NCBI RefSeq assembly: GCF_007097485.1
Contig: NZ_VKDE01000001.1
Location: forward strand, 126,925 to 190,924
From: Carboxylicivirga sp. M1479
Lineage (GTDB): Bacteria > Bacteroidota > Bacteroidia > Bacteroidales > Marinilabiliaceae
DNA: 64,000 nucleotides
Direction: 5' to 3'
Part shown: piece by piece, positions 1-64,000 of the stretch
Layout: each line of letters begins with the position of its first letter
How positions within the stretch are numbered: the first letter of the stretch is position 1
Translations under genes and position numbers: made by a program
Notes under the pieces: generated by a model
What the model was told of the DNA's origin: nothing
Database searches by the model: none
What the model saw: only the letters and a program-made list of their open reading frames with translations

Positions 1-16
1 ATAAGACAAATGCAAC

Positions 17-847
17 ATGACTAAACTAACCTTTATCTCAATTGTGGCCTTGCTATGCTTTTTTCCGCAATCTTGGGCACAAGTTTTAAATTATTCTGGA
101 CCTGCCAGCTCTTCATTGGCTAACTCTTTGGTATTTGACGAATCGCCCTGGGCTAGCATAAACAATGTCGCTAACCTAGCCGATCATAGTGAGGTTTCCA
201 TAGGTATATCGTATGGTTTACGTTTTAATATGCAGGAGTTAAGCATAAGAACTGTCGGTGCTGTTGTGCCATCAAAGTTAGGTGTCTTTTCCGCAATGGT
301 TTATCAAAGTGGCTACTCCAAAAGCAGTATGACGCGTTACGCAGCTGGTTATAGTCGTTTGTTTGGAGAAAGCGTGTCGGCTGGTTTTCAGTTTAATTTC
401 TTAACGCACCAAATATTGGCTGCAGATCGTGCGGATGCTTTTTATTCTTCTTTGGGCATACTTTGGCAAACAGAAAATCATTTATCCATTGGTATTTATA
501 TTCAAAATTCTGAGCAAAGCCATATTAATTATGCCGACATGGAAGTGGCTTTACCAAGCTTGTTTAATACGGCTATTAAATTTTCTCCAGATAAACATTT
601 TATGATAATGTTGGAACTGGAAAAGGCAATTGATCGAGAGATGGTTTATAAAAGTGGCCTTCAGTTCAATTTTAAAGATAAGTTGTATGCGCGAGGAGGA
701 ATTTTGGGTAAGCCAATTGAGTTAACATTTGGTGGAGGTTTTGTTGTAGGAGCCTTGTCCATTGACGTGGGGTTTTCTCATCATCAACAATTGGGGGTTT
801 CATCGGGTGGTGGTATAAACTATGCCTTTACTAGTAAAAAGCATTAG
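17..847 (+). CDS. Exported outer-membrane beta-barrel protein, PorV/PorP-like (uncertain)
   Basis: 276 residues. Residues 1-21 form a Sec signal peptide ending in a WAQ-type site (SWA-Q). The mature part is rich in alternating hydrophobic/aromatic beta-strands with turn glycines (GISYGLRF, GGGFVVGALSIDVGFSHH) and finishes as a strand plus a short polar tail, as in small Bacteroidota barrels related to PorV/PorP/FadL. There are no catalytic motifs. It ends one base before the next gene, so the two are probably co-transcribed and may act together at the outer membrane. The start is near the window edge, so any upstream partner is not visible. The barrel call is from composition; the exact family is uncertain. 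Confidence 0.6.
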   Translation: MTKLTFISIVALLCFFPQSWAQVLNYSGPASSSLANSLVFDESPWASINNVANLADHSEVSIGISYGLRFNMQELSIRTVGAVVPSKLGVFSAMVYQSGYSKSSMTRYAAGYSRLFGESVSAGFQFNFLTHQILAADRADAFYSSLGILWQTENHLSIGIYIQNSEQSHINYADMEVALPSLFNTAIKFSPDKHFMIMLELEKAIDREMVYKSGLQFNFKDKLYARGGILGKPIELTFGGGFVVGALSIDVGFSHHQQLGVSSGGGINYAFTSKKH

Positions 848-848
848 G

Positions 849-2873
849 ATGAAGCATTATATTCTCGTGATAATGTGTTTGCTTTTCGCACTATGCGGAA
901 TGACACAAGAATTAGATGACCTGAACAAGCGTATAACAGATATGCTTGAAACAATGGCCGACGAACAAATTCGTTCAATGGATTATGACGAATTAATAAA
1001 TGATCTGATTGATTTGAATCAAAACCCGATTAACCTTAATACAGCTAGTAAAAATGACTTGGAACGCTTATTCTTCTTAACTGATTTTCAAATTGAGAAC
1101 ATTCTGTTTTATCGATACGAAAATGGAGATTTGTACTCGGTTTATGAGTTGCAGGCCGTTGAAAAATTAGATAGTGCTACAATCCAATACATGTTGCCCT
1201 TTGTTTGTGTTCGGCAACCAGAGGAAAAAAGAAAGATGCGAGTTTATGGGAATGTACTTGCTCGTGTGCAAAGTACTTTTCAAACACCAGAGGGTTACTT
1301 ATCTGATAATGATTCAACAGCGCCTAACTATTTGGGAAGTAAGGAAAAGTGGTTGACACGTGGGCGCGTGTACTTTGGCGATAAAGCTGAACTTGGCTTT
1401 ACCTTGGAGAAAGATCAGGGAGAGCAGGCCTTTCCAAAAACCTTTCCTGCAGCTGATTTTAACTCTGCCTTTGTTCGAATTAATCAACCAATAAAGTTAA
1501 TCGATAACTGGATAATTGGCGACTATCGCTTATCATTTGGTCAAGGCTTGGGCGTTTGGACTGACATGGCTTTTTCCAAGTCAACTGAGACTGTTCAGTT
1601 GCGACGCAGGGCTAAAGGCAGCAATGTTTATACATCGGTTAACGAATCGTCGTTTTTAAGAGGTAGCGCATTAAAATTGCAACATAACAAATGGTCGGCC
1701 ACGCCTTTTTATTCATACAAAAAGCGTGATGCATCTATGGTAAACGATACGATGAGTTCATTAGGAATATCCTCCTTGCAAGAAACGGGCTATCATCGTA
1801 CTGCTACTGAGTTACAAAATAAGCATACTGTATCAGAAGCTGTTTACGGCCTGCAGTCAGCTTATCAACATCATTATTTTCATATGGATGCGGGGTACGT
1901 TAATTGGCACCTGAACACGCACATTAACGAAAAAGAGCATCTAAAAGATAAATACAAACTTGCAGGATCTACACAAGAAACTTATTGGTTGTCGCACACC
2001 ATATTTCTTAACCGCCTAACAATATTTGGCGAAGTGGCCATGCAAAATGCAGAAGAATTTGGTGTTTATCAGGGCTTAACTTATCAATCAAATAACGATG
2101 TAAATATCTCGCTGGCCTATCGGAAATACAGTAAAGCTTATACGTCTATTTTATCCAATCCATTTTCCGAGTCGTCTACCCGAGGAGGCGAGTCGGGCGT
2201 TTTTGCATCTATTAGTTTTAAACCTGGCAGGCGATGGTTAGCAAAAGCGTTTATTGATATTTTTTCGTATGAATGGCTCCGATATAATGTTTATCGACCC
2301 TCCGATGGATTTGAAATTTTTGCTCAGCTTAATTATGAAATTAATCAGCAGAGTAATTCTTACATCCGCTATAAATCAACAATTAAAGAGCGGAATGGAA
2401 GTGAGCTAACTAATAACTACCAGATTAATAATTATCAGAAAGATAATTTTCGACTGTTTTATGCCTATCAACCCGATGACAAATGGCGTTTTCAAACACA
2501 AATGGAACATGCTATTTACAAGGAGGAGAAGATGAGAAGTTATGCCTGGATGGTGTTTCAGGATGTACGCGTCAAACCCACTCATTGGCTGGCTTTGTCT
2601 GTTCGATATGTTTTGTTTGATATAGATGATTATAATAGTAGGATATATAGCTACGAACCCGATGTGTTATATGCTTTTACTGTGCCCGCCTATATGAATA
2701 AAGGAACGCGCGTATTGTTTAATTTCAATGTGAAGCCAAGCAGTCGTTTGCGCATTTGGGCACGACTTGCCCATACCAATTATTCAAACCTGGAAGAAAT
2801 TGGTTCTGGAAATCAGTTGATAAAAGGATCTGTAATAAGTGATTGGAAGTTGCAGCTTCAGTATCGATTCTAG
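849..2873 (+). CDS. Helix-hairpin-helix (ComEA-like) exported beta-barrel protein
   Basis: 674 residues from the ATG at 849. An upstream in-frame ATG at 822 would overlap the previous gene and would put nine charged residues before the signal peptide, so 849 is preferred. A signal peptide (about residues 1-20, ending GMTQ) is followed at roughly residues 45-115 by a ComEA-type HhH region (NPINLNTASKNDLERL, ENGDLYSVYEL). The remaining ~550 residues look like an outer-membrane barrel ending in an aromatic strand (LQLQYRF). Proteins joining a periplasmic HhH domain to a barrel are common in Bacteroidota but have no settled function; in ComEA the HhH fold binds DNA, so a role in surface DNA handling is only a guess. 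It is one base downstream of gene 17-847. Confidence 0.7.
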   Translation: MKHYILVIMCLLFALCGMTQELDDLNKRITDMLETMADEQIRSMDYDELINDLIDLNQNPINLNTASKNDLERLFFLTDFQIENILFYRYENGDLYSVYELQAVEKLDSATIQYMLPFVCVRQPEEKRKMRVYGNVLARVQSTFQTPEGYLSDNDSTAPNYLGSKEKWLTRGRVYFGDKAELGFTLEKDQGEQAFPKTFPAADFNSAFVRINQPIKLIDNWIIGDYRLSFGQGLGVWTDMAFSKSTETVQLRRRAKGSNVYTSVNESSFLRGSALKLQHNKWSATPFYSYKKRDASMVNDTMSSLGISSLQETGYHRTATELQNKHTVSEAVYGLQSAYQHHYFHMDAGYVNWHLNTHINEKEHLKDKYKLAGSTQETYWLSHTIFLNRLTIFGEVAMQNAEEFGVYQGLTYQSNNDVNISLAYRKYSKAYTSILSNPFSESSTRGGESGVFASISFKPGRRWLAKAFIDIFSYEWLRYNVYRPSDGFEIFAQLNYEINQQSNSYIRYKSTIKERNGSELTNNYQINNYQKDNFRLFYAYQPDDKWRFQTQMEHAIYKEEKMRSYAWMVFQDVRVKPTHWLALSVRYVLFDIDDYNSRIYSYEPDVLYAFTVPAYMNKGTRVLFNFNVKPSSRLRIWARLAHTNYSNLEEIGSGNQLIKGSVISDWKLQLQYRF

Positions 2874-2880
2874 TGAATAT

Positions 2881-2888
2881 TATATTTG
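2881..2888 (+). promoter_or_regulatory. Candidate -7 box TATATTTG
   Basis: Matches the Bacteroidota -7 consensus TAnnTTTG just after the stop of the preceding gene. A start site near 2895 would give the 3045 gene a ~150-nt leader that contains the conserved element at 2957-3025. Confidence 0.45.
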
Positions 2889-2956
2889 CCTGTACGCCGT
2901 AAAACACAAATCATTTATTAATTTTACAAGGCGATAAAGGAAAATAATCTAAAGAT

Positions 2957-3025
2957 ATGCAACGAGCCATGAGAATAGCTTCTCACATACGAGGATTACA
3001 GAATTGGCGAGTTCCATCTGACAAA
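2957..3025 (+). ncRNA. Conserved leader element, copy 1 (structured 5' UTR candidate)
   Basis: Pairing seen: ATGcAAC (2957-2963) with GTTcCAT (3011-3017), a tandem GA/GA step (2964-2965 with 3009-3010), then GCCA (2966-2969) with TGGC (3005-3008). Inside is a perfect GAGAA-TAGC-TTCTC hairpin (2971-2984), then ACATACGAGG. The same framework occurs at 43198-43267 (upstream of dxs), at 42890-42971 (upstream of the OmpA gene) and, split, at 41601-41843. It ends 20 bases before the 3045 start. No known riboswitch class was recognised. Confidence 0.6.
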
Positions 3026-3044
3026 CGACAATAAATTTAAGCAG

Positions 3045-3488
3045 ATGAATAAGAAAATATCATTAGCCATTGATGCCTTTTACAATGGGCAAAATTGTGC
3101 ACAATCGATAATTAAGGCTTATGTAAACGAGCTTAAATTTGACGAGCAGCAAGCTTTGGATATGGCTTTGGGTTTTGGAGGTGGAATGGGCAAAATGCAA
3201 AAGGCCTGTGGTACGGTAACAGGTGCTTATATGCTTATTGGTCTGCGTAATGCAAAGGCAATTAGCGATGTAGACGAAAGAAAAGAGAAAACTCCAGAAA
3301 TGGTTCGAGCTTTTCGCGAAAAATTTTGCCAACGTCATCAAACCGATCAATGTGTTCATTTGTTAGGGTGCGATATACGCACTGAAGCAGGACAACAAAC
3401 CTTTAAAGAAAAGCAACTGAAAGATAAGGTGTGTTCAAAATGCATTGAATCATCCATTAATATCCTTGATGAATTGTTCGCTGAGTAA
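3045..3488 (+). CDS. C_GCAxxG_C_C family protein
   Basis: 147 residues. It has the arrangement that names the family: an early Cys (NGQNCAQSI), a Gly-rich stretch (GFGGGMGKM), then ACGTVTGAYMLIGL (the GCAxxG-like region), and later Cys residues in CQRH, CVHLLGCD and the C-terminal CSKCIESS. Such conserved cysteines suggest a metal or redox cofactor, and the family is often linked to redox genes, but its biochemical role is not established. No signal peptide is seen, so it is probably cytoplasmic. It is preceded by a ~150-nt leader holding a conserved repeat element and is followed after 60 bases by sbcD. Confidence 0.85.
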   Translation: MNKKISLAIDAFYNGQNCAQSIIKAYVNELKFDEQQALDMALGFGGGMGKMQKACGTVTGAYMLIGLRNAKAISDVDERKEKTPEMVRAFREKFCQRHQTDQCVHLLGCDIRTEAGQQTFKEKQLKDKVCSKCIESSINILDELFAE

Positions 3489-3548
3489 GCCATTTGAATC
3501 ATCAAGCAAACTTAACAAAGACATTAACTCAAAAATACACATGTAATA

Positions 3549-4763
3549 ATGCGCATATTACATACTTCTGATTGGCACATAGGACAAAAGCTTCATGGCA
3601 ACGATCGCGATGAGGAACATGAATTATTCTTTAATTGGTTAATCGATTATATCAATGAACACGAGGTTGATGTTTTGTTGGTTGCAGGAGATATTTTTGA
3701 TGTGGGCTTTCCATCAAATAGTGCTCTTAAGCGTTATTATTCGTTTCTAACGCACTTGGTTCAAACCAAATGCAGCCACGTTATTATTACTGGTGGCAAT
3801 CACGATTATATAAGTACGCTTGAAGCACCTGCCGATGTATTATCAGCCCTAAATATTCATGTAATTGGTGGAGCCAAAACTTCCATTGAGGATGAAGTTA
3901 TTGAAATAAAAAGGGGGGAAGAGCTAGAGTGCGTGATTGGAGCTGTCCCTTTTCTGCGCGACAAAGATATACGACTGATTAATGCTGGCGAGTCTTATGA
4001 AGAGGGCATGAATGCCATTAATGAGGGTATTGTCAAACATTACCAAACGGTTGCTGATGCAATGAGTGAATATGAATGTCCGCGTATTGCAATGGGGCAC
4101 TTGAATGTGTATGGGGCTAAGGTATCGGAGAGTGAGCGAGATATTCACATTGGTAACTTGGCTGGTTTTCGTGTTACCGACTTTCCTGCAATTTTTGATT
4201 ATGTGGCGCTGGGGCATATTCATCGCCCGCAGAGAATGAATGAAACTGGCACTATTCGTTATTCAGGTTCTCCCATCGCTTTAAGTTTTTCTGAGCGAAG
4301 CGATCAAAAGAAAATGATTTTATTGGATTTAGATATTAATGGAATTCAATCCATTGAAAGCGTTGAAATACCTTGTTTTCGACGCTTGATAAGTTTTAAA
4401 GGCGAGTTTCAACAGGTGGCCGAGCAATTGGCAAGCTATAAAAGTCAATCTGTTTTGTGCGATTGGGCAGAGGTGTCAATTGAAGAAAAGCAAATGGATA
4501 CCACTTTATCAATGCAATACGAACAGTTGATTGAAAACATTAATAATGAAAATAATAACTTACAGATAGTAAAGCCAAGCCTACGTTTTATCAATGGCGA
4601 TCAGTCAACTGTTTATGAGGAGCACATTTCGCTATCGGACTTAACTATTACCGATGTTTTTGATCGCTTATTGGATGCAGGGCAGGTAAATGGTCAAGAC
4701 GAACTAAAGCAAACATTTACCGAGTTATTAGATGGTTTTTATCATCAAATCGAAAACGAATAA
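3549..4763 (+). CDS. sbcD: Exonuclease SbcCD, nuclease subunit SbcD
   Basis: 404 residues, normal for SbcD. The N-terminus carries the Mre11-type metallophosphoesterase motifs in order: HTSDWHIGQ (D-x-H), VAGDIFDVGFPS (GD), TGGNHD (GNHD), then GHLNV and GHIHRPQ (the last GH-x-H). These residues bind two Mn ions and catalyse 3'-5' dsDNA exonuclease and ssDNA endonuclease activity. SbcD works with SbcC to open hairpins and trim protein-blocked DNA ends. The sbcC gene starts 3 bases after the stop codon, so the pair is translationally coupled. The palindrome-cutting activity is notable given the many palindromic repeats in this window, but there is no direct link. Confidence 0.95.
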   Translation: MRILHTSDWHIGQKLHGNDRDEEHELFFNWLIDYINEHEVDVLLVAGDIFDVGFPSNSALKRYYSFLTHLVQTKCSHVIITGGNHDYISTLEAPADVLSALNIHVIGGAKTSIEDEVIEIKRGEELECVIGAVPFLRDKDIRLINAGESYEEGMNAINEGIVKHYQTVADAMSEYECPRIAMGHLNVYGAKVSESERDIHIGNLAGFRVTDFPAIFDYVALGHIHRPQRMNETGTIRYSGSPIALSFSERSDQKKMILLDLDINGIQSIESVEIPCFRRLISFKGEFQQVAEQLASYKSQSVLCDWAEVSIEEKQMDTTLSMQYEQLIENINNENNNLQIVKPSLRFINGDQSTVYEEHISLSDLTITDVFDRLLDAGQVNGQDELKQTFTELLDGFYHQIENE

Positions 4764-4766
4764 GGC

Positions 4767-7700
4767 ATGCAGTTACTTCATCTTCGTATTCAAAACCTGA
4801 ATTCTTTAAAAGGGAAGCACCAAATAGATTTTTGTGAAGGCGCTTTAGCCGAAACGGGTTTGTTTGCCATTACCGGACCAACAGGAGCTGGTAAGTCAAC
4901 TATTCTGGATGCCATTACTTTAGCACTTTACAATCAAACGCCCAGAAGCGGAGCTGTTTCTAAAAATGATATCGTAAAGTTAGGCAGTGTACTAACGCGC
5001 AATACCAATGAAGCATACGCCGAATTGGATTTTCAAATCCAATCAGAGGTGTATCGATCTAAATGGAGTATTTCGCGTGCACGAACAGGCAATTTGCGCG
5101 ACTATGCTTTGTTGCTTTCCAGGAAAAATGACGAAGGAGAGTTTGTCGCTCTTGACCTTAAGCGCAATGAGATTCCTGCAGAGAATGCACGTTTGATCGG
5201 TTTGAATTTTGATCAATTTCTACGTTCAATTTTATTGTCACAAGGCGATTTTGCTCGATTTTTAAAATCAAACGCCAATGAGCGAGGTGAACTTTTAGAA
5301 AAACTGACTGGTACTGAAATTTATCGACGCATTGGCCAGAAAGCGTTTTATAAATCGAAAGATGAGTGGGTAGTATTAGATAAGCTAAAGCAACAGCTGG
5401 ATGGTATTGATGTTTTGTCTGAAGAGCGAAAAGCTGAATTAAAGGATGAAATTAAAGTAGTTGATGAAAGCAACTCGGACTTACTTGCGGCACTGGAAAA
5501 ATTAAGGCTGAAGAAGAAAGCCAATGATGAAAAAGAAGAATTAGAGAAACAAATTCGGAAGAAAGAGGAGGAGTTAGCTAAGCTGGAACGTGATGTTCTA
5601 ACCTTTGCGCCAACGCTTAGTCGTTTGGAGAACCATCAGCGTATATTGCCTTTAAAAGCCGAGTTGGTTTTGCTAAAAAATGTACAAAGCGAACGCCTTA
5701 AATTATTGGATGAGCAGAAAGTAAAAAAGCAGCAATTAGAGAGCTTGCAACTTGAAAGAAAACAGTTAAATACTGAATTTGAACAACTAGCTCAGGACTT
5801 GCGTTTGCAAAAAGAAAAGGAGGCTCAGCTTCAACCCCTGATTAAACAGGTAAGGGAGCTCGATGCCGATATTAAAGTAGCTCGCAATGAATTGGCTAAC
5901 CTGGAAAAGAATGCTCAGCTACAAGGTCAACAAATTGATGTTGTCCATATAAGTCATCAAAACATTGAAAAGGAACTGACTGCGCAAGATTCGCAAATTT
6001 CTTTACTCGAAAACTACCTTAAAGAGCACGCTGTAGCTGATGTGTTAAAAGAACAGTTGCCCTTGTTGCAACAGCGTTACGATGGTTTTGAACGTGATCA
6101 AAAGGCTTTTCAGGATGCTTTGCCCAAAATGGAAGATTCGCCAAGCAAAGAGCGCTTAATGTTGGATGATAAGCTGATTAATCAACAACAAATATTGTCG
6201 GAAGTAATTGAAACAAGTGATGCTTTTATTGCGGATAAACAAAGTCGCTTAAGTTCCAAAATAGTTGATAAAGAATTGTTGCGATCGGCCATTATCGAGC
6301 AGCAGAAACTTAATCAAGTGTATGAAAAGCTAGCGACCTTGGTTGCCGATCAAGAACAACTTGATGAAGAATCAGCCAGCTTGCTAAAAGCAGGTAAACT
6401 AACAAAAGAGCAACAAGAGCAGAGCCTTGCCGAACTGAAGAAATGCGAACAGGCTTTGGAGATTAATACCAAATATTTAGCAGAGTTACAGTTGCGACGC
6501 GAGCGTGAAGTATTGGAAGCTAAATATGATGTCGCTCGTCAACAACTCAAAGAAAATGATGCTTGTCCCTTGTGTGGTTCATTAGAGCATCCGTTTGTAA
6601 AGCATTACGAAAATAAGGCGAATCAAACTGAGCAACTGCTTGCTGAACAAAGCAAGCAACAATTCAACTTGCAGGCAAAAGAGAAAAAGTTAGTAGAAGA
6701 AGTATCTGCATTAAAGGCTAAAAATATTGGATTACAAGGCGAAGCCAAACGCATCAAGTCCAAACTCGAGGTATGTACTGAAGCAATTAAGCACTTACTC
6801 CAACATCATGATCAGGTAAAGTTGTTGCCAAAAGCTCAATTAGAAGCGGAGAACAAACGGATAAACGAAGAGCTTGAAAAACTGGAGCAGCAATACAAAT
6901 TGATCGATTACATTGAAAAGGCAAGCATCAGAAACAAAGAGTTCAAACGCTTGTTGGATGATTTAAGCATTCTAATCGATAATAAGGCGGAGTTGGAGAA
7001 GCAAGTTGAACCCTATTTGCAACTGGTGAGTGAGACCGAGTTAAAGGATCAATTGCTTGCTTTGGAAAAGCAGGCACAACTGTACGAGACTAAAAAAGAA
7101 CAGCTAAGAGAACACAAGAGCACTAGGGAGAAGCAAACCTTGGTTTGGGATGAAAAAGGAAAGCAGCTAAAACAAATGCTGGTGGAATTTGCCACTTTAA
7201 ATGCTCAATTGGATAAGAGCAAAAGTAAGCTTTCGGAGCAGACTCAAAAGCGATTCGATTTGTTTGAGGATAAACTGCCCGAAGAGGCAGAGAAAGAGCT
7301 TGTCGATTTAATTAATGGTATTAAAAAGAAGCAGAACCAAATAGAGATTGCCATCGGTAAAAACGATACTCAAGTCAAGGGAATAAGCGATCGATTGGAG
7401 GAGTTGACCCAAGTGCTGCTTGATGAACAAGAAAAATACAATCGATTAAAGCAGGACTTGGAGCTTCAATTAGAGGCTATTGATGTACGTGATTTTGATA
7501 CGGCTCTCCAATTGTTATTGGAAGATGATGAGGTGGAGCGTATTAAGCAAACTCAGCAAAGCTTGGTTAAAGCAGAAACGGAATTAAAGCAGACGCTTTC
7601 TGATGGCAATATCCGATTAAAAAAGTTAGTAGAGGACTTGGCTGTTGATCCGATTTCGGCTGAGGCTGTCATTAGTGAAATTGATGCTAAGGAGTCGCAG

Positions 7701-8327
7701 TACAAAGAGTTATTACTGAAGCGTGGAGCAATTAACGAAAAATTGCTTAACGATGAAGTGAACAGAAAAAAGCAACAAGCAAAACTAAATGCGATAGACA
7801 AGCAACAAAAGGAATACAATCGCTGGAATCAGCTTAGCCAATTAATTGGCGATGCAACAGGAAACAAGTTCTCGCGCTTTGCACAGGAGCTAACTCTGCA
7901 GCAAGTATTGTTTTTGGCCAACAAGCATCTAAAGCAGTTAAGTGATCGATATTTGGTCAAGCATGTTAAAAGCGATAACCTGGATGAATTATTTATTGTG
8001 GATACCTACCATGGTAATGCCGAGCGCTCTGTTAAAACTTTATCGGGCGGAGAAAGTTTCTTGGTGAGTTTGTCGTTGGCACTTGGCTTATCCGACTTAG
8101 CAGGCCAAAATACTGTTATCGGTAGCTTGTTTATTGATGAGGGCTTTGGCACCTTGGATCAAAACACCCTGGATGTGGCTCTTTCGGCTTTGGAGAAACT
8201 GCAAAGTGAAACCAATCGTACCATTGGTATAATTAGTCATGTGCCAGCTTTAAAAGAGCGGGTAACAACGCAAATTGAATTGCTTAAAGATGCTTCTGGT
8301 TATAGCCAGCTTGAGGTAAAAAGTTAG
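4767..8327 (+). CDS. sbcC: Exonuclease SbcCD, ATPase subunit SbcC
   Basis: 1186 residues. An SMC/Rad50-type half-ATPase opens the protein, with Walker A GPTGAGKST near residue 40. Two very long Glu/Lys/Gln-rich coiled coils are separated by the zinc-hook CPLCG near residue 600. The C-terminal half-ATPase has the ABC signature (LSGGESFLVSLSLALGLS), Walker B (LFIDEGFGTLD) and a final IGIISHV segment. The hook joins two SbcC molecules through zinc, and the heads bind SbcD. Full length with no breaks. It is convergent with the patatin gene, with 21 bases between the stops and no clear terminator. Confidence 0.95.
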   Translation: MQLLHLRIQNLNSLKGKHQIDFCEGALAETGLFAITGPTGAGKSTILDAITLALYNQTPRSGAVSKNDIVKLGSVLTRNTNEAYAELDFQIQSEVYRSKWSISRARTGNLRDYALLLSRKNDEGEFVALDLKRNEIPAENARLIGLNFDQFLRSILLSQGDFARFLKSNANERGELLEKLTGTEIYRRIGQKAFYKSKDEWVVLDKLKQQLDGIDVLSEERKAELKDEIKVVDESNSDLLAALEKLRLKKKANDEKEELEKQIRKKEEELAKLERDVLTFAPTLSRLENHQRILPLKAELVLLKNVQSERLKLLDEQKVKKQQLESLQLERKQLNTEFEQLAQDLRLQKEKEAQLQPLIKQVRELDADIKVARNELANLEKNAQLQGQQIDVVHISHQNIEKELTAQDSQISLLENYLKEHAVADVLKEQLPLLQQRYDGFERDQKAFQDALPKMEDSPSKERLMLDDKLINQQQILSEVIETSDAFIADKQSRLSSKIVDKELLRSAIIEQQKLNQVYEKLATLVADQEQLDEESASLLKAGKLTKEQQEQSLAELKKCEQALEINTKYLAELQLRREREVLEAKYDVARQQLKENDACPLCGSLEHPFVKHYENKANQTEQLLAEQSKQQFNLQAKEKKLVEEVSALKAKNIGLQGEAKRIKSKLEVCTEAIKHLLQHHDQVKLLPKAQLEAENKRINEELEKLEQQYKLIDYIEKASIRNKEFKRLLDDLSILIDNKAELEKQVEPYLQLVSETELKDQLLALEKQAQLYETKKEQLREHKSTREKQTLVWDEKGKQLKQMLVEFATLNAQLDKSKSKLSEQTQKRFDLFEDKLPEEAEKELVDLINGIKKKQNQIEIAIGKNDTQVKGISDRLEELTQVLLDEQEKYNRLKQDLELQLEAIDVRDFDTALQLLLEDDEVERIKQTQQSLVKAETELKQTLSDGNIRLKKLVEDLAVDPISAEAVISEIDAKESQYKELLLKRGAINEKLLNDEVNRKKQQAKLNAIDKQQKEYNRWNQLSQLIGDATGNKFSRFAQELTLQQVLFLANKHLKQLSDRYLVKHVKSDNLDELFIVDTYHGNAERSVKTLSGGESFLVSLSLALGLSDLAGQNTVIGSLFIDEGFGTLDQNTLDVALSALEKLQSETNRTIGIISHVPALKERVTTQIELLKDASGYSQLEVKS

Positions 8328-8348
8328 TTGTTGGAGTAATTTTTTGTT

Positions 8349-9203
8349 TTAGGTAGATGATAGAAGTTCTTTAGTAGCATTGTAGCCCATTTTAATCATT
8401 TCATCTGCTTTGTGAAAATCAAGCGTGCCACAAGCATCACGAGGTATTTCAATTAAATAATCAGGCGGGTAGGCTGCTAGTTTTTGACGGGCTATGGTGT
8501 TTTGCATGGCATCAAAGGCTTGATCAGCAATTTTGTACATGCCCGATTGTCCCTTTGGCTTGCCCGTTTCCTTGCCGCGTATGTTGTTAATTGTATCCTG
8601 AATGAATGATGATGGTGTTTCTGTTACGCTATCAACTGTTTTTGATACTTTTGGTTTTGCACCCAAATTAACGGCAATAATTAGGTCCGAGTTGTCGCTA
8701 AAAACAGGGGCAATTGGTATTGGGTTTAATACACCGCCATCAATTAATTCCAAGCCATCTTTTACAAAAGGGGTTAGAAACAAGGGTAAGGAAATAGAAG
8801 CGCGAATAGCATCATACAAATCACCGTTGCTTATCCATACTTCTCTTTCGTTTTTAACATCCGCAGCCACTGCTGTAAAGCTAATTGGGAGATCTTCAAT
8901 CTGAATATTCCCTAGCATATCGCGCAAGGTTTTCATTAATTTGTCACCTTTAATAAGTCCACTATTGCCCCACGATATGTCCATAAATGAAGCAACATCA
9001 ACTACCGATAGTGTTTTAACCCATTCTTCAAACTTTTTTAACTGGCCCGAGGCATAAATACCTCCAATAACAGATCCTATTGAGCAGCCAGAAATAGATG
9101 TGATGGTGTAATTGTTTTCCTGAAGCCATTGAATAACACCAATATGAGCCAAACCTCTTGCACCACCGCTTCCAAGAACTAAGGATATATTTTTATTTGA
9201 CAT
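8349..9203 (-). CDS. Patatin-like phospholipase (RssA/NTE family)
   Basis: 284 residues. It has the patatin oxyanion motif GSGGARGLAHIGV at the N-terminus, the nucleophile elbow G-x-S-x-G (GCSIG, about residue 40) and the dyad aspartate in DGGVLNPIPI (D-G-G). This Ser-Asp dyad fold hydrolyses acyl esters of phospholipids. It has no signal peptide or membrane segment, so it is cytoplasmic or peripheral, unlike the barrel-fused Bacteroidota patatins. It ends convergently with sbcC. The substrate is unknown. Confidence 0.9.
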   Translation of the reverse strand: MSNKNISLVLGSGGARGLAHIGVIQWLQENNYTITSISGCSIGSVIGGIYASGQLKKFEEWVKTLSVVDVASFMDISWGNSGLIKGDKLMKTLRDMLGNIQIEDLPISFTAVAADVKNEREVWISNGDLYDAIRASISLPLFLTPFVKDGLELIDGGVLNPIPIAPVFSDNSDLIIAVNLGAKPKVSKTVDSVTETPSSFIQDTINNIRGKETGKPKGQSGMYKIADQAFDAMQNTIARQKLAAYPPDYLIEIPRDACGTLDFHKADEMIKMGYNATKELLSST

Positions 9204-9644
9204 ACAAATTTCTTTTTTTCTGAATACTTAGTTTGTAAAATGCAGCTGTAGAACGGGATATTGTACTTGTTGTTTTAGCAAGATACAAAAGTTGTGAATA
9301 TAGTGGCGACCTGCCATAGATAAAGTACTCCATTGCCTAATTCATTCGTCATATTATTGAGTCCTTTTGTCATATTTTTTTTGGCTTTAGCAATGATAAA
9401 AGTACTTTCGCCTGCGAAGATGAAAAAGTAAATTGTTTGGGGAGATAATTGGCTTTGGACGGACTACTCATTGGGATTAACGTGTAACAAACACCACTTG
9501 TTGGTGGCCATTAACTGGTAGCTGTAGCATAGTTGCTAATGAGATTGTTATGTCGTTTTTCTGCGTGGTATTACCTGGTCGATTGTTTTTTCAAAGTTGT
9601 AAATAATCCAAATAAGCAACATAATTGAAAAATGATCAAAACAT
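9204..9644. other. Intergenic region without a gene
   Basis: 441 bases between the divergent patatin and YfiR-like genes. The only features seen are a weak -7-like box (TACTTTCG, about 9401-9408) that would give the YfiR gene a leader of ~220 nt, and a short CCAC-ttgtt-GGTGG hairpin near 9490. No convincing open frame, repeat or RNA gene was seen. Confidence 0.5.
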
Positions 9645-10157
9645 ATGAAAAAAACGATTCTGTTATTATGCGTCTTGTGCTTGGGCGCCGCGTTACAAGA
9701 AATGAAAGGGCAAACCGCCACTTTTAAAGCACTTTTCCTGTACAACTTTACCAAGAACATTGAATGGCCAAGTGGAAGCAATGGAAGCGATTTGGTTATT
9801 ACCATTTTGGGTGATGATGAAATTAGTACTGAACTTGAGAAGATTGCTAAGGTTAAAAAGGCAGGAAACAAAAGCATTAAAGTTGTATCAGCCCGCAGTG
9901 TGAAAGATGTTGGTGACTCGCACATTGTGTTTTTGGGTTCTTCAAAAAGCTCATTAATGAAAAGTTTAAGTTATGCTCATCAAAACAATCCGGTTTTGTT
10001 AGTAGCTGATAAGGATGGTTTGTGTAAGCAAGGAGCTGCCATTTCATTTTTAACGGTAGGTGGCAAGTTGAGGTATCAAATTAGCCCACAAACCATAGAG
10101 GCACATAACTTAAAAGTCACTCAAAAAATAATCAGTTTGGGTATTAAAGTTCAATAA
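9645..10157 (+). CDS. YfiR-like (DUF4154) periplasmic protein
   Basis: 170 residues. A signal peptide (about residues 1-22, ending MKGQ) is followed by the YfiR fold signature: FKALFLYNFTKNIEWP, a mid-protein VITILGDDEI, VFLGSS, VLLVAD and a C-terminal SFLTVGGKLRYQISPQT. In Pseudomonas, YfiR is a periplasmic inhibitor of the diguanylate cyclase YfiN. No cyclase is present here; instead a TonB-dependent receptor follows after 20 bases, an arrangement I recall from Bacteroidota. The role is therefore unclear: it may be an accessory or signalling partner of the receptor. Confidence 0.8.
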   Translation: MKKTILLLCVLCLGAALQEMKGQTATFKALFLYNFTKNIEWPSGSNGSDLVITILGDDEISTELEKIAKVKKAGNKSIKVVSARSVKDVGDSHIVFLGSSKSSLMKSLSYAHQNNPVLLVADKDGLCKQGAAISFLTVGGKLRYQISPQTIEAHNLKVTQKIISLGIKVQ

Positions 10158-10177
10158 CCAACACTAAAGTTTAAGAA

Positions 10178-12649
10178 ATGATTAGATTTAAATACCTTAT
10201 AATTTTGATGTTTTCATTGGTTTTGAGCAATGCTTTATTGGCTCAGGAAAGTGAAAGCTCTTCTCTTACGAAAGAGAAAATATTATCCATGTCAACTGAA
10301 GAGTTGAGTGGATTAGCACTAGAAGATTTGATGGCAGCCATTGACATTGTGGGAGTGTCATCGCTTGAAGAGTTGTATGAGTTGTTACTGAACAAAGATG
10401 TGACTTCGGCATCTAAGTCTGAAGAAAGTTTGTTTGACTCACCTTTGTCAACTACCGTATTGTCGCACGATCAAATTATTTCCTCGGGAGCTACATCTAT
10501 TGAAGAGGCTTTGCGCATGGTTCCAGGTCTTATTGTTCGCGAAAAATCAAACGGTAATTTCGATGTGCATATACGTGGTAACGATAACTTACCAGGAAAA
10601 AACATGTTGTTGTATTCCGAGAACATGAATACTTTGGTAATGATTAATGGTCGCCCGGTATTTAATTACTCTCACGGTGGAACATTGTGGGAAACACTTC
10701 CAGTAGGATTTGAAGATATTGACCGTATTGAAGTAGTTCGTGGTCCGGCCAGTGCCCTTTACGGACCAAATGCTTTGTCGGGAGTGATTAACATTATCAC
10801 ACAAACCATCAGCGATGATTCAGCCCTTTTATCAGGTAATGTGCAAGCTGGTAGTTTAAATACACTAGTGGGTGATATTGCATTCCGAGATAAAATAAAT
10901 GACAAATGGAGTTTCGGTATAACTGGTAACTTTGAAAGTAGAGATCGTAATACCGATGAAGTATTAATATACGATAGAGGTGGTGCAGAGTATTCTTTAG
11001 ATGGAGTCCCTGTTGACCCAGGTTATTTTTCGCTAAGTGAAATTAACCGAATGCAAAATGGCGATTTGCCTCTATGGCCTCCATATCAGGTTAACGGTGA
11101 AACCTACGATATCTACAAGTCATTTCCAGATCCTGAAAAATCGAAAGAACGCATGGGAGTAAATGGCTATGTTGATTTTATGCCAAATGAAGAGGTGACA
11201 TTCAATTTAATGGCTGGCCATCAAAACTCACAAGCATTAACGTCGAGCATGGGTGATGTGCCAACACCGTACACTACAAAAATAGCTTCTACCTCATATG
11301 CTGATTTACGTGCTACCTACAAAGGTTTAAGTTTTCAGGCCAATTACAATGGCGGAACAATTGATTACATGGCCGGTAACGAGGGCTTTGAATTAGATAA
11401 TGAGCAGTATAACATTCAGGCCGAGTATGACTGGAACCTTGGTAAAGTTAGCATTCGCCCGGGTGTTAGCTATCAATCTATGTCGTACGACGATACGGAG
11501 CATATTGCAGAAATTGGTAATGGTTATTTAAATGAAAAGCGTACCATTAATATTTTAGCTGGTAGTGCTCGCGTGGATTATCGCCCAAGCGATAAATTGC
11601 GCTTAGTAGCAGCTTTGCGTGCCGAGCAATATAACTATCCTGATGATATATATGCATCGTGGCAGTTTGTTGGTTCTTATAAAATCAACGATAATAACCT
11701 GTTCAGAGCAGTATATTCAAGAGCTAATCAATCATCATTCTTAGTCAATACCTATTCTAATTACACTTGGAATGTGGTGAACATGGAGTTTCCTCGTATT
11801 ATGCAATTCGATGGTGACCCTAACCATGATTTAAAAACCATGGATATGATTGAGATTGGTTATCGTACACGTCCTGCTAAAAATTTATTAGTTGATATCG
11901 AGGCTTTTTACAATGTGTCAGAGGGTTTTGGTGCATTAATGCCAGAAACAACTTCATTGGCCGTGTTTAACCCGTTGGCGGTTATCGGTCAAATCGAACA
12001 GCCAGACATTAATGGTATTGTTAATATCAAATATCAAAACCTAGATCTAGTGTCGAAACAAATGGGCTTATCGGCTTCAATCGACTGGGTTATCTCTGAG
12101 AAATTGGTTGGTACAGGGCATTTTACTTTGCAACAAACAAAACTGGATAATTACTTACCCGTTAATCGTAATGAGGTAGTTGGTTACCAGGCTTATCTTG
12201 CTCAAAACGATCCTGATTTACCAGCTAAAATTCAGCAAGCCCTAGTGGATTATGGTACTGGTGTTGCAACAGGAGAAATTGATCCTACTGTTCAAACATA
12301 CGCTGTGGCAACAACCATTAGCGATATGCCCGAGGGTGAGAAAAGTGATTACGAGCACAAGTCAACACCATCATATTTTGGAGGATTCTCTTTGAGCTAT
12401 CGTCCTTGTAAAAAGATAGAGATATTCCCACAGGCCTATTTCTACGGCGATCAATCGTTTGAAAGTCAGTATAGCACCGAAGAAATTGCAGGTAAGTTCT
12501 TATTAAATGCAAAGGTATCGTACAAAGCCAGTAGAAACTTGACGCTATTCGTCAATGGTCGCAATATCTTAAACATGAACGAGCGCGAATTTGCTTACAT
12601 GGATGAAATTCCAGGCATGGTACTTGGTGGTTTAAACTTTAAATTCTAA
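10178..12649 (+). CDS. TonB-dependent outer-membrane receptor
   Basis: 823 residues. Signal peptide to about residue 23 (LLAQ). A leader segment (about 35-85: LEDLMAAIDIVG, DVTSASKSEES) precedes the plug (STTVLSHDQIISSGATSIEEALRMVPG ... IEVVRGPASALYGPNALSGVINIIT, about 90-210). The ~600-residue barrel ends in the typical aromatic strand (GGLNFKF). The SASKSEES style leader is typical of receptors for siderophores, cobalamin or other small ligands rather than of SusC glycan receptors: there is no carboxypeptidase-D-like domain and no SusD neighbour. It forms an apparent two-gene unit with the YfiR-like gene. The substrate cannot be read from the sequence. Confidence 0.9.
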   Translation: MIRFKYLIILMFSLVLSNALLAQESESSSLTKEKILSMSTEELSGLALEDLMAAIDIVGVSSLEELYELLLNKDVTSASKSEESLFDSPLSTTVLSHDQIISSGATSIEEALRMVPGLIVREKSNGNFDVHIRGNDNLPGKNMLLYSENMNTLVMINGRPVFNYSHGGTLWETLPVGFEDIDRIEVVRGPASALYGPNALSGVINIITQTISDDSALLSGNVQAGSLNTLVGDIAFRDKINDKWSFGITGNFESRDRNTDEVLIYDRGGAEYSLDGVPVDPGYFSLSEINRMQNGDLPLWPPYQVNGETYDIYKSFPDPEKSKERMGVNGYVDFMPNEEVTFNLMAGHQNSQALTSSMGDVPTPYTTKIASTSYADLRATYKGLSFQANYNGGTIDYMAGNEGFELDNEQYNIQAEYDWNLGKVSIRPGVSYQSMSYDDTEHIAEIGNGYLNEKRTINILAGSARVDYRPSDKLRLVAALRAEQYNYPDDIYASWQFVGSYKINDNNLFRAVYSRANQSSFLVNTYSNYTWNVVNMEFPRIMQFDGDPNHDLKTMDMIEIGYRTRPAKNLLVDIEAFYNVSEGFGALMPETTSLAVFNPLAVIGQIEQPDINGIVNIKYQNLDLVSKQMGLSASIDWVISEKLVGTGHFTLQQTKLDNYLPVNRNEVVGYQAYLAQNDPDLPAKIQQALVDYGTGVATGEIDPTVQTYAVATTISDMPEGEKSDYEHKSTPSYFGGFSLSYRPCKKIEIFPQAYFYGDQSFESQYSTEEIAGKFLLNAKVSYKASRNLTLFVNGRNILNMNEREFAYMDEIPGMVLGGLNFKF

Positions 12650-12695
12650 CGAGAATTATATCCTGTCTATACAGGAATCTACATCTTAAATTTGA

Positions 12696-12724
12696 AAGCC
12701 ACCTCATTACGGGGTGGCTTTTTA
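12696..12724 (+). terminator. Rho-independent terminator after the TonB receptor gene
   Basis: AAAGCCACC / GGTGGCTTT stem with loop tcattacgg, followed by a T-rich run. Confidence 0.8.
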
Positions 12725-12812
12725 TGTTGGTTTAAAGTGCGATCTTTGTCAGTCTCATGTAAATAAAGATGCATCCTTTACTAAAAAGCTTCGCTACTTT
12801 TTAAAATTCAAC

Positions 12813-12820
12813 TATTTTTG
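12813..12820 (+). promoter_or_regulatory. Candidate -7 box TATTTTTG for glyS
   Basis: Matches TAnnTTTG, 50 bases before the glyS ATG. A -33 element is not obvious. Confidence 0.45.
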
Positions 12821-12870
12821 CATTTCCGTTTAATCGGAACAAAAACTGATAAAAATCATAAAAAATAGAT

Positions 12871-14421
12871 ATGGCACAAGAGGACGTTTTTAAAAAGCTG
12901 GTAGCTCACTGTAAGGAGTATGGTTTTGTTTTTCAATCAAGCGAAATATACGATGGCTTAGGTGCTGTTTACGATTATGCGCAAAATGGTGTTGAACTGA
13001 AGAACAACATTAAAAAATACTGGTGGGATGCCATGGTGTTGTTGCACGAGAATGTAGTTGGTATCGACTCATCAATTTTTATGCACCCAACCATTTGGAA
13101 AGCTTCGGGACACGTAGATGCTTTTAACGATCCTTTGATTGATAATAAAGACAGTAAGAAACGTTACCGTGCCGATGTGTTAATTGAGGACTTGATTCAA
13201 AAGTTCGAAGAGAAGATTAACAAAGAAGTAAAGAAAGCTGAGAAACGTTTTGGTGAAAGCTTTGATAAAGCTCAGTTTTTGGAAACGAATCCACGTGTAT
13301 TGGCCAATCAAAAGAAAATTGATGAGGTGCACACACGCTTTGCCAAAGCTTTAAACGATAATGACCTGGAGGATTTGCGCCAGATTATTATTGATTATGA
13401 AATTGCTTGTCCTATATCTGGTACTAAAGAGTGGACCGATGTACGTCAGTTCAACCTGATGTTCTCAACCGAGATGGGTTCAACAGCTGATGGTGCTCAA
13501 AAAATATATTTACGTCCTGAAACGGCACAAGGTATTTTTGTGAATTACCTAAACGTGCAAAAAACAGGTCGTATGAAATTGCCTTTTGGTATTGCCCAAA
13601 TTGGTAAAGCATTCCGTAACGAGATTGTGGCCCGTCAGTTCATCTTCCGCATGCGTGAGTTCGAACAGATGGAAATGCAATTCTTTGTTCGCCCTGGAGA
13701 AGAGATGAAGTGGTTTGAATATTGGAAGGATGCACGTGTTAGATGGCACAAATCATTGGGCATGGGTGAGGAGAAATACCGTTTCCACGACCATGAGAAG
13801 TTGGCTCACTACGCCAATGCAGCTACCGATATTGAGTTTAAGATGCCATTTGGATTTAAAGAGGTGGAGGGTATTCATTCTCGTACCGACTTTGACTTGT
13901 CGCAGCACCAGGAGTTCTCAGGTAAGAAAATTCAATACTTCGACCCAGAGTTGAATAAGAGCTATGTGCCTTATGTGGTAGAAACATCAATTGGTGTTGA
14001 TCGCATGTTCTTAAGTATTATGGCTGGTGCTTATAACGAAGAGGAGGTTGAAGGTAAAGGTGGTAAAAAAGAAACTCGTGTTGTATTGAATCTGCCACCA
14101 GTATTAGCGCCAATTAAGTTAGCTGTTATGCCATTGGTTAAAAAAGATGGTCTGCCAGAAAAAGCCCGTGCTATTATTGATGATTTGAAGTTTGACTTCA
14201 ACTGTCAGTACGACGAGAAAGACAGTATTGGTAAGCGTTACCGTCGTCAGGATGCAATTGGTACACCTTTCTGTGTAACGGTTGACCACCAGTCATTAGA
14301 AGACGATACGGTTACTATCCGTCATCGTGATACCATGGAGCAGGAGCGTGTTAAAATAGCTGATTTGCAAGGTATCATTGGCAAAAAAGTAAGCATGCGC
14401 GAAGCATTCAAGAATTTATAG
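12871..14421 (+). CDS. glyS: Glycyl-tRNA synthetase, single-chain class II type
   Basis: 516 residues, fitting the homodimeric bacterial/archaeal-type GlyRS rather than the alpha2beta2 type. Class II motifs are visible: motif 2 (FRNEIVARQFIFRMREFEQMEMQF, cited here as positions ~247-270) and motif 3 with the E-x-S-x-G-x-D-R pattern (ETSIGVDRMFL). The C-terminal anticodon-binding domain starts with PPVLAPIKLAVMPL. An insert (about 110-170) is Lys/Glu rich. It charges tRNA-Gly in the cytoplasm. It has its own promoter-like box and a terminator, so it is probably monocistronic. Confidence 0.96.
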   Translation: MAQEDVFKKLVAHCKEYGFVFQSSEIYDGLGAVYDYAQNGVELKNNIKKYWWDAMVLLHENVVGIDSSIFMHPTIWKASGHVDAFNDPLIDNKDSKKRYRADVLIEDLIQKFEEKINKEVKKAEKRFGESFDKAQFLETNPRVLANQKKIDEVHTRFAKALNDNDLEDLRQIIIDYEIACPISGTKEWTDVRQFNLMFSTEMGSTADGAQKIYLRPETAQGIFVNYLNVQKTGRMKLPFGIAQIGKAFRNEIVARQFIFRMREFEQMEMQFFVRPGEEMKWFEYWKDARVRWHKSLGMGEEKYRFHDHEKLAHYANAATDIEFKMPFGFKEVEGIHSRTDFDLSQHQEFSGKKIQYFDPELNKSYVPYVVETSIGVDRMFLSIMAGAYNEEEVEGKGGKKETRVVLNLPPVLAPIKLAVMPLVKKDGLPEKARAIIDDLKFDFNCQYDEKDSIGKRYRRQDAIGTPFCVTVDHQSLEDDTVTIRHRDTMEQERVKIADLQGIIGKKVSMREAFKNL

Positions 14422-14441
14422 AGAGTTACTCTACTAGATAC

Positions 14442-14480
14442 AAAGTCCGGTTGTTCATTCAATCGGGCTTTTTGTTTTTT
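14442..14480 (+). terminator. Rho-independent terminator after glyS
   Basis: AAAGtCCGgTTG / CAAtCGGgCTTT stem with loop ttcatt, then a T-rich run reaching the edge of repeat cluster A. Confidence 0.8.
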
Positions 14481-14487
14481 GGATGGT

Positions 14488-14781
14488 AACCACCCCGCCT
14501 TTGGCACCCCTCCTTACAAAGGAGGGGAAGGGCGATCAGTCTGGAACAGTTTTTAAGGCCTTACGCATTATTCCCGAATTCTGTCTTAAGTAATAACACA
14601 AGCTTTTGTAATGGCTCATAACATTCTTCTTACGCTATGTCAATCATTCTCCTCCTTTTTTAAGGAGGAGTACCACGAAGTGGGGAGGTGGTTTATTATT
14701 ACCAAGTTGATAACCACCCCGTCTTGCACACTTCTTATCAAGTAGAGGAATGAGCTACCAGCGCTAGGTGAGGATTGGGGG
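14488..14781 (+). repeat. Palindromic repeat cluster A (type 1 + degenerate type 2)
   Basis: Type 1 unit 14488-14693 (206 bp) begins AACCACCCCGCCTTTGGC and ends GTGGGGAGGTGGTT. Each end carries its own hairpin (CCCCTCCTT/AAGGAGGGG and CTCCTCCTT/AAGGAGGAG). It is nearly identical to the 206-bp unit at 16644-16849. A shortened type 2 unit (14712-14781) follows. The cluster fills most of the 362-base gap between glyS and the bestrophin gene and abuts the bestrophin stop codon. Confidence 0.85.
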
Positions 14782-14783
14782 TA

Positions 14784-15845
14784 TTACATCTGCACATGAA
14801 ACTTCTCAGGGAACTGTGATGGTATCTGTTCCTCTTCCTCATCCATTAACTGACGTAGGTCCCGTTCAATGCCACGGGCAATGGTTGAAATAGGTACATC
14901 ATTGGCTGAGCCCTCAAAAGGATTCTCTCCAACCGTACCAATGCGCATCATGGTATGGAATATCCACGAAACTACACCGCAAAATGGCACGGCCAGCCAA
15001 ATAAAATGCTCAGCAATAAGAGGAAATACCATTTTTACTTTATCAGCAATATTGGCAAATTCAGATACTAAACTCATGGGTAAGAGAATTAAGAACATCC
15101 ATACAAACTGGTGCGATAGGGTTGCATATTGTCGGGGGTAGGGGAAATTTTTTATGCGCTCTGATTTTCCTTGTAGCTCAAACTGTTCCTTTAGCATTGA
15201 CTGAAGCTCCAGAAATGAAAACTCCCATATAATCTTTCGCTCTTTTAAATCTTTAAGGTGGGCCGATTGCAGGTAAAGAACAGCCGCTTGTTTGTTGTCT
15301 TTGCTTAATACATAAGCATGTTCCTCGGGAGTCAGGTATTCAAGCAAGTCATCACTTAACGATGTTACACGTTCGGGTATATAGGCAATGCGCGACCACT
15401 CACGGTTGGTTCTGTGTTTTTCAAATACCTCCCATTTTTTACTTTGGCGCATGGCGTGGCGCAAAGCTGTCATCCAAGCTATGTGGCGATAAACTAACTG
15501 TTGTTTGTGTTTTTTAAGCTCCTTATCATCCATCGCTTTATCGGTATATTCATTGCTCAGCATCGATTGAATCATCATGCCCCAGCTACGCGAATTATTA
15601 ACGATACCACCCCATATTTTTCGTGCCTCCCAAATACGACCATAAGCAGCATTATTTTGAAAACCAACTATAAATGCCACTGCGGTACCAATTAAGGCAA
15701 CGGGTGTCCACGGCATATCAATAAATATGAAGCCTAGAACTTTGTATAAAAAAGTGATGAGTAAAGCATATAACACAAATAGCAGTGTTTCGCCACGTGT
15801 CCATAGTATCATTTCCTTGAGGGTATATCTAACTTTTGTAAGCAT
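14784..15845 (-). CDS. Bestrophin-family membrane channel protein
   Basis: 353 residues. It has the bestrophin/UPF0187 layout: two N-terminal membrane helices (about 22-70, FVLYALLITFLYKVLGFIFID and PVALIGTAVAFIVGFQNNAAYGRIWEARKIWGG, which contains the family-typical N-x-AYxRxWEAR pattern), a soluble helical middle, two more membrane helices (about 245-305) and a C-terminal GENPFEGSANDVP with the family's NPFE/D-ND-P signature. Bacterial homologues form pentameric ion channels in the inner membrane. The stop codon lies at the edge of repeat cluster A, and clusters A and B flank the gene. Confidence 0.9.
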   Translation of the reverse strand: MLTKVRYTLKEMILWTRGETLLFVLYALLITFLYKVLGFIFIDMPWTPVALIGTAVAFIVGFQNNAAYGRIWEARKIWGGIVNNSRSWGMMIQSMLSNEYTDKAMDDKELKKHKQQLVYRHIAWMTALRHAMRQSKKWEVFEKHRTNREWSRIAYIPERVTSLSDDLLEYLTPEEHAYVLSKDNKQAAVLYLQSAHLKDLKERKIIWEFSFLELQSMLKEQFELQGKSERIKNFPYPRQYATLSHQFVWMFLILLPMSLVSEFANIADKVKMVFPLIAEHFIWLAVPFCGVVSWIFHTMMRIGTVGENPFEGSANDVPISTIARGIERDLRQLMDEEEEQIPSQFPEKFHVQM

Positions 15846-16230
15846 ACTGGTTTATTTAGTCTACTCAACTAACAAACATTGACTTAATATGTTGAATGAC
15901 GAATGCTAAGCCGGGTCTTGCTGACTTATTAAACCATTTTAATTTCATACTGTACTTGTATAAACAAGCTTTTGTAATGCCTTATAACTTCTCCTTACAT
16001 CAAGTGAATTACTCTCCTCCTTTTTTAATGAGGAGTACCACGAAGCTGGAAGGAGGTTTAATATAAAAAAGCTCAAACCACCCCGCCTACGGCACCCCTC
16101 CTTATAAAGGATGGGATGATTTACAACCTTGCTAAACCTTCTTCCCTTTTTTAGGGGGAAGTACCACCGATAGGTGGGGATGGGGGTAAAACAATTATTA
16201 ATATATTAGAGGTAAGACTAAATTTTATCG
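15846..16230. other. Intergenic region holding repeat cluster B
   Basis: 385 bases. About 15846-15965 shows no gene or motif; the rest is repeat cluster B plus ~45 bases of AT-rich leader before the DUF559 ATG. Confidence 0.6.
15966..16186 (+). repeat. Palindromic repeat cluster B (3' part of type 1 + type 2)
   Basis: 15966-16058 matches only the second half of the type 1 unit (AAGCTTTTGTAATG through the CTCCTCC/GGAGGAG hairpin). 16076-16186 is a complete type 2 unit starting AACCACCCCGCCTACGGC and ending TAGGTGGGGATGGGGG. It lies immediately 5' of the DUF559 gene. Confidence 0.85.
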
Positions 16231-16590
16231 ATGAAAACCAACAAACCTGAGTTAAAAACTTTCAGAAGACACCTGCGAAATAACTCTACCTCTGCAGAAA
16301 TAGAACTTTGGCGGCATTTAAAAGGAAAGCAGGTCGCTAACTTTAAGTTTAGAAGACAGCATTCTATTGATAATTACATATTAGATTTTTACTGTCCTCA
16401 GCTAAAACTTGGAATCGAATTGGATGGGGAATATCATGCGATGTCTGAAAAATATGATAGCATAAGAGAAGGTGTATTAAAACAGAATGGGATTACAATT
16501 CTACGATATGAAAATAGAATGGTGTTTGAACATTTGGATACCATCTTGATGGATGTTGTTGCTTTTGCAAAAAGTAAAAAAGATTATTAA
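16231..16590 (+). CDS. DUF559 (Vsr-like fold) endonuclease-domain protein
   Basis: 119 residues, about the size of a lone DUF559 domain. The family pattern is clear: R-x-LR-x-N-x-T-x-AE-x-x-LW (residues 12-27), KFRRQHSI (39-46), YILDFYCPQLKLGIELDGEYH (49-69) and a C-terminal ILRYENRMVFEHLD. The PD-(D/E)xK-like acidic residues D52, E63 and D65 with H69 are intact, so it is likely to be an active nuclease. It resembles Vsr mismatch endonuclease in fold, but the substrate of this family is not known to me. It sits alone between palindromic repeat clusters B and C, so I infer a possible role in their spread, analogous to RAYT proteins and REP repeats. Confidence 0.85.
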   Translation: MKTNKPELKTFRRHLRNNSTSAEIELWRHLKGKQVANFKFRRQHSIDNYILDFYCPQLKLGIELDGEYHAMSEKYDSIREGVLKQNGITILRYENRMVFEHLDTILMDVVAFAKSKKDY

Positions 16591-16643
16591 ATCCCGTTCA
16601 AAGTGTGTGTTACAAGAGGTGTCAGTATTCTGATAAAGTTAAT

Positions 16644-16973
16644 AACCACCCCGCCTTTGGCACCCCTCCTTATAAAGGAGGGGAAGGGCGATCAGCCTGG
16701 AACAGTTTTTAACGCCTTACGCATTATACCCGAATCCTGTCTTAAGTAATAACACAAGCTTTTGTAATGGCTCATAATATACTTCTTATGCTATGTCAAT
16801 CACTCTCCTCCTTTTTTAAGGGTGAGTACCACGAAGTGGGGAGGTGGTTTAATATAACCAATAATAACCACCACGCTTTGTACACTCCTTATAAAGGATG
16901 GGATGATTTACCACCTTGCTAAACCTTCTTCCCCTTTTTAGGGGGAAGTACCACCGATAGGTGGGGATGGGGG
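16644..16973 (+). repeat. Palindromic repeat cluster C (type 1 + type 2)
   Basis: Type 1 unit 16644-16849 (206 bp, the same length as in cluster A and visibly ~90% or more identical to it, including the internal GGGCGATCAG..CTGGAACAG stretch) followed by type 2 unit 16866-16973. Together with cluster B it brackets the DUF559 gene. Confidence 0.87.
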
Positions 16974-17017
16974 AAATTATTACACAAGATTTTCTGTAGG
17001 GATAGCTTATTTCCTGA

Positions 17018-17265
17018 GCATAGCGAGAAATTCATTCGTGTAGCGAGAGATTTCAACTGCCTGGCGAGGTTTTTCCGACGTATAGCGAGCTTTTTACGGT
17101 TCCCAGCGAATAATTTCAACACCTAGCGAGTAATTTCCATCATCAAGTAGATCATTTACCACCTATAGCGAGCAATTTCCCAAATAGAAATCGTTCGCTA
17201 GGCCATGGAAATTATTCGCTACACGAATGAATTTCTTCGCTAGCCTTAGAAATAGCTCGCTATCT
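17018..17265. repeat. Palindromic array of ~21-bp TAGCGAG units
   Basis: Direct units TAGCGAG(n)nATTTC start at 17021, 17041, 17062 (TGGCGAG), 17083, 17104 (CAGCGAA), 17124, ~17148 (degenerate) and 17166. Inverted units (TTCGCTA/CTCGCTA) lie at 17194, 17215, 17236 and 17256. Spacing is 20-21 bases throughout except around the degenerate unit. Outer units pair perfectly: the 20-bp arm at 17027-17046 (AAATTCATTCGTGTAGCGA region) is complementary to 17216-17235. There is no coding potential. Confidence 0.85.
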
Positions 17266-17271
17266 ATAAAA

Positions 17272-17952
17272 CTATTGAAACCCCAACTCCTCAATCATAT
17301 ACTTGAATGGTTGATAGGTATCTGCCTCCAGTAAAAGAGCTTCTTTAGAGATGGGATGAATCATTTTGAGTTGTTTAGCGTGTAGCATCATGGTTGTCAT
17401 GTTCCAACGCTCTTTAAACAGTTTGTTTTGTTTGTTGCATCCATGTGGTCGATCGCCAATGATGGGATGACGGAGGTGATTAAGGTGTTTGCGAATCTGG
17501 TGCATCCGACCTGTTTTGGGTTGAGCTTCAATGAGTGAGTAACGCGATGTTTCAAACTTACCGAAAGGAATGGGCAGCTCGCTACGCTTTAATGTTTTGA
17601 AATGGGTGAGTGCTTCCTGTGTTTTGCCGCGGTCGTTGGTGAGTGGGTAATCTACTTCTATTTCATCAGGAAAGAAACCACGTACAATGGCAATGTATAT
17701 TTTTTGAGTCTCAGAATCTTCAAAGATGCTTTGTATCTGGGCCGCCACACTGCTGCTCAATGCAAAAACTAAGATGCCAGATGTTTTTCTATCCAAACGG
17801 TGAATAGGAAATACCTTTTGTCCAATCTGGTCTCGCAACAATTGCATGGCAAACTCTTCGGCATCGGCCGCAATGGGACTGCGATGAACGAGAAGTCCAT
17901 GAGGTTTGTTAATGGCCACCATGTATTGATCTTGATAGATAATTTCGAGCAT
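17272..17952 (-). CDS. truC: tRNA pseudouridine synthase C (RluA family)
   Basis: 226 residues from the ATG at 17952; an in-frame ATG at 17970 would add MHKTTA before the conserved LEIIYQDQYMVAINKPHGLLVH start. It contains the RluA-family catalytic motif HRLDRKTSG with the nucleophilic Asp, plus QPKTGRMHQIRKHL and HPIIGDRPHG, which is the TruC-like ending of the domain. There is no S4 domain, and the length fits TruC, which makes pseudouridine-65 in some tRNAs. Its stop codon adjoins the 21-bp palindromic array, and repeat cluster D lies upstream. Confidence 0.85.
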   Translation of the reverse strand: MLEIIYQDQYMVAINKPHGLLVHRSPIAADAEEFAMQLLRDQIGQKVFPIHRLDRKTSGILVFALSSSVAAQIQSIFEDSETQKIYIAIVRGFFPDEIEVDYPLTNDRGKTQEALTHFKTLKRSELPIPFGKFETSRYSLIEAQPKTGRMHQIRKHLNHLRHPIIGDRPHGCNKQNKLFKERWNMTTMMLHAKQLKMIHPISKEALLLEADTYQPFKYMIEELGFQ

Positions 17953-18292
17953 TGCTGTTGTTTTGTGCAAATGTACTTTAAAACTTTATAGCAATTGTTT
18001 TTCTTATAGGCCCCGTACAATGCCTTATATCTTAATTTACTCTCTTTACAAATGTTGCAGGTTCAAGTCCATAACCACCCCGCCTTTGGCATCCCTCCTT
18101 ATAAAGGATGGGATTGAGTTACATCTTGCCAATTCTCTTCTGCTTTTCAGGGGGAAGTACCACCGTTAGGTGGGGATGGGGGTAAAAATATACCAATCGA
18201 ATCACGTGTAAGGATAAGAAACTCACTAATAGTCACTTTTTCTATTCCAATAACATTGCGTATTTTCACGGTTCAAATATAATTGCAATACC
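17953..18292. other. Intergenic region between truC and yfhO-like gene
   Basis: 340 bases between divergent genes. It holds repeat cluster D (18073-18182); the rest is AT-rich sequence that should contain both promoters, but no good TAnnTTTG box stands out. Confidence 0.5.
18073..18182 (+). repeat. Palindromic repeat D (lone type 2 unit)
   Basis: 110 bp starting AACCACCCCGCCTTTGGC and ending GTTAGGTGGGGATGGGGG, with internal CCTCCTTATAAAGGATGGG and AGGGGGAAGTACCACC, matching the type 2 units of clusters B and C. Confidence 0.85.
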
Positions 18293-20782
18293 ATGTTCGA
18301 CAAGATTAAGGGCTATTTGCCTTATGTAGCAGCTTTACTGCTATTTGTAGTTTTAAGTTTCGCTTATTTCGCCCCAGTTTTAGAGGGAAAAAAATTACCA
18401 CAGCTCGATAATACGCATGCCAAAGCCATGTCGCAAGAGCTGGTGGATCATGAGCAAAAAACTGGTGAAAAGGCACTATGGACCAACTCCATGTTTGGCG
18501 GTATGCCAGCCTACCTTATAAAAGGTGACTCATCGAAGAATATATTTAGTTACCTAAACCGCTATTCACGTATTAACTTACCATACGAAACAGTGGCCAT
18601 CGTGTTTTTATACCTCTTGGGCTTTTACCTGCTGTTGTTAAGTATGAAAATTGATCATTGGTTATGTGTGATAGGCGCTATTGCCTTTGCCTTTGGATCC
18701 TACAACCTTATAATAATTATTGCCGGACACATTACCAAAACATACGCCATAGCCCTTATGGCACCTGTTATAGCCGGTGTGTTGTATGCTTATAATCGCA
18801 ATCGATTTATTGGTGGGGTAATAACGGCAGTTGCGCTGGGTATGGAAATTGCCTACAACCATGTTCAGATAACCTATTATCTGGCATTTATGGTTGCATT
18901 TATTGTTTTGTCGCGCTTGGTGTATGCTTTAAAAGAAAAGGCCATTAAACCTTTTGCTCAAACAACAGGCATATTGGTTATTGCTGCAATGTTAGCTGTA
19001 TTGCCAAATATTACTAATCTATGGACAACCTACGAGTATGGAAAATACTCCATACGAGGAGCCTCAGAGCTAACACCAAAACAAGGCGAAAAAGAACACT
19101 CGGGTTTGGATGTGGATTATGCTTTTGGTTGGAGCTACGGTATACATGAAACACTAACACTGATGATACCTAATGTGGTGGGTGGTGCTTCAGAAGGTTT
19201 GGCTAATTCCGAAGAGGCGATGAAACAAGTTGATTCGCGCTTAAAAGAATATGTTGGTCAATCGAGCCAATATTGGGGAGGACGTATCTTCACAAGCGGA
19301 CCTGTTTATGCCGGTGCTTTAATTTGTTTCTTATTTTTTATTGGTGCCTTTTATTATAAAGGGAAAGAACGATGGTGGTTAATTGGTATTACCATTTTCT
19401 CCATTATGCTGGCCTGGGGTAAAAACTTACAATGGTTTAATTACTTCATGTTTTATAATTTTCCACTGTATAATAAATTCCGCACCGTAGAAATGGCATT
19501 GGTATTGGCATCTATGGCCATGCCGGTATTAGGTTTCCTTGGCTTAAAAACCATTCTTTCAAATCCTGAAACAGTTAAAAAGGACAGCAAATGGTTTGTA
19601 ATAGCTTTCGCATTAACTGGTGGATTGAGTATGGTATTGGCTTTATTTCCAACAGCTTTCTACAGCTTTTTATCGCCAATGGAGGCACAGCAAATTGGTG
19701 CTCAAATTATGCAAGGAGGAGAAAATGCTCAAATGTATCAATTGTTGGAAGCTAATTTAATCGCTGCCCGTCAAGTGCTATTTACTGCTGATGCATGGCG
19801 ATCGTTTGTGTTTATATTATTGGGCTCAGCATCCATTTGGTTTTTCATTCAAAATAAACTGAACAAGCGTTATTTAATGTGGGGCTTGGCTATTTTAATA
19901 TTGGTTGATGTGTGGGGCGTATCCAAACGCTACTTAAACGATGGTGACTTTGTTAGTCAATCCAAAGCGCGTCAGGAACTGGCACAATCAACAGCCGATG
20001 CTGAAATACTTAAGGATAGAGATGATTACTATCGCGTATTTCCAATTTATCGCGATCCGTTTAAAGATGGATTCACACCCTATTGGCATAAGTCGGTTGG
20101 AGGTTTCCATGGTGCAAAAATAAGGCGTTATCAAGACCTGGCCGACCATTACCTTATGAACGACTGGCAAGAGTTAATGAAGGTACTGCAAACAGCAAAG
20201 AGTCCGGGCGAGTTGGAAGAGGCCATGGAGCAAATGCCGGTTCTTAATATGATGAATACCAAGTACATTATTTTTAACCCTCAGGCAAAACCTATTTTTA
20301 ACCCAAGCTACATGGGCAATGCATGGTTTGTAAAAGGTGTGCATCAAGTGGCCAATGCTGATGAAGAAATTGCCGCATTGGGTAAAGTCAATTTAAAAAC
20401 AACCGCTGTTATTGATCAACACTTTGTCGATGATGTAAAGGGCTACAGCTGTGATTCAATAAATGGACAAATTGCTTTAACACAGTATTTGCCTGATTAT
20501 TTGATTTTTGAGTCGAAAAGCACGCAGCCTCAGTTGGCAGTTTTTAGCGATGTCTACTACGAAAAGGGTTGGAAAGCCTATGTTGATGGTGAAGAAGTAA
20601 ATATCCTAAGAGTCAACTATTTGTTACGAGGTTTAATGATTATGGCGGGAGAGCATGCCATTGAGTTTCGTTTTGAACCTCGCTCATTTATTACGGGGCA
20701 AATGTTGGCAACTATTAGTTCTATCATTATTTTATTATTGATAGGTTTAGCTTCATTTTTGGCATGGAAGAAGAATAAATAG
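18293..20782 (+). CDS. YfhO-family polytopic membrane protein
   Basis: 829 residues. About a dozen hydrophobic helices are present (first at residues 8-28, a run between ~95 and 240, more at ~340-480, one near 520-570 and one at the C-terminus, IIILLLIGLASFLAW), with a ~200-residue extracytoplasmic domain before the last helix. The region FAPVLEGKKLPQLD and the later SMFGGMPAY are typical of Bacteroidota YfhO homologues. In Bacillus, YfhO-type proteins act as GT-C-like glycosyl transferases that decorate lipoteichoic acid; the substrate in Bacteroidota is unknown. It is followed by a terminator and is probably monocistronic. Confidence 0.85.
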   Translation: MFDKIKGYLPYVAALLLFVVLSFAYFAPVLEGKKLPQLDNTHAKAMSQELVDHEQKTGEKALWTNSMFGGMPAYLIKGDSSKNIFSYLNRYSRINLPYETVAIVFLYLLGFYLLLLSMKIDHWLCVIGAIAFAFGSYNLIIIIAGHITKTYAIALMAPVIAGVLYAYNRNRFIGGVITAVALGMEIAYNHVQITYYLAFMVAFIVLSRLVYALKEKAIKPFAQTTGILVIAAMLAVLPNITNLWTTYEYGKYSIRGASELTPKQGEKEHSGLDVDYAFGWSYGIHETLTLMIPNVVGGASEGLANSEEAMKQVDSRLKEYVGQSSQYWGGRIFTSGPVYAGALICFLFFIGAFYYKGKERWWLIGITIFSIMLAWGKNLQWFNYFMFYNFPLYNKFRTVEMALVLASMAMPVLGFLGLKTILSNPETVKKDSKWFVIAFALTGGLSMVLALFPTAFYSFLSPMEAQQIGAQIMQGGENAQMYQLLEANLIAARQVLFTADAWRSFVFILLGSASIWFFIQNKLNKRYLMWGLAILILVDVWGVSKRYLNDGDFVSQSKARQELAQSTADAEILKDRDDYYRVFPIYRDPFKDGFTPYWHKSVGGFHGAKIRRYQDLADHYLMNDWQELMKVLQTAKSPGELEEAMEQMPVLNMMNTKYIIFNPQAKPIFNPSYMGNAWFVKGVHQVANADEEIAALGKVNLKTTAVIDQHFVDDVKGYSCDSINGQIALTQYLPDYLIFESKSTQPQLAVFSDVYYEKGWKAYVDGEEVNILRVNYLLRGLMIMAGEHAIEFRFEPRSFITGQMLATISSIIILLLIGLASFLAWKKNK

Positions 20783-20935
20783 TTTGCTAATTAAACGAAT
20801 CAAGATCAATCATGATTAAGCTTAAAATACGTAGGGCTATGATTACAGAAACTTTGTATATTTTCTGTAAATCAGTCTTGGATCCTGATATTTGAATCTT
20901 GGTATTAGTTTTTGATTAGATGAAATAGTATTTGA

Positions 20936-20960
20936 GGGCGCTGATAAAGTGCCCTTTTTT
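20936..20960 (+). terminator. Rho-independent terminator downstream of the yfhO-like gene
   Basis: GGGCGC-tgataaa-GTGCCC stem (one G-T pair) followed by TTTTTT. It lies ~150 bases after the stop codon. Confidence 0.7.
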
Positions 20961-21008
20961 CATGTAGTATACTCAGATATGAGTATCGACAGGGGCTTTG
21001 TTTAGGGT

Positions 21009-21016
21009 TAATTTTG
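21009..21016 (+). promoter_or_regulatory. Candidate -7 box TAATTTTG
   Basis: TAnnTTTG match 28 bases before the ATG of the TonB-C domain gene at 21045. Confidence 0.45.
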
Positions 21017-21044
21017 TTAGATAATAAATTCAAAACCAACTGTC

Positions 21045-21761
21045 ATGAAAAAATTATGGATGATTTTGTTGTTGTGTTTCATGGCTTTGGGTTTAATCGC
21101 TCAAAACCAAAATTATGTACCTGCAACATTAAATGTTGAAGAAAAGGCAGAGGCCAACAAAAGTGTTTTTTGCTGTTTCGCTGAAGAGAACCTGGAATAC
21201 CCCGAACGAAGCTGCTTTATTGGTGAGGAAGGGATTGTTGTTGTGCAATTTACCATTACCGAAAAAGGAAGTGTTGAGGATATGAAAATTACCAATTCCG
21301 TTTGTGAGAATTTAGATGAAGCTGTTTTATGCTGTCTTGAAAAGACAATGGGTATGTGGCAACCAGCCATGCAAGATGGCAGGCCTATCGCTAGTGTAAA
21401 AAAAGTTTACATTAACTTTGATATGGCTGGTAATCCTAGTCATAAAGACAATGCCTTGATGATGTATAAAGCAGCCTTAAAATCCTACTCTAAAGGAATG
21501 GATGTTGAAAGCAATTACCTGTCATTTACACGACAAGAACAACGCAAACGCACCAAGTTTTTTGAGCGCAGCTTAAATGAACTAAAGGAAGCAAGTAAGT
21601 ATGCACCTGAAGAACTGCCAATTGTTCTTTGGCAAGCAAAAGCCTACGAGCAACTTGGCGACATGACAGCCTCAAAAATGAAATTGGATGAGTATATGAG
21701 GCTCTTAAATCCTGAAGAAACAACAGAGGTAGAAATGGCGTTTATTAGAGCTATTAAATAA
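21045..21761 (+). CDS. Exported cysteine-rich protein with TonB C-terminal-like domain
   Basis: 238 residues. A signal peptide (about 1-20, LIAQ) is followed at about 60-130 by a TonB-C-like fold: EGIVVVQFTITEKGSVEDMKI ... WQPAMQDGRPIASVKKVYINF. The last ~95 residues are helical and could form a TPR-like hairpin (ELPIVLWQAKAYEQLGDMTASKMKLDEY). There is no N-terminal TM anchor or Pro-rich linker, so it is not an ordinary TonB. It is unusual in having several cysteines, including two CC pairs (FCCF and LCCLE) in an exported domain, which may form disulfides. Free-standing TonB-C domains are frequent in Bacteroidota; the role here is unknown. Confidence 0.7.
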   Translation: MKKLWMILLLCFMALGLIAQNQNYVPATLNVEEKAEANKSVFCCFAEENLEYPERSCFIGEEGIVVVQFTITEKGSVEDMKITNSVCENLDEAVLCCLEKTMGMWQPAMQDGRPIASVKKVYINFDMAGNPSHKDNALMMYKAALKSYSKGMDVESNYLSFTRQEQRKRTKFFERSLNELKEASKYAPEELPIVLWQAKAYEQLGDMTASKMKLDEYMRLLNPEETTEVEMAFIRAIK

Positions 21762-21786
21762 GCTTAATTGTATTGACGAATCATTA

Positions 21787-21821
21787 GCTAAGGGCGTAAC
21801 TTGCCCTTAGCATTTTTTTTT
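21787..21821 (+). terminator. Rho-independent terminator abutting the next start codon
   Basis: Perfect 9-bp stem GCTAAGGGC-gtaactt-GCCCTTAGC, then A and nine Ts. The T-run ends 4 bases before the ATG of the PAS-LuxR gene, leaving no room for a separate promoter or RBS. Confidence 0.85.
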
Positions 21822-21825
21822 GGAT

Positions 21826-22587
21826 ATGACTGAGTCTGTTTATCGGGATCTGGTGAATTACATTCAGAAGATTGCTTGTGATCATCAAGCAGCGTCTTCC
21901 TCCGATTCACTACAACGTGAAGATAGTTATAAGAATTTTCCGATTTGTTTGCAGACACAATTTTTTACCATCATCAGACTACCAGACTTTGTAATCGACT
22001 ATGTTTCTTCAAGTATTTATAAAGTGCTGGGAATTCGTCCTGAGCGAATGAAAGTGAAAACACTTTATTCCTTGATTCATCCCGATGACCTTCCTATTGT
22101 GGTTTTGGCATCTAAAAAATTAATTGAATTCCTATATGGCGAGCATGAGAATATTCCAGCGGGAGAGCTAGTTGCTAGTTTGGGTTTTCGTGTGAGAAAG
22201 GGCAATGGTTACATTAAACTACTCAACCAAAACAGCCTTATTTGTCGGCACGAAGGATCGCCATTGTGTAAAGTATTGTGTTTATATACCGATATCAGTT
22301 ACATCAATAACTCAGGAAAGATTAATTTTGATTTAAGGACTAACTACACCTTAGATAAATTTAAATTCCCGGATGAAGAGTTGTATAATCTTGCCAATTA
22401 CTTTACGACAAGAGAATGTCAAATACTTTCCTTATTAGCAAGTGGTAGAAACAGTGAAGAAATTGGAGAGAAATTATTTATTAGTCGGCACACGGTTGAT
22501 ACACACCGTAGAAAAATGTTGGCAAAATCTCACTTGTGCAATACGGCAGAGCTGGTTGCTTTTGCAATTGACAACCAACTATTGTAA
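21826..22587 (+). CDS. PAS-like sensor / LuxR-type transcriptional regulator
   Basis: 253 residues from the ATG at 21826; a TTG at 21820 in the same frame falls inside the terminator T-run. The N-terminal ~165 residues look like a PAS fold (FFTIIRLPDFVIDYVSSSIYKVLGI ... LIHPDDL ... CLYTDISYI). The C-terminal ~65 residues are a LuxR helix-turn-helix: FTTRECQILSLLASGRNSEEIGEKLFISRHTVDTHRRKMLAKSH. It has no receiver Asp, so it is probably controlled by ligand binding or another protein. The intrinsic terminator directly before the start suggests expression depends on read-through or on control at that hairpin. Confidence 0.85.
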   Translation: MTESVYRDLVNYIQKIACDHQAASSSDSLQREDSYKNFPICLQTQFFTIIRLPDFVIDYVSSSIYKVLGIRPERMKVKTLYSLIHPDDLPIVVLASKKLIEFLYGEHENIPAGELVASLGFRVRKGNGYIKLLNQNSLICRHEGSPLCKVLCLYTDISYINNSGKINFDLRTNYTLDKFKFPDEELYNLANYFTTRECQILSLLASGRNSEEIGEKLFISRHTVDTHRRKMLAKSHLCNTAELVAFAIDNQLL

Positions 22588-22840
22588 TTATCTAGTGTTT
22601 ATTAATCAATAGCGTCCTAAATGATTTTCTTAATACAAATGGAATTGAATAAAATTTAGTTGTTGTATGTAGTTCTTCTAAGGTTGTGTTCTTTTAAGCG
22701 TCATGCATTTGTGGCCTCTTCTGTAAATAACTTACGTTTTATCAAAAGCTTTAGAGAGACCGGGAAGCTGAGAACTTGTTCGAAGATCCCCCGGCCGCAC
22801 TTAAGTTTGAGATAAATAAGAAAGTTATTTAAAAAGTAGC

Positions 22841-22886
22841 CTTGATCTTTTTTCCTTAGTTTTTGTGATCAAGAACAAAAAGTAAG
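22841..22886. repeat. Two interlocked inverted repeats
   Basis: CTTGATC (22841-22847) pairs with GATCAAG (22867-22873). CTTAGTTTTTGT (22855-22866) pairs with most of AACAAAAAGTAAG (22874-22886). The arms interleave, so the stems are either alternatives or a pseudoknot. The overall pattern resembles a dispersed repeat I recall from Bacteroidota intergenic DNA. Confidence 0.55.
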
Positions 22887-22992
22887 TCCGGTTTGGGCGG
22901 ATAGCCCTATAGATAGGATTATACCTGCTATTCTAAAGCATCATTCTCCTCGCTATTCTTTTCCACCTGCTTTTGTCGGTAGCATATTTTGT

Positions 22993-23000
22993 TACTTTTG
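22993..23000 (+). promoter_or_regulatory. Candidate -7 box TACTTTTG for the dCMP deaminase gene
   Basis: TAnnTTTG match 20 bases before the ATG at 23020, with a TTTTG about 17 bases further upstream as a possible -33 element. Confidence 0.5.
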
Positions 23001-23019
23001 TAATAATCAATTGAAAAAC

Positions 23020-23508
23020 ATGCAGACAGACGCAGAAAAGCAAATAACAAAGCAGTTTTTACTGGATCAACGGTATTTAGCAATGGCTCGTATATGGGCG
23101 CAAAACTCCTATTGCAACAGGCGACAGGTTGGAGCCATCATTGTTAAAAACAAAATGATTATAAGCGACGGGTATAATGGTACACCATCGGGTTTCGAAA
23201 ATGAGTGCGAAGATTGTGATAATAAAACAAAATCGTATGTGTTGCACGCCGAAGCTAATGCCATAACTAAAGTGGCTCGATCCAATAATAGTTCCGATGA
23301 ATCAACTTTGTATGTCACAGCTTCTCCTTGTATCGAATGTTCTAAATTAATTATTCAAGCAGGTATTAAGCGTGTTGTGTTTGCCGAGAAGTACCACAAT
23401 ACCGATGGGCTTGACCTGTTAACAAGAGCACATATTGAAGTTGTTCACATCGAAAATGAACTGATTACCGTTAAAGATGGTTTAATATTGGGGGAGACTC
23501 AGGTTTAG
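23020..23508 (+). CDS. dCMP / deoxycytidylate deaminase family protein
   Basis: 162 residues from the ATG at 23020 (a TTG nine bases upstream is in frame but less likely). It carries the zinc-dependent deaminase motifs: RQVGAIIVKN near the start, HAEANAI (Zn His and catalytic Glu) and SPCIECSKLI (P-C-x-x-C). An extra ENECEDCDNKTKS segment before the HAE motif is like the second zinc site of dCMP deaminases of the ComEB group. The expected reaction is dCMP to dUMP for thymidylate supply. The protease gene follows after 31 bases, so the two are probably co-transcribed. Confidence 0.9.
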   Translation: MQTDAEKQITKQFLLDQRYLAMARIWAQNSYCNRRQVGAIIVKNKMIISDGYNGTPSGFENECEDCDNKTKSYVLHAEANAITKVARSNNSSDESTLYVTASPCIECSKLIIQAGIKRVVFAEKYHNTDGLDLLTRAHIEVVHIENELITVKDGLILGETQV

Positions 23509-23539
23509 AATAATAACTCACTTAAGAAATATAGCATAT

Positions 23540-25159
23540 ATGCAATCAAATACGCGCAAGCAAATCTTTATGCCCTTTATTTTCGCCCTATTGGTGGCTC
23601 TTGGGGTTTTTATAGGTCGTAATTTTATGGCTGGACCAAGCGGTGGAGGCAATAATCCTTTAATGATTTACCCGCAGGCAAGTAATAAGCTCGATGGTAT
23701 TATGACCTTGATAGAGGATGAATATGTTGATACCGTCAATCGTCAAAGTATAGAAGAGCGCATTATTCCCGAAATATTGAAAGACTTAGATCCTCATTCG
23801 GTTTATATTCCTGCTAAGGATTTAAACAAAGTTAACGAGGAGCTGCAAGGTAATTTTGGAGGTATCGGCGTTCAGTTTAGCATGCAAAATGATACCGTAA
23901 TGGTCATTCAGGTTATTCAGGGTGGTCCGTCTGAGAAAGTAGGCATTTTACCTGGCGATAGAATTGTTGCAGTAAACGATTCTATTATTGCAGGCAAAAG
24001 CATTGCCACTACCGATGTAATGAAGCAATTGCGCGGCGAAATGGGCACCGACGTTAAAGTGGGTGTGTTACGTCGCCCTAATAAAGACCTGATAGATTTT
24101 AATATTACCCGTGGCAACATTCCTATTTATAGTGTTGAAGTAAGCTATATGGTCAACGAAACAACCGGTTACATTAAGGTTGATAAGTTTGCTCAAAATA
24201 CCTATCAGGAGTTTTTAACAGCTTTGGCAAAGTTGAAAGCTAACAATTGTCAAGAACTAATCATCGATTTCCGTGGTAACTCAGGAGGCTTACTCGATGT
24301 TGCTATCCGTTTATGTAACGAATTTTTACCTGCTAAAGATTTGATTGTATATACCGAGGGCAAAGCGCACAAAAGACAAAATGTACATGCTAATGGGGCT
24401 GGTACCTGTCAGGATACCAAAGTAATTGTGCTGATCGATGAATTTTCAGCATCGGCCAGTGAAATATTTGCTGGAGCTATTCAGGACAACGATCGTGGCG
24501 TTGTTATCGGTCGCCGTTCATTTGGTAAAGGACTGGTTCAGCAGCAAATTCCTTTGTCCGATGGTTCAGCATTGCGCCTTACGATCGCTCGTTATCACAC
24601 GCCAAGTGGCAGATGCATCCAAAAATCATACGAAAATGGATCGAGTGATTATTACGAAGATATCTACAACCGCTATGCACAAGGCGAGTTTTTTAACCAG
24701 GATAGTATTGAATTTAACGATAGCTTAAAGTACACTACCAAAAATGGTCGTACTGTTTATGGTGGAGGTGGTATTATGCCTGATGTGTTTGTGGCACGCG
24801 ATACAAGTATGATGACCGACTATTTCTATAAGCTTCGGGTTAATGGTATTATTTATCGCTATGCTTTACAATATACCGACAATAACAGAGCATCTATGGA
24901 ACAGTTTACTAGCGCTGAATCCATTGGTGCGTATCTTGATAAGGAAAATATTTTGGCAGGATTTTTAAACTTTGCCAAAGATAAAGGGGTATCTTTTAAT
25001 CAAAAGGATTACAACTTATCTAAAGAACTAATTGAAATAGAATTAAAGGCTTACATTGCCCGCAACTTGATTGATAATGAGGGTTTTTATCCGATGTTGC
25101 ATCAGGTTGATGAAGTATTTAAAGAAGCTGTTGAAGAGGCACTCAAAACAGAGAGTTAG
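23540..25159 (+). CDS. C-terminal processing peptidase (S41 family)
   Basis: 539 residues. An N-terminal membrane anchor (about 9-27, FMPFIFALLVALGVFIGRNFM) is followed by a PDZ domain (about 85-180, GNFGGIGVQFSM ... GPSEKVGILPGDRIVAVND) and the S41 core. The Ser-Lys dyad is visible as S305 in FSASASE and K330 in SFGKG, 25 residues apart as in E. coli Tsp (S430/K455). A ~150-residue C-terminal extension follows. It should be a periplasmic, membrane-tethered protease trimming or degrading proteins from the C-terminus. It ends at a strong terminator. Confidence 0.93.
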   Translation: MQSNTRKQIFMPFIFALLVALGVFIGRNFMAGPSGGGNNPLMIYPQASNKLDGIMTLIEDEYVDTVNRQSIEERIIPEILKDLDPHSVYIPAKDLNKVNEELQGNFGGIGVQFSMQNDTVMVIQVIQGGPSEKVGILPGDRIVAVNDSIIAGKSIATTDVMKQLRGEMGTDVKVGVLRRPNKDLIDFNITRGNIPIYSVEVSYMVNETTGYIKVDKFAQNTYQEFLTALAKLKANNCQELIIDFRGNSGGLLDVAIRLCNEFLPAKDLIVYTEGKAHKRQNVHANGAGTCQDTKVIVLIDEFSASASEIFAGAIQDNDRGVVIGRRSFGKGLVQQQIPLSDGSALRLTIARYHTPSGRCIQKSYENGSSDYYEDIYNRYAQGEFFNQDSIEFNDSLKYTTKNGRTVYGGGGIMPDVFVARDTSMMTDYFYKLRVNGIIYRYALQYTDNNRASMEQFTSAESIGAYLDKENILAGFLNFAKDKGVSFNQKDYNLSKELIEIELKAYIARNLIDNEGFYPMLHQVDEVFKEAVEEALKTES

Positions 25160-25181
25160 TGTCTTTCAGTCTTAAAGAAAT

Positions 25182-25223
25182 AGTTAAAAAGCACGAGGGA
25201 TTTTTTCTTCGTGCTTTTTAACT
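25182..25223 (+). terminator. Strong terminator after the S41 peptidase gene
   Basis: Perfect 15-bp stem AGTTAAAAAGCACGA / TCGTGCTTTTTAACT with a T-rich loop; T and A runs are built into the stem, so it could work on both strands. Confidence 0.85.
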
Positions 25224-25445
25224 ATTGTACGATTAAGGTTATTCGTTTTTTTCGGATTGCCAGACTGGCCTCTTTAATTATGAGTAAATCTAGGTTTAAA
25301 AGGAAATCCTATTTTGTCAAAAACAGTTCATCGATTGTCCTCTATAAACGTGTCATTTTGGCTATTCACAATTAATAAACACGACGGCTTGACAGGTGAG
25401 TGAAACAGTTTTATCTTTTGCACGATAATTGATAAGCTATTTGGG

Positions 25446-25453
25446 TATATTTG
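25446..25453 (+). promoter_or_regulatory. Candidate -7 box TATATTTG
   Basis: TAnnTTTG match 17 bases before the ATG of the DUF4834 gene; a TTTTG lies ~28 bases upstream. Confidence 0.5.
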
Positions 25454-25469
25454 ACTAAATTTTTTTGAT

Positions 25470-25736
25470 ATGCTTGTTGGACTTGTAAATACTATAGCTT
25501 TCTTAGTGGTATCCTATTATTTGTTTAAGTTTATTGGGCGCCTGCTATTACCTATTCTAATGAAAAAAGGTGTTGAACGTATGCAACAGCAGCAACAGAA
25601 TGCTGCCAACCAATATCGTCAACAAGCCCAACAGCAGGAGGGCAATGTTACCATTAAAAAAGAGAAAGCTAAAAAAACATCTCAGGTAGTCGATGATAAC
25701 GAAGGAGAATATGTTGACTTTGAGGAGGTGAAGTAG
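25470..25736 (+). CDS. Small membrane protein, DUF4834 family
   Basis: 88 residues. One N-terminal membrane helix (about 3-30, GLVNTIAFLVVSYYLFKFIGRLLLPIL), then a Gln-rich linker (QQQQQNAANQYRQQAQQQ) and an acidic tail ending YVDFEEVK. The pattern matches DUF4834, a short Bacteroidota family with unknown function. It is 56 bases upstream of the next exported-protein gene. Confidence 0.7.
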   Translation: MLVGLVNTIAFLVVSYYLFKFIGRLLLPILMKKGVERMQQQQQNAANQYRQQAQQQEGNVTIKKEKAKKTSQVVDDNEGEYVDFEEVK

Positions 25737-25792
25737 TTTTTATCTTGTGGTATGTGATTAGTTTTCTATATTTATAATCAAATACCATCCTC

Positions 25793-26473
25793 ATGAAAAA
25801 CTACATTTTAGTACTAGTACTTCTTTTAGCACCGGTTTTGGTGATGTCTCAGGATTTACTTCATCCCGCATTTAGGCAACTGATGCAAGATGTCGAAAAC
25901 AAACAAATGGTTGCAGGCTATCAAAATAGTGATTACTCGGGCTCGCCCTATCTATTTGATACCAATACGGCATCAATTGCTCTTGAGGATAATCAGAAAA
26001 TAGAGGGTTTAACGATGCGATATAATGTTTACAAAGATGTAATGGAAATTGCTAAAGGTGAACAGTATTATCAATTGCCCCAAGAGAAGATATTTGCCAA
26101 TATTTCTCTAGAGGAGCATCTTTTTTGTTTAAAAGTTTATGAGTCGTCTGGCAAGAAAAAAACAGGCTATTTCGAAACCTTATTAAATGGACAGACCGCC
26201 AGTTTATATATGCAATACAATATATTTCTGATAGAAGCTCAAGAGTCAAAAGGATATATTGAAGCGAAAAAACCTGAATTTAAATCGAACCCGCCAAAGT
26301 TGTTTGTTGAGTTTGATGATGGGGTATTGCATTATATTAAAAGTAAGAATGATTTTTTAGAATTAGCACCCAAGTACCAAGAAGAACTAGCTTCTTTTAT
26401 TAAGAAAAACAAGGTGAAATTTAAAAAAAGTGAGAGTGTAAAGAAGCTGGTTGAATATTATAATTCGCTTTAG
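25793..26473 (+). CDS. Exported protein of unknown function
   Basis: 226 residues with a clear signal peptide (about 1-19, VLVMSQ). The mature part has alternating beta-type segments (IEGLTMRYNVYKDVMEIAKGEQYYQLP) and a Lys-rich helical C-terminus (EELASFIKKNKVKFKKSESVKKLVEYYNSL). The middle resembles Bacteroidota proteins that read a stored parameter and check a hard-coded residue pattern, but I do not recognise a named family. The stop is 4 bases from the convergent DEAD helicase stop. Confidence 0.6.
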   Translation: MKNYILVLVLLLAPVLVMSQDLLHPAFRQLMQDVENKQMVAGYQNSDYSGSPYLFDTNTASIALEDNQKIEGLTMRYNVYKDVMEIAKGEQYYQLPQEKIFANISLEEHLFCLKVYESSGKKKTGYFETLLNGQTASLYMQYNIFLIEAQESKGYIEAKKPEFKSNPPKLFVEFDDGVLHYIKSKNDFLELAPKYQEELASFIKKNKVKFKKSESVKKLVEYYNSL

Positions 26474-26477
26474 AACT

Positions 26478-27725
26478 CTATTTCTTCTTCTTTTTTTTCT
26501 TCTTTGCCAAATACTCATCTTCTTCGGCTGCTGCTTCTCTCATTAGGGTTTTCCAATCGGCGTGAGTTTCAGCTGAGAAGTCAAGTGTATCGGCATACTC
26601 TTCATGATCAATGTCGGTAACATTAATAGGATAACCAGTGTACTCTTCAATGTTGGTAAGTAGTTCTTTTTCCTCTTCACTGCAAAAAGCAATAGCAAAT
26701 CCTTTTTGCTTACCACGGCCTGTTCGTCCAACACGGTGCACATAGTTTTCTGGGTGCTTTTCGGGTAAATCATAATTCACCACATAGTCAACATTCGGGA
26801 TATCGACACCACGTGCACTCACATCGGTAGCGATAAGTAGTTTAACTTCGCCCGTTTTAAATGCTTTCATTACTTCATCGCGCTGATTCTGTGTTTTATC
26901 ACTATGAATAGATACAGCAGTAATGTTAACTCGTTCCATGGCTTTAAGCACTCGCTCACATCGTACTTTTGTACGTACAAAAACCAATATTTTTTTATCG
27001 GGATTGGCATTTACTATTCGCTCCAGAAAGAAACGCTTATCATCCATGTTGATAAAAGCTACCGAGTGATCGATATTTTTGGCAACTGGGTTTTTGGGTG
27101 ATATCTGTATGCGAATAGGTTTTCGAACAAGAGAGTAGGCTAATTTCTTAATTTTAGCATCAATGGTTGCCGAAAAGAACAATGTCTGACGTTGCTTTGG
27201 CAAATATTTGATTAAGTCCTCAATGTCTTTATAAAAGCCTAAGTCAAGCATATGATCGGCCTCATCCAGTACCAACATTTCGGCATTGTACACTTTTACA
27301 ACTCCTTGGTTAATGAAGTCGAACAGGCGGCCTGGTGTGGCTATCAAAACGTCGATGCCTTTTTGTAATCGTTCAATTTGATCATCTTGATCAACACCAC
27401 CATAGATAGCCGCGAACTTTAAAGAGGTGTTTTTACCAATTTGCTTAAATACATCGGCAATCTGTTTTGCTAATTCGTGTGTTGGAACCATTACAATGCA
27501 CCGAACACCGTTATCGGGGTTCTTTTGTTTTTTTAATAAGAGCTGAAGGATGGGAATAACAAAAGCAGCTGACTTACCAGTACCTGTTTGAGCAATGGCC
27601 AATACATCTTCTCTTTCAAGAATTGCTGGTATTGCTTTAAACTGAATATCCGTTGGACGCTTAAATCCTAGGGCTTCAATGCTTTTTAAAATTTTACTGT
27701 TTAAGCCAAATTCTGCAAACTTCAT
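26478..27725 (-). CDS. DEAD-box ATP-dependent RNA helicase (RhlE-like)
   Basis: 415 residues. Motifs occur in order: Q-motif (RPTDIQFKAIP), motif I (AQTGTGKSAAF), Ia (VPTHELAKQ), II (VLDEADHML), III (FFSATI), IV-V (LIATDVSARGVDIPNVD) and VI (HRVGRTGRG). The C-terminal extension ends in a run of eight lysines, which probably adds RNA affinity. It remodels rRNA or mRNA structure; the short RhlE-type core makes rhlE a fair but unproven name. A good minus-strand -7 box lies just upstream. Confidence 0.92.
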   Translation of the reverse strand: MKFAEFGLNSKILKSIEALGFKRPTDIQFKAIPAILEREDVLAIAQTGTGKSAAFVIPILQLLLKKQKNPDNGVRCIVMVPTHELAKQIADVFKQIGKNTSLKFAAIYGGVDQDDQIERLQKGIDVLIATPGRLFDFINQGVVKVYNAEMLVLDEADHMLDLGFYKDIEDLIKYLPKQRQTLFFSATIDAKIKKLAYSLVRKPIRIQISPKNPVAKNIDHSVAFINMDDKRFFLERIVNANPDKKILVFVRTKVRCERVLKAMERVNITAVSIHSDKTQNQRDEVMKAFKTGEVKLLIATDVSARGVDIPNVDYVVNYDLPEKHPENYVHRVGRTGRGKQKGFAIAFCSEEEKELLTNIEEYTGYPINVTDIDHEEYADTLDFSAETHADWKTLMREAAAEEDEYLAKKKKKKKK

Positions 27726-27741
27726 CTCTTACTATTTTCGG

Positions 27742-27749
27742 CAAAGATA
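27742..27749 (-). promoter_or_regulatory. Candidate -7 box TATCTTTG for the DEAD helicase gene
   Basis: On the minus strand, TAnnTTTG 17 bases before the ATG, with TTGAC ~23 bases further upstream as a -33 candidate. Confidence 0.55.
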
Positions 27750-28006
27750 CGATTTAAAGTAAGAATTTTTGTCAATGATACTCTATGTGGCAAGTTCATG
27801 TAAATAATTCAAACGTATACCTTGTTTGAAGATTGTAAATACTTGACTGGGAACATTACCGTACAGGTTCGAGGCAAAATGATTTAAGGCTAGTTCCGAT
27901 TACTCCTAGAAGAAAATAAACGTAGTAGTTTAGGAGCCAAAATAAATAAGTATTCCTCCGTACTTTTTTACTATAATTGTTGCCGTTTTTAACCTAATAC
28001 CATACT

Positions 28007-29083
28007 ATGATTTACAACAGTCACATCCATACGTTTAAGGATACTGATATACCTCGAGCTTTTTTACCTTTGGGGTTGGTACGTATTTTATCGACTAAAC
28101 GTGGAGCACGTATTATTTCAAAAATCTTGAATAACATCAATCCGTTTTCTGATAACGATGCTTTTGATCGCTACGTTAAGTTTGTTGAAATTGGTCGCCT
28201 AGGTTCACAAGAGGCCATCTTTAAAGAGTGTAAGCGGTTTTATCCACGTGATAGTCGATTTGGTGTTCTGGCTATGGATATGGCCTATATGGGAGCGGGG
28301 AAAGTGCCGCGTAGCTATAAAGATCAGCTGCAGGAATTGGGTGAACTCAAACAAAAATGTCCCGAAGTAATTCCATTTGTTCATATTGATCCGCGTCGAG
28401 AGGGGTATCTGGAACTATTGAAACTATGTGTTGAAGAGTGGGGCTATAGAGGTGTGAAAGTGTATCCGCCTTTGGGTTACTTTCCTTACGACGAACGAAT
28501 GTATCCTGTATATGAATACTGTCAAAAGCATTCATTACCTGTGATTACCCATTGCAGTCCGTTTAACCCTGTTCACTTCAAGGGTAAAAAGAAAGAACTA
28601 CGCGCTCTTCTTCAAAAATCAAAAGATCAAATTGATACCAAAGGAATGAGTCGTAAGGTAATGTGCTCTCAATTTACCAATCCTTTGAATTGGGAGTATG
28701 TGATGGCCGATTTTCCGGATTTAAAATTGTGTTTGGGACACTTTGGTTCATCGCATTATTGGAAACAGTTTCTTGATAATCCGGGAAAATCTGATAATTG
28801 GTTTTTGGTTATTAAGGAGATGCTGGAGAAGTACCCAAATTTATATTCCGACATCTCTTTTACGCTGAATGAACAAGAGTTTTTTCCTTTGCTAAAAGTG
28901 CTTTTGCAAGATAAGGTCATACGACCTAAGGTATTGTTTGGGTCGGATTATTATATGGTAGAGACCGAAGCTACTGAACGACGTTTTAGTATTGACTTGC
29001 GTGCTTTTTTGGGTGAAAAAGATTTTATGACCATTGCAAAAGATAATCCTGAACGATTCTTTAAGACTAAGCTGAAGGAATAG
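28007..29083 (+). CDS. Amidohydrolase-2 family metal-dependent hydrolase
   Basis: 358 residues. It opens with the H-x-H metal pair in NSHIHTF. Other TIM-barrel amidohydrolase signs are GVKVYPPLGYFPYDERMYPVYEYC, VITHCSPF (conserved His), LCLGHFGSS and the C-terminal VLFGSDYYM (metal Asp), the usual PF04909 order. There is no signal peptide, so it is cytoplasmic. The substrate (amide, lactone or carboxylate) cannot be told from sequence. A perfect hairpin follows 27 bases after the stop. Confidence 0.82.
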   Translation: MIYNSHIHTFKDTDIPRAFLPLGLVRILSTKRGARIISKILNNINPFSDNDAFDRYVKFVEIGRLGSQEAIFKECKRFYPRDSRFGVLAMDMAYMGAGKVPRSYKDQLQELGELKQKCPEVIPFVHIDPRREGYLELLKLCVEEWGYRGVKVYPPLGYFPYDERMYPVYEYCQKHSLPVITHCSPFNPVHFKGKKKELRALLQKSKDQIDTKGMSRKVMCSQFTNPLNWEYVMADFPDLKLCLGHFGSSHYWKQFLDNPGKSDNWFLVIKEMLEKYPNLYSDISFTLNEQEFFPLLKVLLQDKVIRPKVLFGSDYYMVETEATERRFSIDLRAFLGEKDFMTIAKDNPERFFKTKLKE

Positions 29084-29110
29084 GCAAAGTTGCATCTGAA
29101 CTTGCAAGCA

Positions 29111-29141
29111 CCGATGTCATCGCTCTGAGCGATGACATCGG
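29111..29141. terminator. Perfect 14-bp hairpin after the amidohydrolase gene
   Basis: CCGATGTCATCGCT-ctg-AGCGATGACATCGG, no mismatch. It lacks a long T-run (cgtttattt), so it may be a 3'-end stabilising hairpin as much as a terminator. Confidence 0.6.
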
Positions 29142-29226
29142 CGTTTATTTGTGCCAATCTACATTGGGTACTATTCACGGTGCACTTTTTATTGCTTTAA
29201 TCGCTTTCTATTTGTAAGTTGCTTTC

Positions 29227-29466
29227 ATGAATAATCGAGATAAGGAAACCACTGTTGAAGTATACTCCGGAACATTATGGGAAGCAGAAATGGTGCGTTC
29301 TCTTATTGAAACGGCTCAAATACCCAATTTCATGAAGAATACGATTTTGAATCATTCGATGTATGATCCCATACAATCGGAGGGAGCAAAGGTTATTGTT
29401 TTGGCTAAGGATGAGTATGAAGCACGTATAATCGTAAAGAATTACATTAATAACCTAAAAACATAA
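29227..29466 (+). CDS. DUF2007-family small protein
   Basis: 79 residues. The layout fits DUF2007 (a PII-like ferredoxin fold of unknown role): VEVYSGTLWEAEMVRSLIETAQIPNFM, a polar middle, then AKVIVLAKDEYEARIIVKNYI. It is cytoplasmic. It ends four bases before the next gene, so the two form a small operon. Confidence 0.75.
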   Translation: MNNRDKETTVEVYSGTLWEAEMVRSLIETAQIPNFMKNTILNHSMYDPIQSEGAKVIVLAKDEYEARIIVKNYINNLKT

Positions 29467-29470
29467 ATGT

Positions 29471-29851
29471 ATGAATACAATGGTATTATTAGCTGGTATT
29501 GTGGCTGGTTTAGCAACACTTGGACATTTTACTGCCGGAACAAAGCTTTATTTAAAACCCTTTTTGGCTTGTGATTTAGATCCTGTACCTAAGAATGTGA
29601 TTCTTTCAGTTTTTCATTATGTGTCGGTGTATCAAATTTTTTCGTCGTTGATACTTGTGATGGTGGGTATTAATTTTGAAAACTGTATGCACGATCCAAC
29701 AATGGTGCTTAATTTTATAGGTATTAACTACGGATTTTTTGCACTTGTTCAAATTGTTATTGCACTTACATCATCGGTTAAAGGTGGGCTTTTTAAGATG
29801 TTTCAGTGGATATTTTGGGTGTTAATTGCCGTATTGGTGTTTATCAGATAA
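29471..29851 (+). CDS. Four-helix membrane protein of unknown function
   Basis: 126 residues with four predicted membrane helices (about 4-24, 45-65, 77-97 and 107-125). A His in the first helix (LGHFTAGTKLYLKPFL) and FHYVSVYQ in the second are candidate functional residues. I recognise similar small integral-membrane proteins in Bacteroidota but no function. It is coupled to the DUF2007 gene. Confidence 0.65.
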   Translation: MNTMVLLAGIVAGLATLGHFTAGTKLYLKPFLACDLDPVPKNVILSVFHYVSVYQIFSSLILVMVGINFENCMHDPTMVLNFIGINYGFFALVQIVIALTSSVKGGLFKMFQWIFWVLIAVLVFIR

Positions 29852-29856
29852 AAGAT

Positions 29857-29903
29857 AAGGATCGTAACTTGATTGGCATATTACTTATCGATTTACGATC
29901 CTT
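29857..29903. repeat. Inverted repeat AAGGATCGTAA / TTACGATCCTT
   Basis: Perfect 11-bp arms at 29857-29867 and 29893-29903 with a 25-base spacer, six bases after the stop codon. Probably a transcript-end hairpin for the 29227-29851 operon; there is only a short T-run. Confidence 0.5.
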
Positions 29904-29916
29904 TACTGCAAAAAAA

Positions 29917-29951
29917 GAACAGGCTGCTAAAGGGTAAGAAGCAGACTGTTC
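29917..29951 (-). terminator. Terminator of the sulfur/respiratory operon
   Basis: Minus strand: GAACAGtCTGCTT ... AGCAGCCTGTTC stem followed by TTTTTTT (plus-strand A-run at 29909-29916). Confidence 0.8.
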
Positions 29952-29982
29952 AAAATCAAAATTAACTGATTAAGGGATGTTT

Positions 29983-30822
29983 TTAAGAAACAACCTTATT
30001 GGCTGTTACCCATTCGTTATAAGCACCATCGTATACTTTTACATTGGTGTATCCTAGTTTTGTTGTCATTATCGTATAAAGTAAACCAGCACGTGTACTT
30101 GTTTGACAGTACAAGATAACTTCTTTGTCTTTAGTAACTCCTTTTGAAGCGAATAATTTATTTAAATCGTCGGCGGTTTTGATTAAACCTTTGTCATCGC
30201 GCATTAAATCAGAATTGATACTAATGGCTCCTTCAATGTGACCTTTACTTTTCGGATCTGTTCCGTTAAAGTAGTTATCGGCACGTGCATCAACCAACAC
30301 CACATTGCCATTGCTTTTTTTTGTCTTTACATCATTCATGGTTAAATACGATGAACGATTTAACTTGGCTGTAACAGTTGTTTTCTTAGGCATTTTAGGT
30401 GTGCGAGTCACTGGTTTACGTGCTGCTTTCCATGCGTCCAGATTACCATCTAATAAACGAACATTAGATGCACCCATCATTTTCATAATCCAGTACATAC
30501 GACCAGCATTGCTACCTTTATTACAATACAATACAATCTCTTTGTTAAAATCAACACCATGTGCACCCATTACTTTGCATAGCTCAGCATCGTTTTTAAG
30601 CATGCCTTCAATAGGTGTTTTACTTGATAATTCCTCAACTGGAAAATTAATTGAATTGCGAATGTGTACCTTTTTATATTCTGTTGATTTACGGGCGTCA
30701 ATAATAAGCACTTCTTTGTTGTTAATTTTACCAGCCAGCTCTTTAACCGAAATGAAATCGCCCTGTGCAGCTGCTCCCAATGTATAAATAACAAGGGCTG
30801 CTATTATACTTAATCTCTTCAT
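29983..30822 (-). CDS. Exported tandem rhodanese (sulfurtransferase)
   Basis: 279 residues with a signal peptide (about 1-20, GAAAQ). Two rhodanese domains follow: the first with the active loop C-N-K-G-S-N-A (LYCNKGSNAGRMYWIM), the second with C-Q-T-S-T-R-A (LYCQTSTRAGLLYTIM). Both keep the catalytic Cys, unlike many tandem rhodaneses where one domain is inactive. It should move sulfane sulfur in the periplasm. It is the last gene of the six-gene minus-strand operon, 17 bases after the porin gene. Confidence 0.88.
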   Translation of the reverse strand: MKRLSIIAALVIYTLGAAAQGDFISVKELAGKINNKEVLIIDARKSTEYKKVHIRNSINFPVEELSSKTPIEGMLKNDAELCKVMGAHGVDFNKEIVLYCNKGSNAGRMYWIMKMMGASNVRLLDGNLDAWKAARKPVTRTPKMPKKTTVTAKLNRSSYLTMNDVKTKKSNGNVVLVDARADNYFNGTDPKSKGHIEGAISINSDLMRDDKGLIKTADDLNKLFASKGVTKDKEVILYCQTSTRAGLLYTIMTTKLGYTNVKVYDGAYNEWVTANKVVS

Positions 30823-30839
30823 ATTGTTTGTTTTATCGA

Positions 30840-31853
30840 TTAAAATCTTACTTGCATTTGAACGTATAATCCATCATTCTTCACTTCAGTTGGAGCTTCT
30901 GCTCTGTACAAGTAGTTCACTTGCAGGCGTGTCCAATCGTTAAAGAAGTAGTTAACACCAAATGTCATAATATCCTCTTTATAATCATTTAGGCCAGCGT
31001 CAAAGAATTCATACTTAAAAACAGGCTCAATATTCCATTTGGTCATGTACATTGCTTGCATGTATGCACCACTGCGCTCATCGCCTAATGCAATTAGTTC
31101 GCCACCGCAGCCACCACCAAGTGAGCGGTCATATTCACCTTGATCAACAATGTATTCTCCCATTGCTCTGAAACTTCCAAGATTTACTTCTGCCTCTAGG
31201 GCGTATGATGTACGTTCGTCATCATCATTGGTAGGGTATCCATAACGATAACTACCACCAACATATAAGAAATCTAATGGATGAAATACAACACGGCCGA
31301 TCACATCTTTTGAATTGTTATTGTCTTTTTTAAGTCCGGCACCATTCATGTATGCCAAACGATATTGCATAAAAGTGCTACGATCGCCTCCCAATAACAT
31401 GATACCCATGTCGCGTTGTGGTACTACTAATTGATCGGCTGCTCTAGAGCGAAAAATTGTATGTAAGCCACTACAAGCAGTTCCGCCTAAATCCATACTA
31501 AAAGGGTTTTTGAACGAACCCATCGATACTTTAGCCCATTCGTAGCGTCCATAAGTAATAAATGCATCAAGTAGGTAGGCACTTCCATTGCTGCTAAGCA
31601 TCGGACTCATTTCCATTACTACGTAATAAGAGAAGTCGTAAGGTATATTTCCTGTAGCACCTAGTCGGGCACGACGAAAACCGAATGTACTCGACGTTTC
31701 TTCCCCATATGTGCTGCTATATTCAGTTTGTAAGAATCCAAAAACTCTTAGGGCCTCATCGTCAGCTGCTCCACCTTCACATCCTTGTGCAAATGATGTT
31801 GTTGAGACTGCCATGGTCATAGAGATTAATAATAATAGGACTTTATTGATCAT
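30840..31853 (-). CDS. OprO/OprP-like outer-membrane porin
   Basis: 337 residues. Signal peptide to about residue 23 (TSFAQ), then GFLQTEYSS and TFGFRRARLGATGNIPYDFSYYVVMEMSP, the N-terminal signature of the phosphate-selective porin (OprO/P) family. It ends in an aromatic strand (GLYVQMQVRF). A Cys-containing mature start (GCEGGAADDE) and a Gly-Gly-Gly-Cys-Gly-Gly loop are unusual. In this operon it may admit or release an inorganic sulfur oxyanion such as thiosulfate or tetrathionate; that is inferred from context only. Confidence 0.8.
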   Translation of the reverse strand: MINKVLLLLISMTMAVSTTSFAQGCEGGAADDEALRVFGFLQTEYSSTYGEETSSTFGFRRARLGATGNIPYDFSYYVVMEMSPMLSSNGSAYLLDAFITYGRYEWAKVSMGSFKNPFSMDLGGTACSGLHTIFRSRAADQLVVPQRDMGIMLLGGDRSTFMQYRLAYMNGAGLKKDNNNSKDVIGRVVFHPLDFLYVGGSYRYGYPTNDDDERTSYALEAEVNLGSFRAMGEYIVDQGEYDRSLGGGCGGELIALGDERSGAYMQAMYMTKWNIEPVFKYEFFDAGLNDYKEDIMTFGVNYFFNDWTRLQVNYLYRAEAPTEVKNDGLYVQMQVRF

Positions 31854-31926
31854 ATCAGTTGTGTTAGATTAGAAATTAAAGCTATCTACCATGAGGTAGA
31901 TAACTTTAATAAGTTTTTTTAATGGC

Positions 31927-32925
31927 TTAATGAGAGTCCGTACAGAATGAAAAATCTTTCGAATTAGAATCGCCACCCCATTGGTTTGTAGTCCAGTTGC
32001 TATTTGAATTGAATAATTTATTCATTCCAAAAGTTAAACTGTACGCATCATAACCGATTACATTAAGATAGGCTGAAATCACAGCAGAAGTTTGACCAGT
32101 GTAGCAGTATGTTACAATGTCTTTACTTGGATCTAAATTAGTCATTGAAGCATCAGCTGGTTCTATTGGATCAATTAATAGAGGTAATAATCTTTTAGCC
32201 CCATCAATATGTCCAAAAGCACCATAATCAGTAGTGTTAAAGTAGTTATTGATGAAATAATTAGTTGGAGTTGCTAATACATCCCCAGCACCTGCGGTTT
32301 TAAAACCTTGTGAGATAACATACTCAACACGTTCTTTTAGTATATCTGCACCAGTTGTGGCTGTCGATGTAAATGTAGGTAGATCATAAACTTTACGTTC
32401 TGGTTCTGAACCATACGACCAGTTATTATGTCCATCAGCTAAGTCGTCAATTTGCGGAGTCCAACTATCAGTTGTTCCACTCCAACTACTCATACCCCAT
32501 TTAAGAGCCTGAGCATCGTGATAACCATATAAACGTAATAAAGAAGTGGCGTAACAAGCTGTTTGACCAGTGTAACAAACTACTAATATTGGATCTGTTG
32601 CGTTAGCAGCTTCTGTTAAAATGTTTTTAAAATCAACGTTAACAGCCCCCTGAATGTGGCTTGCACCAAACTTCTCTGCACTTCTGATATCAATTATGTG
32701 CTTTCCAGTAATTACACCATCACTAGGAGGACCCATAACAAACTTTTGGCCGGCAGAGTTTTTAATTACATGGTTAAGATCCATGTCAATGTCCACCAAA
32801 TGATCCATTAAAACCTCTGCTGGATTAATAGCAGGTGTTCCATCATCACCATCATCCTTACAACCAGTGAAAAGCATTGCACTTATGGCAAGCATTAAAA
32901 ATGAATAACGAAATAGATTTTTCAT
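31927..32925 (-). CDS. Rhodanese-domain lipoprotein (two domains)
   Basis: 332 residues. The lipobox LFTGC near residue 22 indicates a lipoprotein. Two rhodanese-like domains each have an identical active loop start, C-Y-T-G-Q-T: VVCYTGQTACYATSLLRLYGY and YCYTGQTSAVISAYLNVIGY. The conserved IDIRSAEKFGASHIQGAVNVDF marks the first domain. It should bind or transfer sulfur at the membrane surface facing the periplasm or outside. It is the middle gene of the operon, with 51 and 73 bases to its neighbours. Confidence 0.87.
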   Translation of the reverse strand: MKNLFRYSFLMLAISAMLFTGCKDDGDDGTPAINPAEVLMDHLVDIDMDLNHVIKNSAGQKFVMGPPSDGVITGKHIIDIRSAEKFGASHIQGAVNVDFKNILTEAANATDPILVVCYTGQTACYATSLLRLYGYHDAQALKWGMSSWSGTTDSWTPQIDDLADGHNNWSYGSEPERKVYDLPTFTSTATTGADILKERVEYVISQGFKTAGAGDVLATPTNYFINNYFNTTDYGAFGHIDGAKRLLPLLIDPIEPADASMTNLDPSKDIVTYCYTGQTSAVISAYLNVIGYDAYSLTFGMNKLFNSNSNWTTNQWGGDSNSKDFSFCTDSH

Positions 32926-32976
32926 AATAAAATAGATTTAATAATTATTAATTGGATTTAAATTTGAGTTTATATT

Positions 32977-33486
32977 TTAGCAACCTCCACCATCATCGTG
33001 TTTGGCAGGACCGCCAGCTAACATCTCCAGGTTTTTGTCGCAAAAGTCAGGGAATGAAAGTTCCCAGTTTTTCCAACCACCGTCTAGTACCAGCACTTTT
33101 TTAAAGCCCATTTGCATAAGGGTTTGAGCGGCTAAAGCCGAGCGTTTTCCTTTTTTACAATACAGAATTAAAGTTTCTTCTTTTGTTGGCATGTACAATC
33201 CTTCTGTTTCCCAAAAGTTTTCTGTAGCAATGTTAAATTCAATGCTTCCACGTGGAATATTTACAGCACCTGGGATAAATCCGTAGTAATGCTCGGTATT
33301 CTGACGTACATCTATGACATTAAATATTTCCTCCGATTCCATAATCTTCATTAGATCGGTAGGGGAAACAGTTGTAATGATTTTTGATGCATTTTCAACC
33401 ATTAAATCAACGGTTAAATTACTTGGCTGAGTTTGACAACTTAAAAGCCCAAATAGGCATGCGGTATATATTATTAGTTTCTTCAT
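32977..33486 (-). CDS. Single-domain rhodanese lipoprotein
   Basis: 169 residues. The lipobox GLLSC near residue 17 precedes one rhodanese domain (FNVIDVRQNTEHYYGFIPGAVNIPRGSIEF; active loop C-K-K-G-K-R-S-A). The CxxGxRS/A loop is the sulfurtransferase type. The tail ends GGGC, giving a second Cys for possible persulfide relay or metal binding. The gene starts 5 bases after the cytochrome b gene stop, so coupling is tight. Confidence 0.88.
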   Translation of the reverse strand: MKKLIIYTACLFGLLSCQTQPSNLTVDLMVENASKIITTVSPTDLMKIMESEEIFNVIDVRQNTEHYYGFIPGAVNIPRGSIEFNIATENFWETEGLYMPTKEETLILYCKKGKRSALAAQTLMQMGFKKVLVLDGGWKNWELSFPDFCDKNLEMLAGGPAKHDDGGGC

Positions 33487-33491
33487 GGTTA

Positions 33492-34112
33492 TTAGTTTTT
33501 AGATATTTCAGTTTCGTGTTCAGTTTCTAATTCTTCGTAACCGGTTATCATGGCTTGTAAATTGGATGTAACAGTGTGTCCGGTTGTTATTAAGTACAAG
33601 TGTGCCATTACAAAGGCAACCAATAGAAATGCCCCCAATGTGTGGAGTACAGCAACAGCTTCAAGCCCTTCCAGCGTAAATGGATTATCTGGATAATGGA
33701 AAAATAGGTAGGCAAAACCAGTGATTAACTGAACTGGAAATACCAAAATGATCAAACCAAAGTAGATGATGCGCTGTAAAGGATTAAGTTTACTATCTAC
33801 TGTTTTCTTTACCGGATGTGGAGCTTTTTTAAAAATACCCACGAGGTAATACATGGCTTGTTGTTTCACATTGTTACGAACGGGCACAAACTGCTTACTT
33901 TGACCCGTTACCAGCATCCAAAAGATGGCAAATATGGTAAGGATAAGGAAGCCCCAGCCAGCTACCGAGTGCAGTCGTACTGCTGTTTCAAATCCGAATG
34001 CTTCAAATGTGCTATGGATTTCAAAACCAGTTATCATTAAAAGCAAGATGAGAACCATTTGCGACCAATGCCAAAAGCGTTCAAATCGACTGTATATTTT
34101 TACTTTATTCAT
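33492..34112 (-). CDS. Cytochrome b561-type membrane subunit
   Basis: 206 residues with four membrane helices. Candidate heme b histidines are H15 (ERFWHWSQ), H48 (VRLHSVAGWGF), H157 (VLHTLGAF) and H171 (VMAHLYL), placed as in di-heme cytochrome b subunits of formate dehydrogenase/hydrogenase/thiosulfate reductase type. It most likely passes quinol electrons to the octaheme cytochrome encoded 2 bases upstream. There is no soluble domain. This pairing supports a quinol-linked respiratory reductase. Confidence 0.85.
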   Translation of the reverse strand: MNKVKIYSRFERFWHWSQMVLILLLMITGFEIHSTFEAFGFETAVRLHSVAGWGFLILTIFAIFWMLVTGQSKQFVPVRNNVKQQAMYYLVGIFKKAPHPVKKTVDSKLNPLQRIIYFGLIILVFPVQLITGFAYLFFHYPDNPFTLEGLEAVAVLHTLGAFLLVAFVMAHLYLITTGHTVTSNLQAMITGYEELETEHETEISKN

Positions 34113-34114
34113 AA

Positions 34115-35710
34115 TTATCTGTTTTTAAAGAAAGCTACAATACGTCCTAAGAAGTGAGCTACAATACCAATGAGTGTTAAAAAGATGAGACCAAAACCTG
34201 CGTAGTCAACCGACTTGTTATAATCACGACCAGGCAAGTAAAAGTCATTTAAACCTGCTAAACGGCCATCGCGTTGGTGGCACTCAACACATGTTAAGGT
34301 TTGTTCTTTTGGAGATACCATGTGGTTAATTGGCCAATACACTTCCGACTCAACAAAATCGTAATTGCCAGTGTATGGACGATCGTTATACTCCATACCC
34401 AATCGAGCAGCTTCTTCCCAGTCAAAATCTTTCCAGAATGCACCTTCTCCCTTTTGAGCTGCCCATAGTTTCAGGCTGATCAATGTTTTGTTGCCTGTGT
34501 CGTAAATTTGTTTTCCTCTGTGGACTTTAACAGGCCATATTTTTGCAGTTGAATCGCGATACTCGCCAAAAAGCGTGTTGATCTTAACCGGAATAGTGGT
34601 AACTGTATCTTCTGCTAAATAGTGGTCGGCTGTACCATTAAACCAGTAATACTCTGGTTTTACATGGTCGTCCCAGACAAAATTACCTTTGATCGATAAG
34701 TAGTTGTGGTTGCCATCTGCGTCATCTTCTGAATAACCATTGCCATGATCATCTGTTAATCCTGCCGATGACCAATCCCAATAAAGCTTGGTGGCATTCG
34801 CCTTAGCGTATTCGGGAATGTGGCAGGTTTGACAAGCTACCTTTTCAAAGTGATTATCTAATATGGCATCGTTGTGAGGAGTTGTTGTGTGGCACTGGTC
34901 GCAATCAATGCGATTATGGTTAGCCGATGATACCGAGTAAAGTTTACCTTGTATATTATGGCGTTCGGTTGTGTGACAATCTATACATGCCATATCCGGA
35001 CCGTCGGCAGCCATATGTACATCAACATCCTTAGAACATGATAAAAGGGCTTCTTCCAAGTCGCCATGTTTCACGTTGTTACCACCGCCACCATAGAAGT
35101 GACAAATACCGCAGTTGTTCTTTTTAGGTAAGCCAACGTTTTGCGATACGTATTGGTAATCTGGTACCTGGTAAGCAGCGTTAGCTGTTTCAGGTGTTGC
35201 TGGCATTCCCCCTTGTCCTTTTTGTTTAAAGTATGTGTCAGTCTGATCATGACAAACTAAACAATCAATGTTCAGATTGTCTGCAAAGTCGAAGCTTTTA
35301 TCTTTCCATCCTAGTCCAATATGGCAACGCATGCACGAACCATTGTTACCATTGGCTCCTGTACAAAAGTTGTTAAGTAGGTTTTTCTTACCAACAGATA
35401 CAACACCACGACCAGGTATTTCCTCTTCGCGCTCCCATTTCCAATGGGCTGTTGCCATTACCTCTTCATCTCGTCCTGTATGACATGATAAACAGGCTGC
35501 CGTTACATCACGCGGATGTTCAAATTCTTGCTGAAGAATTTCAAATTGTGAGTGATCTACCGATGAGATGTATTCCGATTTTAATTTAACATTAACCACC
35601 TCGGGTGTGCCTTTATAAGCAGCCACCTTTAGGGTTATTAGCAAAACGGCAAGCGGGAGCAGTAAACTTACCAATAGAGCCATTACCGATTTTGAGAACT
35701 GATTTTTCAT
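34115..35710 (-). CDS. Octaheme c-type cytochrome, tetrathionate reductase (OTR) family
   Basis: 531 residues. An N-terminal membrane anchor (about 10-30) and a C-terminal one (about 505-525) frame a periplasmic domain with exactly eight CxxCH motifs starting at C73, C126, C150, C200, C242, C270, C293 and C474. Extra cysteines at C116 (NNFC, just before heme 2) and C225 are not heme ligands; OTR places an active-site Cys near its heme 2. In Shewanella OTR reduces tetrathionate and also nitrite and hydroxylamine in vitro. Two membrane anchors differ from the soluble Shewanella protein. First gene of the operon, followed by the cytochrome b gene after 2 bases. Confidence 0.88.
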   Translation of the reverse strand: MKNQFSKSVMALLVSLLLPLAVLLITLKVAAYKGTPEVVNVKLKSEYISSVDHSQFEILQQEFEHPRDVTAACLSCHTGRDEEVMATAHWKWEREEEIPGRGVVSVGKKNLLNNFCTGANGNNGSCMRCHIGLGWKDKSFDFADNLNIDCLVCHDQTDTYFKQKGQGGMPATPETANAAYQVPDYQYVSQNVGLPKKNNCGICHFYGGGGNNVKHGDLEEALLSCSKDVDVHMAADGPDMACIDCHTTERHNIQGKLYSVSSANHNRIDCDQCHTTTPHNDAILDNHFEKVACQTCHIPEYAKANATKLYWDWSSAGLTDDHGNGYSEDDADGNHNYLSIKGNFVWDDHVKPEYYWFNGTADHYLAEDTVTTIPVKINTLFGEYRDSTAKIWPVKVHRGKQIYDTGNKTLISLKLWAAQKGEGAFWKDFDWEEAARLGMEYNDRPYTGNYDFVESEVYWPINHMVSPKEQTLTCVECHQRDGRLAGLNDFYLPGRDYNKSVDYAGFGLIFLTLIGIVAHFLGRIVAFFKNR

Positions 35711-35800
35711 TTGCTGATTTTAGATTTTCCATTAACCCTTAGGTCATCCCGTTTTCCCCTGTTGTTTAATTAGGATGTTTTTAACCAAAAGGATATGTAG

Positions 35801-35808
35801 CAAAAATA
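35801..35808 (-). promoter_or_regulatory. Candidate -7 box TATTTTTG for the OTR operon
   Basis: Minus-strand TAnnTTTG match 91 bases before the OTR ATG. Confidence 0.45.
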
Positions 35809-35885
35809 GCTTTGAAGAATTTTTTCTCTATATATTTTACCTTGCAACAAAACGCACTAATATCTGTAACTAAAAAGAATAAGCT

Positions 35886-35899
35886 TTGACAGAGATCAA
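35886..35899. promoter_or_regulatory. FNR-like operator TTGACagagATCAA
   Basis: Differs from the FNR consensus TTGATnnnnATCAA at one base. It lies in the divergent region next to a Crp/Fnr-type regulator whose recognition helix keeps the E-x-x-[ST]-R pattern of FNR. Confidence 0.55.
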
Positions 35900-35952
35900 G
35901 GAATTTATTGACGCATTACGGGTGTAGAGCTGTAACTGTTCGGTATTATTGA

Positions 35953-35964
35953 TGTAACATTACA
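35953..35964. promoter_or_regulatory. Dyad TGTAACATTACA
   Basis: TGTAA-ca-TTACA palindrome between the two divergent promoters; possible second operator. Confidence 0.3.
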
Positions 35965-36072
35965 AGTAAATTAGTGTATTGGATCGAGACAGCTTGGTTT
36001 AACCTTGATTAATAGATGTTTAAAATGAGTAATGTCATGCTTGGGATGAGTGGTTTTTATAAATTCAATAGC

Positions 36073-36080
36073 TATATTTG
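36073..36080 (+). promoter_or_regulatory. Candidate -7 box TATATTTG for the Crp/Fnr gene
   Basis: TAnnTTTG match 24 bases before the ATG. Confidence 0.5.
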
Positions 36081-36103
36081 TGTAACTCTTTAAAGTAGGT
36101 GCT

Positions 36104-36799
36104 ATGCCAAAATCAATTGTTTATAACGGATGTTCAGTAGGTGAGAACCCTCTTTGTTGTTTTGATGACTTAACAGATGAGGAGATGGTTTATGTTGAGG
36201 AGAACAGTGTGGAAGTAGAATACAAGCGCGGGGAAATCATTTGTAAGCAAGGGGCTTTTGCTTCACATATTATGGTAATGAAAGAGGGCTTGGCAAAAAT
36301 TTATCTTGAAAACGGGAATGATTCGCTGATTTTAAAGATATTGCCTGCGGTTAATATCATAGGTTTAACTGCTCTTTTTGATGGAAATAATACCTTCCCA
36401 TACAGTGCACAAACTTACATGGATTCAACAGTTAGACTGATTGAAATAGGTGCTTTTAGAAAATTAATTGAGAGTAATACTAAGTTTGCTGGTCAGGTGA
36501 TTAGTATGTTGGCCGAAAACTCTGTTATTATTAATGGTCGTTTCTTTTGTCTGACTAAAAAACAAACCTACGGTCGTTTGGCCGATGTATTACTTTGTTT
36601 ATCTAATCGTATTTATAAGACGGATAAATTTCCGCTTCAATTAACCCGTAAGGATTTATCAGAACTGGCTAGTATGTCAATTGAAAGTACAACCCGCATT
36701 CTAACAAAGTTTAAAGACGAGGGGCTAATTGCTGTGCATTGTAACGAGATTGAAATTCTCAATCCGGATAAATTACTTGAAATTAGTACGATTGGTTAA
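36104..36799 (+). CDS. Crp/Fnr-family transcriptional regulator
   Basis: 231 residues. A cyclic-nucleotide-binding-type beta-roll (about 35-125: YKRGEIICKQGAFASHIMVMKEGLAKIYL ... IIGLTALFDGN) is followed by a dimer helix and a winged HTH (about 180-225: LTRKDLSELASMSIESTTRILTKFKDEGLI). In the recognition helix, E-S-T-T-R matches the E-x-x-S-R of FNR. N-terminal Cys at 10, 18 and 19 recall FNR, but there is no Cys in the roll like FNR C122, so a 4Fe-4S sensor is doubtful. Divergent from the OTR operon, so it is the likely regulator of it. Its 3' end overlaps the convergent formimidoylglutamase gene by 17 bases. Confidence 0.88.
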   Translation: MPKSIVYNGCSVGENPLCCFDDLTDEEMVYVEENSVEVEYKRGEIICKQGAFASHIMVMKEGLAKIYLENGNDSLILKILPAVNIIGLTALFDGNNTFPYSAQTYMDSTVRLIEIGAFRKLIESNTKFAGQVISMLAENSVIINGRFFCLTKKQTYGRLADVLLCLSNRIYKTDKFPLQLTRKDLSELASMSIESTTRILTKFKDEGLIAVHCNEIEILNPDKLLEISTIG

Positions 36800-37775
36800 G
36801 TTTCTGTTCAATCATGGAATTAATAACAGCATAAATATATACAGCCACCAGTTTGGCTGTTCTGTTATCTGCATCAAATCGTGGAGATACCTCCGCAATG
36901 TCAAGGCTGCAAAGTTTCCCTGAGTGAATAATACTTTTTATTAGTTGAAGCACCATATCAGGATCTAAGCCAAATGGTTGAACCGCTGAAACCCCTGGAG
37001 CATGTGCCGCTGATAAAACATCAGAGCATATGGTTAGGTAAATCTGGTTCTTATCCTTAATGTAGTTGCTTATTTGCTCTTCTATTTTATTGTATGATGA
37101 TGTGCTAATGTCTTTGGCTAAGATATATTGAGCACCAATTTCATTGGCTTTATTGAACAAGCTTTGTGTATTGGCGTATGTTTGTGCCCCAATACATAAA
37201 TAATTGAAATCTTCTTTTTTATCTTCACATATCCGATGAATTTGATTGAACATGGTGCCAGAAGACCCCTTGTCGATAACAGGACGCAAATCTAAATGCG
37301 CATCAAAATTGATGATGGCAGGTGCTTCATCAAGCGATTCCCTTATGCCATTAAAATGGCCCAGAGCTATCTCGTGGCCACCGCCCAGTAAAATAGTAAA
37401 TAAACCAGCCTGATGAATTTTATTAACTGCAACAGCTAATTGTTCTTGTGCTTCTTCCAGATTACCATCATCACATGTGATATCACCTGCATCAAATAAC
37501 TGCACATGTGGGAGGCAGTTAGCTGGCCAGTTAGCCATTTCCTTGCGAATGCTGGCTGGTCCTTTGGCAGCCCCCACGCGTCCCATATTGCGTTTCACAC
37601 CTTCATCACTGCAAAAGCCAAGAAAGCATATGTTTATTGCTGTTTTCTCAAATTGAATCGGTTCATTTAAATTTATTGGCTTAATGATTTGATGCCAGCG
37701 AAATGCTTCCTGATCACTTGTACTATCAATTCGTCCGCTCAATGGAGTTGGAAGCTGGTACCTACTATTCATCAT
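36783..37775 (-). CDS. Formimidoylglutamase / arginase-fold amidinohydrolase (HutG-like)
   Basis: 330 residues. Ureohydrolase motifs: GGGHEIALGHF (metal His), NFDAHLDLRP (D-A-H-x-D) and ICSDVLSAAHAPGVSAV with the final DIAEVSPRFD. The third metal motif is S-D-V-L rather than D-x-D-x-x-D of arginase, which fits the formimidoylglutamase branch better than agmatinase. The expected reaction is N-formimino-glutamate to glutamate plus formamide, the last step of histidine breakdown. A urocanate hydratase gene lies 25 kb away at the window end, so the Hut genes are scattered. Convergent overlap of 17 bases with the regulator gene. Confidence 0.8.
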   Translation of the reverse strand: MMNSRYQLPTPLSGRIDSTSDQEAFRWHQIIKPINLNEPIQFEKTAINICFLGFCSDEGVKRNMGRVGAAKGPASIRKEMANWPANCLPHVQLFDAGDITCDDGNLEEAQEQLAVAVNKIHQAGLFTILLGGGHEIALGHFNGIRESLDEAPAIINFDAHLDLRPVIDKGSSGTMFNQIHRICEDKKEDFNYLCIGAQTYANTQSLFNKANEIGAQYILAKDISTSSYNKIEEQISNYIKDKNQIYLTICSDVLSAAHAPGVSAVQPFGLDPDMVLQLIKSIIHSGKLCSLDIAEVSPRFDADNRTAKLVAVYIYAVINSMIEQKLNQSY

Positions 37776-37836
37776 TCTCTTTTTTGCAAAGGTGAATGAT
37801 ATTTAGCCGATATTGTCTGACTTGTATCAACTGCAA

Positions 37837-37861
37837 TAAAAAAGGCCCCCGTTGGGACCTT
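37837..37861 (-). terminator. Terminator after the 37894-38400 lipoprotein gene
   Basis: Minus strand: AAGGtCCC-aacg-GGGgCCTT stem then TTTTTT. Confidence 0.75.
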
Positions 37862-37893
37862 CTCTCGCTATTATGGAAATCGTTATAACACCG

Positions 37894-38400
37894 CTACCAA
37901 TTCATGATGTTATAAACGATATCAATTTCTCCGTTGTGAAAGGGTGCAGGTTTTAAGGAATAGCTATCATAGAGATAATCGGGTTCATGGTTGTGATAAC
38001 TGCATGAACAGTTTGAGTACCTAAAACCAGGCCATCCGTTTTGTGGGCTTAAAATAAATGAATGCGACTCGTATGAATTCCAGTAGATGCTTATTTTAAA
38101 AATCTGCTCATTACCGTAAGGCCTATAAATATAACCACGTGCTCCTGCGGCATTTACCTCAGCCCTGTCAAAGGCTACTATGTGTTCATTTATAATTACA
38201 CGCCCACTTAAAAGATCAATGGGTTTATTGTTTTTGTCACGAATAAAAACCTGAACCTCTCTTTCGTCGTTAATATTTTGTTCGATCTTGACTTTTACCT
38301 TCAAAAGGTGTGCGTCTGTTATTTCTACATCACTCAAAACAGATTTTGAGCAACTAGTTGATAGTATGGCTATCAGTATTAATATGTATTTCGCTTTCAT
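37894..38400 (-). CDS. Lipoprotein of unknown function
   Basis: 168 residues. The lipobox LSTSC at about 13-17 marks a lipoprotein. The mature region is beta-rich (VKVKIEQNINDEREVQVFIRDKNNKPIDLLSGRVIIN) with an aromatic end and a Cys pair in SNCSCSYHNH, which could bind metal. No family recognised. It has its own terminator and is flanked by longer gaps, so it is probably monocistronic. Confidence 0.65.
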   Translation of the reverse strand: MKAKYILILIAILSTSCSKSVLSDVEITDAHLLKVKVKIEQNINDEREVQVFIRDKNNKPIDLLSGRVIINEHIVAFDRAEVNAAGARGYIYRPYGNEQIFKISIYWNSYESHSFILSPQNGWPGFRYSNCSCSYHNHEPDYLYDSYSLKPAPFHNGEIDIVYNIMNW

Positions 38401-38556
38401 AACTTGTGGTTTATTGGTTTGTCAAGTTACAGCGAATGTAAAGGGCCCTGATAACATTCTCACTGTTGTATTGTATGACAGTTATACCTGTGCTTACACG
38501 TATGAATAGTTGTCAGACTTGATGAAATGGGGCTAAATATTTTGTTTGGAGATTGC

Positions 38557-40380
38557 TTAGCTGTTGCTGGGAACAAAGCGATTGATGGTCGTCAGCAAGT
38601 CGTCGTAACCAATTGGTTTGGCAATGTAGTCATCGCACCCCGCTTCGCGAGATTTTTCTTTTTCCTCAGACATGGCATAGGCCGTTTGGGCGATTACGGG
38701 TATGTTTTGGCTGATGTTTTTTATTTCGCGGGTGGCACTGTAGCCATCCATTAATGGCATTTTTATATCCATTAAAATGAGGTCAATGTCTTTTACTCGT
38801 TTAAATACATCTACGGCTTCTTGTCCGTCGCGTGCCCAAATTAAGCTTGCATTAGAAAGAGCCAGAGCAACCTCTATGTACCTAAAGTTATCTTCTTCAT
38901 CTTCGGCTACCAAGAATGTTTTGCCCTCCCAATTAAATTCACGAACGGTTTCTTGAGTTTCAATAACTGTATTTGCAGGTACTGTCAAGCGATGATAAGG
39001 TAGTGTAAAATAGAAAGTAGTGCCAACCAATGGTTCCGATTCAACCCATATCTCTCCACCCATTATGGATACTAGGTGCTTGGCAATGGATAATCCAATT
39101 CCGGTGCCGCCATATAAACGCTCCTTGTCACTGTTGAATTTTGAGAAGCGTTCAAAAATTTCGTTTTCTTTGCCTTTTGGAAGCCCAATGCCAGTATCCT
39201 TTACATAGAAGCGCAAGAATTGGTCGTTCTCTTGAGTGTAACCAAATTCAACAAAACCTCTTTCGGTAAACTTAACGGCATTTCCAACCAGGTTAACCAG
39301 TATTTGTTGCAAGCGATGTTCATCTGTTAGTATGCGTATGTTTTGATCGCTAACACCTTCTTTTAAATAAAGCTTTAGGTTAAATAAGCCTCGCCGTTTG
39401 ATGTCATCAATAAACGACTCGTAAACTTTCATCATTGTATCGTGTAACCTACACGGAGCATTCTTGACCTGCAACTGGCCACTATCTATCTTGGAAATAT
39501 CAATGATATCTTCAACTAAAGTAAGCAGGTTTTTACCATTAATACGGATTAGATTAATAAATTCTTCCTTTTCAATTCCACTAATATCCGGATGAGAAAG
39601 TAGGTTAGAAAAACCAAGGATCGCATTCATAGGAGTACGAATTTCATGCGACATGTTGGATAAGAAAGCAGTTTTTAAATGATCACTTTCCTCAGCCTTA
39701 CTTTTAGCTAAAGCCAAGTCTTCGTGCTCGCGACGTAATAATCGTCTAAAACGTGTTTCTTTCTCAAGGTTGAAAATAAGTCCGTTAAGTAAGCTCACTA
39801 AGGGCAATAGTGTAATGAGCGCTATTACTAAAAATATTAATGACGATTTGATAAATTCATTTAGAGTTACACTTGCTTCAAAGGGAACAACAAATATTGG
39901 GTTGTACAAGATTAAACCAATGCCCGTAATTGTCAAAGTAATTACCAGAACGGATAACCAGGCTCTTTTTTGTCCCACTAGTATGCCTGATAATAATGCG
40001 TAAGAAATAAAAAATGTATAAGCTAATGGTGAGTTGGTCTTTTCCAGTAATGAATAAACGCCAATGAGGTAAATCAGAAATAAGAGCCATGAAACCCTAA
40101 ATTTAAGGGGAAGTGTGCGCACCATTGTTGCAAATAATGCTGATAAGAAAATGAATGATGCAAAAATGGCATAGGTATATTGCTCTTCTTTTATAAAAGT
40201 TAAGCCTAAGTATAAATAAACAATTAAACCTATAAATAAGGCGCCAATAGAGAAGTAATGAAAAATTCGCTCTCGCCAATAAAGCAGCCCATCACCCGAA
40301 CGTAAAGAGGTTGGTCCTAACCTCCTTCGTATAAATATATCTAGTTTTCTATATAGCCTTGCACTGGTAACTCTTCCCAT
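38557..40380 (-). CDS. Hybrid sensor histidine kinase (membrane sensor + receiver)
   Basis: 607 residues. Six membrane helices occupy about 38-210, giving a membrane sensor domain without a large periplasmic loop. Then come HisKA (HLKTAFLSNMSHEIRTPMNAILGFSN, H in the MSHEIRTP box), HATPase_c (LVNLVGNAVKFTERG, DTGIGLP, GGTGIGLSI) and a C-terminal receiver (FLVAEDEEDN, phospho-Asp in LILMDIKMPLMDG, Lys in YIAKPIG). The receiver probably passes phosphate to another partner; no DNA-binding domain or Hpt is fused. No adjacent response regulator, so the partner is elsewhere. Confidence 0.92.
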   Translation of the reverse strand: MGRVTSARLYRKLDIFIRRRLGPTSLRSGDGLLYWRERIFHYFSIGALFIGLIVYLYLGLTFIKEEQYTYAIFASFIFLSALFATMVRTLPLKFRVSWLLFLIYLIGVYSLLEKTNSPLAYTFFISYALLSGILVGQKRAWLSVLVITLTITGIGLILYNPIFVVPFEASVTLNEFIKSSLIFLVIALITLLPLVSLLNGLIFNLEKETRFRRLLRREHEDLALAKSKAEESDHLKTAFLSNMSHEIRTPMNAILGFSNLLSHPDISGIEKEEFINLIRINGKNLLTLVEDIIDISKIDSGQLQVKNAPCRLHDTMMKVYESFIDDIKRRGLFNLKLYLKEGVSDQNIRILTDEHRLQQILVNLVGNAVKFTERGFVEFGYTQENDQFLRFYVKDTGIGLPKGKENEIFERFSKFNSDKERLYGGTGIGLSIAKHLVSIMGGEIWVESEPLVGTTFYFTLPYHRLTVPANTVIETQETVREFNWEGKTFLVAEDEEDNFRYIEVALALSNASLIWARDGQEAVDVFKRVKDIDLILMDIKMPLMDGYSATREIKNISQNIPVIAQTAYAMSEEKEKSREAGCDDYIAKPIGYDDLLTTINRFVPSNS

Positions 40381-40564
40381 CGTTCGTTTAAGGCATTAAT
40401 ATGTGTGAAATATCAATGGTTTTTATCGAATACTTGCTAAAGTTAAATATTTATAACACTTAATCTATTTATTTTTTCGAAATTTTAGCAGCAGTTTTAC
40501 TAACGTTAAATAATTAATGGTAAAAAACTAGTAAAGGGCCCGGTTTAGTTGTGTTGAGAAGCTT

Positions 40565-41584
40565 TTAATTAAACAGTTTTTGACCATCAGTGCAATTTCT
40601 GCACATTTCATGCTCAGCACTGTTTTTAAAGATTTGTTTTTTGAAATTGATGCTTTTGCTACCATGCCAAATTTGAGGCACTGTTTGTTCATTGGTATTG
40701 CCAAAACTATGAAGTGCATCTTTGTCGTAACAGCAAGGCGAAAAGCGGCCATCCCAGGTGGCGGTTGCTGAATGCCACTGTCGCCAACAACGGTTATTTG
40801 GTGTTGATTTTAATACCTTACCCAATTCATCGGAATAACGGCTGTATTTGACATTTAATGGAGGTCGCATTTTGCCAAAAGCATTTAATTGCGCCGTTTT
40901 AATTTCCAGCTTGTCAACCTTTAAAGAGTTGGCCAGTTTTTGTACATAAGGTAGTTCATGTTCGTTATGCTGGAATACAATAAATTGCATGACCACAATA
41001 GGGTAAGCTGAGCGTGCGCGTTGTTTAGCTCTGGCAATATCAATCATGGCTTGCTTAACTTTATGAAAGCTACCGCCAACCCGATACAGTCCATAACTTT
41101 CCTGACTAGTGCCATCCACAGAGAATATAAGTCGTGTTAAGCCACCCTCTACTAATTGTTGGGCCAAGGTTGGTGTCATGTAATGGCCGTTGGTAGAAGT
41201 TGAGGTAAATAGTTTCAGTTTTGATGCTTGCACCACCATGTTGGCAAACTGTGGGTGCATTAATGGTTCTCCCTGAACATAAAGGTTTAAATACATTAGT
41301 TCAGGCGATAGCTGTTTTAATAGTTTTCCATAGTGTTGGATATCCATAAAGCCACGCGGGCGTTTTAAAAGATTGGCTCCCGTAGGACATTCGGGGCACT
41401 TCAGGTTGCACATGCTGGTTGGTTCAATGGCAAAGGCCATTGGTTGTCCGCTTAACTTAAACTGAGCACCATAATAGCTAAGTAGGTATGAACTAACTAA
41501 GCGCACTGCATTACATATGCGTCGCAGGCTCATTGTTTTTAGAATAGCCCAAGCATGTAATAAAGTGCTTCTGATTTGCATCAT
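40565..41584 (-). CDS. Radical SAM / SPASM protein
   Basis: 339 residues. The radical SAM CxxxCxxC is CNLKCPEC (about 57-64). A C-terminal SPASM-like region has FSPCCYDKDALHSFGN ... HEMCRNC, giving ligands for auxiliary Fe-S clusters. The FMDIQHYGKLLKQLSPELMYLNLYVQGEPLMHPQF stretch is usual for AlbA/AlgB-like SPASM enzymes. The substrate is unknown: no small peptide precursor gene is visible next to it. Its leader contains the conserved element that has been split by a 155-bp MITE, which may affect its expression. Confidence 0.87.
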   Translation of the reverse strand: MMQIRSTLLHAWAILKTMSLRRICNAVRLVSSYLLSYYGAQFKLSGQPMAFAIEPTSMCNLKCPECPTGANLLKRPRGFMDIQHYGKLLKQLSPELMYLNLYVQGEPLMHPQFANMVVQASKLKLFTSTSTNGHYMTPTLAQQLVEGGLTRLIFSVDGTSQESYGLYRVGGSFHKVKQAMIDIARAKQRARSAYPIVVMQFIVFQHNEHELPYVQKLANSLKVDKLEIKTAQLNAFGKMRPPLNVKYSRYSDELGKVLKSTPNNRCWRQWHSATATWDGRFSPCCYDKDALHSFGNTNEQTVPQIWHGSKSINFKKQIFKNSAEHEMCRNCTDGQKLFN

Positions 41585-41600
41585 TTAAATTATTTTTTAG

Positions 41601-41843
41601 TGGTCATGTGGAACTCCCAAATAAATTCGATCATTGCCAGGGAATTCGCTTTTAAGCATTTTAACCACCTCCCCACTTCGTGGTACTCCTCCTTGGCAAG
41701 GATGAGAGGGGTGAAAAATCGTCCCCTCCTGAATTTTAGGAGGGGTGCCGACAGGCGGGGTGGTGTAATTAGTTTTAAAAGCAATTTCCCTGCGATCATT
41801 GCCCTGTGTGCCATTTTATTGATTGAATTTACATGGTCGATTG
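41601..41843 (-). ncRNA. Conserved leader element, copy 3, interrupted by a MITE
   Basis: Reading the minus strand, CGACCATGTAAATT..ATGGCACACAGGGCAATGATCG (41843 down to 41792) is followed by the MITE, then AATTTATTTGGGAGTTCCACATGACC (41626 down to 41601). Removing the insertion and one 10-base duplicate restores an element matching copy 4 at 42890-42971 (CGACCATGTAAATTT ... AAATTTACTTGAGAGTTCCATATGAC). Confidence 0.6.
41627..41801. mobile_element. 155-bp MITE (41637-41791) with 10-bp target duplication
   Basis: Identical direct repeats CGATCATTGC flank the element at 41627-41636 and 41792-41801. Termini are CAGGGAATTCGCTTTTAA and TTAAAAGCAATTTCCCTG, imperfect inverted repeats. The core has a TTCGTGGTACTCCTCC end and a GGTGCCGACAGGCGGGGTGGTG end, the same motifs as the DUF559-associated repeats. 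It has no coding capacity, so it must be moved in trans. Confidence 0.85.
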
Positions 41844-41846
41844 ATA

Positions 41847-42869
41847 TTACTGGTCGTTCATATCCAATAAATCCAATACTTCAGACCAACGCGGTGTTAG
41901 AATTATTTCGGTTCGCCTGTTGCGTTGAAGCGATGCAGTATCCTTGCCATTAACCAAAGGAATGTGTTCACCTCTTCCGGCTGCTGTAATACGTGATGGA
42001 GGTAACTTGCTGTTGCTAATAAGTATTCTTACCACCGATGTGGCACGTTTAACACTTAAGTCCCAGTTGTCTTGAAGCTCAGCTTTTCCGCGGTAAGGTA
42101 TGTTATCGGTATGTCCTTCAACCACAATGTTAATGTCGTTGTTGTTTTCAAGTACACGGCCAATCTTTTTTAAGGCTCTTTGTCCCTCTTCGTTAACATC
42201 GTAGCGGCCCGATGGGAACAGTAGTTTTTCTTCCAAAGAAACGTACACTTTGCCATTTTTCATATACACTTGCAGCTCATCACTTGAGAAGCCCGTTAAG
42301 GCATTGCTGATGGAGCTTTTTAGGGCATGCATGGCATCATCCTTTTTGTTGAGCAATGCTTCTAACTCAGCCAAGCGCTGATTTTTTTCACTTAACTCAT
42401 TCTGTGCCGTTTCTAACTCCTGCTGTGCTTCTCTCAGGTTTCTTTTTTTGTCAATAAGAGCTTGTTCTGCATTCATTAAATCATCTTCTCGTTTTTGCAG
42501 GTCTTCTTGCAGTTGTTGTAAGAACGATAATAGCTTTTTATTGTCAACATCTTTAGTAGAAGTCGCTTTAAGACCGCCTAATACATCTGCATAGTTGGCG
42601 TTTAAGTCATCGTAGCGTCTTTGTAAACGTCTGTTTTGTCGACCCAATCGTGCTGTATCACGAGCGAGTAGCTCAACTTTATTCTTGTAACGGTTAAGAT
42701 CTGATTCTAACTCTCTATTCTGAACTTTTAAAGCGTCATTTTCTTGGGTAGCTTCCTCTGCTTCGTCGCTTAATAATTCATTTTCATCTTTTATTTCATC
42801 AAATTGCTTTAATGGCACACACGCTGATGCGAGTAGTAAAATCAAAATTATATTCAAGAAATATTTCAT
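41847..42869 (-). CDS. OmpA-family lipoprotein with coiled coil
   Basis: 340 residues from the ATG at 42869 (MKYFLNIILILLLASAC, lipobox LASAC). An in-frame ATG at 42890 falls in the conserved leader element and gives a poor signal sequence. A long coiled coil (about 25-185) precedes an OmpA domain at about 215-325 with VVEGHTDNIPYRGKAELQDNWDLSVKRATSVVRIL, the peptidoglycan-binding NxDLSxxRA pattern. It anchors the outer membrane to peptidoglycan. Its 3' end lies next to the MITE-split element. Confidence 0.9.
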   Translation of the reverse strand: MKYFLNIILILLLASACVPLKQFDEIKDENELLSDEAEEATQENDALKVQNRELESDLNRYKNKVELLARDTARLGRQNRRLQRRYDDLNANYADVLGGLKATSTKDVDNKKLLSFLQQLQEDLQKREDDLMNAEQALIDKKRNLREAQQELETAQNELSEKNQRLAELEALLNKKDDAMHALKSSISNALTGFSSDELQVYMKNGKVYVSLEEKLLFPSGRYDVNEEGQRALKKIGRVLENNNDINIVVEGHTDNIPYRGKAELQDNWDLSVKRATSVVRILISNSKLPPSRITAAGRGEHIPLVNGKDTASLQRNRRTEIILTPRWSEVLDLLDMNDQ

Positions 42870-42889
42870 ATGGTTATAATTTGCTTTCA

Positions 42890-42971
42890 TTTGTCATATG
42901 GAACTCTCAAGTAAATTTTATCATCCTCCTGTATGAAAATTTGGAGAATCAAATTTACATGGTCGTTTCAT
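42890..42971 (-). ncRNA. Conserved leader element, copy 4
   Basis: Minus strand: ATGAAACGACCATGTAAATTT ... AAAATTTACTTGAGAGTTCCATATGAC. Pairings: ATGaAAC with GTTcCAT, GTAAATTT with AAATTTAC, and an inner ATTCTCC with GGAGGAT (one G-U). The apical loop holds TCATACAGGAG, like CACACAGGAG of copy 2. It ends just before the OmpA start. Confidence 0.6.
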
Positions 42972-43133
42972 GTTTAATATGGTTGTTTACATCATCAAAG
43001 ATGACAAAAAAAAACTGAATCTTCGAAAATAGTGCTTGTGATCTCCAATAGGCATGAGCTTGCTTTTTGCTAAAATTCTTATTCACATCCAATGTAAATT
43101 AGCCGAACAGCACGCACATAATACCATTCTTAT

Positions 43134-43141
43134 TATCTTTG
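43134..43141 (+). promoter_or_regulatory. Candidate -7 box TATCTTTG for dxs
   Basis: TAnnTTTG match. A start near 43148 would give a ~140-nt leader containing the conserved element at 43198-43267. Confidence 0.5.
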
Positions 43142-43197
43142 CGAGGTTAAAATCACATTGGAACACACAAGTTTAATCAGCTCACAGAGTTAAGAGT

Positions 43198-43267
43198 ATG
43201 AAACGAGCCATGAGAATGCTCTGAACACACAGGAGTTTGACAAAAATGGCGAGTTCCATGTGGTAAA
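43198..43267 (+). ncRNA. Conserved leader element, copy 2 (dxs 5' UTR)
   Basis: ATGaAAC (43198-43204) with GTTcCAT (43253-43259), a GA/GA step (43205-43206 with 43251-43252), GCCAT (43207-43211) with ATGGC (43246-43250), then a weaker inner hairpin and ACACACAGGAG. Same scheme as copy 1; the sequence in the stems differs but remains complementary. Confidence 0.6.
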
Positions 43268-43287
43268 TTAAAACAAATTATAGACAC

Positions 43288-45189
43288 ATGAAAGAAGGCT
43301 CAAGCCGCTTGTTGGATACGATTAATTCGCCGCACGACCTAAAGCAGGTAGGCGAAGAAAACCTACCACAAGTATGTGACGAATTAAGGGATTTTATTAT
43401 TGATGCACTGTCTTGCAATCCGGGGCATTTTGGAGCAAGTTTAGGTGTTGTTGAGTTGTCGGTGGCTCTGCAATATGTTTTTAACACCCCCGATGATAAA
43501 ATAATTTGGGATGTGGGACATCAGGCTTATGGCCATAAAATACTCACTGGTCGTCGTGATGTGTTTCATACCAACCGTAAATTTAAAGGGATAAGTGGAT
43601 TTCCTAATATTTTTGAAAGTGAGTACGATGCCTTTGGTGTTGGTCATTCTTCTACCTCTATTTCGGCTGGTTTAGGTATGGCACAAGCTGCTGCCATGGA
43701 TAATGATCCTGATAAGCATGTTGTGGCGGTTATCGGAGATGGATCAATGACGGCGGGTATGGCTTTCGAAGGTCTCAATAACATGTCAACTCTCAAAGCA
43801 AATATGTTGGTTATCTTGAATGATAACAATATGGCGATTGACCCTGCTGTAGGAGGGTTTAGCGAGTATTTGGTTGATATTGCTACCTCGCAAACCTATA
43901 ATAAAATACGTTCCGAAGCTTTCAATCTATTGGAGAAGATGAAGCTGACTGGTCCTCGCTCCAAAGAGATGATCACCAAGCTGAATAATTCTCTCAAGAA
44001 CTTGTTAACGAAGCAAACCAACATTTTTGAGGGACTAAATATTCGTTATTTCGGACCTGTTGACGGACATGATGTGGATCACTTAAGAAAGGTGTTAAGT
44101 GATTTGAAAGATATACCAGGACCCAAGGTTCTGCATGTTATTACCAAAAAAGGCAAGGGTTTTAAACTGGCCGAAGAAAATCAGACGGCATGGCATGCTG
44201 TGGGGGATAAATTTGACAAGATAACTGGGCAAAGCCTAGTCAATAAATCGAGTGTTCCTAAGCCTCCCAAGTTTCAGGATGTCTTTGGAAACACCATTGT
44301 TGAGCTAGCCGAACAAAATGAAAAAATTGTTGGTGTTACGCCAGCTATGCCATCGGGTTGTAGCCTAAATATAATGATGGAAAAGATGCCTGATCGTGCT
44401 TTTGATGTGGGTATTGCTGAGCAACACGCCGTTACCTTTTCTGCCGGTATGGCCATTGAGGGGTATGTGCCTTTCTGTAATATTTACTCATCGTTTATGC
44501 AAAGGGCCTATGATCAGGTTATACACGATGTGGCTTTGCAAAATTTGAACGTTGTCTTTTGTTTAGATAGAGGTGGTTTAGTAGGAGCCGATGGAGCAAC
44601 ACACCATGGAGCCTACGACTTATCCTATATGCGTGGTATTCCCAACATGGTAGTTTCGTCGCCAATGGACGAAGAGGAAATGCGTAACCTGATGTATACT
44701 GCTCAATTACCCAATAAAGGCCCCTTTACTATTCGTTATCCACGAGGCAATGGTTCTTTAATTGATTGGCAGCGACCAATGCAGGAAATTGAAGTTGGAA
44801 CAGGACGATGTTTAAAAGAAGGTAATGATCTGGCAGTAATCACAATTGGGCCAATCGGTATAAAAGCAGGACAGGTAATTAATAAGCTTGAAAAAGATGG
44901 TGCGTCCATCGCTCATTACGACTTACGCTTTGTAAAGCCTTTGGATAATAATTTATTGCACGACGTATTTAAAAAGCATAGCAAAGTAATTACCATAGAA
45001 GATGGAACCATAATTGGTGGTATGGGAAGTGCGGTAATTGAGTTTATGGCCGATAATGAGTACACAGCAAAAGTAAAACGTTTGGGCATACCCGATGAAT
45101 ACATTGAGCATGGAACGCAGACCGAATTGTATGGTGTATGCGGTTTTGATAAAGAAGGTATCGAAAAAGCATTGCGAGGCTTGTTGTAA
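43288..45189 (+). CDS. dxs: 1-deoxy-D-xylulose-5-phosphate synthase
   Basis: 633 residues, normal for DXS. Motifs: [15 protein letters not shown] (substrate site), the TPP/Mg motif [16 protein letters not shown] ... [13 protein letters not shown], the central [12 protein letters not shown], then [15 protein letters not shown] (catalytic Glu) and the C-terminal transketolase-like domain. It makes DXP from pyruvate and glyceraldehyde-3-phosphate, the first step of the MEP isoprenoid path, and also feeds thiamine and pyridoxal synthesis. Its ~140-nt leader holds a conserved structured element, and it ends in a terminator, so it is a single-gene unit. Confidence 0.96.
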
Positions 45190-45230
45190 GGCACACTGAG
45201 TAAACAAAACTTTTGTAACAAAATAATTTC

Positions 45231-45268
45231 ACCCATCACGTATTGAAGCTTGATGGGTTTTCTTTTTT
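45231..45268 (+). terminator. Terminator after dxs
   Basis: ACCCATCA / TGATGGGT stem with a 12-base loop, then TTTCTTTTTT. Confidence 0.8.
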
Positions 45269-45363
45269 GTGCTTATGGGTTGAAACAGCCCTATAGTGGG
45301 GCAAAAGCGACAAAAAGTAGGGTTTTTACTAATTTTTTAACTATTATTTAGACTTCTAGAGTT

Positions 45364-45371
45364 TACCTTTG
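45364..45371 (+). promoter_or_regulatory. Candidate -7 box TACCTTTG
   Basis: TAnnTTTG match 65 bases before the hybrid kinase ATG. Confidence 0.45.
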
Positions 45372-45435
45372 CGCGCGTTTCCGGCATAGTACTTATACAT
45401 ATCCTAGCACTATATGCTTAAAAGTTAAGTTTACT

Positions 45436-48195
45436 ATGACAATTGATAAACCAACAATATTAGTTTATGACGACGCTAAGGCGGAGTTACAGCTTATAAA
45501 AACCATTATAATAGAGGCTGGCTATATACCTCTTTTGGCAAGCACCGAAAAGGAGTTTAATCGATATTTGTACGATTATAAAATTAGTCTGATTGTTCTT
45601 GATGTAGTGTTGGATAAAGGCAGTGGATTTGAAGTTTGTAATAAGCTCAAACGTAATATCCATACTAAATCTATACCTGTTATTTTTCTAACATCAATTA
45701 ATAACGATCATGATATTGCTCTTGGGTTACAGTTAGGAGCTGAGGACTTTATCAATAAACCTCTAAATCGCGAGATATTTGCGTTACGTATCAAATCTAT
45801 TATAAACAGGTATAAGAAAGTAGAAGAGCATAATGCTTTGTTTAAGCAAATGAACAGTTGTGCTTGTGTATTGGAGCCTTTATATGATCATAGCGGTAAG
45901 CTGATGAATGCGCTTGTTACAGATGCTAACCCGGCCTTTTTAAACGATGCTAATCTGGAGTATGAAGATGCTGTTGGAACGGGTTTAACTGAATTAGATT
46001 ACCTTAATGGTATTTTAACAATTGATGAGTTGAATCAATTATTGGTTGATACCAAACCCTTAAATGCCGAGCGCTATAATGCTAAATTTAAAAGGTGGTT
46101 TCGTTTAAAGAGCTATCTGATTTCGTATAGCAAAATTGTTATTATCCTTGCCGATGTCACGGATGATAAGCGCTATGAATTAGAACAAACACTAATTAGT
46201 TCTATTTCAAAAAGCCTTCTCTCGAACAAAGGTTTTGAAGCGAATATAAAAAATGCGCTTGAGTTACTTGGTAATTATTTAGATGTTAGTCGTGTTTATA
46301 TATACGAAAGCATCTCCTCTGGACAGTTTTTTAATAATACTTACGAATGGTGTGCACCCGATGCAGAGCCATACAAAGATTATCTGCAGCATGTTGATTT
46401 TGATATAATTCCATCGTGGAAGACTTTAATACAACAGCATGACGAAATTGTTTCTTCGGATATTAGTGAACTACCCAATGATATTTCTTCCCTGTTTGAA
46501 CCGCAGGGAGTAAAGGCTATTTATGCCAGTTCGCTTGTTGCCAATGATGAGCATTTGGGGTATATAGGGGTTAACTATAGTGGAGATGATCATCACTGGA
46601 CGAGTTATACCTTGAACTTAATTCGTACAGTGGCAAATATTATTTCAACTGCTTTGCAGCGAGAGAAGGTTAATTGGCAATTAGCTGATTCAAAGAGGGA
46701 GTTAGACGTTATCTTTGAAAATACCCCTATAACGCAGTTTCTAGTCGATAATCAGTTGAAGGTACTTAAGGTAAATCATTCACAAGTATTTGATTATAAA
46801 ATAGATATTCAGGTGGGTGAATCCTTGCAAATAGGACAGCTTATTTCTTGCGTTAATCAGGACAAGCTTGTACCGTGTGGACATGCAAAATATTGCTCGC
46901 AATGTATCTTACGTAATACTATTTTAAAGACTCAACAAACAGGAGAAGGACAAAATCAGGTAGAGGGTTTTATGCGGGTGAAAGCGCAGCAAGAAAATGT
47001 ACATGTTTACGTTTTAATATCCACAGTGTTTATTGAAAACAGGCATGGGAAGCAAATTCTGGTTAGCATTAATGATATATCAAAACGGAAGAAAGCCGAA
47101 GATTCTGTAAAAAGTAATGAGAAACGATTAAAGCAAATATTTACAGTTGCTCAGGTTGGGATTTGCTTGGCCAAGCAAGGTGATTTTATGTTTGTGAATA
47201 AATATTTTGCTGAGCTATTGGGCTATGATGACAAAGAAATTATGACAATTGGGGTGTCAGGGATTTTGGATCAATCAAATAGTCTCCTACTTCTTAGAGA
47301 AAGCGGTCTTCAGCAGATTGAGATACAGGGTTATGCCAGGTTGGAAATCACTTTGGTGAAGAAGGATGGAGGCTTAGTTTATGTCATGCTCATGTCGACA
47401 TATTACAATAGCGTTGATGAATCAGATGGTATTATTTCAGTGATTACGGATATTACTAATAAAAAACTGGCGCATGAGTCCTTATTGAAAAATCAAAAGA
47501 GCTTGCGTAAGGCTAACAAGGATAAAGATACTTTCATTTCGATATTAGGGCATGACTTAAACAATGCCATTGGGGGTAGTGTGCAAATTGTTAATCTGTT
47601 AAGTCAAATTGATTGCAGCGAAAGTCAACGAGTAATGTTTACAAAGCAGGTTTTTGACAATGCCCTTTCAGCTCACGGCTTGCTCACCAATTTGGTTATT
47701 TGGGGTAAAAGCTCATCAGGTAAAATTCGTTTTAACCCCGAGTTGGTTTTAGTGAGTGAATTATTCGATAGTACAAATAAGCTTTACAAAATACAACTTG
47801 AGCAAAAGCGTTTACTATTTTCTTATAAAGGCCTAGATCAAAGCACTGTGTGGGCCGATCGGTTTATGATAGATGCCGTGATTCGTAATTTGGTGAATAA
47901 CGCCATTAAGTATACACCCGAAGGTGGAGAAATAGTAATGGACTTAACTCAGCAACAAGATAATACCCTAATTAGCGTGTGTGATACAGGCATTGGGATT
48001 AAACCCGAAAAAGCCAGTCAGCTTTTTACTGATGCTTACATGCAATCGGAAATGGGAACGGAGGGAGAACAAGGTACAGGAATTGGTTTAAAGATTATTA
48101 AAGGCTTTGTTGATGTGCATAAAGGTCAGATACACATGAATTCAGAGCCAGGAAAAGGAACATGTGTTTCTATTTCATTCCCAGACCAACCTTAA
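45436..48195 (+). CDS. Multidomain histidine kinase with N-terminal receiver, GAF and PAS domains
   Basis: 919 residues, soluble (no membrane helix). Order: receiver (about 1-125; phospho-Asp in LIVLDVVLDKGSG, Lys in FINKPL), a PAS-like segment (about 135-250), GAF (about 255-415, DVSRVYIYE), a PAS-like domain with Cys-rich loop CGHAKYCSQC (about 430-545), PAS (about 560-690), HisKA with FISILGHDLNNAIGG, and HATPase_c (VNNAIKYTPEGGEI, CDTGIGI, GTGIGLKI). The CGHAKYCSQC pattern could bind metal or a cofactor. A receiver-first kinase suggests it sits inside a phosphorelay. The input signal is unknown. Confidence 0.9.
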   Translation: MTIDKPTILVYDDAKAELQLIKTIIIEAGYIPLLASTEKEFNRYLYDYKISLIVLDVVLDKGSGFEVCNKLKRNIHTKSIPVIFLTSINNDHDIALGLQLGAEDFINKPLNREIFALRIKSIINRYKKVEEHNALFKQMNSCACVLEPLYDHSGKLMNALVTDANPAFLNDANLEYEDAVGTGLTELDYLNGILTIDELNQLLVDTKPLNAERYNAKFKRWFRLKSYLISYSKIVIILADVTDDKRYELEQTLISSISKSLLSNKGFEANIKNALELLGNYLDVSRVYIYESISSGQFFNNTYEWCAPDAEPYKDYLQHVDFDIIPSWKTLIQQHDEIVSSDISELPNDISSLFEPQGVKAIYASSLVANDEHLGYIGVNYSGDDHHWTSYTLNLIRTVANIISTALQREKVNWQLADSKRELDVIFENTPITQFLVDNQLKVLKVNHSQVFDYKIDIQVGESLQIGQLISCVNQDKLVPCGHAKYCSQCILRNTILKTQQTGEGQNQVEGFMRVKAQQENVHVYVLISTVFIENRHGKQILVSINDISKRKKAEDSVKSNEKRLKQIFTVAQVGICLAKQGDFMFVNKYFAELLGYDDKEIMTIGVSGILDQSNSLLLLRESGLQQIEIQGYARLEITLVKKDGGLVYVMLMSTYYNSVDESDGIISVITDITNKKLAHESLLKNQKSLRKANKDKDTFISILGHDLNNAIGGSVQIVNLLSQIDCSESQRVMFTKQVFDNALSAHGLLTNLVIWGKSSSGKIRFNPELVLVSELFDSTNKLYKIQLEQKRLLFSYKGLDQSTVWADRFMIDAVIRNLVNNAIKYTPEGGEIVMDLTQQQDNTLISVCDTGIGIKPEKASQLFTDAYMQSEMGTEGEQGTGIGLKIIKGFVDVHKGQIHMNSEPGKGTCVSISFPDQP

Positions 48196-48388
48196 TCATA
48201 TCATTTAATTGGAGAAAGCAGGAATAATTATACTCTTTATACGAAAAGGATAATTTAATTAATGGATGAATAGATATTAAAATATTGACACGAAATTACT
48301 GCACTTTAAAAGCAACCTTACTTCTTTAGCGCCGTATTGTTAGTGTTATATTTAATTGGGGGATCTACACACAAAATTATCCGAATTT

Positions 48389-50137
48389 ATGAAAAGATTG
48401 AATGTGTTGGCAATCACGCTACTGACCATGGTGTGTGCTGCTACAAGTCAAAACCAACCAGAGCACAAAGCAAAAATGTACCGCAATAGCGAGGGGCAGT
48501 TGTATGCCAATAAAAACCAACCCATGTATTTGTTTCTATCCAACGATAAAGCAGGCAATGGGTCAAGCGAAGCTTTAGATGAGGGTGGTGCGAAAGCCTT
48601 TTATTTTGATACCGAAGGAAAAAATACCATTCGTACTCCATCGAAAGTTGACCCCAATACCAAGCAGTTAGTATTACCTGTGCAAGATGTTGTTTTCGAT
48701 GTATTTGCCGATGGTTTAGCACCAAGTTCTCAAGCTATTTTTAAAGAATCAACACCCTACCAAAAAGAGGGTAGAACCTATTACAATGGGCAAGTGCTTG
48801 TTGAGTTGAAGTCGAAGGATAAAACATCGGGCGTTGACAAGTTATTTTATAGCATTAACGGCGAAGATTATATGGTTTATAACAATGCTGTTGGTAACCA
48901 TCAAGAGGGCGATTATACGCTTACTTTTTATGCCGTTGATAACGTGGGTAATGTTGAAGCTATCAGTGAAAAGCATTATACGGTGGATCAAACCGCTCCA
49001 TCGGTAAGTTGGCGATTGTTGGGCGATGTATCGGGCAAGCGTGTATCAGCCCGTTCGTCAATTGAGTTGCTGGCGGCCGATGCTTTAAGTGGTGTTAAAA
49101 GCATTGAATACCAAATTAATAATGAGGCTCCTCGTTTGTACACTAAACCCATTAGCCTTTCAAACATAGAGGGTGGAAGTTATGAGTTTAAGTTTTGGGC
49201 AAGCGATTTTGTACAAAACCGTTCGGAAGATAACAGTGCAATGGATGGTGGTGCCAGTGTTTTTTCTTTTGTGTTGGACAATGTGGCACCCGAAGTCTAT
49301 TCACAAATATTGCACGATCAGTATGTTGGTAAATACACCTACGTATCTGAGCGTAGCTTATGTCAGTTAGATGCCAAAGATGGCGACATGGTTTTGGATA
49401 AAATCACTTTCGGTAAAAATAAGTTAGAGCTTGATCAAACCTACAACGATCCTTTTTCATTTGAGAATACAAAGGGTTACCAGGTATTATACTACCAATC
49501 GCACGATTTTGTGAATAATAAATCGGAAAAGAAAAAGATTGCCGTTTACATGGATAATGAAAATCCAATGACGGGCATCAGCTACGAGGGCGATCAGTTT
49601 TTTACCCGCGATACCTTATTCATCAACAAAAACACCAGCATTAAATTATTTGCCGAAGACGCTGATGCAGGTGTTAAAGGTACTTTTTATAAGGTGGATG
49701 ACTTAGCATTTAAAGAGGGAAATGAGCTAAAGCTGAATGAGCATGGTCTGCACACCATCCAATTTTACTCAACGGATAATGTGAATAACCAGGAGCAAGC
49801 CTTGAGCTCCGATGTGTATGTGGATAATGTGGGGCCCGAAGTGTATGTTAACTTTAGTATTAAAGCCATAGGTTCCGAAATGATTGATGGGGAAGAGGTA
49901 AAGGTATATCCACCATTTGTGAAGATGTATATTGGCGCTACTGATCGTCATTGTGGTACCGACAAAATTCTTTACAGCGTAAATGGCTCAGCTAAAAAGA
50001 ACTACATCAGTGCGGGGTCGCCAGCCGATAGCGAACTATTTAAAAAAGAGCAGGTTTATGAAGTTAATGTTGAAGCGATAGACAAGCTGAACAATAGCGG
50101 AAATAAAACCATTCGCTTTAAGGTGGCGAAGAAATAG
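48389..50137 (+). CDS. Exported OmpL47-type beta-repeat protein
   Basis: 582 residues from ATG 48389 (MKRLNVLAITLLTMVCAATSQ signal peptide); an upstream ATG at 48356 lacks signal-like sequence. It carries about four or five Ig-like OmpL47 repeats with the recurring SGVDKLFYSINGEDY ... YTLTFYAVDNVGNVE pattern (VKSIEYQIN, VKGTFYKVDD, TDKILYSVNGS), about 90-100 residues each. Such repeats are found on cell-surface or secreted proteins and mediate binding or act as stalks. No catalytic domain or C-terminal sorting domain is seen. A terminator follows. Confidence 0.83.
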   Translation: MKRLNVLAITLLTMVCAATSQNQPEHKAKMYRNSEGQLYANKNQPMYLFLSNDKAGNGSSEALDEGGAKAFYFDTEGKNTIRTPSKVDPNTKQLVLPVQDVVFDVFADGLAPSSQAIFKESTPYQKEGRTYYNGQVLVELKSKDKTSGVDKLFYSINGEDYMVYNNAVGNHQEGDYTLTFYAVDNVGNVEAISEKHYTVDQTAPSVSWRLLGDVSGKRVSARSSIELLAADALSGVKSIEYQINNEAPRLYTKPISLSNIEGGSYEFKFWASDFVQNRSEDNSAMDGGASVFSFVLDNVAPEVYSQILHDQYVGKYTYVSERSLCQLDAKDGDMVLDKITFGKNKLELDQTYNDPFSFENTKGYQVLYYQSHDFVNNKSEKKKIAVYMDNENPMTGISYEGDQFFTRDTLFINKNTSIKLFAEDADAGVKGTFYKVDDLAFKEGNELKLNEHGLHTIQFYSTDNVNNQEQALSSDVYVDNVGPEVYVNFSIKAIGSEMIDGEEVKVYPPFVKMYIGATDRHCGTDKILYSVNGSAKKNYISAGSPADSELFKKEQVYEVNVEAIDKLNNSGNKTIRFKVAKK

Positions 50138-50167
50138 TAATCCGTAGTATTTTATAAATGAATATGA

Positions 50168-50197
50168 CCCGTCAGTTAAAAGCTGGCGGGTTTTTTT
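50168..50197 (+). terminator. Terminator after the OmpL47 gene
   Basis: CCCGtCAG-ttaaaa-GCTGgCGGG stem then TTTTTTT. Confidence 0.85.
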
Positions 50198-50229
50198 ATC
50201 AGCAAAACTAGAATAACTTAGTTTCAACC

Positions 50230-50355
50230 TTCTGACCAAGCGAGCCCAAGACTCTGAACCTACAGGTTCCAATGCTCTGACTAGGCTAGCCCAAAGGCTT
50301 GAACCTATAAGGTCCAATGCTCTGACCTTGTCGAGCCCAAGGCTTGGGCTGGCAT
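50230..50355 (-). repeat. Direct tandem repeat, 45-bp unit
   Basis: On the minus strand the unit runs TTGGGCT(a/c)GCctaGTCAGA, then GcaTTGGAaCCTnTAGGTTC; about 2.5-3 diverged copies. The unit length is a multiple of three, and a 15-residue repeat (LWASLVRALEPVGSE-like) appears in one minus frame, but no start site or upstream signal supports a real gene. Confidence 0.75.
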
Positions 50356-50360
50356 TGAAC

Positions 50361-50400
50361 ACAAAAAAAAGAGCCGATGACTTAAAAAATCACTGGCTCT
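50361..50400 (-). terminator. Terminator after the HU-like gene
   Basis: Minus strand: AGAGCCaGTGAT ... GTCATcGGCTCT stem, then TTTTTTTT. Confidence 0.85.
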
Positions 50401-50425
50401 TATTACAACTAAATATGAGTCAAAC

Positions 50426-51130
50426 CTAACTTCCTGCTACCGTAAAATCAACATTGTATTTAAAAATATACAGTTTCTTATTGCCTTTATAGCGTTTGCG
50501 TACTTCCAGTTGACAAGTGCTACCAGCTTCCAGACTGAGCGGTACTTTTACTTCCAACTTTGAATCGGTATTGTTAAAATATTTATCTGCTTTTACCTCA
50601 TTGCTATTGATTTTAAAGTAAAGGCCTTCATCGTCATTTTCTGTGATTACTTTTAAATCAATGCCCTGTACAACCAAAGTACCATTGGGTGTTAATTGCA
50701 TATTGGCTGTGTCACTAAAGCGATCTTCCACGTTTAATATCAATGGTGACTTTTGACTTGGTTTCACTTTTGTGACATCAATCAACGACGTATCAATCTT
50801 TAAGTTGTCACCTAACTTTACATTAAACTCAATACTGTGACGCTCCGGGTCGAATACATCATCTTCGTTTTCAAAGGCCCCTTTCACTACCGGTGTAATA
50901 GTTACCAGTGGAGTTTCAACTGTCATGCCTTGCAGTAACAAGTCTTTAATGGCATAAGCCTCTTCTTTCAGTACCCGGTCAACTTCTGTATCAAGCAATG
51001 CTAGCCCACGGCCTGTCATGCGGTTAATAAGTCCTTCACGGTAAATAACCTGGCGGTTTTGCACAATGGCGAAACAATCATCTTCTGTTTGTGTCAGATG
51101 ATTTTTAAATAAAGCAAATTCGATTGCCAT
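50426..51130 (-). CDS. HU-like DNA-binding protein with C-terminal Ig-like domain (DUF4469-type)
   Basis: 234 residues. The N-terminal ~115 residues follow the Bacteroidota HU-like pattern: MAIEFALFKNHLTQTEDDCFAIVQ, LINRMTGRGLALLDTEVDRVLKEEAYAIKDLLLQGMTVETPLVTITPVVKGAF and DPERHSIEFNVKLG. The C-terminal half (about 135-234) is a beta sandwich ending YIFKYNVDF, as in DUF4469. HU-like domains bind DNA without strict sequence specificity, so a nucleoid or DNA-architecture role is expected. No partner gene nearby. It ends with its own terminator. Confidence 0.8.
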   Translation of the reverse strand: MAIEFALFKNHLTQTEDDCFAIVQNRQVIYREGLINRMTGRGLALLDTEVDRVLKEEAYAIKDLLLQGMTVETPLVTITPVVKGAFENEDDVFDPERHSIEFNVKLGDNLKIDTSLIDVTKVKPSQKSPLILNVEDRFSDTANMQLTPNGTLVVQGIDLKVITENDDEGLYFKINSNEVKADKYFNNTDSKLEVKVPLSLEAGSTCQLEVRKRYKGNKKLYIFKYNVDFTVAGS

Positions 51131-51324
51131 AATCTATAGATTAAAAGGTTTTTAATTACCACCTGACACTGTTGTGTGGTTACTGTCAGGAGGTTTGATT
51201 AATTCGGAATCGAAATTACGACAATAGTTGATTTGTAAAAGCTATTATTGACGAACAGTTAGTTTTATTTAACTAAATCGATAATATTTGTGATGAATGA
51301 CTTCAGCCCTTAGTTAGCCCTTAA

Positions 51325-51351
51325 ACAAAAAAGCCCACCATGGGTGAGCTT
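51325..51351 (-). terminator. Terminator after the 51375-51842 gene
   Basis: Minus strand: AAGCtCACC-at-GGTGgGCTT stem then TTTTTTG. Confidence 0.8.
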
Positions 51352-51374
51352 ATCATTAGCGGTTTTTATAATTC

Positions 51375-51842
51375 TTACTTATCCTGCGCAATAAAAGGAA
51401 TACTTTCTTGCAGGTGGAAACGCACCACTGTTAAGATGTAAGATTCAACCTGAAAAAACTGGGCACCCACGCTTGGCGTTGTAGCTTTTCTCATCTTTTT
51501 GTAGTACGATTTAATCAACTTATCCGTTGATGCTTTTAACTTAAAGAGGTCTTTCATAAAGGCATCCGCCTGGTCATCACTCATGGTCTCCCAGGTATTA
51601 GCGTACTTCATTAATACATCCAGGCGTTGCTTGCCTAGTTCTTTACGTTTGGCTTCGTACTCATCATACACCTCCCAAAAAGCTTCCTTGTTGGCATCGG
51701 CCGGATTAACGAAATATTCAACAATGGCTTTTTTCTCCATGCCAAAGGCAGCCTGGAATAAATCTACTTCTTCTGAAAAGCTTTGTGCATGCACTGCGCT
51801 GCCAATCAATAGGGCAGCAAGTAATAATGTTAATTTTCTCAT
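51375..51842 (-). CDS. Exported helical protein of unknown function
   Basis: 155 residues. Signal peptide to about residue 19 (AVHAQ). The mature protein is almost all helical and charged (EEVDLFQAAFGMEKKAIVEYFVN ... FWEVYDEYEAKRKELGKQRLDVLMKYANTWETMSDDQADAFMKDLFKLKASTDKLIKSYY), a pattern seen in small periplasmic Spy/CpxP-like or Bacteroidota DUF proteins. I do not assign a function. It is followed by the DUF1254-type gene upstream on the same strand with a ~90-base gap. Confidence 0.65.
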   Translation of the reverse strand: MRKLTLLLAALLIGSAVHAQSFSEEVDLFQAAFGMEKKAIVEYFVNPADANKEAFWEVYDEYEAKRKELGKQRLDVLMKYANTWETMSDDQADAFMKDLFKLKASTDKLIKSYYKKMRKATTPSVGAQFFQVESYILTVVRFHLQESIPFIAQDK

Positions 51843-51934
51843 ATTGGTGATTAATTAATTATTTGTTTCTAAAAATTCCATTTCTATTGAAATAACTTCA
51901 GTTAACTATACAAACAGATTTTTTATCGAAGTGT

Positions 51935-53140
51935 TTATTGCTTGCAGGGTTCTTTAGGCAAGTTATTGACATCAGGTTTATAATATCTGGCCACAAAGTA
52001 ATAAGGTTCGCCGGCGTTAACAGGCATCCAATAGGTGCCATCGTTAGGATCTTCCACACTAAATGTGATGGTGATATTTCCATTTTCATCAGGCTTGGTA
52101 TTATAAGCGTTAAACAGGTCATTTTTTCCTGGCAAGGTGTTTCTTGTCAAAGCACTATATCGGGTAATCGACCAGAATAACCCACACCCTTCAGGTTTGT
52201 ATGGGATCGTATATGCCTCTGTTTTATCTCCATTAAGTACTTCTCCATTACAATTGGCAAAAAACGGACGGTAAAAAGCATGGTGTAAGGGAAAACCTAA
52301 ATGTCCTACGATGGCAGCTGCCCGGTATTCGGCATTGTTGCTATTGGGTTCATCGCTGTCGATGGCGCCAAACATGCCTATGTTCCCTGTTTTACCAAAT
52401 TTTGGTGCAACAACACCAATGTATTGGCTTACTCGTAAATAATCCTCATTTGTGAAATTCACCTTGGAGGCCAGGGTTTCTTTGTTTTGTGGATATACAT
52501 CATGGGTTTCAATGGTGTGCTTGATGTAATTGTCAATGACAAGTGTTTTGCTGCCGGCACTGCTAAGCTTTATTTTTTCCTGAATAGCATGGGCATTTGT
52601 AAGGTCTTCTGCTGTTTGTACCTGAACACGGATGAATAGGTGCGGGTAATCACCAGGGCTTTCAATGACGGTGGCACCTATGGGTACATCCATGTTTTGT
52701 CCTTTTCTTACGATGGTGTATTTTCCTTTCGGGTGAATTTCATCGAAGATGGTATAATGCTCCTGGTCTGTAATATGTATGGAATAATAACGTCCTTCTT
52801 CAATTTCAGGATATTCAACAGTAACAGGACCTTCGCTTAAGTCGACAACAACCTTCGAATAGATATGATCCAAAGCCGGAGTTACCACCGGATCAGTGCC
52901 CTCGGTCGGTAACTGTTTTGTATGAAGCAATTTGTTTGTTCCACCTGCTTGTTCGGCAGTCGTCACCATATAGTGCATGTGGTGATAGACTTTAAAGGCC
53001 ATTAAGTCCGCATCTGATGGACGCTCAGGACCTGCAGCAGTCTTGGTGTTAGTTTTCGTTTCTTTATTAGGTTTGGTGCCGCACGATATAGCTGTTACTA
53101 TGATCAAGCTGCTAATGATAAGATAAGTAAGTGTTTTCAT
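51935..53140 (-). CDS. DUF1254/DUF1214-domain lipoprotein
   Basis: 401 residues from ATG 53140 (MKTLTYLIISSLIIVTAISC, lipobox TAISC); a longer start at 53206 adds 22 residues without a signal. DUF1254 occupies about 60-190 (VVTPALDHIYSKVVVDLSEGPVTVEYPEIEEGRYYSIHITDQ) and DUF1214 the C-terminal ~110 residues (FWSITRYSALTRNTLPGKNDLFNAYN ... GTYWMPVNAGEPYYFVARYYKPD). These paired domains are common in exported proteins with unknown activity. Residue pattern is intact. Confidence 0.85.
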   Translation of the reverse strand: MKTLTYLIISSLIIVTAISCGTKPNKETKTNTKTAAGPERPSDADLMAFKVYHHMHYMVTTAEQAGGTNKLLHTKQLPTEGTDPVVTPALDHIYSKVVVDLSEGPVTVEYPEIEEGRYYSIHITDQEHYTIFDEIHPKGKYTIVRKGQNMDVPIGATVIESPGDYPHLFIRVQVQTAEDLTNAHAIQEKIKLSSAGSKTLVIDNYIKHTIETHDVYPQNKETLASKVNFTNEDYLRVSQYIGVVAPKFGKTGNIGMFGAIDSDEPNSNNAEYRAAAIVGHLGFPLHHAFYRPFFANCNGEVLNGDKTEAYTIPYKPEGCGLFWSITRYSALTRNTLPGKNDLFNAYNTKPDENGNITITFSVEDPNDGTYWMPVNAGEPYYFVARYYKPDVNNLPKEPCKQ

Positions 53141-53540
53141 GATGAGTGTTATTTTATAAATATGTTTAGAGCAAAGTAAATGAAGTTGTATCCCTTGTTT
53201 TACCACTTTAAGGTCATTTATGAGCCTTAATAGCTCAAGTTAGAAAGTGCTTAAGAGCAAAGTTTATGACAAGATCTTCTATTTGAGAAGTTTACAGTCA
53301 CTGCGTTAATTTTCTGAGGAATGGATTGAGAGGTGTTTTGTCATTTATTAGCAAATACGCCAATATATGGGGGGAATATGTCTGTTTCATAGTTGGTTGG
53401 AATGGTTAATTCACGATGAATATAATCAATTCCAATCATTTCAGTATCATGCTTGCTTAAATCTAAGACATATGTGTATGATCTGAATAAAAAAGCCCGC
53501 ATTTGAGCGAGCTTTCTGTTTCATCAAATAGAATAATAGT
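53141..53540. other. Intergenic region
   Basis: 400 bases with the terminator at 53487-53514 and no gene; the rest is AT-rich sequence without a recognised motif. Confidence 0.5.
53487..53514 (-). terminator. Terminator after the DUF2846-type gene
   Basis: Minus strand: AAGCtCGC-tcaaat-GCGgGCTT then TTTTTT. Confidence 0.8.
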
Positions 53541-53993
53541 CTAATTCTGACGATAAGCACTTACAATGAGTTGGCAATCGGCAATTTCATTCATCCCTGT
53601 TTTTTCGTCTTTTTCTACCAGTGTTACACGACCAGAACTGATACCAACGCGGGCATCTTGTCTTAGAAAATAATGTTCACCTGCTTTTACGTTTAACTCA
53701 ACCACCTTTGAGCTTTCTGCCGTTGAACACATAAATGAATAAGTACTGGGTTTTAGTTCCCACCTGAAGAAAGTGCCGGGTCCTGTGCCGCCAGCTTCAA
53801 TGCCATTGATCTTAACCTGAATCTGACTTACAGCACCAACTACTCTTCCAGTTCGGTAAACATATACAACTGCTTTTTGGGTGTGCTTTTCAAACTTTTT
53901 AGCAGCTTCGCTAGTTTCAATTGGGGCTTTACTAGTTGAAGCACATCCTACTAATAATGGTAATACCAGTAATACAAATAATAACTTTTTCAT
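53541..53993 (-). CDS. DUF2846-family lipoprotein
   Basis: 150 residues. The lipobox LLVGC (about 13-17) precedes a DUF2846-type domain: AVVYVYRTGRVVGAVSQIQVKINGIEAGGTGPGTFFRWELKPSTYSFMCS ... ELNVKAGEHYFLRQD. These are beta-rich envelope proteins without known activity, found in many Gram-negative bacteria. It has its own terminator. Confidence 0.8.
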   Translation of the reverse strand: MKKLLFVLLVLPLLVGCASTSKAPIETSEAAKKFEKHTQKAVVYVYRTGRVVGAVSQIQVKINGIEAGGTGPGTFFRWELKPSTYSFMCSTAESSKVVELNVKAGEHYFLRQDARVGISSGRVTLVEKDEKTGMNEIADCQLIVSAYRQN

Positions 53994-54135
53994 GACTCAA
54001 TACTTTAATGTTTGATACAAAGGTGGTGCTTTAAATAGAGTGTTTTTACTCGCTTTGGCTCAGCTAATACTCCCATTAGCTCAATATGTAGAGAATAAAA
54101 AGTTAGGGGCCTAAAGTTGTTTTTATGGACAAAAA

Positions 54136-54162
54136 CAAAAAAAGCCCGCCTTTAGGCGAGCT
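54136..54162 (-). terminator. Terminator after alaS
   Basis: Minus strand: AAGCtCGCC-taaa-GGCGgGCTT then TTTTTTT. Confidence 0.85.
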
Positions 54163-54187
54163 TTCTGTATCTATTAAGGATAAACTC

Positions 54188-56824
54188 TTAGTTTTCCAAC
54201 TGATTCTTAATTATGGCTATTGCTTCTTCAATGGCTGCATCTAATCCGTTAATGTTTTTACCACCTGCTGTTGCGAAGAAAGGTTGGCCACCTCCGCCAC
54301 CTTGCATCTTTTTAGCCGCTTCGCGCACAATAGCACCTGCGTTTAAGCCTTTTTCTTTTACCAGATTATCGGCAACTAATATTGCTAGTTGTGGTTTTCC
54401 ACCTACATCAGTACCTAATACAGCTACTACATCGTCCAAGTCTTGCTTTATCTGAAAAGCTAAATCTTTTAATGAGCCAGCTAAAATTGGTTTTACGCGA
54501 GAGGCAATCAGCTTAATGTCAGCAACATCTTTTGCACTATCTACCAGGTCGCGTTTTTCCATGGCCATTACATTTTTGCGCATGCCCTCCGCTTGTGTGC
54601 TAAGGTTGCTGTTCTCGGCCATTAGGTTTTCAATGTTCTTCTTTAGGTTAGCAGGGTTTTTAAACATCTCGCCCAACTCCTTAATTAAACCAAATTGCTG
54701 GTTGATGAATTCCTCAGCTTTGGCCCCTGTTACCGCCTCAATACGGCGTATGCCAGCTGCAGTAGAAGCTTCGCTAATGATTTTAAAGAAACCCATTTGA
54801 CCAGTAGCATCAACATGAGTACCACCACATAATTCAACTGAAGATCCGAATTTAATGGCACGCACCAAGTCGCCATATTTTTCGCCGAACAAGGCCATAG
54901 CGCCCATTTCAACTGCTTTGGTATGTGGTATCTCGCGCATTTCTTCCAATTGCATATTTTGGCGGATGCGTGCATTAACCATTGATTCAACTTTTGCAAT
55001 CTCTTCATCACTTACCTTTTGGAAATGAGAAAAGTCAAAGCGTAAGTAGTCAGGGTGTACCAAGGAGCCCTTTTGCTCAACATGGTTACCAAGCACTTCG
55101 CGTAATGACTCGTGCATTAGGTGAGTAGCTGTATGGTTATTGGCTATGTTCTGGCGTACCGTTTTATTGACAACAGCTTTAAACGTACCATTTAACTCCG
55201 CTGGTAGCTTTTTAGCCATGTGTACAATCAGGTTATTTTCTTTTTTGGTATCGATGATGGATACTTTATCATCGCCTTGCTGAATATACCCTGTATCGCC
55301 AACCTGGCCACCACTCTCGGCATAGAAAGGTGTGATGTTAAATACCAGTTGGTATAACTCTTTGTTCTTTTGTTTTATTTTGCGGTAACGGGTAATGAAT
55401 ACATCCGATTCTAAATAATCGTAACCGATAAATTCTTCCCTATCGTCTTCTTGTAAAACAACCCAGTCATCTGTTTCAATAGCTGAAGCATTTCGAGCGC
55501 GTTGCTTTTGCTTCTCCATTTCAGCTTCAAACTCCTGACGGTTAACCACCAAGTCGTTCTCTTTAAGGATTAACTCAGTTAAATCCAATGGAAAGCCAAA
55601 TGTATCGTATAATTCAAACGCAATAGAGCCGCTTACCACATTGTAGTTTTTAGCTTTGGTATCGGCCATAATTTTTTCAAGCATATTTATGCCTGTTGCC
55701 AATGTGCGTAAGAATGATTCTTCCTCTTCCTTAATAACTTTTTCAATAAGCGTTTGCTGCGCCTTTAACTCAGGGAATGCATCGCCCATAGTCTCAATTA
55801 ATACCGGCACTAGTTTGTACACAAAGGCCGATTTGCTATTTAAGAACGTATAGCTGTAACGAACAGCACGGCGTAAAATACGTCGGATAACGTAGCCAGC
55901 TTTGTTATTCGATGGCAATTGACTATCGGTAATTGAAAAGGCAATGGTACGAACGTGGTCGGCCACTACGCGCATGGCGATATCCAACTCTTCATTTTTA
56001 CCATACTCAAAACCCGATAATTCAGCAATTTTATTGATGATGGGCGAAAATACATCACTATCGTAATTGGATGTCTTACCTTGAATGGCACGCACTAGGC
56101 GTTCAAATCCCATTCCTGTATCAACGTGTTTATTCGGTAGTGCGACCAATTCGCCACTCGATAGACGGTTGTACTGGATAAATACCAGGTTCCATATTTC
56201 AATTACCTGCGGATGATCCATGTTAACCAAGGATTTACCGCTTACTTTGGCACGCTCATCATCTGGGCGCATGTCAATATGAATTTCTGAACAAGGTCCA
56301 CAAGGTCCTGTTTCTCCCATTTCCCAGAAATTATCTTTCTTATTGCCATTGATAATACGGTCTTCTGAAATCCACTCTAACCAATTATTGGCCGCTTCAT
56401 CATCACGGCCCACGTTATCTTCTTTGGCACCTTCAAATACGCTCACGTATAAACGGTCCTTATCCATTTTTAATACCTCGGTTAGGTATTCCCAAGCCCA
56501 GGCAATGGCTTCTTTTTTGAAATAATCGCCAAAAGACCAGTTGCCTAACATCTCAAACATGGTATGGTGGTAGGTGTCATGTCCAACTTCCTCCAGGTCG
56601 TTATGCTTACCAGATACACGTAAGCACTTTTGTGAATTGGTGACACGTGTGCTTTCGGCCGGATTATTGCCTAAAAAGATATCTTTAAATTGGTTCATAC
56701 CGGCATTGGTAAACATCAATGTAGGGTCGTTTTTAACCACCATTGGTGCCGATGCAACCACTTTGTGCTGCTTAGAATTAAAAAAATCCAGAAAGCTCTT
56801 CCTTACTTCAGAAGCCGTCATCAT
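54188..56824 (-). CDS. alaS: Alanyl-tRNA synthetase
   Basis: 878 residues from ATG 56824 ([18 protein letters not shown]); the longer frame back to 56875 includes no plausible start. Motifs: the class II catalytic core with [22 protein letters not shown] (about 85-106), FIQYNRLSS and [12 protein letters not shown]. The editing domain has the H-x-x-x-H ([17 protein letters not shown]) and C-x-x-x-H ([10 protein letters not shown]) zinc ligands, and a C-terminal Gly-rich [14 protein letters not shown]. It charges tRNA-Ala and clears Ser/Gly mis-charging. It shares a divergent promoter region with the M23 gene. Confidence 0.96.
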
Positions 56825-56872
56825 AATACGTAGTTTTATATTTTCGGTGTTATGTAAACAAAAAATGCCTTG

Positions 56873-56880
56873 CAAAGTTA
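56873..56880 (-). promoter_or_regulatory. Candidate -7 box TAACTTTG for alaS
   Basis: Minus-strand TAnnTTTG match 49 bases before the alaS ATG. Confidence 0.5.
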
Positions 56881-56891
56881 GATTATTTCAG

Positions 56892-56899
56892 TAATTTTG
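56892..56899 (+). promoter_or_regulatory. Candidate -7 box TAATTTTG for the M23 gene
   Basis: TAnnTTTG match with TTG 19 bases upstream; back-to-back with the alaS box. Confidence 0.5.
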
Positions 56900-56947
56900 G
56901 GGCGATTAGTCCCTAATTTTTCTAATTAAAAGTAAAACACCCAAAGT

Positions 56948-57928
56948 ATGTCAAAGGTTAAGTATCGTTATAATTCAGAAACGCTTAGCTACGATAAAAT
57001 AGATAAAGGTTTAAAATATTATATATCCCGCATATCCATCTATTTTTTGTTTGTTCTTCTGGTAGGAATGCTTTCTTACCTGATTTATCCACATGTGTTT
57101 AAAAGCCCGGTGGAGAAGCGTTTAGAACGTGAGAACCAACAGCTGTTAGCACAATATGATATCATGAATAAGAAGCTAGACCAGTTGGAGTTGGTGCTTG
57201 ATGATATTGAACTACGTGATGAAAATATATATCGTACCATCTTTCAGGCCGATAGCATTCCAAACAGCATCAGACGTGCAGGTTTTGGTGGAGTAAACCG
57301 TTATCAGCACCTTGAAAGCATGGATAACTCAGAGCTGGTAATGTCCACAGCCAAGCGTTTGGATATTGTGATGAAGCAACTGTATGTGCAGTCCACCTCC
57401 TTTGATGAGGTTATTTCTTTGGCCATGCGTAAAGAAGAAATGTTGAGGTGCATACCTGCTGTTATGCCAATATCGAACCGTGACTTACGACGAACGGCAT
57501 CGGGATGGGGTTACCGTATTCATCCGATATATAAAGATAAACGTTTCCATTACGGCATGGATTTTACAGCGCCAACAGGTACTGATATTTATGCAGCAGG
57601 AGATGGTGTTGTAACGCGTGTTTCGCCCGGTAAGATAAGCTCCGGTTATGGAAAGAGAATTGAAATAGACCACGGTTTTGGTTATAAAACGCTCTATGCC
57701 CATTTGCATGATTTTAATGTGAAGAAAGGCCAGAAAGTTAAACGTGGGGATGTGATTGGTTATGTAGGAAGTACAGGTGGTAGCACGGCTCCTCACTTAC
57801 ATTACGAGGTGCATGTAAAAGGAAAGAAAGTAAATCCTCATCATTATTATTTTAAAGAGGATTTTACAGCAGAACAGTATGATAAGATGATTCAAATATC
57901 GACTAATTCCAATCAAACATTTGATTAG
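56948..57928 (+). CDS. M23 family metallopeptidase (LytM domain), membrane anchored
   Basis: 326 residues. An N-terminal membrane helix (about 28-48, ISIYFLFVLLVGMLSYLIYP) precedes a coiled coil (about 58-95) and a C-terminal LytM domain: GWGYRIHPIYKDKRFHYGMDFTAPTGTDIYA with the H-x-x-x-D zinc motif, and YAHLHDF plus APHLHYEVHVKG (H-x-H). The zinc ligands are complete, so it is probably an active peptidoglycan endopeptidase rather than an inactive adaptor. It shares a terminator with the convergent pepF gene. Confidence 0.92.
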   Translation: MSKVKYRYNSETLSYDKIDKGLKYYISRISIYFLFVLLVGMLSYLIYPHVFKSPVEKRLERENQQLLAQYDIMNKKLDQLELVLDDIELRDENIYRTIFQADSIPNSIRRAGFGGVNRYQHLESMDNSELVMSTAKRLDIVMKQLYVQSTSFDEVISLAMRKEEMLRCIPAVMPISNRDLRRTASGWGYRIHPIYKDKRFHYGMDFTAPTGTDIYAAGDGVVTRVSPGKISSGYGKRIEIDHGFGYKTLYAHLHDFNVKKGQKVKRGDVIGYVGSTGGSTAPHLHYEVHVKGKKVNPHHYYFKEDFTAEQYDKMIQISTNSNQTFD

Positions 57929-57949
57929 GATACGATAATGTTAAGCATA

Positions 57950-57978
57950 AAAAAAGGTGGCCATGAGCCACCTTTTTT
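57950..57978. terminator. Bidirectional terminator between the M23 and pepF genes
   Basis: AAAAAAGGTGGC-catga-GCCACCTTTTTT, 12-bp arms, usable on both strands. Confidence 0.9.
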
Positions 57979-58009
57979 GTATTATGAAAGCTGTTTCGTC
58001 TGTACTAAA

Positions 58010-59890
58010 TTAATCTTCTAGCTTATTTATTTCCTCTTCCAGTTGATCTACCAGGGTGTCTAGTTGGTTAATAACCGCCAGAATGGTTTCAGGTTTTGAT
58101 AAATCAACACCAGCTTTTTTCAATTGTTCCATCGGGTGATCGTTTCCACCAGATTGTAATAAGGTGATGTAACGCTCTATTGCAGCTCTACGGTCTTTCT
58201 TATTACCTTCAGTAACATCTTTGTATAACTTGGCCGATGATGCAAAGCAAGTGGCATACTGGTATACATAGAAAGGTGAATTATAAAAGTGAGGAATACG
58301 TGTCCAGGCATAACCTGAGTACATGGTTTCCTCTGAAACATCGCCGTAATAGGTATCGGCTAACTCTTTCCAAACATTTGTCAGGATATCCGCGTTAATC
58401 GGACGGCCTTGCTCTGCTAGCGTATGTACCTGGTATTCATAATCGGCAAACATAGTTTGCGCATAGAATGTACCAATAATACCTCTGATGGTTTGGTTTA
58501 ATAAGGCGATACGTTCCAGTGGATCATTTGTTTTTTCCATCATGTAGTCTAGCAATAAACGCTCGTTAAAGGTTGATGCTACTTCGGCAACAAAAATGGT
58601 GTAGTTATGAGTCGCGAATGGCTGTGTTTCATTTGACAGTGTGGTGTGCATTGTATGGCCTAACTCATGTGCCAGAGTGAATACATAATCCAATGTTTCG
58701 TCATAGTTCAACAGCATATATGGGTGAACACCATAAACGCCTGATGAAAAAGCACCTGAGCGCTTGCCCGGATTTTCATATACATCCAGCCATCCGCTTG
58801 ATGTGGCTGTTTTAAGCTTAGCCTGATAGTCTTTTCCCAAAGGAAGTACAGATGCTGTTACAATATCAAGCGCTTCATCGTATGGGTATTTTTTATTGAA
58901 GTCAACTAGGCTGATAGAACCATCAAAAGCATAGTATTTCTCAAGGCCGAGAACTTTTTTACGTAGCTTGGCATATTTTTGAAGAGGTTCCGTGTGTTGT
59001 TTAACTGTGTTTATCAGGTTAAGGTACACATCTGTTGGTATGGCATTGCCTTCCAATGCAGCATCCAGGCAAGTAGGATATTTACGGGCACGAGCCGAAG
59101 CCCAATCCGATTGAACAATGCCATTATAAATGGCCGCATAGGTGTTTTTGTTCTTATAATACAAATCGTAAAAGGCCTCATAAGCAGCCTTACGGTCATC
59201 CTGGTTTTTATTATTGGTTACCACATTAGAATAGCCGCCAGGTGTTATTTTTACTTTTTCGCCATTGGATAGCTCTATTTCAGGAAATTCGATGTCGGTT
59301 GTTGAAAGAGCAGTAAAGACTTTACCTGGTGTGCTTTTTACATTTGAGTAATAAGACATCAGTTGTTCCATTTTTTCACTCAGTACATGTTTTTGTAGGC
59401 GATACATGTCCATCAGGTCGAATTGATAAACTTTTAGTTCATCGTTGCTGGCAATCCATTCTTTCATGGTTGCTTCCGGAATTTGAAGCATTTCAGGAGA
59501 CATCCAGGCTGTTTCAACTCCGAACTGAGCAAACATTAACTGTACCTTTTGTAATTTGGCTTGCAGTTCCATGTTGCGGTTGTCAACAGTGCTCTGCAAC
59601 GAAACGAACTGATAGGCTTTATAGGCTTTTTTCATCAAGCTTTCCTGAATCTGCGATAATGCAATAAGGTTATCCGCACTTTCACCTAACTTTCCTTTGT
59701 AGGCCTGAATTGACTCCATGTCCTGGTTGATAGCTTCTAAATCGGCTTCCCAGGCATCCCAGTTTGTATAAATGTCATCAAAATTCCATTTGTACTTCTC
59801 CGGAACTTCTTCTCTTGTTTTGTAATTGACTTGTGCCACAGTTGTTAAACCGGTAACTGCTAAAATGCACAATAGTACTAAGTGTTTCAT
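58010..59890 (-). CDS. pepF: Exported oligoendopeptidase F (M3 family)
   Basis: 626 residues. Signal peptide of about 19 residues (TTVAQ), unusual for PepF, which is generally cytoplasmic, so peptide cleavage here is probably periplasmic. The zinc motif H-E-x-x-H is in FTLAHELGHTMHTTLSNE, with the third ligand Glu in TIFVAEVASTFNE. The M3B core (about 110-600) is intact. The gene is flanked by a MITE copy at its 5' side and an M23 gene at its 3' side. Confidence 0.92.
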   Translation of the reverse strand: MKHLVLLCILAVTGLTTVAQVNYKTREEVPEKYKWNFDDIYTNWDAWEADLEAINQDMESIQAYKGKLGESADNLIALSQIQESLMKKAYKAYQFVSLQSTVDNRNMELQAKLQKVQLMFAQFGVETAWMSPEMLQIPEATMKEWIASNDELKVYQFDLMDMYRLQKHVLSEKMEQLMSYYSNVKSTPGKVFTALSTTDIEFPEIELSNGEKVKITPGGYSNVVTNNKNQDDRKAAYEAFYDLYYKNKNTYAAIYNGIVQSDWASARARKYPTCLDAALEGNAIPTDVYLNLINTVKQHTEPLQKYAKLRKKVLGLEKYYAFDGSISLVDFNKKYPYDEALDIVTASVLPLGKDYQAKLKTATSSGWLDVYENPGKRSGAFSSGVYGVHPYMLLNYDETLDYVFTLAHELGHTMHTTLSNETQPFATHNYTIFVAEVASTFNERLLLDYMMEKTNDPLERIALLNQTIRGIIGTFYAQTMFADYEYQVHTLAEQGRPINADILTNVWKELADTYYGDVSEETMYSGYAWTRIPHFYNSPFYVYQYATCFASSAKLYKDVTEGNKKDRRAAIERYITLLQSGGNDHPMEQLKKAGVDLSKPETILAVINQLDTLVDQLEEEINKLED

Positions 59891-59928
59891 TTGGATTTGT
59901 TTTTATTGATTAGTGGAAAGAATAAATG

Positions 59929-60103
59929 GGGCTTATCTCGGGGAATTCGCTTTTAAGCATTTTAACCACCTCCCCACTTCGTGGTACTCCTCCTTGGCAA
60001 GGAGTAGAGGGATGAAAAACCGTCCCTTCCTGAATTTTAGGAGGGGTGCCGACAGGCGGGGTGGTGTAATTAGTTTTAAAAGCAATTTCCATGGGGGTAT
60101 CTT
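59929..60103. mobile_element. 155-bp MITE copy 2 (59939-60093)
   Basis: Starts CGGGGAATTCGCTTTTAA and ends TTAAAAGCAATTTCCATG; same length as the copy at 41637-41791 and ~95% identical (about 7 differences). Flanks GGGCTTATCT and GGGGTATCTT look like a decayed 10-bp target duplication. It lies ~50 bases upstream of the pepF start codon on that gene's leader side. Confidence 0.85.
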
Positions 60104-60205
60104 CGTATTAGTGTGTATAAAAATTACAAAGACTCAGTGGCATTGTGTGGTTTAATACACTAATGACTCTGAGCCTCTGTTTCTAATGTGCTTTGTTAAA
60201 GAGCA

Positions 60206-61312
60206 TTACTTAATGCCTAATTGTTTTTTAGTTGCTTTTGGTAAAGCATCTTTATGTATTAAAATAGCCACAGAGTGTAAGCGCATGTAGCTTTCCGACA
60301 TGTATAAATATCCTTCGTAAGCACCTCGGTCTGTTCCCCAGCTATTCTTTGTTTTGTAGTAGGTTGTACCGTTCTGATCAGTTGAAGTACCAGTGATGTG
60401 CATTAAATGGTCATCAGTAGATTGCCATGATAGGAATGCTTCCTGGCGTACTTCTGGTGTAATCTTTTGCTCTTCCTGTGGAGCAAATCCTAATTCTTCG
60501 TCTACAGGAACAATTGCAGCACCTAGTTTATGAGAGAAAAACTTTTCGCTTACATCGCCATCCCAAACAAAAGAATAGCCATTCTCGAGGGCATTGTCCA
60601 TTACTTGCATTAATTCATCCAAAGGCAGGTTGTAATACAAACCGTCATTCCAGTTGTCAGGAACCTCAAGGTTAATGGCTTGGTAGTACGGATGATGCGT
60701 ATAAGATGTTAACTCAACATAGTCATCAGCAACAATCTTCATTTCTTTGGTGAATTGCTGTGGCGTTTTACCATCTACTTCAGCAGGCACTTCGCCTAAA
60801 TAAAGGTCAAGAATGGCACTTTGCACCTCGTACCATACTGGTGCTGGCGAAGCATTACGGCCTTTGATGTAATTGTCGATTACTACCTTTTGTGTTGAAG
60901 CTAACTCAGAGTGATTATGAGGCTGGGATACATCGCGACGACCAGGATAAGCTTCTTCTGTTGCCATACCAAACTCACGTACCACATTCATTACATCGTG
61001 CGCCTGACCACCTTCGCTGAAATTACCTTTGCCATGCGCCATGATGTATAATCGAGCTTTCTCAGGGTAGGCATAACGTACAAAATACATTTCCGATAAG
61101 TCTAATACAGGACCTCCCTGACGGATTACCTCTGTTTCAAGAAACGAGGTGGTGCTGTACGACCAGCATGTACCCGTTCTGTCCTGGCTTTTAACAGGCG
61201 ATGTTTTAATGTCGATTACTGGGGTGAATTCAATGCTGCTGGTTTTCTCTTCTTGTGCATTGGCGCTAATTGCAATGGCCATAGCCAGCATTAACAATTG
61301 TAACTTTCTCAT
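60206..61312 (-). CDS. C1-family peptidase (aminopeptidase C / bleomycin-hydrolase-like), exported
   Basis: 368 residues with a signal peptide (about 1-19, ISANAQ). Catalytic residues: Cys49 in SQDRTGTCWSYSTTSF, a later His in STDDHLMHITGT, and Asn in YYKTKNSWGTDRGAYEGY. The order Cys-His-Asn and the layout fit papain-type C1B enzymes. In the cell envelope it would trim peptides. It belongs to the same minus-strand peptidase stretch as aminopeptidase P. Confidence 0.9.
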   Translation of the reverse strand: MRKLQLLMLAMAIAISANAQEEKTSSIEFTPVIDIKTSPVKSQDRTGTCWSYSTTSFLETEVIRQGGPVLDLSEMYFVRYAYPEKARLYIMAHGKGNFSEGGQAHDVMNVVREFGMATEEAYPGRRDVSQPHNHSELASTQKVVIDNYIKGRNASPAPVWYEVQSAILDLYLGEVPAEVDGKTPQQFTKEMKIVADDYVELTSYTHHPYYQAINLEVPDNWNDGLYYNLPLDELMQVMDNALENGYSFVWDGDVSEKFFSHKLGAAIVPVDEELGFAPQEEQKITPEVRQEAFLSWQSTDDHLMHITGTSTDQNGTTYYKTKNSWGTDRGAYEGYLYMSESYMRLHSVAILIHKDALPKATKKQLGIK

Positions 61313-61346
61313 GATTTACTTTTAATATATAATACGAATACAAATG

Positions 61347-61378
61347 AGTGGTCAGTAGATATACCGCTACTGACCACT
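61347..61378. terminator. Perfect 12-bp hairpin between the aminopeptidase P and C1 peptidase genes
   Basis: AGTGGTCAGTAG-atataccg-CTACTGACCACT. No T-run, so it could be a processing or stabilising hairpin as well as a terminator. Confidence 0.55.
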
Positions 61379-61392
61379 AACTGAGTTTAAAT

Positions 61393-62790
61393 TTATTTCT
61401 TTCCTTCGCTAACTGTTGCTTCCACTTCGTCAACCGTAATTGGAATACGCTCGCCAAGTATACGACAGCTATCGTCTGTTATTAATATGTCATCTTCCAA
61501 GCGTACGCCACCAAAGTCTTTGTACGATTCAACTTTATCGAAGTTAATAAAGTCAGCATTGGTGCCATCGGCTTTCCATTGATCAATTAAAGCTGGGATG
61601 AAGTAAATGCCAGGTTCGTTGGTTACAACCCAGTTAGGTTGAAGCGTACGACCTAAGCGTAGAGCTGCCAAACCAAATTGCGTGCTACGCTCCATTTCAT
61701 CCATATACCCAACTAAGGTGTCGTTGTAGTCTTCCATGTCGTGAACATCCAAACCAATCATGTGGCCTAATCCGTGAGGGAAGAACATGGCGTGAGCACC
61801 AGCGGCAACCGCTTCGTCCACATCGCCTTTCATCAAGCCAAGATCTTTAAGACCCGAAGCAATAACACGAGCTGCTACCAAGTGAGCTTCCTTATAGGTA
61901 ATGCCTGGCTTGGTGGCCTCACGACTTATGTTATTGGCATCTACCACTATTTGGTAAATCTCTTTCTGACGTTGTGAGAATTGACCTCCTACAGGCGATG
62001 TGCGAGTGTGGTCGGTGGCATAATGTAAAGGAGATTCGCTACCGCCATCAACCAATAGTAAGTCGCCTGTTTTAAGGATGTTGCTATGATCGTGGTTGTG
62101 TAATGTTTCGCCTCGCTTGCTACAAATGATCGGGAAAGAAACCATTCCTCCGCCACTCATTGAAATACCTTCCATGGCACCTGTAATTTCTTGTTCCGAA
62201 ACACCATTTTGAGCCATGCGCATAGCTGTTGTATGCATTTTATAGGCAACAGCCATGTGGCGCTCCATTTCTTCAATCTCACACGCCTCTTTAATTGAGC
62301 GGATTTCAATACAAGCCTTCGTTAACTCTAAAGATGTCTTGTCCTTTACTTCGCCATGGTGGCAACCCAATAAATCGGCAAGCCACATTATGTTTTCGCC
62401 TCGGTAGGGAGGGTTAAAATGAATTGGACGACCTGACTTAAGTGCATCACTAATCATTTTCGATAACTCAGCCATTGGTTTTGTGTATTCAACACCAACA
62501 CGATCCGCTTTTTCAACCATGGTAGGCTGAGGTCCCATCCAAATGATATGTCCCACTGAGACATCATCCCCAAATAAATACTCTTTGTTGTTATCAATGT
62601 CGATAATGGCTGCATGGTCTTGCAAGTCAATACCAAAGAAATACAAAAATGTACTGTCCTGACGGAAATGGTACACGTTATCTTTGTAATTCATTGGAAC
62701 ATCGCTATTTCCAAGCATTAATACCAAACCCGACTCCACTTTATTCTGAAGTCTTTTACGTCTGTTTATATACGTCTCTTTTGAAAACAT
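61393..62790 (-). CDS. Xaa-Pro aminopeptidase (aminopeptidase P family, M24B)
   Basis: 465 residues from ATG 62790 (MFSKETYINRRKRLQNKVESGLVLMLGN, the typical N-domain start). A longer frame to 63066 would overlap the hutU gene. Metal ligands lie in order: LLVDGGSESPLHYATDHTRTSPV (two Asp), FPHGLGHMIGLDVHD (His), VVTNEPGIYF (Glu) and GGVRLEDDILITD (Glu). It removes the N-terminal residue before proline and is probably cytoplasmic (no signal peptide). Confidence 0.92.
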   Translation of the reverse strand: MFSKETYINRRKRLQNKVESGLVLMLGNSDVPMNYKDNVYHFRQDSTFLYFFGIDLQDHAAIIDIDNNKEYLFGDDVSVGHIIWMGPQPTMVEKADRVGVEYTKPMAELSKMISDALKSGRPIHFNPPYRGENIMWLADLLGCHHGEVKDKTSLELTKACIEIRSIKEACEIEEMERHMAVAYKMHTTAMRMAQNGVSEQEITGAMEGISMSGGGMVSFPIICSKRGETLHNHDHSNILKTGDLLLVDGGSESPLHYATDHTRTSPVGGQFSQRQKEIYQIVVDANNISREATKPGITYKEAHLVAARVIASGLKDLGLMKGDVDEAVAAGAHAMFFPHGLGHMIGLDVHDMEDYNDTLVGYMDEMERSTQFGLAALRLGRTLQPNWVVTNEPGIYFIPALIDQWKADGTNADFINFDKVESYKDFGGVRLEDDILITDDSCRILGERIPITVDEVEATVSEGKK

Positions 62791-62976
62791 GTGGTTGAAT
62801 TTTAAAAATTGGATTCCAATATACAGCTTTAAATGGCAATGCGAAACGATATTTGTCAGGTAGTCAGCTCTTAAATATGAAAAAACCTGATTTTGCGCAA
62901 TTTGCATTTTGTCATGTAGATGGCATTGATATGGTTGTATTTTCGCATCGATAACAAAAACACAAACTGATTTACC

Positions 62977-64000
62977 ATGGATATAAAAGCGTTTCAGGCA
63001 GCAATACTTGAGGGAATTCCCGAAGTGTTGCCAACACCTCAAGCTTACGATAAAAGCATCAACCACGCACCAAAGCGTAAAGAGATTTTAAACGATGAGG
63101 AGAAGAAATTGGCTTTGCATAATGCATTGCGTTACTTCCCTGAGAATGACCATGCAGAGTTGGCACCTGAATTTTTAGAGGAGCTAAACGCTTATGGTCG
63201 TATATATATGTATCGCTTGCGTCCAACATATGAGATGAAGGCTCGTCATTTAGATGACTTTCCACACCAGTCGCGTCAGGCAGCAGCTATTATGCTGATG
63301 ATTCAAAATAACCTGGATTATGCAGTGGCACAGCATCCTCACGAGTTAATTACTTATGGTGGTAATGGAGCTGTTTTTCAAAACTGGGCACAATACCGTT
63401 TGTGCATGCAGTATTTGGCTACTATGACTGATGAGCAAACCTTAGTGATGTATTCAGGTCATCCTATGGGATTGTATCCATCGCATAAAGATGCACCACG
63501 TGTGGTTGTAACCAATGGTATGATGATTCCTAACTATTCAAAACCTGATGATTGGGAGAAATTCAATGCCTTGGGCGTAACACAATACGGTCAGATGACC
63601 GCTGGTTCTTTTATGTACATTGGCCCACAGGGTATTGTGCACGGAACAACCATTACGGTGCTAAATGCAGGACGTAAAATTTCAGGTGGTAAAACTGATT
63701 TGGCAGGTAAGCTTTTTGTAACTGCAGGATTGGGTGGTATGTCAGGAGCTCAGCCAAAAGCTGGTAATATAGCTGGTGTTATTAGTATCACAGCCGAAGT
63801 GAACCCTAAAGCAACCGAAACACGCCATTCGCAAGGGTGGGTTGATGAAGTAATTGCTGATTTGGATGAGTTAGTTGCTCGAGTAGAAAAAGCAAAGGCT
63901 GCCAAAGAGGTGGTTTCAATTGCTTACCAGGGTAACATTGTTGATGTATGGGAAAAATTTGCCGAAGATGGTATCAAGGTGGATATGGGTTCTGACCAAA
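62977..64000 (+). CDS. hutU: Urocanate hydratase, 3' end outside the window
   Basis: Starts at ATG 62977 and remains open to the last base (341 codons visible of about 550-670 expected). Recognisable UrocanaseU sequence: LITYGGNGAVFQNWAQYRLCMQYL (Gly-rich NAD region), YSGHPMGLYPSHKDAPRVVVTNGMMIPNYS, GQMTAGSFMYIGPQGIVHGTTIT and GLGGMSGAQPKAG. It converts urocanate to imidazolonepropionate in histidine degradation; the rest of a hut operon may continue beyond the window. Divergent from the aminopeptidase P gene. Confidence 0.94.
   Translation, partial: MDIKAFQAAILEGIPEVLPTPQAYDKSINHAPKRKEILNDEEKKLALHNALRYFPENDHAELAPEFLEELNAYGRIYMYRLRPTYEMKARHLDDFPHQSRQAAAIMLMIQNNLDYAVAQHPHELITYGGNGAVFQNWAQYRLCMQYLATMTDEQTLVMYSGHPMGLYPSHKDAPRVVVTNGMMIPNYSKPDDWEKFNALGVTQYGQMTAGSFMYIGPQGIVHGTTITVLNAGRKISGGKTDLAGKLFVTAGLGGMSGAQPKAGNIAGVISITAEVNPKATETRHSQGWVDEVIADLDELVARVEKAKAAKEVVSIAYQGNIVDVWEKFAEDGIKVDMGSDQ

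Follow-up and report, generated by a model that had tools for sequence, protein, structure and literature searches.

A DUF559 nuclease gene among REP-like hairpin repeats: a candidate counterpart of RAYT with an unrelated fold

The window analysed here, a stretch of 64,000 nucleotides from Carboxylicivirga sp. M1479, contains a 119-aa DUF559 gene surrounded, inside 3.7 kb, by seven related hairpin units, part of which are decayed. As the original prediction had claimed, the units are grouped in clusters, A (14487-14786), B (15964-16187), C (16643-16972) and D (18072-18183), and the DUF559 ORF is placed between clusters B and C. Repeats of the same type are found further downstream in two 155-bp elements with terminal inverted repeats (TIRs). 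The features are the following:

14487..14693, forward strand: long repeat unit of cluster A, REPIN-like (AACCACCCCGCC tag and hairpin ... hairpin and GGGGAGGTGGTT)
14711..14786, forward strand: decayed short unit of cluster A (D2, 61% to the reference copy)
15964..16061, forward strand: decayed 3′ part of a long unit, cluster B (D3 76%, D7 92%)
16076..16187, forward strand: short repeat unit of cluster B, directly 5′ of DUF559 (D2, D4; fold z -2.7)
16231..16590, forward strand: DUF559 (PF04480) PD-(D/E)XK nuclease gene, 119 aa (PF04480 E 1.2e-30)
16644..16849 (about 16643-16861), forward strand: long repeat unit of cluster C, directly 3′ of DUF559 (repeat comparison and fold)
16862..16972, forward strand: short repeat unit of cluster C (D4, 97% to 16098-16189)
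18073..18183, forward strand: short repeat unit of cluster D (D2 92%, D4 62%)
41638..41792, forward strand: 155-bp TIR element (CAGGGAATTC...) carrying a DUF559-type repeat, with a 10-bp target duplication, cgatcattgc
59939..60093, forward strand: second 155-bp TIR element carrying a DUF559-type repeat, its ends partly decayed

Between the long units at 14487-14693 and 16643-16861, identity is 94% over 219 nt. For the short units at 16098 and 16885 it is 97% (92 nt), the short unit at 18094 reaching 62% to the same reference. When folded as DNA, the 46-nt tag-plus-hairpin ends at 14487 and 16643 gave -12 kcal/mol (z -3.3, with 0 of 200 shuffles as good) and the end at 16074 a z of -2.7 (1 of 200), while the opposite end at 16797 folds weakly (z -1.4, 24 of 200). 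According to a family scan, the genes flanking DUF559 encode a bestrophin and a pseudouridine synthase.

Residues E23, Q43, D52, E63, D65, H69 and D76, which include the PD-(D/E)XK active-site residues (E23, D52, E63, D65, H69 and D76), are invariant in an alignment of 49 proteins and are all present in the DUF559 protein of the window. Its closest solved structure is 3hrl (E 8.2e-18), PF01797 (HUH/Y1) is absent from the family matches of the gene, and, when a phage origin was considered, the protein was matched by 3 of 50,697 phage records in tblastn. The genome has three DUF559 genes, of which only this one is directly repeat-flanked. The other two, on contig C39, belong to a duplicated block in which DUF559 is placed between wecB and wecC; repeats occur beyond wecB/wecC for one of them, and none were found near the other.

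The claim that the same motif forms the core of the 155-bp elements at 41.6 and 59.9 kb was confirmed. These elements end in terminal inverted repeats of their own (CAGGGAATTCGC...). By pattern, 11 copies were found, a set that does not include the element at 59939, whose ends are partly decayed. An exact 10-bp duplication is present on both sides of four copies, one of them in the window, and a near, inexact one at some further copies. TIRs and 10-bp target duplications are common to MITEs and the 155-bp elements, whereas the DUF559 repeats themselves have no such TIRs. The 155-bp element is a separate, ordinary TIR/MITE element without coding capacity that carries one DUF559-type repeat and is outside the DUF559 unit proper. 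Many dispersed repeat copies of this genome are part of it and belong to another mechanism.

The association was assessed on 148 free-standing DUF559 genes, 77 from the window's order (a few of these matches being tandem neighbours) and 71 from named genomes of several phyla, a gene being considered flanked when one repeat was common to the 500 bp on each side of it. Flanking was found for 105 of the 148, compared to 11 of the 168 small ORFs taken as controls and 13 of 497 positions shifted along the sequence, so that DUF559 genes are usually found beside repeats and not away from them. The proportions were 55/77 in the window's order (9/243 shifted positions), 34/44 in named Bacteroidota (2/164 controls) and 16/27 in other or unassigned phyla (2/90 controls), and a control centred on ORFs of any size gave 16/312. 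No common flank repeat was found for 22 of the 77 genes of the order and 21 of the 71 of the named genomes. Intergenic hairpin cover was 53.9 per kb within 500 bp of DUF559 versus 13.3 per kb more than 1.5 kb away, with a similar excess upstream (44.9 per kb) and downstream (50.8 per kb) within 200 bp. For tagged C-rich hairpins, a motif defined after some of the loci had been viewed, the densities were 1.77 versus 0.058 per kb (165 loci), and the motif was found at 116 of the 165. The repeat plan common to DUF559 loci is a C-rich tag, by reading ACCACCCC, CACCCCCGG or CCCCTAAATC, followed by a GC hairpin, often in inverted pairs; for example, inverted pairs spaced 72-115 bp from start to start are dispersed in three genomes (G147, G170 and G192).

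Across genomes and phyla, the sequence of the repeat follows the DUF559 lineage. Among 11,587 pairs from different genomes, repeat similarity declines as nuclease distance grows, with 0 of 300 Mantel permutations as strong: similarity of at least 40 bits was reached by 41% of 93 pairs at a nuclease distance below 0.8 and by 0.3% of 5139 pairs at 2.5-4. Within a genome, repeats are common to only 3 of 41 DUF559 pairs, the near copies (two of these pairs lying in one locus), and distant copies have unrelated repeats. Twelve flank-repeat units had at least two matches, and up to 50, in 11 of the 12 source genomes, while none of them was matched in 11 of the 13 relatives that lack DUF559, a contrast that is partly built in because the positive genomes supplied the units, one of them (G082) matched itself only and scoring was limited to 14 candidates per genome. 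The exceptions, G123 (23 matches) and G109 (12), were matched although they have no DUF559 gene, possibly through gene loss or draft gaps. Hence, apart from these two, the repeats were not equally common in genomes lacking DUF559.

DUF559 copies also occur in frame, with palindrome-encoded peptides, within ileS, leuS, hsdM, hsdR, Type ISP and N6_N4 methylases and an epimerase. Twelve in-frame copies form one DUF559 clade (100/90, rough bootstrap) with mixed host genes and no free-standing members; in a quicker tree, the clade comprises 14 rows. Insertions at the same site recur in leuS, ileS and hsdM, and DUF559 copies are found in tandem at locus L071. The uninterrupted ileS and leuS sites that were read contain no repeat. 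In two ileS loops (L199 and L192), the peptide reads as a palindrome-like insert alone, suggesting that repeats move without the gene. No Hint or splicing family was detected at E 1e-5 in the nine host proteins scanned.

These comparisons of sequence and those of intergenic copies indicate that the repeats-DUF559-repeats composite is a mobile unit. In genome G127, it splits argC from argD (names by reading) and the start of argD is duplicated over 47 bp at 94%; in the congener G024, argC adjoins argD without insertion and the junction contains no repeat. In G060 (L101), a 24-bp duplication (88%) takes in the ATG of the next gene. By reading, target duplications were recognised only at L144 and L101, L112 being doubtful. 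Direct repeats without CCCC or GGGG were found on both gene sides in 28 of 155 cases versus 6 of 288 controls, most of them being repeat variants. No clean empty site was found among Azospirillum replicons for L383, where the query, together with its DUF559 region, is covered to 99-100% by the seven Azospirillum records, or for L388, where most of the query is covered by its own record only.

RAYT was considered as the enzyme of the DUF559 repeats and rejected. The RAYT-like gene of the window genome, on contig C52, is flanked by a different repeat (by reading), and three genomes, G146 (50 matches to the flank-repeat units), G057 and G112, have a repeat-flanked DUF559 gene and no PF01797 match, suggesting that RAYT is not required. 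The top Y1_Tnp matches, intended as a positive control, were repeat-flanked in 12 of 29 cases (one of 30 dropped), which says little because the set mixes IS200-like and RAYT-like genes. Small nucleases of the GIY-YIG family, a classical homing family, failed as a negative control and were replaced by the ORF-centred controls: 22 of 27 were repeat-flanked (three of 30 loci dropped for short flanks), hence repeat flanking is not unique to DUF559. Their flank repeats, TGAGC...TCGAA, are of another motif than the DUF559 repeats. At two GIY-YIG loci (L272 and L282), the common flank stretch resembles a tRNA gene fragment.

Because of the flanking, the common repeat plan, the lineage match, the in-frame insertions and the one empty site, we consider it fairly probable that the island represents a single copy of a mobile system that is REP-like and widespread, and of which DUF559 would be the dedicated nuclease, a RAYT counterpart of unrelated fold. 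The unit would consist of one or more tagged hairpin repeats, the DUF559 gene and again one or more tagged hairpin repeats. DUF559 would recognise its cognate repeats, the substrate probably being a folded single strand or an extruded cruciform, and would nick or cut both at these repeats and at the target. The whole unit, or a lone repeat pair as a non-autonomous REPIN-like copy, may then be copied into a new site by host repair, and insertion would leave target duplications of tens of bp, as seen at two loci. The original prediction that the nuclease may process or spread the repeats, by analogy with REP and RAYT, finds strong support as far as the association goes (flanking, lineage match and mobility); the cutting and spreading we infer.

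It is unlikely that DUF559 is cargo enclosed by a repeat on each side in the manner of a composite transposon, with the repeats being moved by host recombination, a RAYT or an IS transposase and the nuclease perhaps serving the host as a Vsr-like repair enzyme. A Caulobacter DUF559 protein has indeed been functionally linked to cytosine methylation and the SOS response in the accessible part of PMC12907096, Y1 transposases are also present in 61 of 66 strong-DUF559 genomes (versus 77 of 132 others), and the TIR element clearly carries along the repeats found within the 155-bp elements. Yet cargo is expected to be varied and unmatched to the repeat, whereas the repeat tracks the nuclease lineage, three genomes have repeat-flanked DUF559 without PF01797, and most in-frame copies form their own clade. 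A homing-type parasite, in which DUF559 cuts repeat or loop sites, the gene is copied in via repeat homology and the repeats multiply otherwise, is improbable: recurrent same-site insertions, tandem copies and the GIY-YIG parallel are consistent with it, but no repeat that could serve as a homing site is present in the uninterrupted copies of ileS and leuS that were read or at the argC-argD junction, save in the two ileS loops with a palindrome-like insert. Finally, that terminators or random intergenic repeats lie beside a small gene by chance, hairpins being common in intergenic DNA anywhere, is ruled out by the shifted-position and ORF-centred controls, the fourfold excess within intergenic DNA near DUF559, the similar excess on its two sides and the copies inside coding sequence.

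The preferred reading, a dedicated DUF559 nuclease, is closely paralleled by REP/REPIN with RAYT (TnpA-REP, "REPtron"), where a small solitary nuclease gene also lies between its own hairpin repeats, often inverted pairs, and non-autonomous copies are dispersed. Each RAYT lineage has its own repeat, as DUF559 lineages do (PMC6006769, part of the text). The enzyme differs, HUH/Y1 (PF01797) in the REPtron and PD-(D/E)XK in DUF559, as does the tag, GTAG compared to a C-rich ACCACCCC- or CACCCCCGG-type tag, and DUF559 elements are further distinguished by the 24- and 47-bp target duplications (two loci) and by in-frame DUF559-bearing insertions in coding genes. Inteins and homing endonucleases likewise insert a nuclease in frame into core genes, repeatedly at one site, and in this the in-frame DUF559 copies resemble them; the DUF559 copies differ in having no Hint or splicing domain (nine host proteins), in being bounded by palindromes and in having free-standing relatives. 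The CGTC-tagged REPs, including Rickettsia RPE and Neisseria dRS3, are tagged palindromes and dimers, sometimes inside genes, for which the accessible part of a 2013 survey reports no associated or dedicated transposase gene (PMC3733652). Their tag and hairpin sequences are unlike those of DUF559 repeats, which by reading have no CGTC-type tag. Vsr and Caulobacter VsrA have the same nuclease superfamily and the DUF559 domain in common with the window protein; a mismatch-repair role with a cytosine methylase was argued for VsrA, and repeats are unmentioned in the accessible part of that report (PMC12907096). No report of a link between DUF559 and repeats was found in the open-licence PMC literature, judged mostly from titles and abstract openings.

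On a broader and more speculative level, bacteria may operate their hairpin repeats through three or more nuclease folds that are unrelated to one another, a separate repeat family going with each: HUH/Y1, already known from RAYT, PD-(D/E)XK, as in DUF559, and GIY-YIG. DUF559 elements might then represent a new class of transposable element, with staggered nicks and target duplications of tens of bp, one lineage of which may have specialised as an insert that does not splice, is bounded by palindromes, resides in frame in essential genes and in genes of restriction-modification, and switches from one host gene to another. For many hairpin repeats of bacteria no mobiliser is known, and that of the CGTC REPs was left open by the 2013 survey (PMC3733652, part of the text). 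With a conserved nuclease that is paired with repeats of its own, the question of the mobiliser becomes directly testable, using one enzyme, one defined hairpin substrate and active-site mutants. If true, the proposed system would assign a function to DUF559 (PF04480) and would account for the palindrome-encoded peptides in leuS, ileS, hsdM and hsdR.

The original prediction of a repeat island around the gene for DUF559 (PF04480, PD-(D/E)XK nuclease family) was borne out. Seven related repeat units, part of them decayed, lie within 14487-18183 of the window in four clusters, A to D. The long unit, of about 206 bp, is present as two nearly intact copies (94% identity over 219 nt) and one decayed part. 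The other features are:

16231-16590: DUF559 gene, 119 aa, between clusters B and C
16076, 16862 and 18073: short units of about 110 bp
14711: decayed copy of the short unit

Intact units start with the tag AACCACC, followed by a small hairpin and a strong GC hairpin, and end in a rougher inverted version of this start. The gene is separated from the nearest units by about 40 and 50 bp and has as neighbours a bestrophin-like gene, a pseudouridine synthase and an ORF at 12871 that reads as glycyl-tRNA synthetase. Just past cluster C (17000-17270), about a dozen AGCGA/TCGCT motifs show an inverted arrangement, with arms at 17026-17067 and 17195-17236 that are 83% complementary.

Among 198 genomes that represent the order (Bacteroidales), 89 contain PF04480; a sample of 85 matches in 53 genomes was drawn from them, contig-end matches and some in large ORFs being omitted. 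A locus was considered repeat-flanked when its upstream and downstream 500 bp had a repeat in common (blastn E up to 1e-3). This was the case for 55 of 77 free-standing DUF559 genes, a few of which are tandem neighbours and hence not all independent, versus 9 of 243 shifted positions; the gene is usually, not always, flanked. In an ORF-centred control, a flank repeat occurred at 11 of 168 small ORFs; among ORFs of any size, 16 of 312 had one. Around the same 77 genes, perfect GC hairpins take up 45-51 bases per kb in the nearest 200 bp of each flank; the values fall to 25 and 14 on the two sides between 200 and 400 bp, and to 0-7.3 in the bins spanning 600 bp to 4 kb. In one scan of GTDB genomes, the best 80 named loci of 571 confirmed relatives were taken; six with short flanks were excluded and three fused copies counted separately. 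Flank repeats were present at 34 of 44 loci from Bacteroidota (controls, 2 of 164), at 16 of 27 from other or unassigned phyla (2 of 90) and at one of the three fused loci (0 of 12). The association of DUF559 with repeats is well supported. In one genome (G188; L071/L095), a unit of about 640 bp, made of DUF559 and its repeats, has a tandem copy that is 97.9% identical.

The repeats share a common plan, in which a C-rich tag precedes a hairpin with a C-rich 5′ arm. With a definition set after some loci had been read, the density of tagged hairpins over 165 loci is 1.77 per kb up to 400 bp from DUF559 versus 0.058 per kb beyond 1.5 kb, and 116 of these loci have at least one. Repeats of the same plan adjoin DUF559 in records, many of them metagenome-assembled, named Acidobacteria, Geobacteraceae, Nitrospinae, Brevinematales, Parcubacteria, Akkermansiaceae and cyanobacteria, and flank it on at least one side in replicons of Deinococcus, Azospirillum, Photobacterium, Sinorhizobium and Picosynechococcus. 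Among the order's eight fused copies, five have an upstream tagged hairpin with the tag outward (L153, L154, L155, L158, L159), and seven a downstream one, the nearest tag being outward in six; downstream of L154, a tag-in hairpin is followed by a tag-out one. Tags point inward in the Methylomonas hsdM copy.

A joint search for twelve units taken from DUF559 genomes covered those 12 genomes, 13 relatives without DUF559 and the window's own genome (G000); matches to any unit were counted, and the scoring of no more than 14 candidates in each genome limits the counts. In this contrast, biased by units drawn from the DUF559-positive genomes themselves, two or more matches (up to 50), spread over several contigs, occurred in 11 of the 12, and 11 of the 13 relatives had no match to any of the 12 units. 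The expectation that genomes with the gene are those with the repeats mostly holds; G123 (23 matches) and G109 (12), which lack it, are exceptions. G000 had one match. Inverted pairs in G147, G170 and G192 measure 72-115 bp start to start; the 50 matches of G146, a genome without a Y1 transposase match, are partly arrayed.

G000, a 5.4-Mb draft of 130 contigs, yielded 71 long-unit matches (E up to 10, many short) and three DUF559 genes. Many dispersed matches are accounted for by a 155-bp element with terminal inverted repeats CAGGGAATTCGC...GCAATTTCCCTG and a DUF559-type repeat as core, exact 10-bp target duplications being present in 4 of 11 copies found by pattern. Because the element has its own termini and target duplications, the window's two MITEs, although built around the repeat motif as predicted, moved by another route with the repeat as passenger. 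The remaining two DUF559 genes each sit between wecB and wecC (names by reading) in a duplicated block:

Contig C39, L001 and L037: wecB-DUF559-wecC blocks

One block has repeat clusters immediately outside; these are large, with 300-nt repeats carrying TATACCACCTCCC...GTGGTACTCCTCC hairpins. Around the other, none was found within the stretch searched. Among five Y1 transposase matches in G000, the RAYT-like gene L041 (contig C52) is flanked by its own, different repeat, read as CGCGCG...TTTCGCG.

Enzyme and flanking repeat are matched, a conclusion well supported by a tree of 168 DUF559 domains (112 columns, rough bootstrap). Between genomes, repeat similarity drops as protein distance grows (Spearman -0.16; none of 300 Mantel permutations as strong). 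Similarity of at least 40 bits occurs in 41% of 93 pairs at distances below 0.8, 13% of 395 at 0.8-1.2, 4% of 1109 at 1.2-1.6, and 0.3% of 5139 at 2.5-4; none of the 308 more distant pairs reaches it. Among the strongest 47 of the 205 cross-genome pairs reaching this score, the aligned part contains a palindrome in 38, several top-scoring flank pairs are conserved neighbouring genes, and near-identical repeats occur across phyla (e.g., Geobacteraceae and Rufibacter, 97% over 32 nt). Within genomes, 38 of 41 pairs have no common repeat (at most 36 bits), all at protein distances above 0.6; the other three pairs are near copies, and two of these pairs come from one locus. DUF559 repeats follow the enzyme lineage, the pattern reported for RAYT and REP in PMC6006769.

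The repeats-DUF559-repeats unit is mobile, which is well supported. In G127 it separates argC from argD (names by reading) and is accompanied by a 47-bp duplication of the argD start (94% identical); in the congener G024 argD directly follows argC. In G060 (L101), a 24-bp duplication (88% identical) takes in the next gene's start codon. Within genes, three of the 30 genomes compared, which were selected in part for large ORFs, have DUF559 and palindrome-encoded peptides in ileS, at a loop of about 10 residues in relatives; in L199 and L192 this loop appears, by reading, to hold a palindrome-like peptide alone. In eight genomes, DUF559 lies between the catalytic and editing domains of leuS (L153, L155, L158, L159, L160, L060, L171, L368; domains checked for L158), and the hsdM genes of a Bacteroidota genome and of Methylomonas hold it at the same place (L065, L359). 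Further hosts are hsdR, a Type ISP enzyme, an N6_N4 methylase and an epimerase. A single clade (100/90, rough bootstrap) unites twelve in-frame copies and has no free-standing member; within it, a leuS and an hsdM copy are sisters (99/92), indicating that the insert has moved from one host gene to another. Built faster and from more rows, a further tree placed 14 in-frame rows in one clade (support 0.89) and gave several separate in-frame origins. The leuS insertions of L370-L373 and L379, whose DUF559 domain reads as degenerate, with palindromes and much of the active site lost, are apparently old and domesticated; by reading, they occupy two different sites.

The proposed analogy with REP repeats and RAYT was a good guess. 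For the enzymatic step, we infer that DUF559, which retains the PD-(D/E)XK active site (solved relative, 3hrl), may cut at its own repeats and that host repair would then finish the transposition; two nicks set tens of bases apart would account for the long target duplications. The strongest fact against a mobile-element role is that the Caulobacter DUF559 protein VsrA is tied to mismatch repair in PMC12907096. Neither role need rule out the other.

GIY-YIG genes of the order (L253-L282), chosen as a negative control, proved to be repeat-flanked themselves (22 of 27 loci with small genes). Unlike that of DUF559, their flank motif is mostly TGAGCGRAGYCGAA (TGAGC...TCGAA), with some GTCATYCC...GGRATC; two shared flank stretches read as resembling tRNA fragments. 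The top 10-mers of either class occur in none or at most two of the other's samples, each GIY-YIG 10-mer being present in at most 7 of 30 loci. Since the motifs barely overlap, repeats of the DUF559 type do not generally accompany small nuclease genes. Seven genomes, some DUF559-rich, have 10-14 GIY-YIG matches, and some matches lie within ORFs of about 900 aa. This second pairing of nuclease and repeat bears on the question of REPs without a dedicated transposase, left open in PMC3733652.
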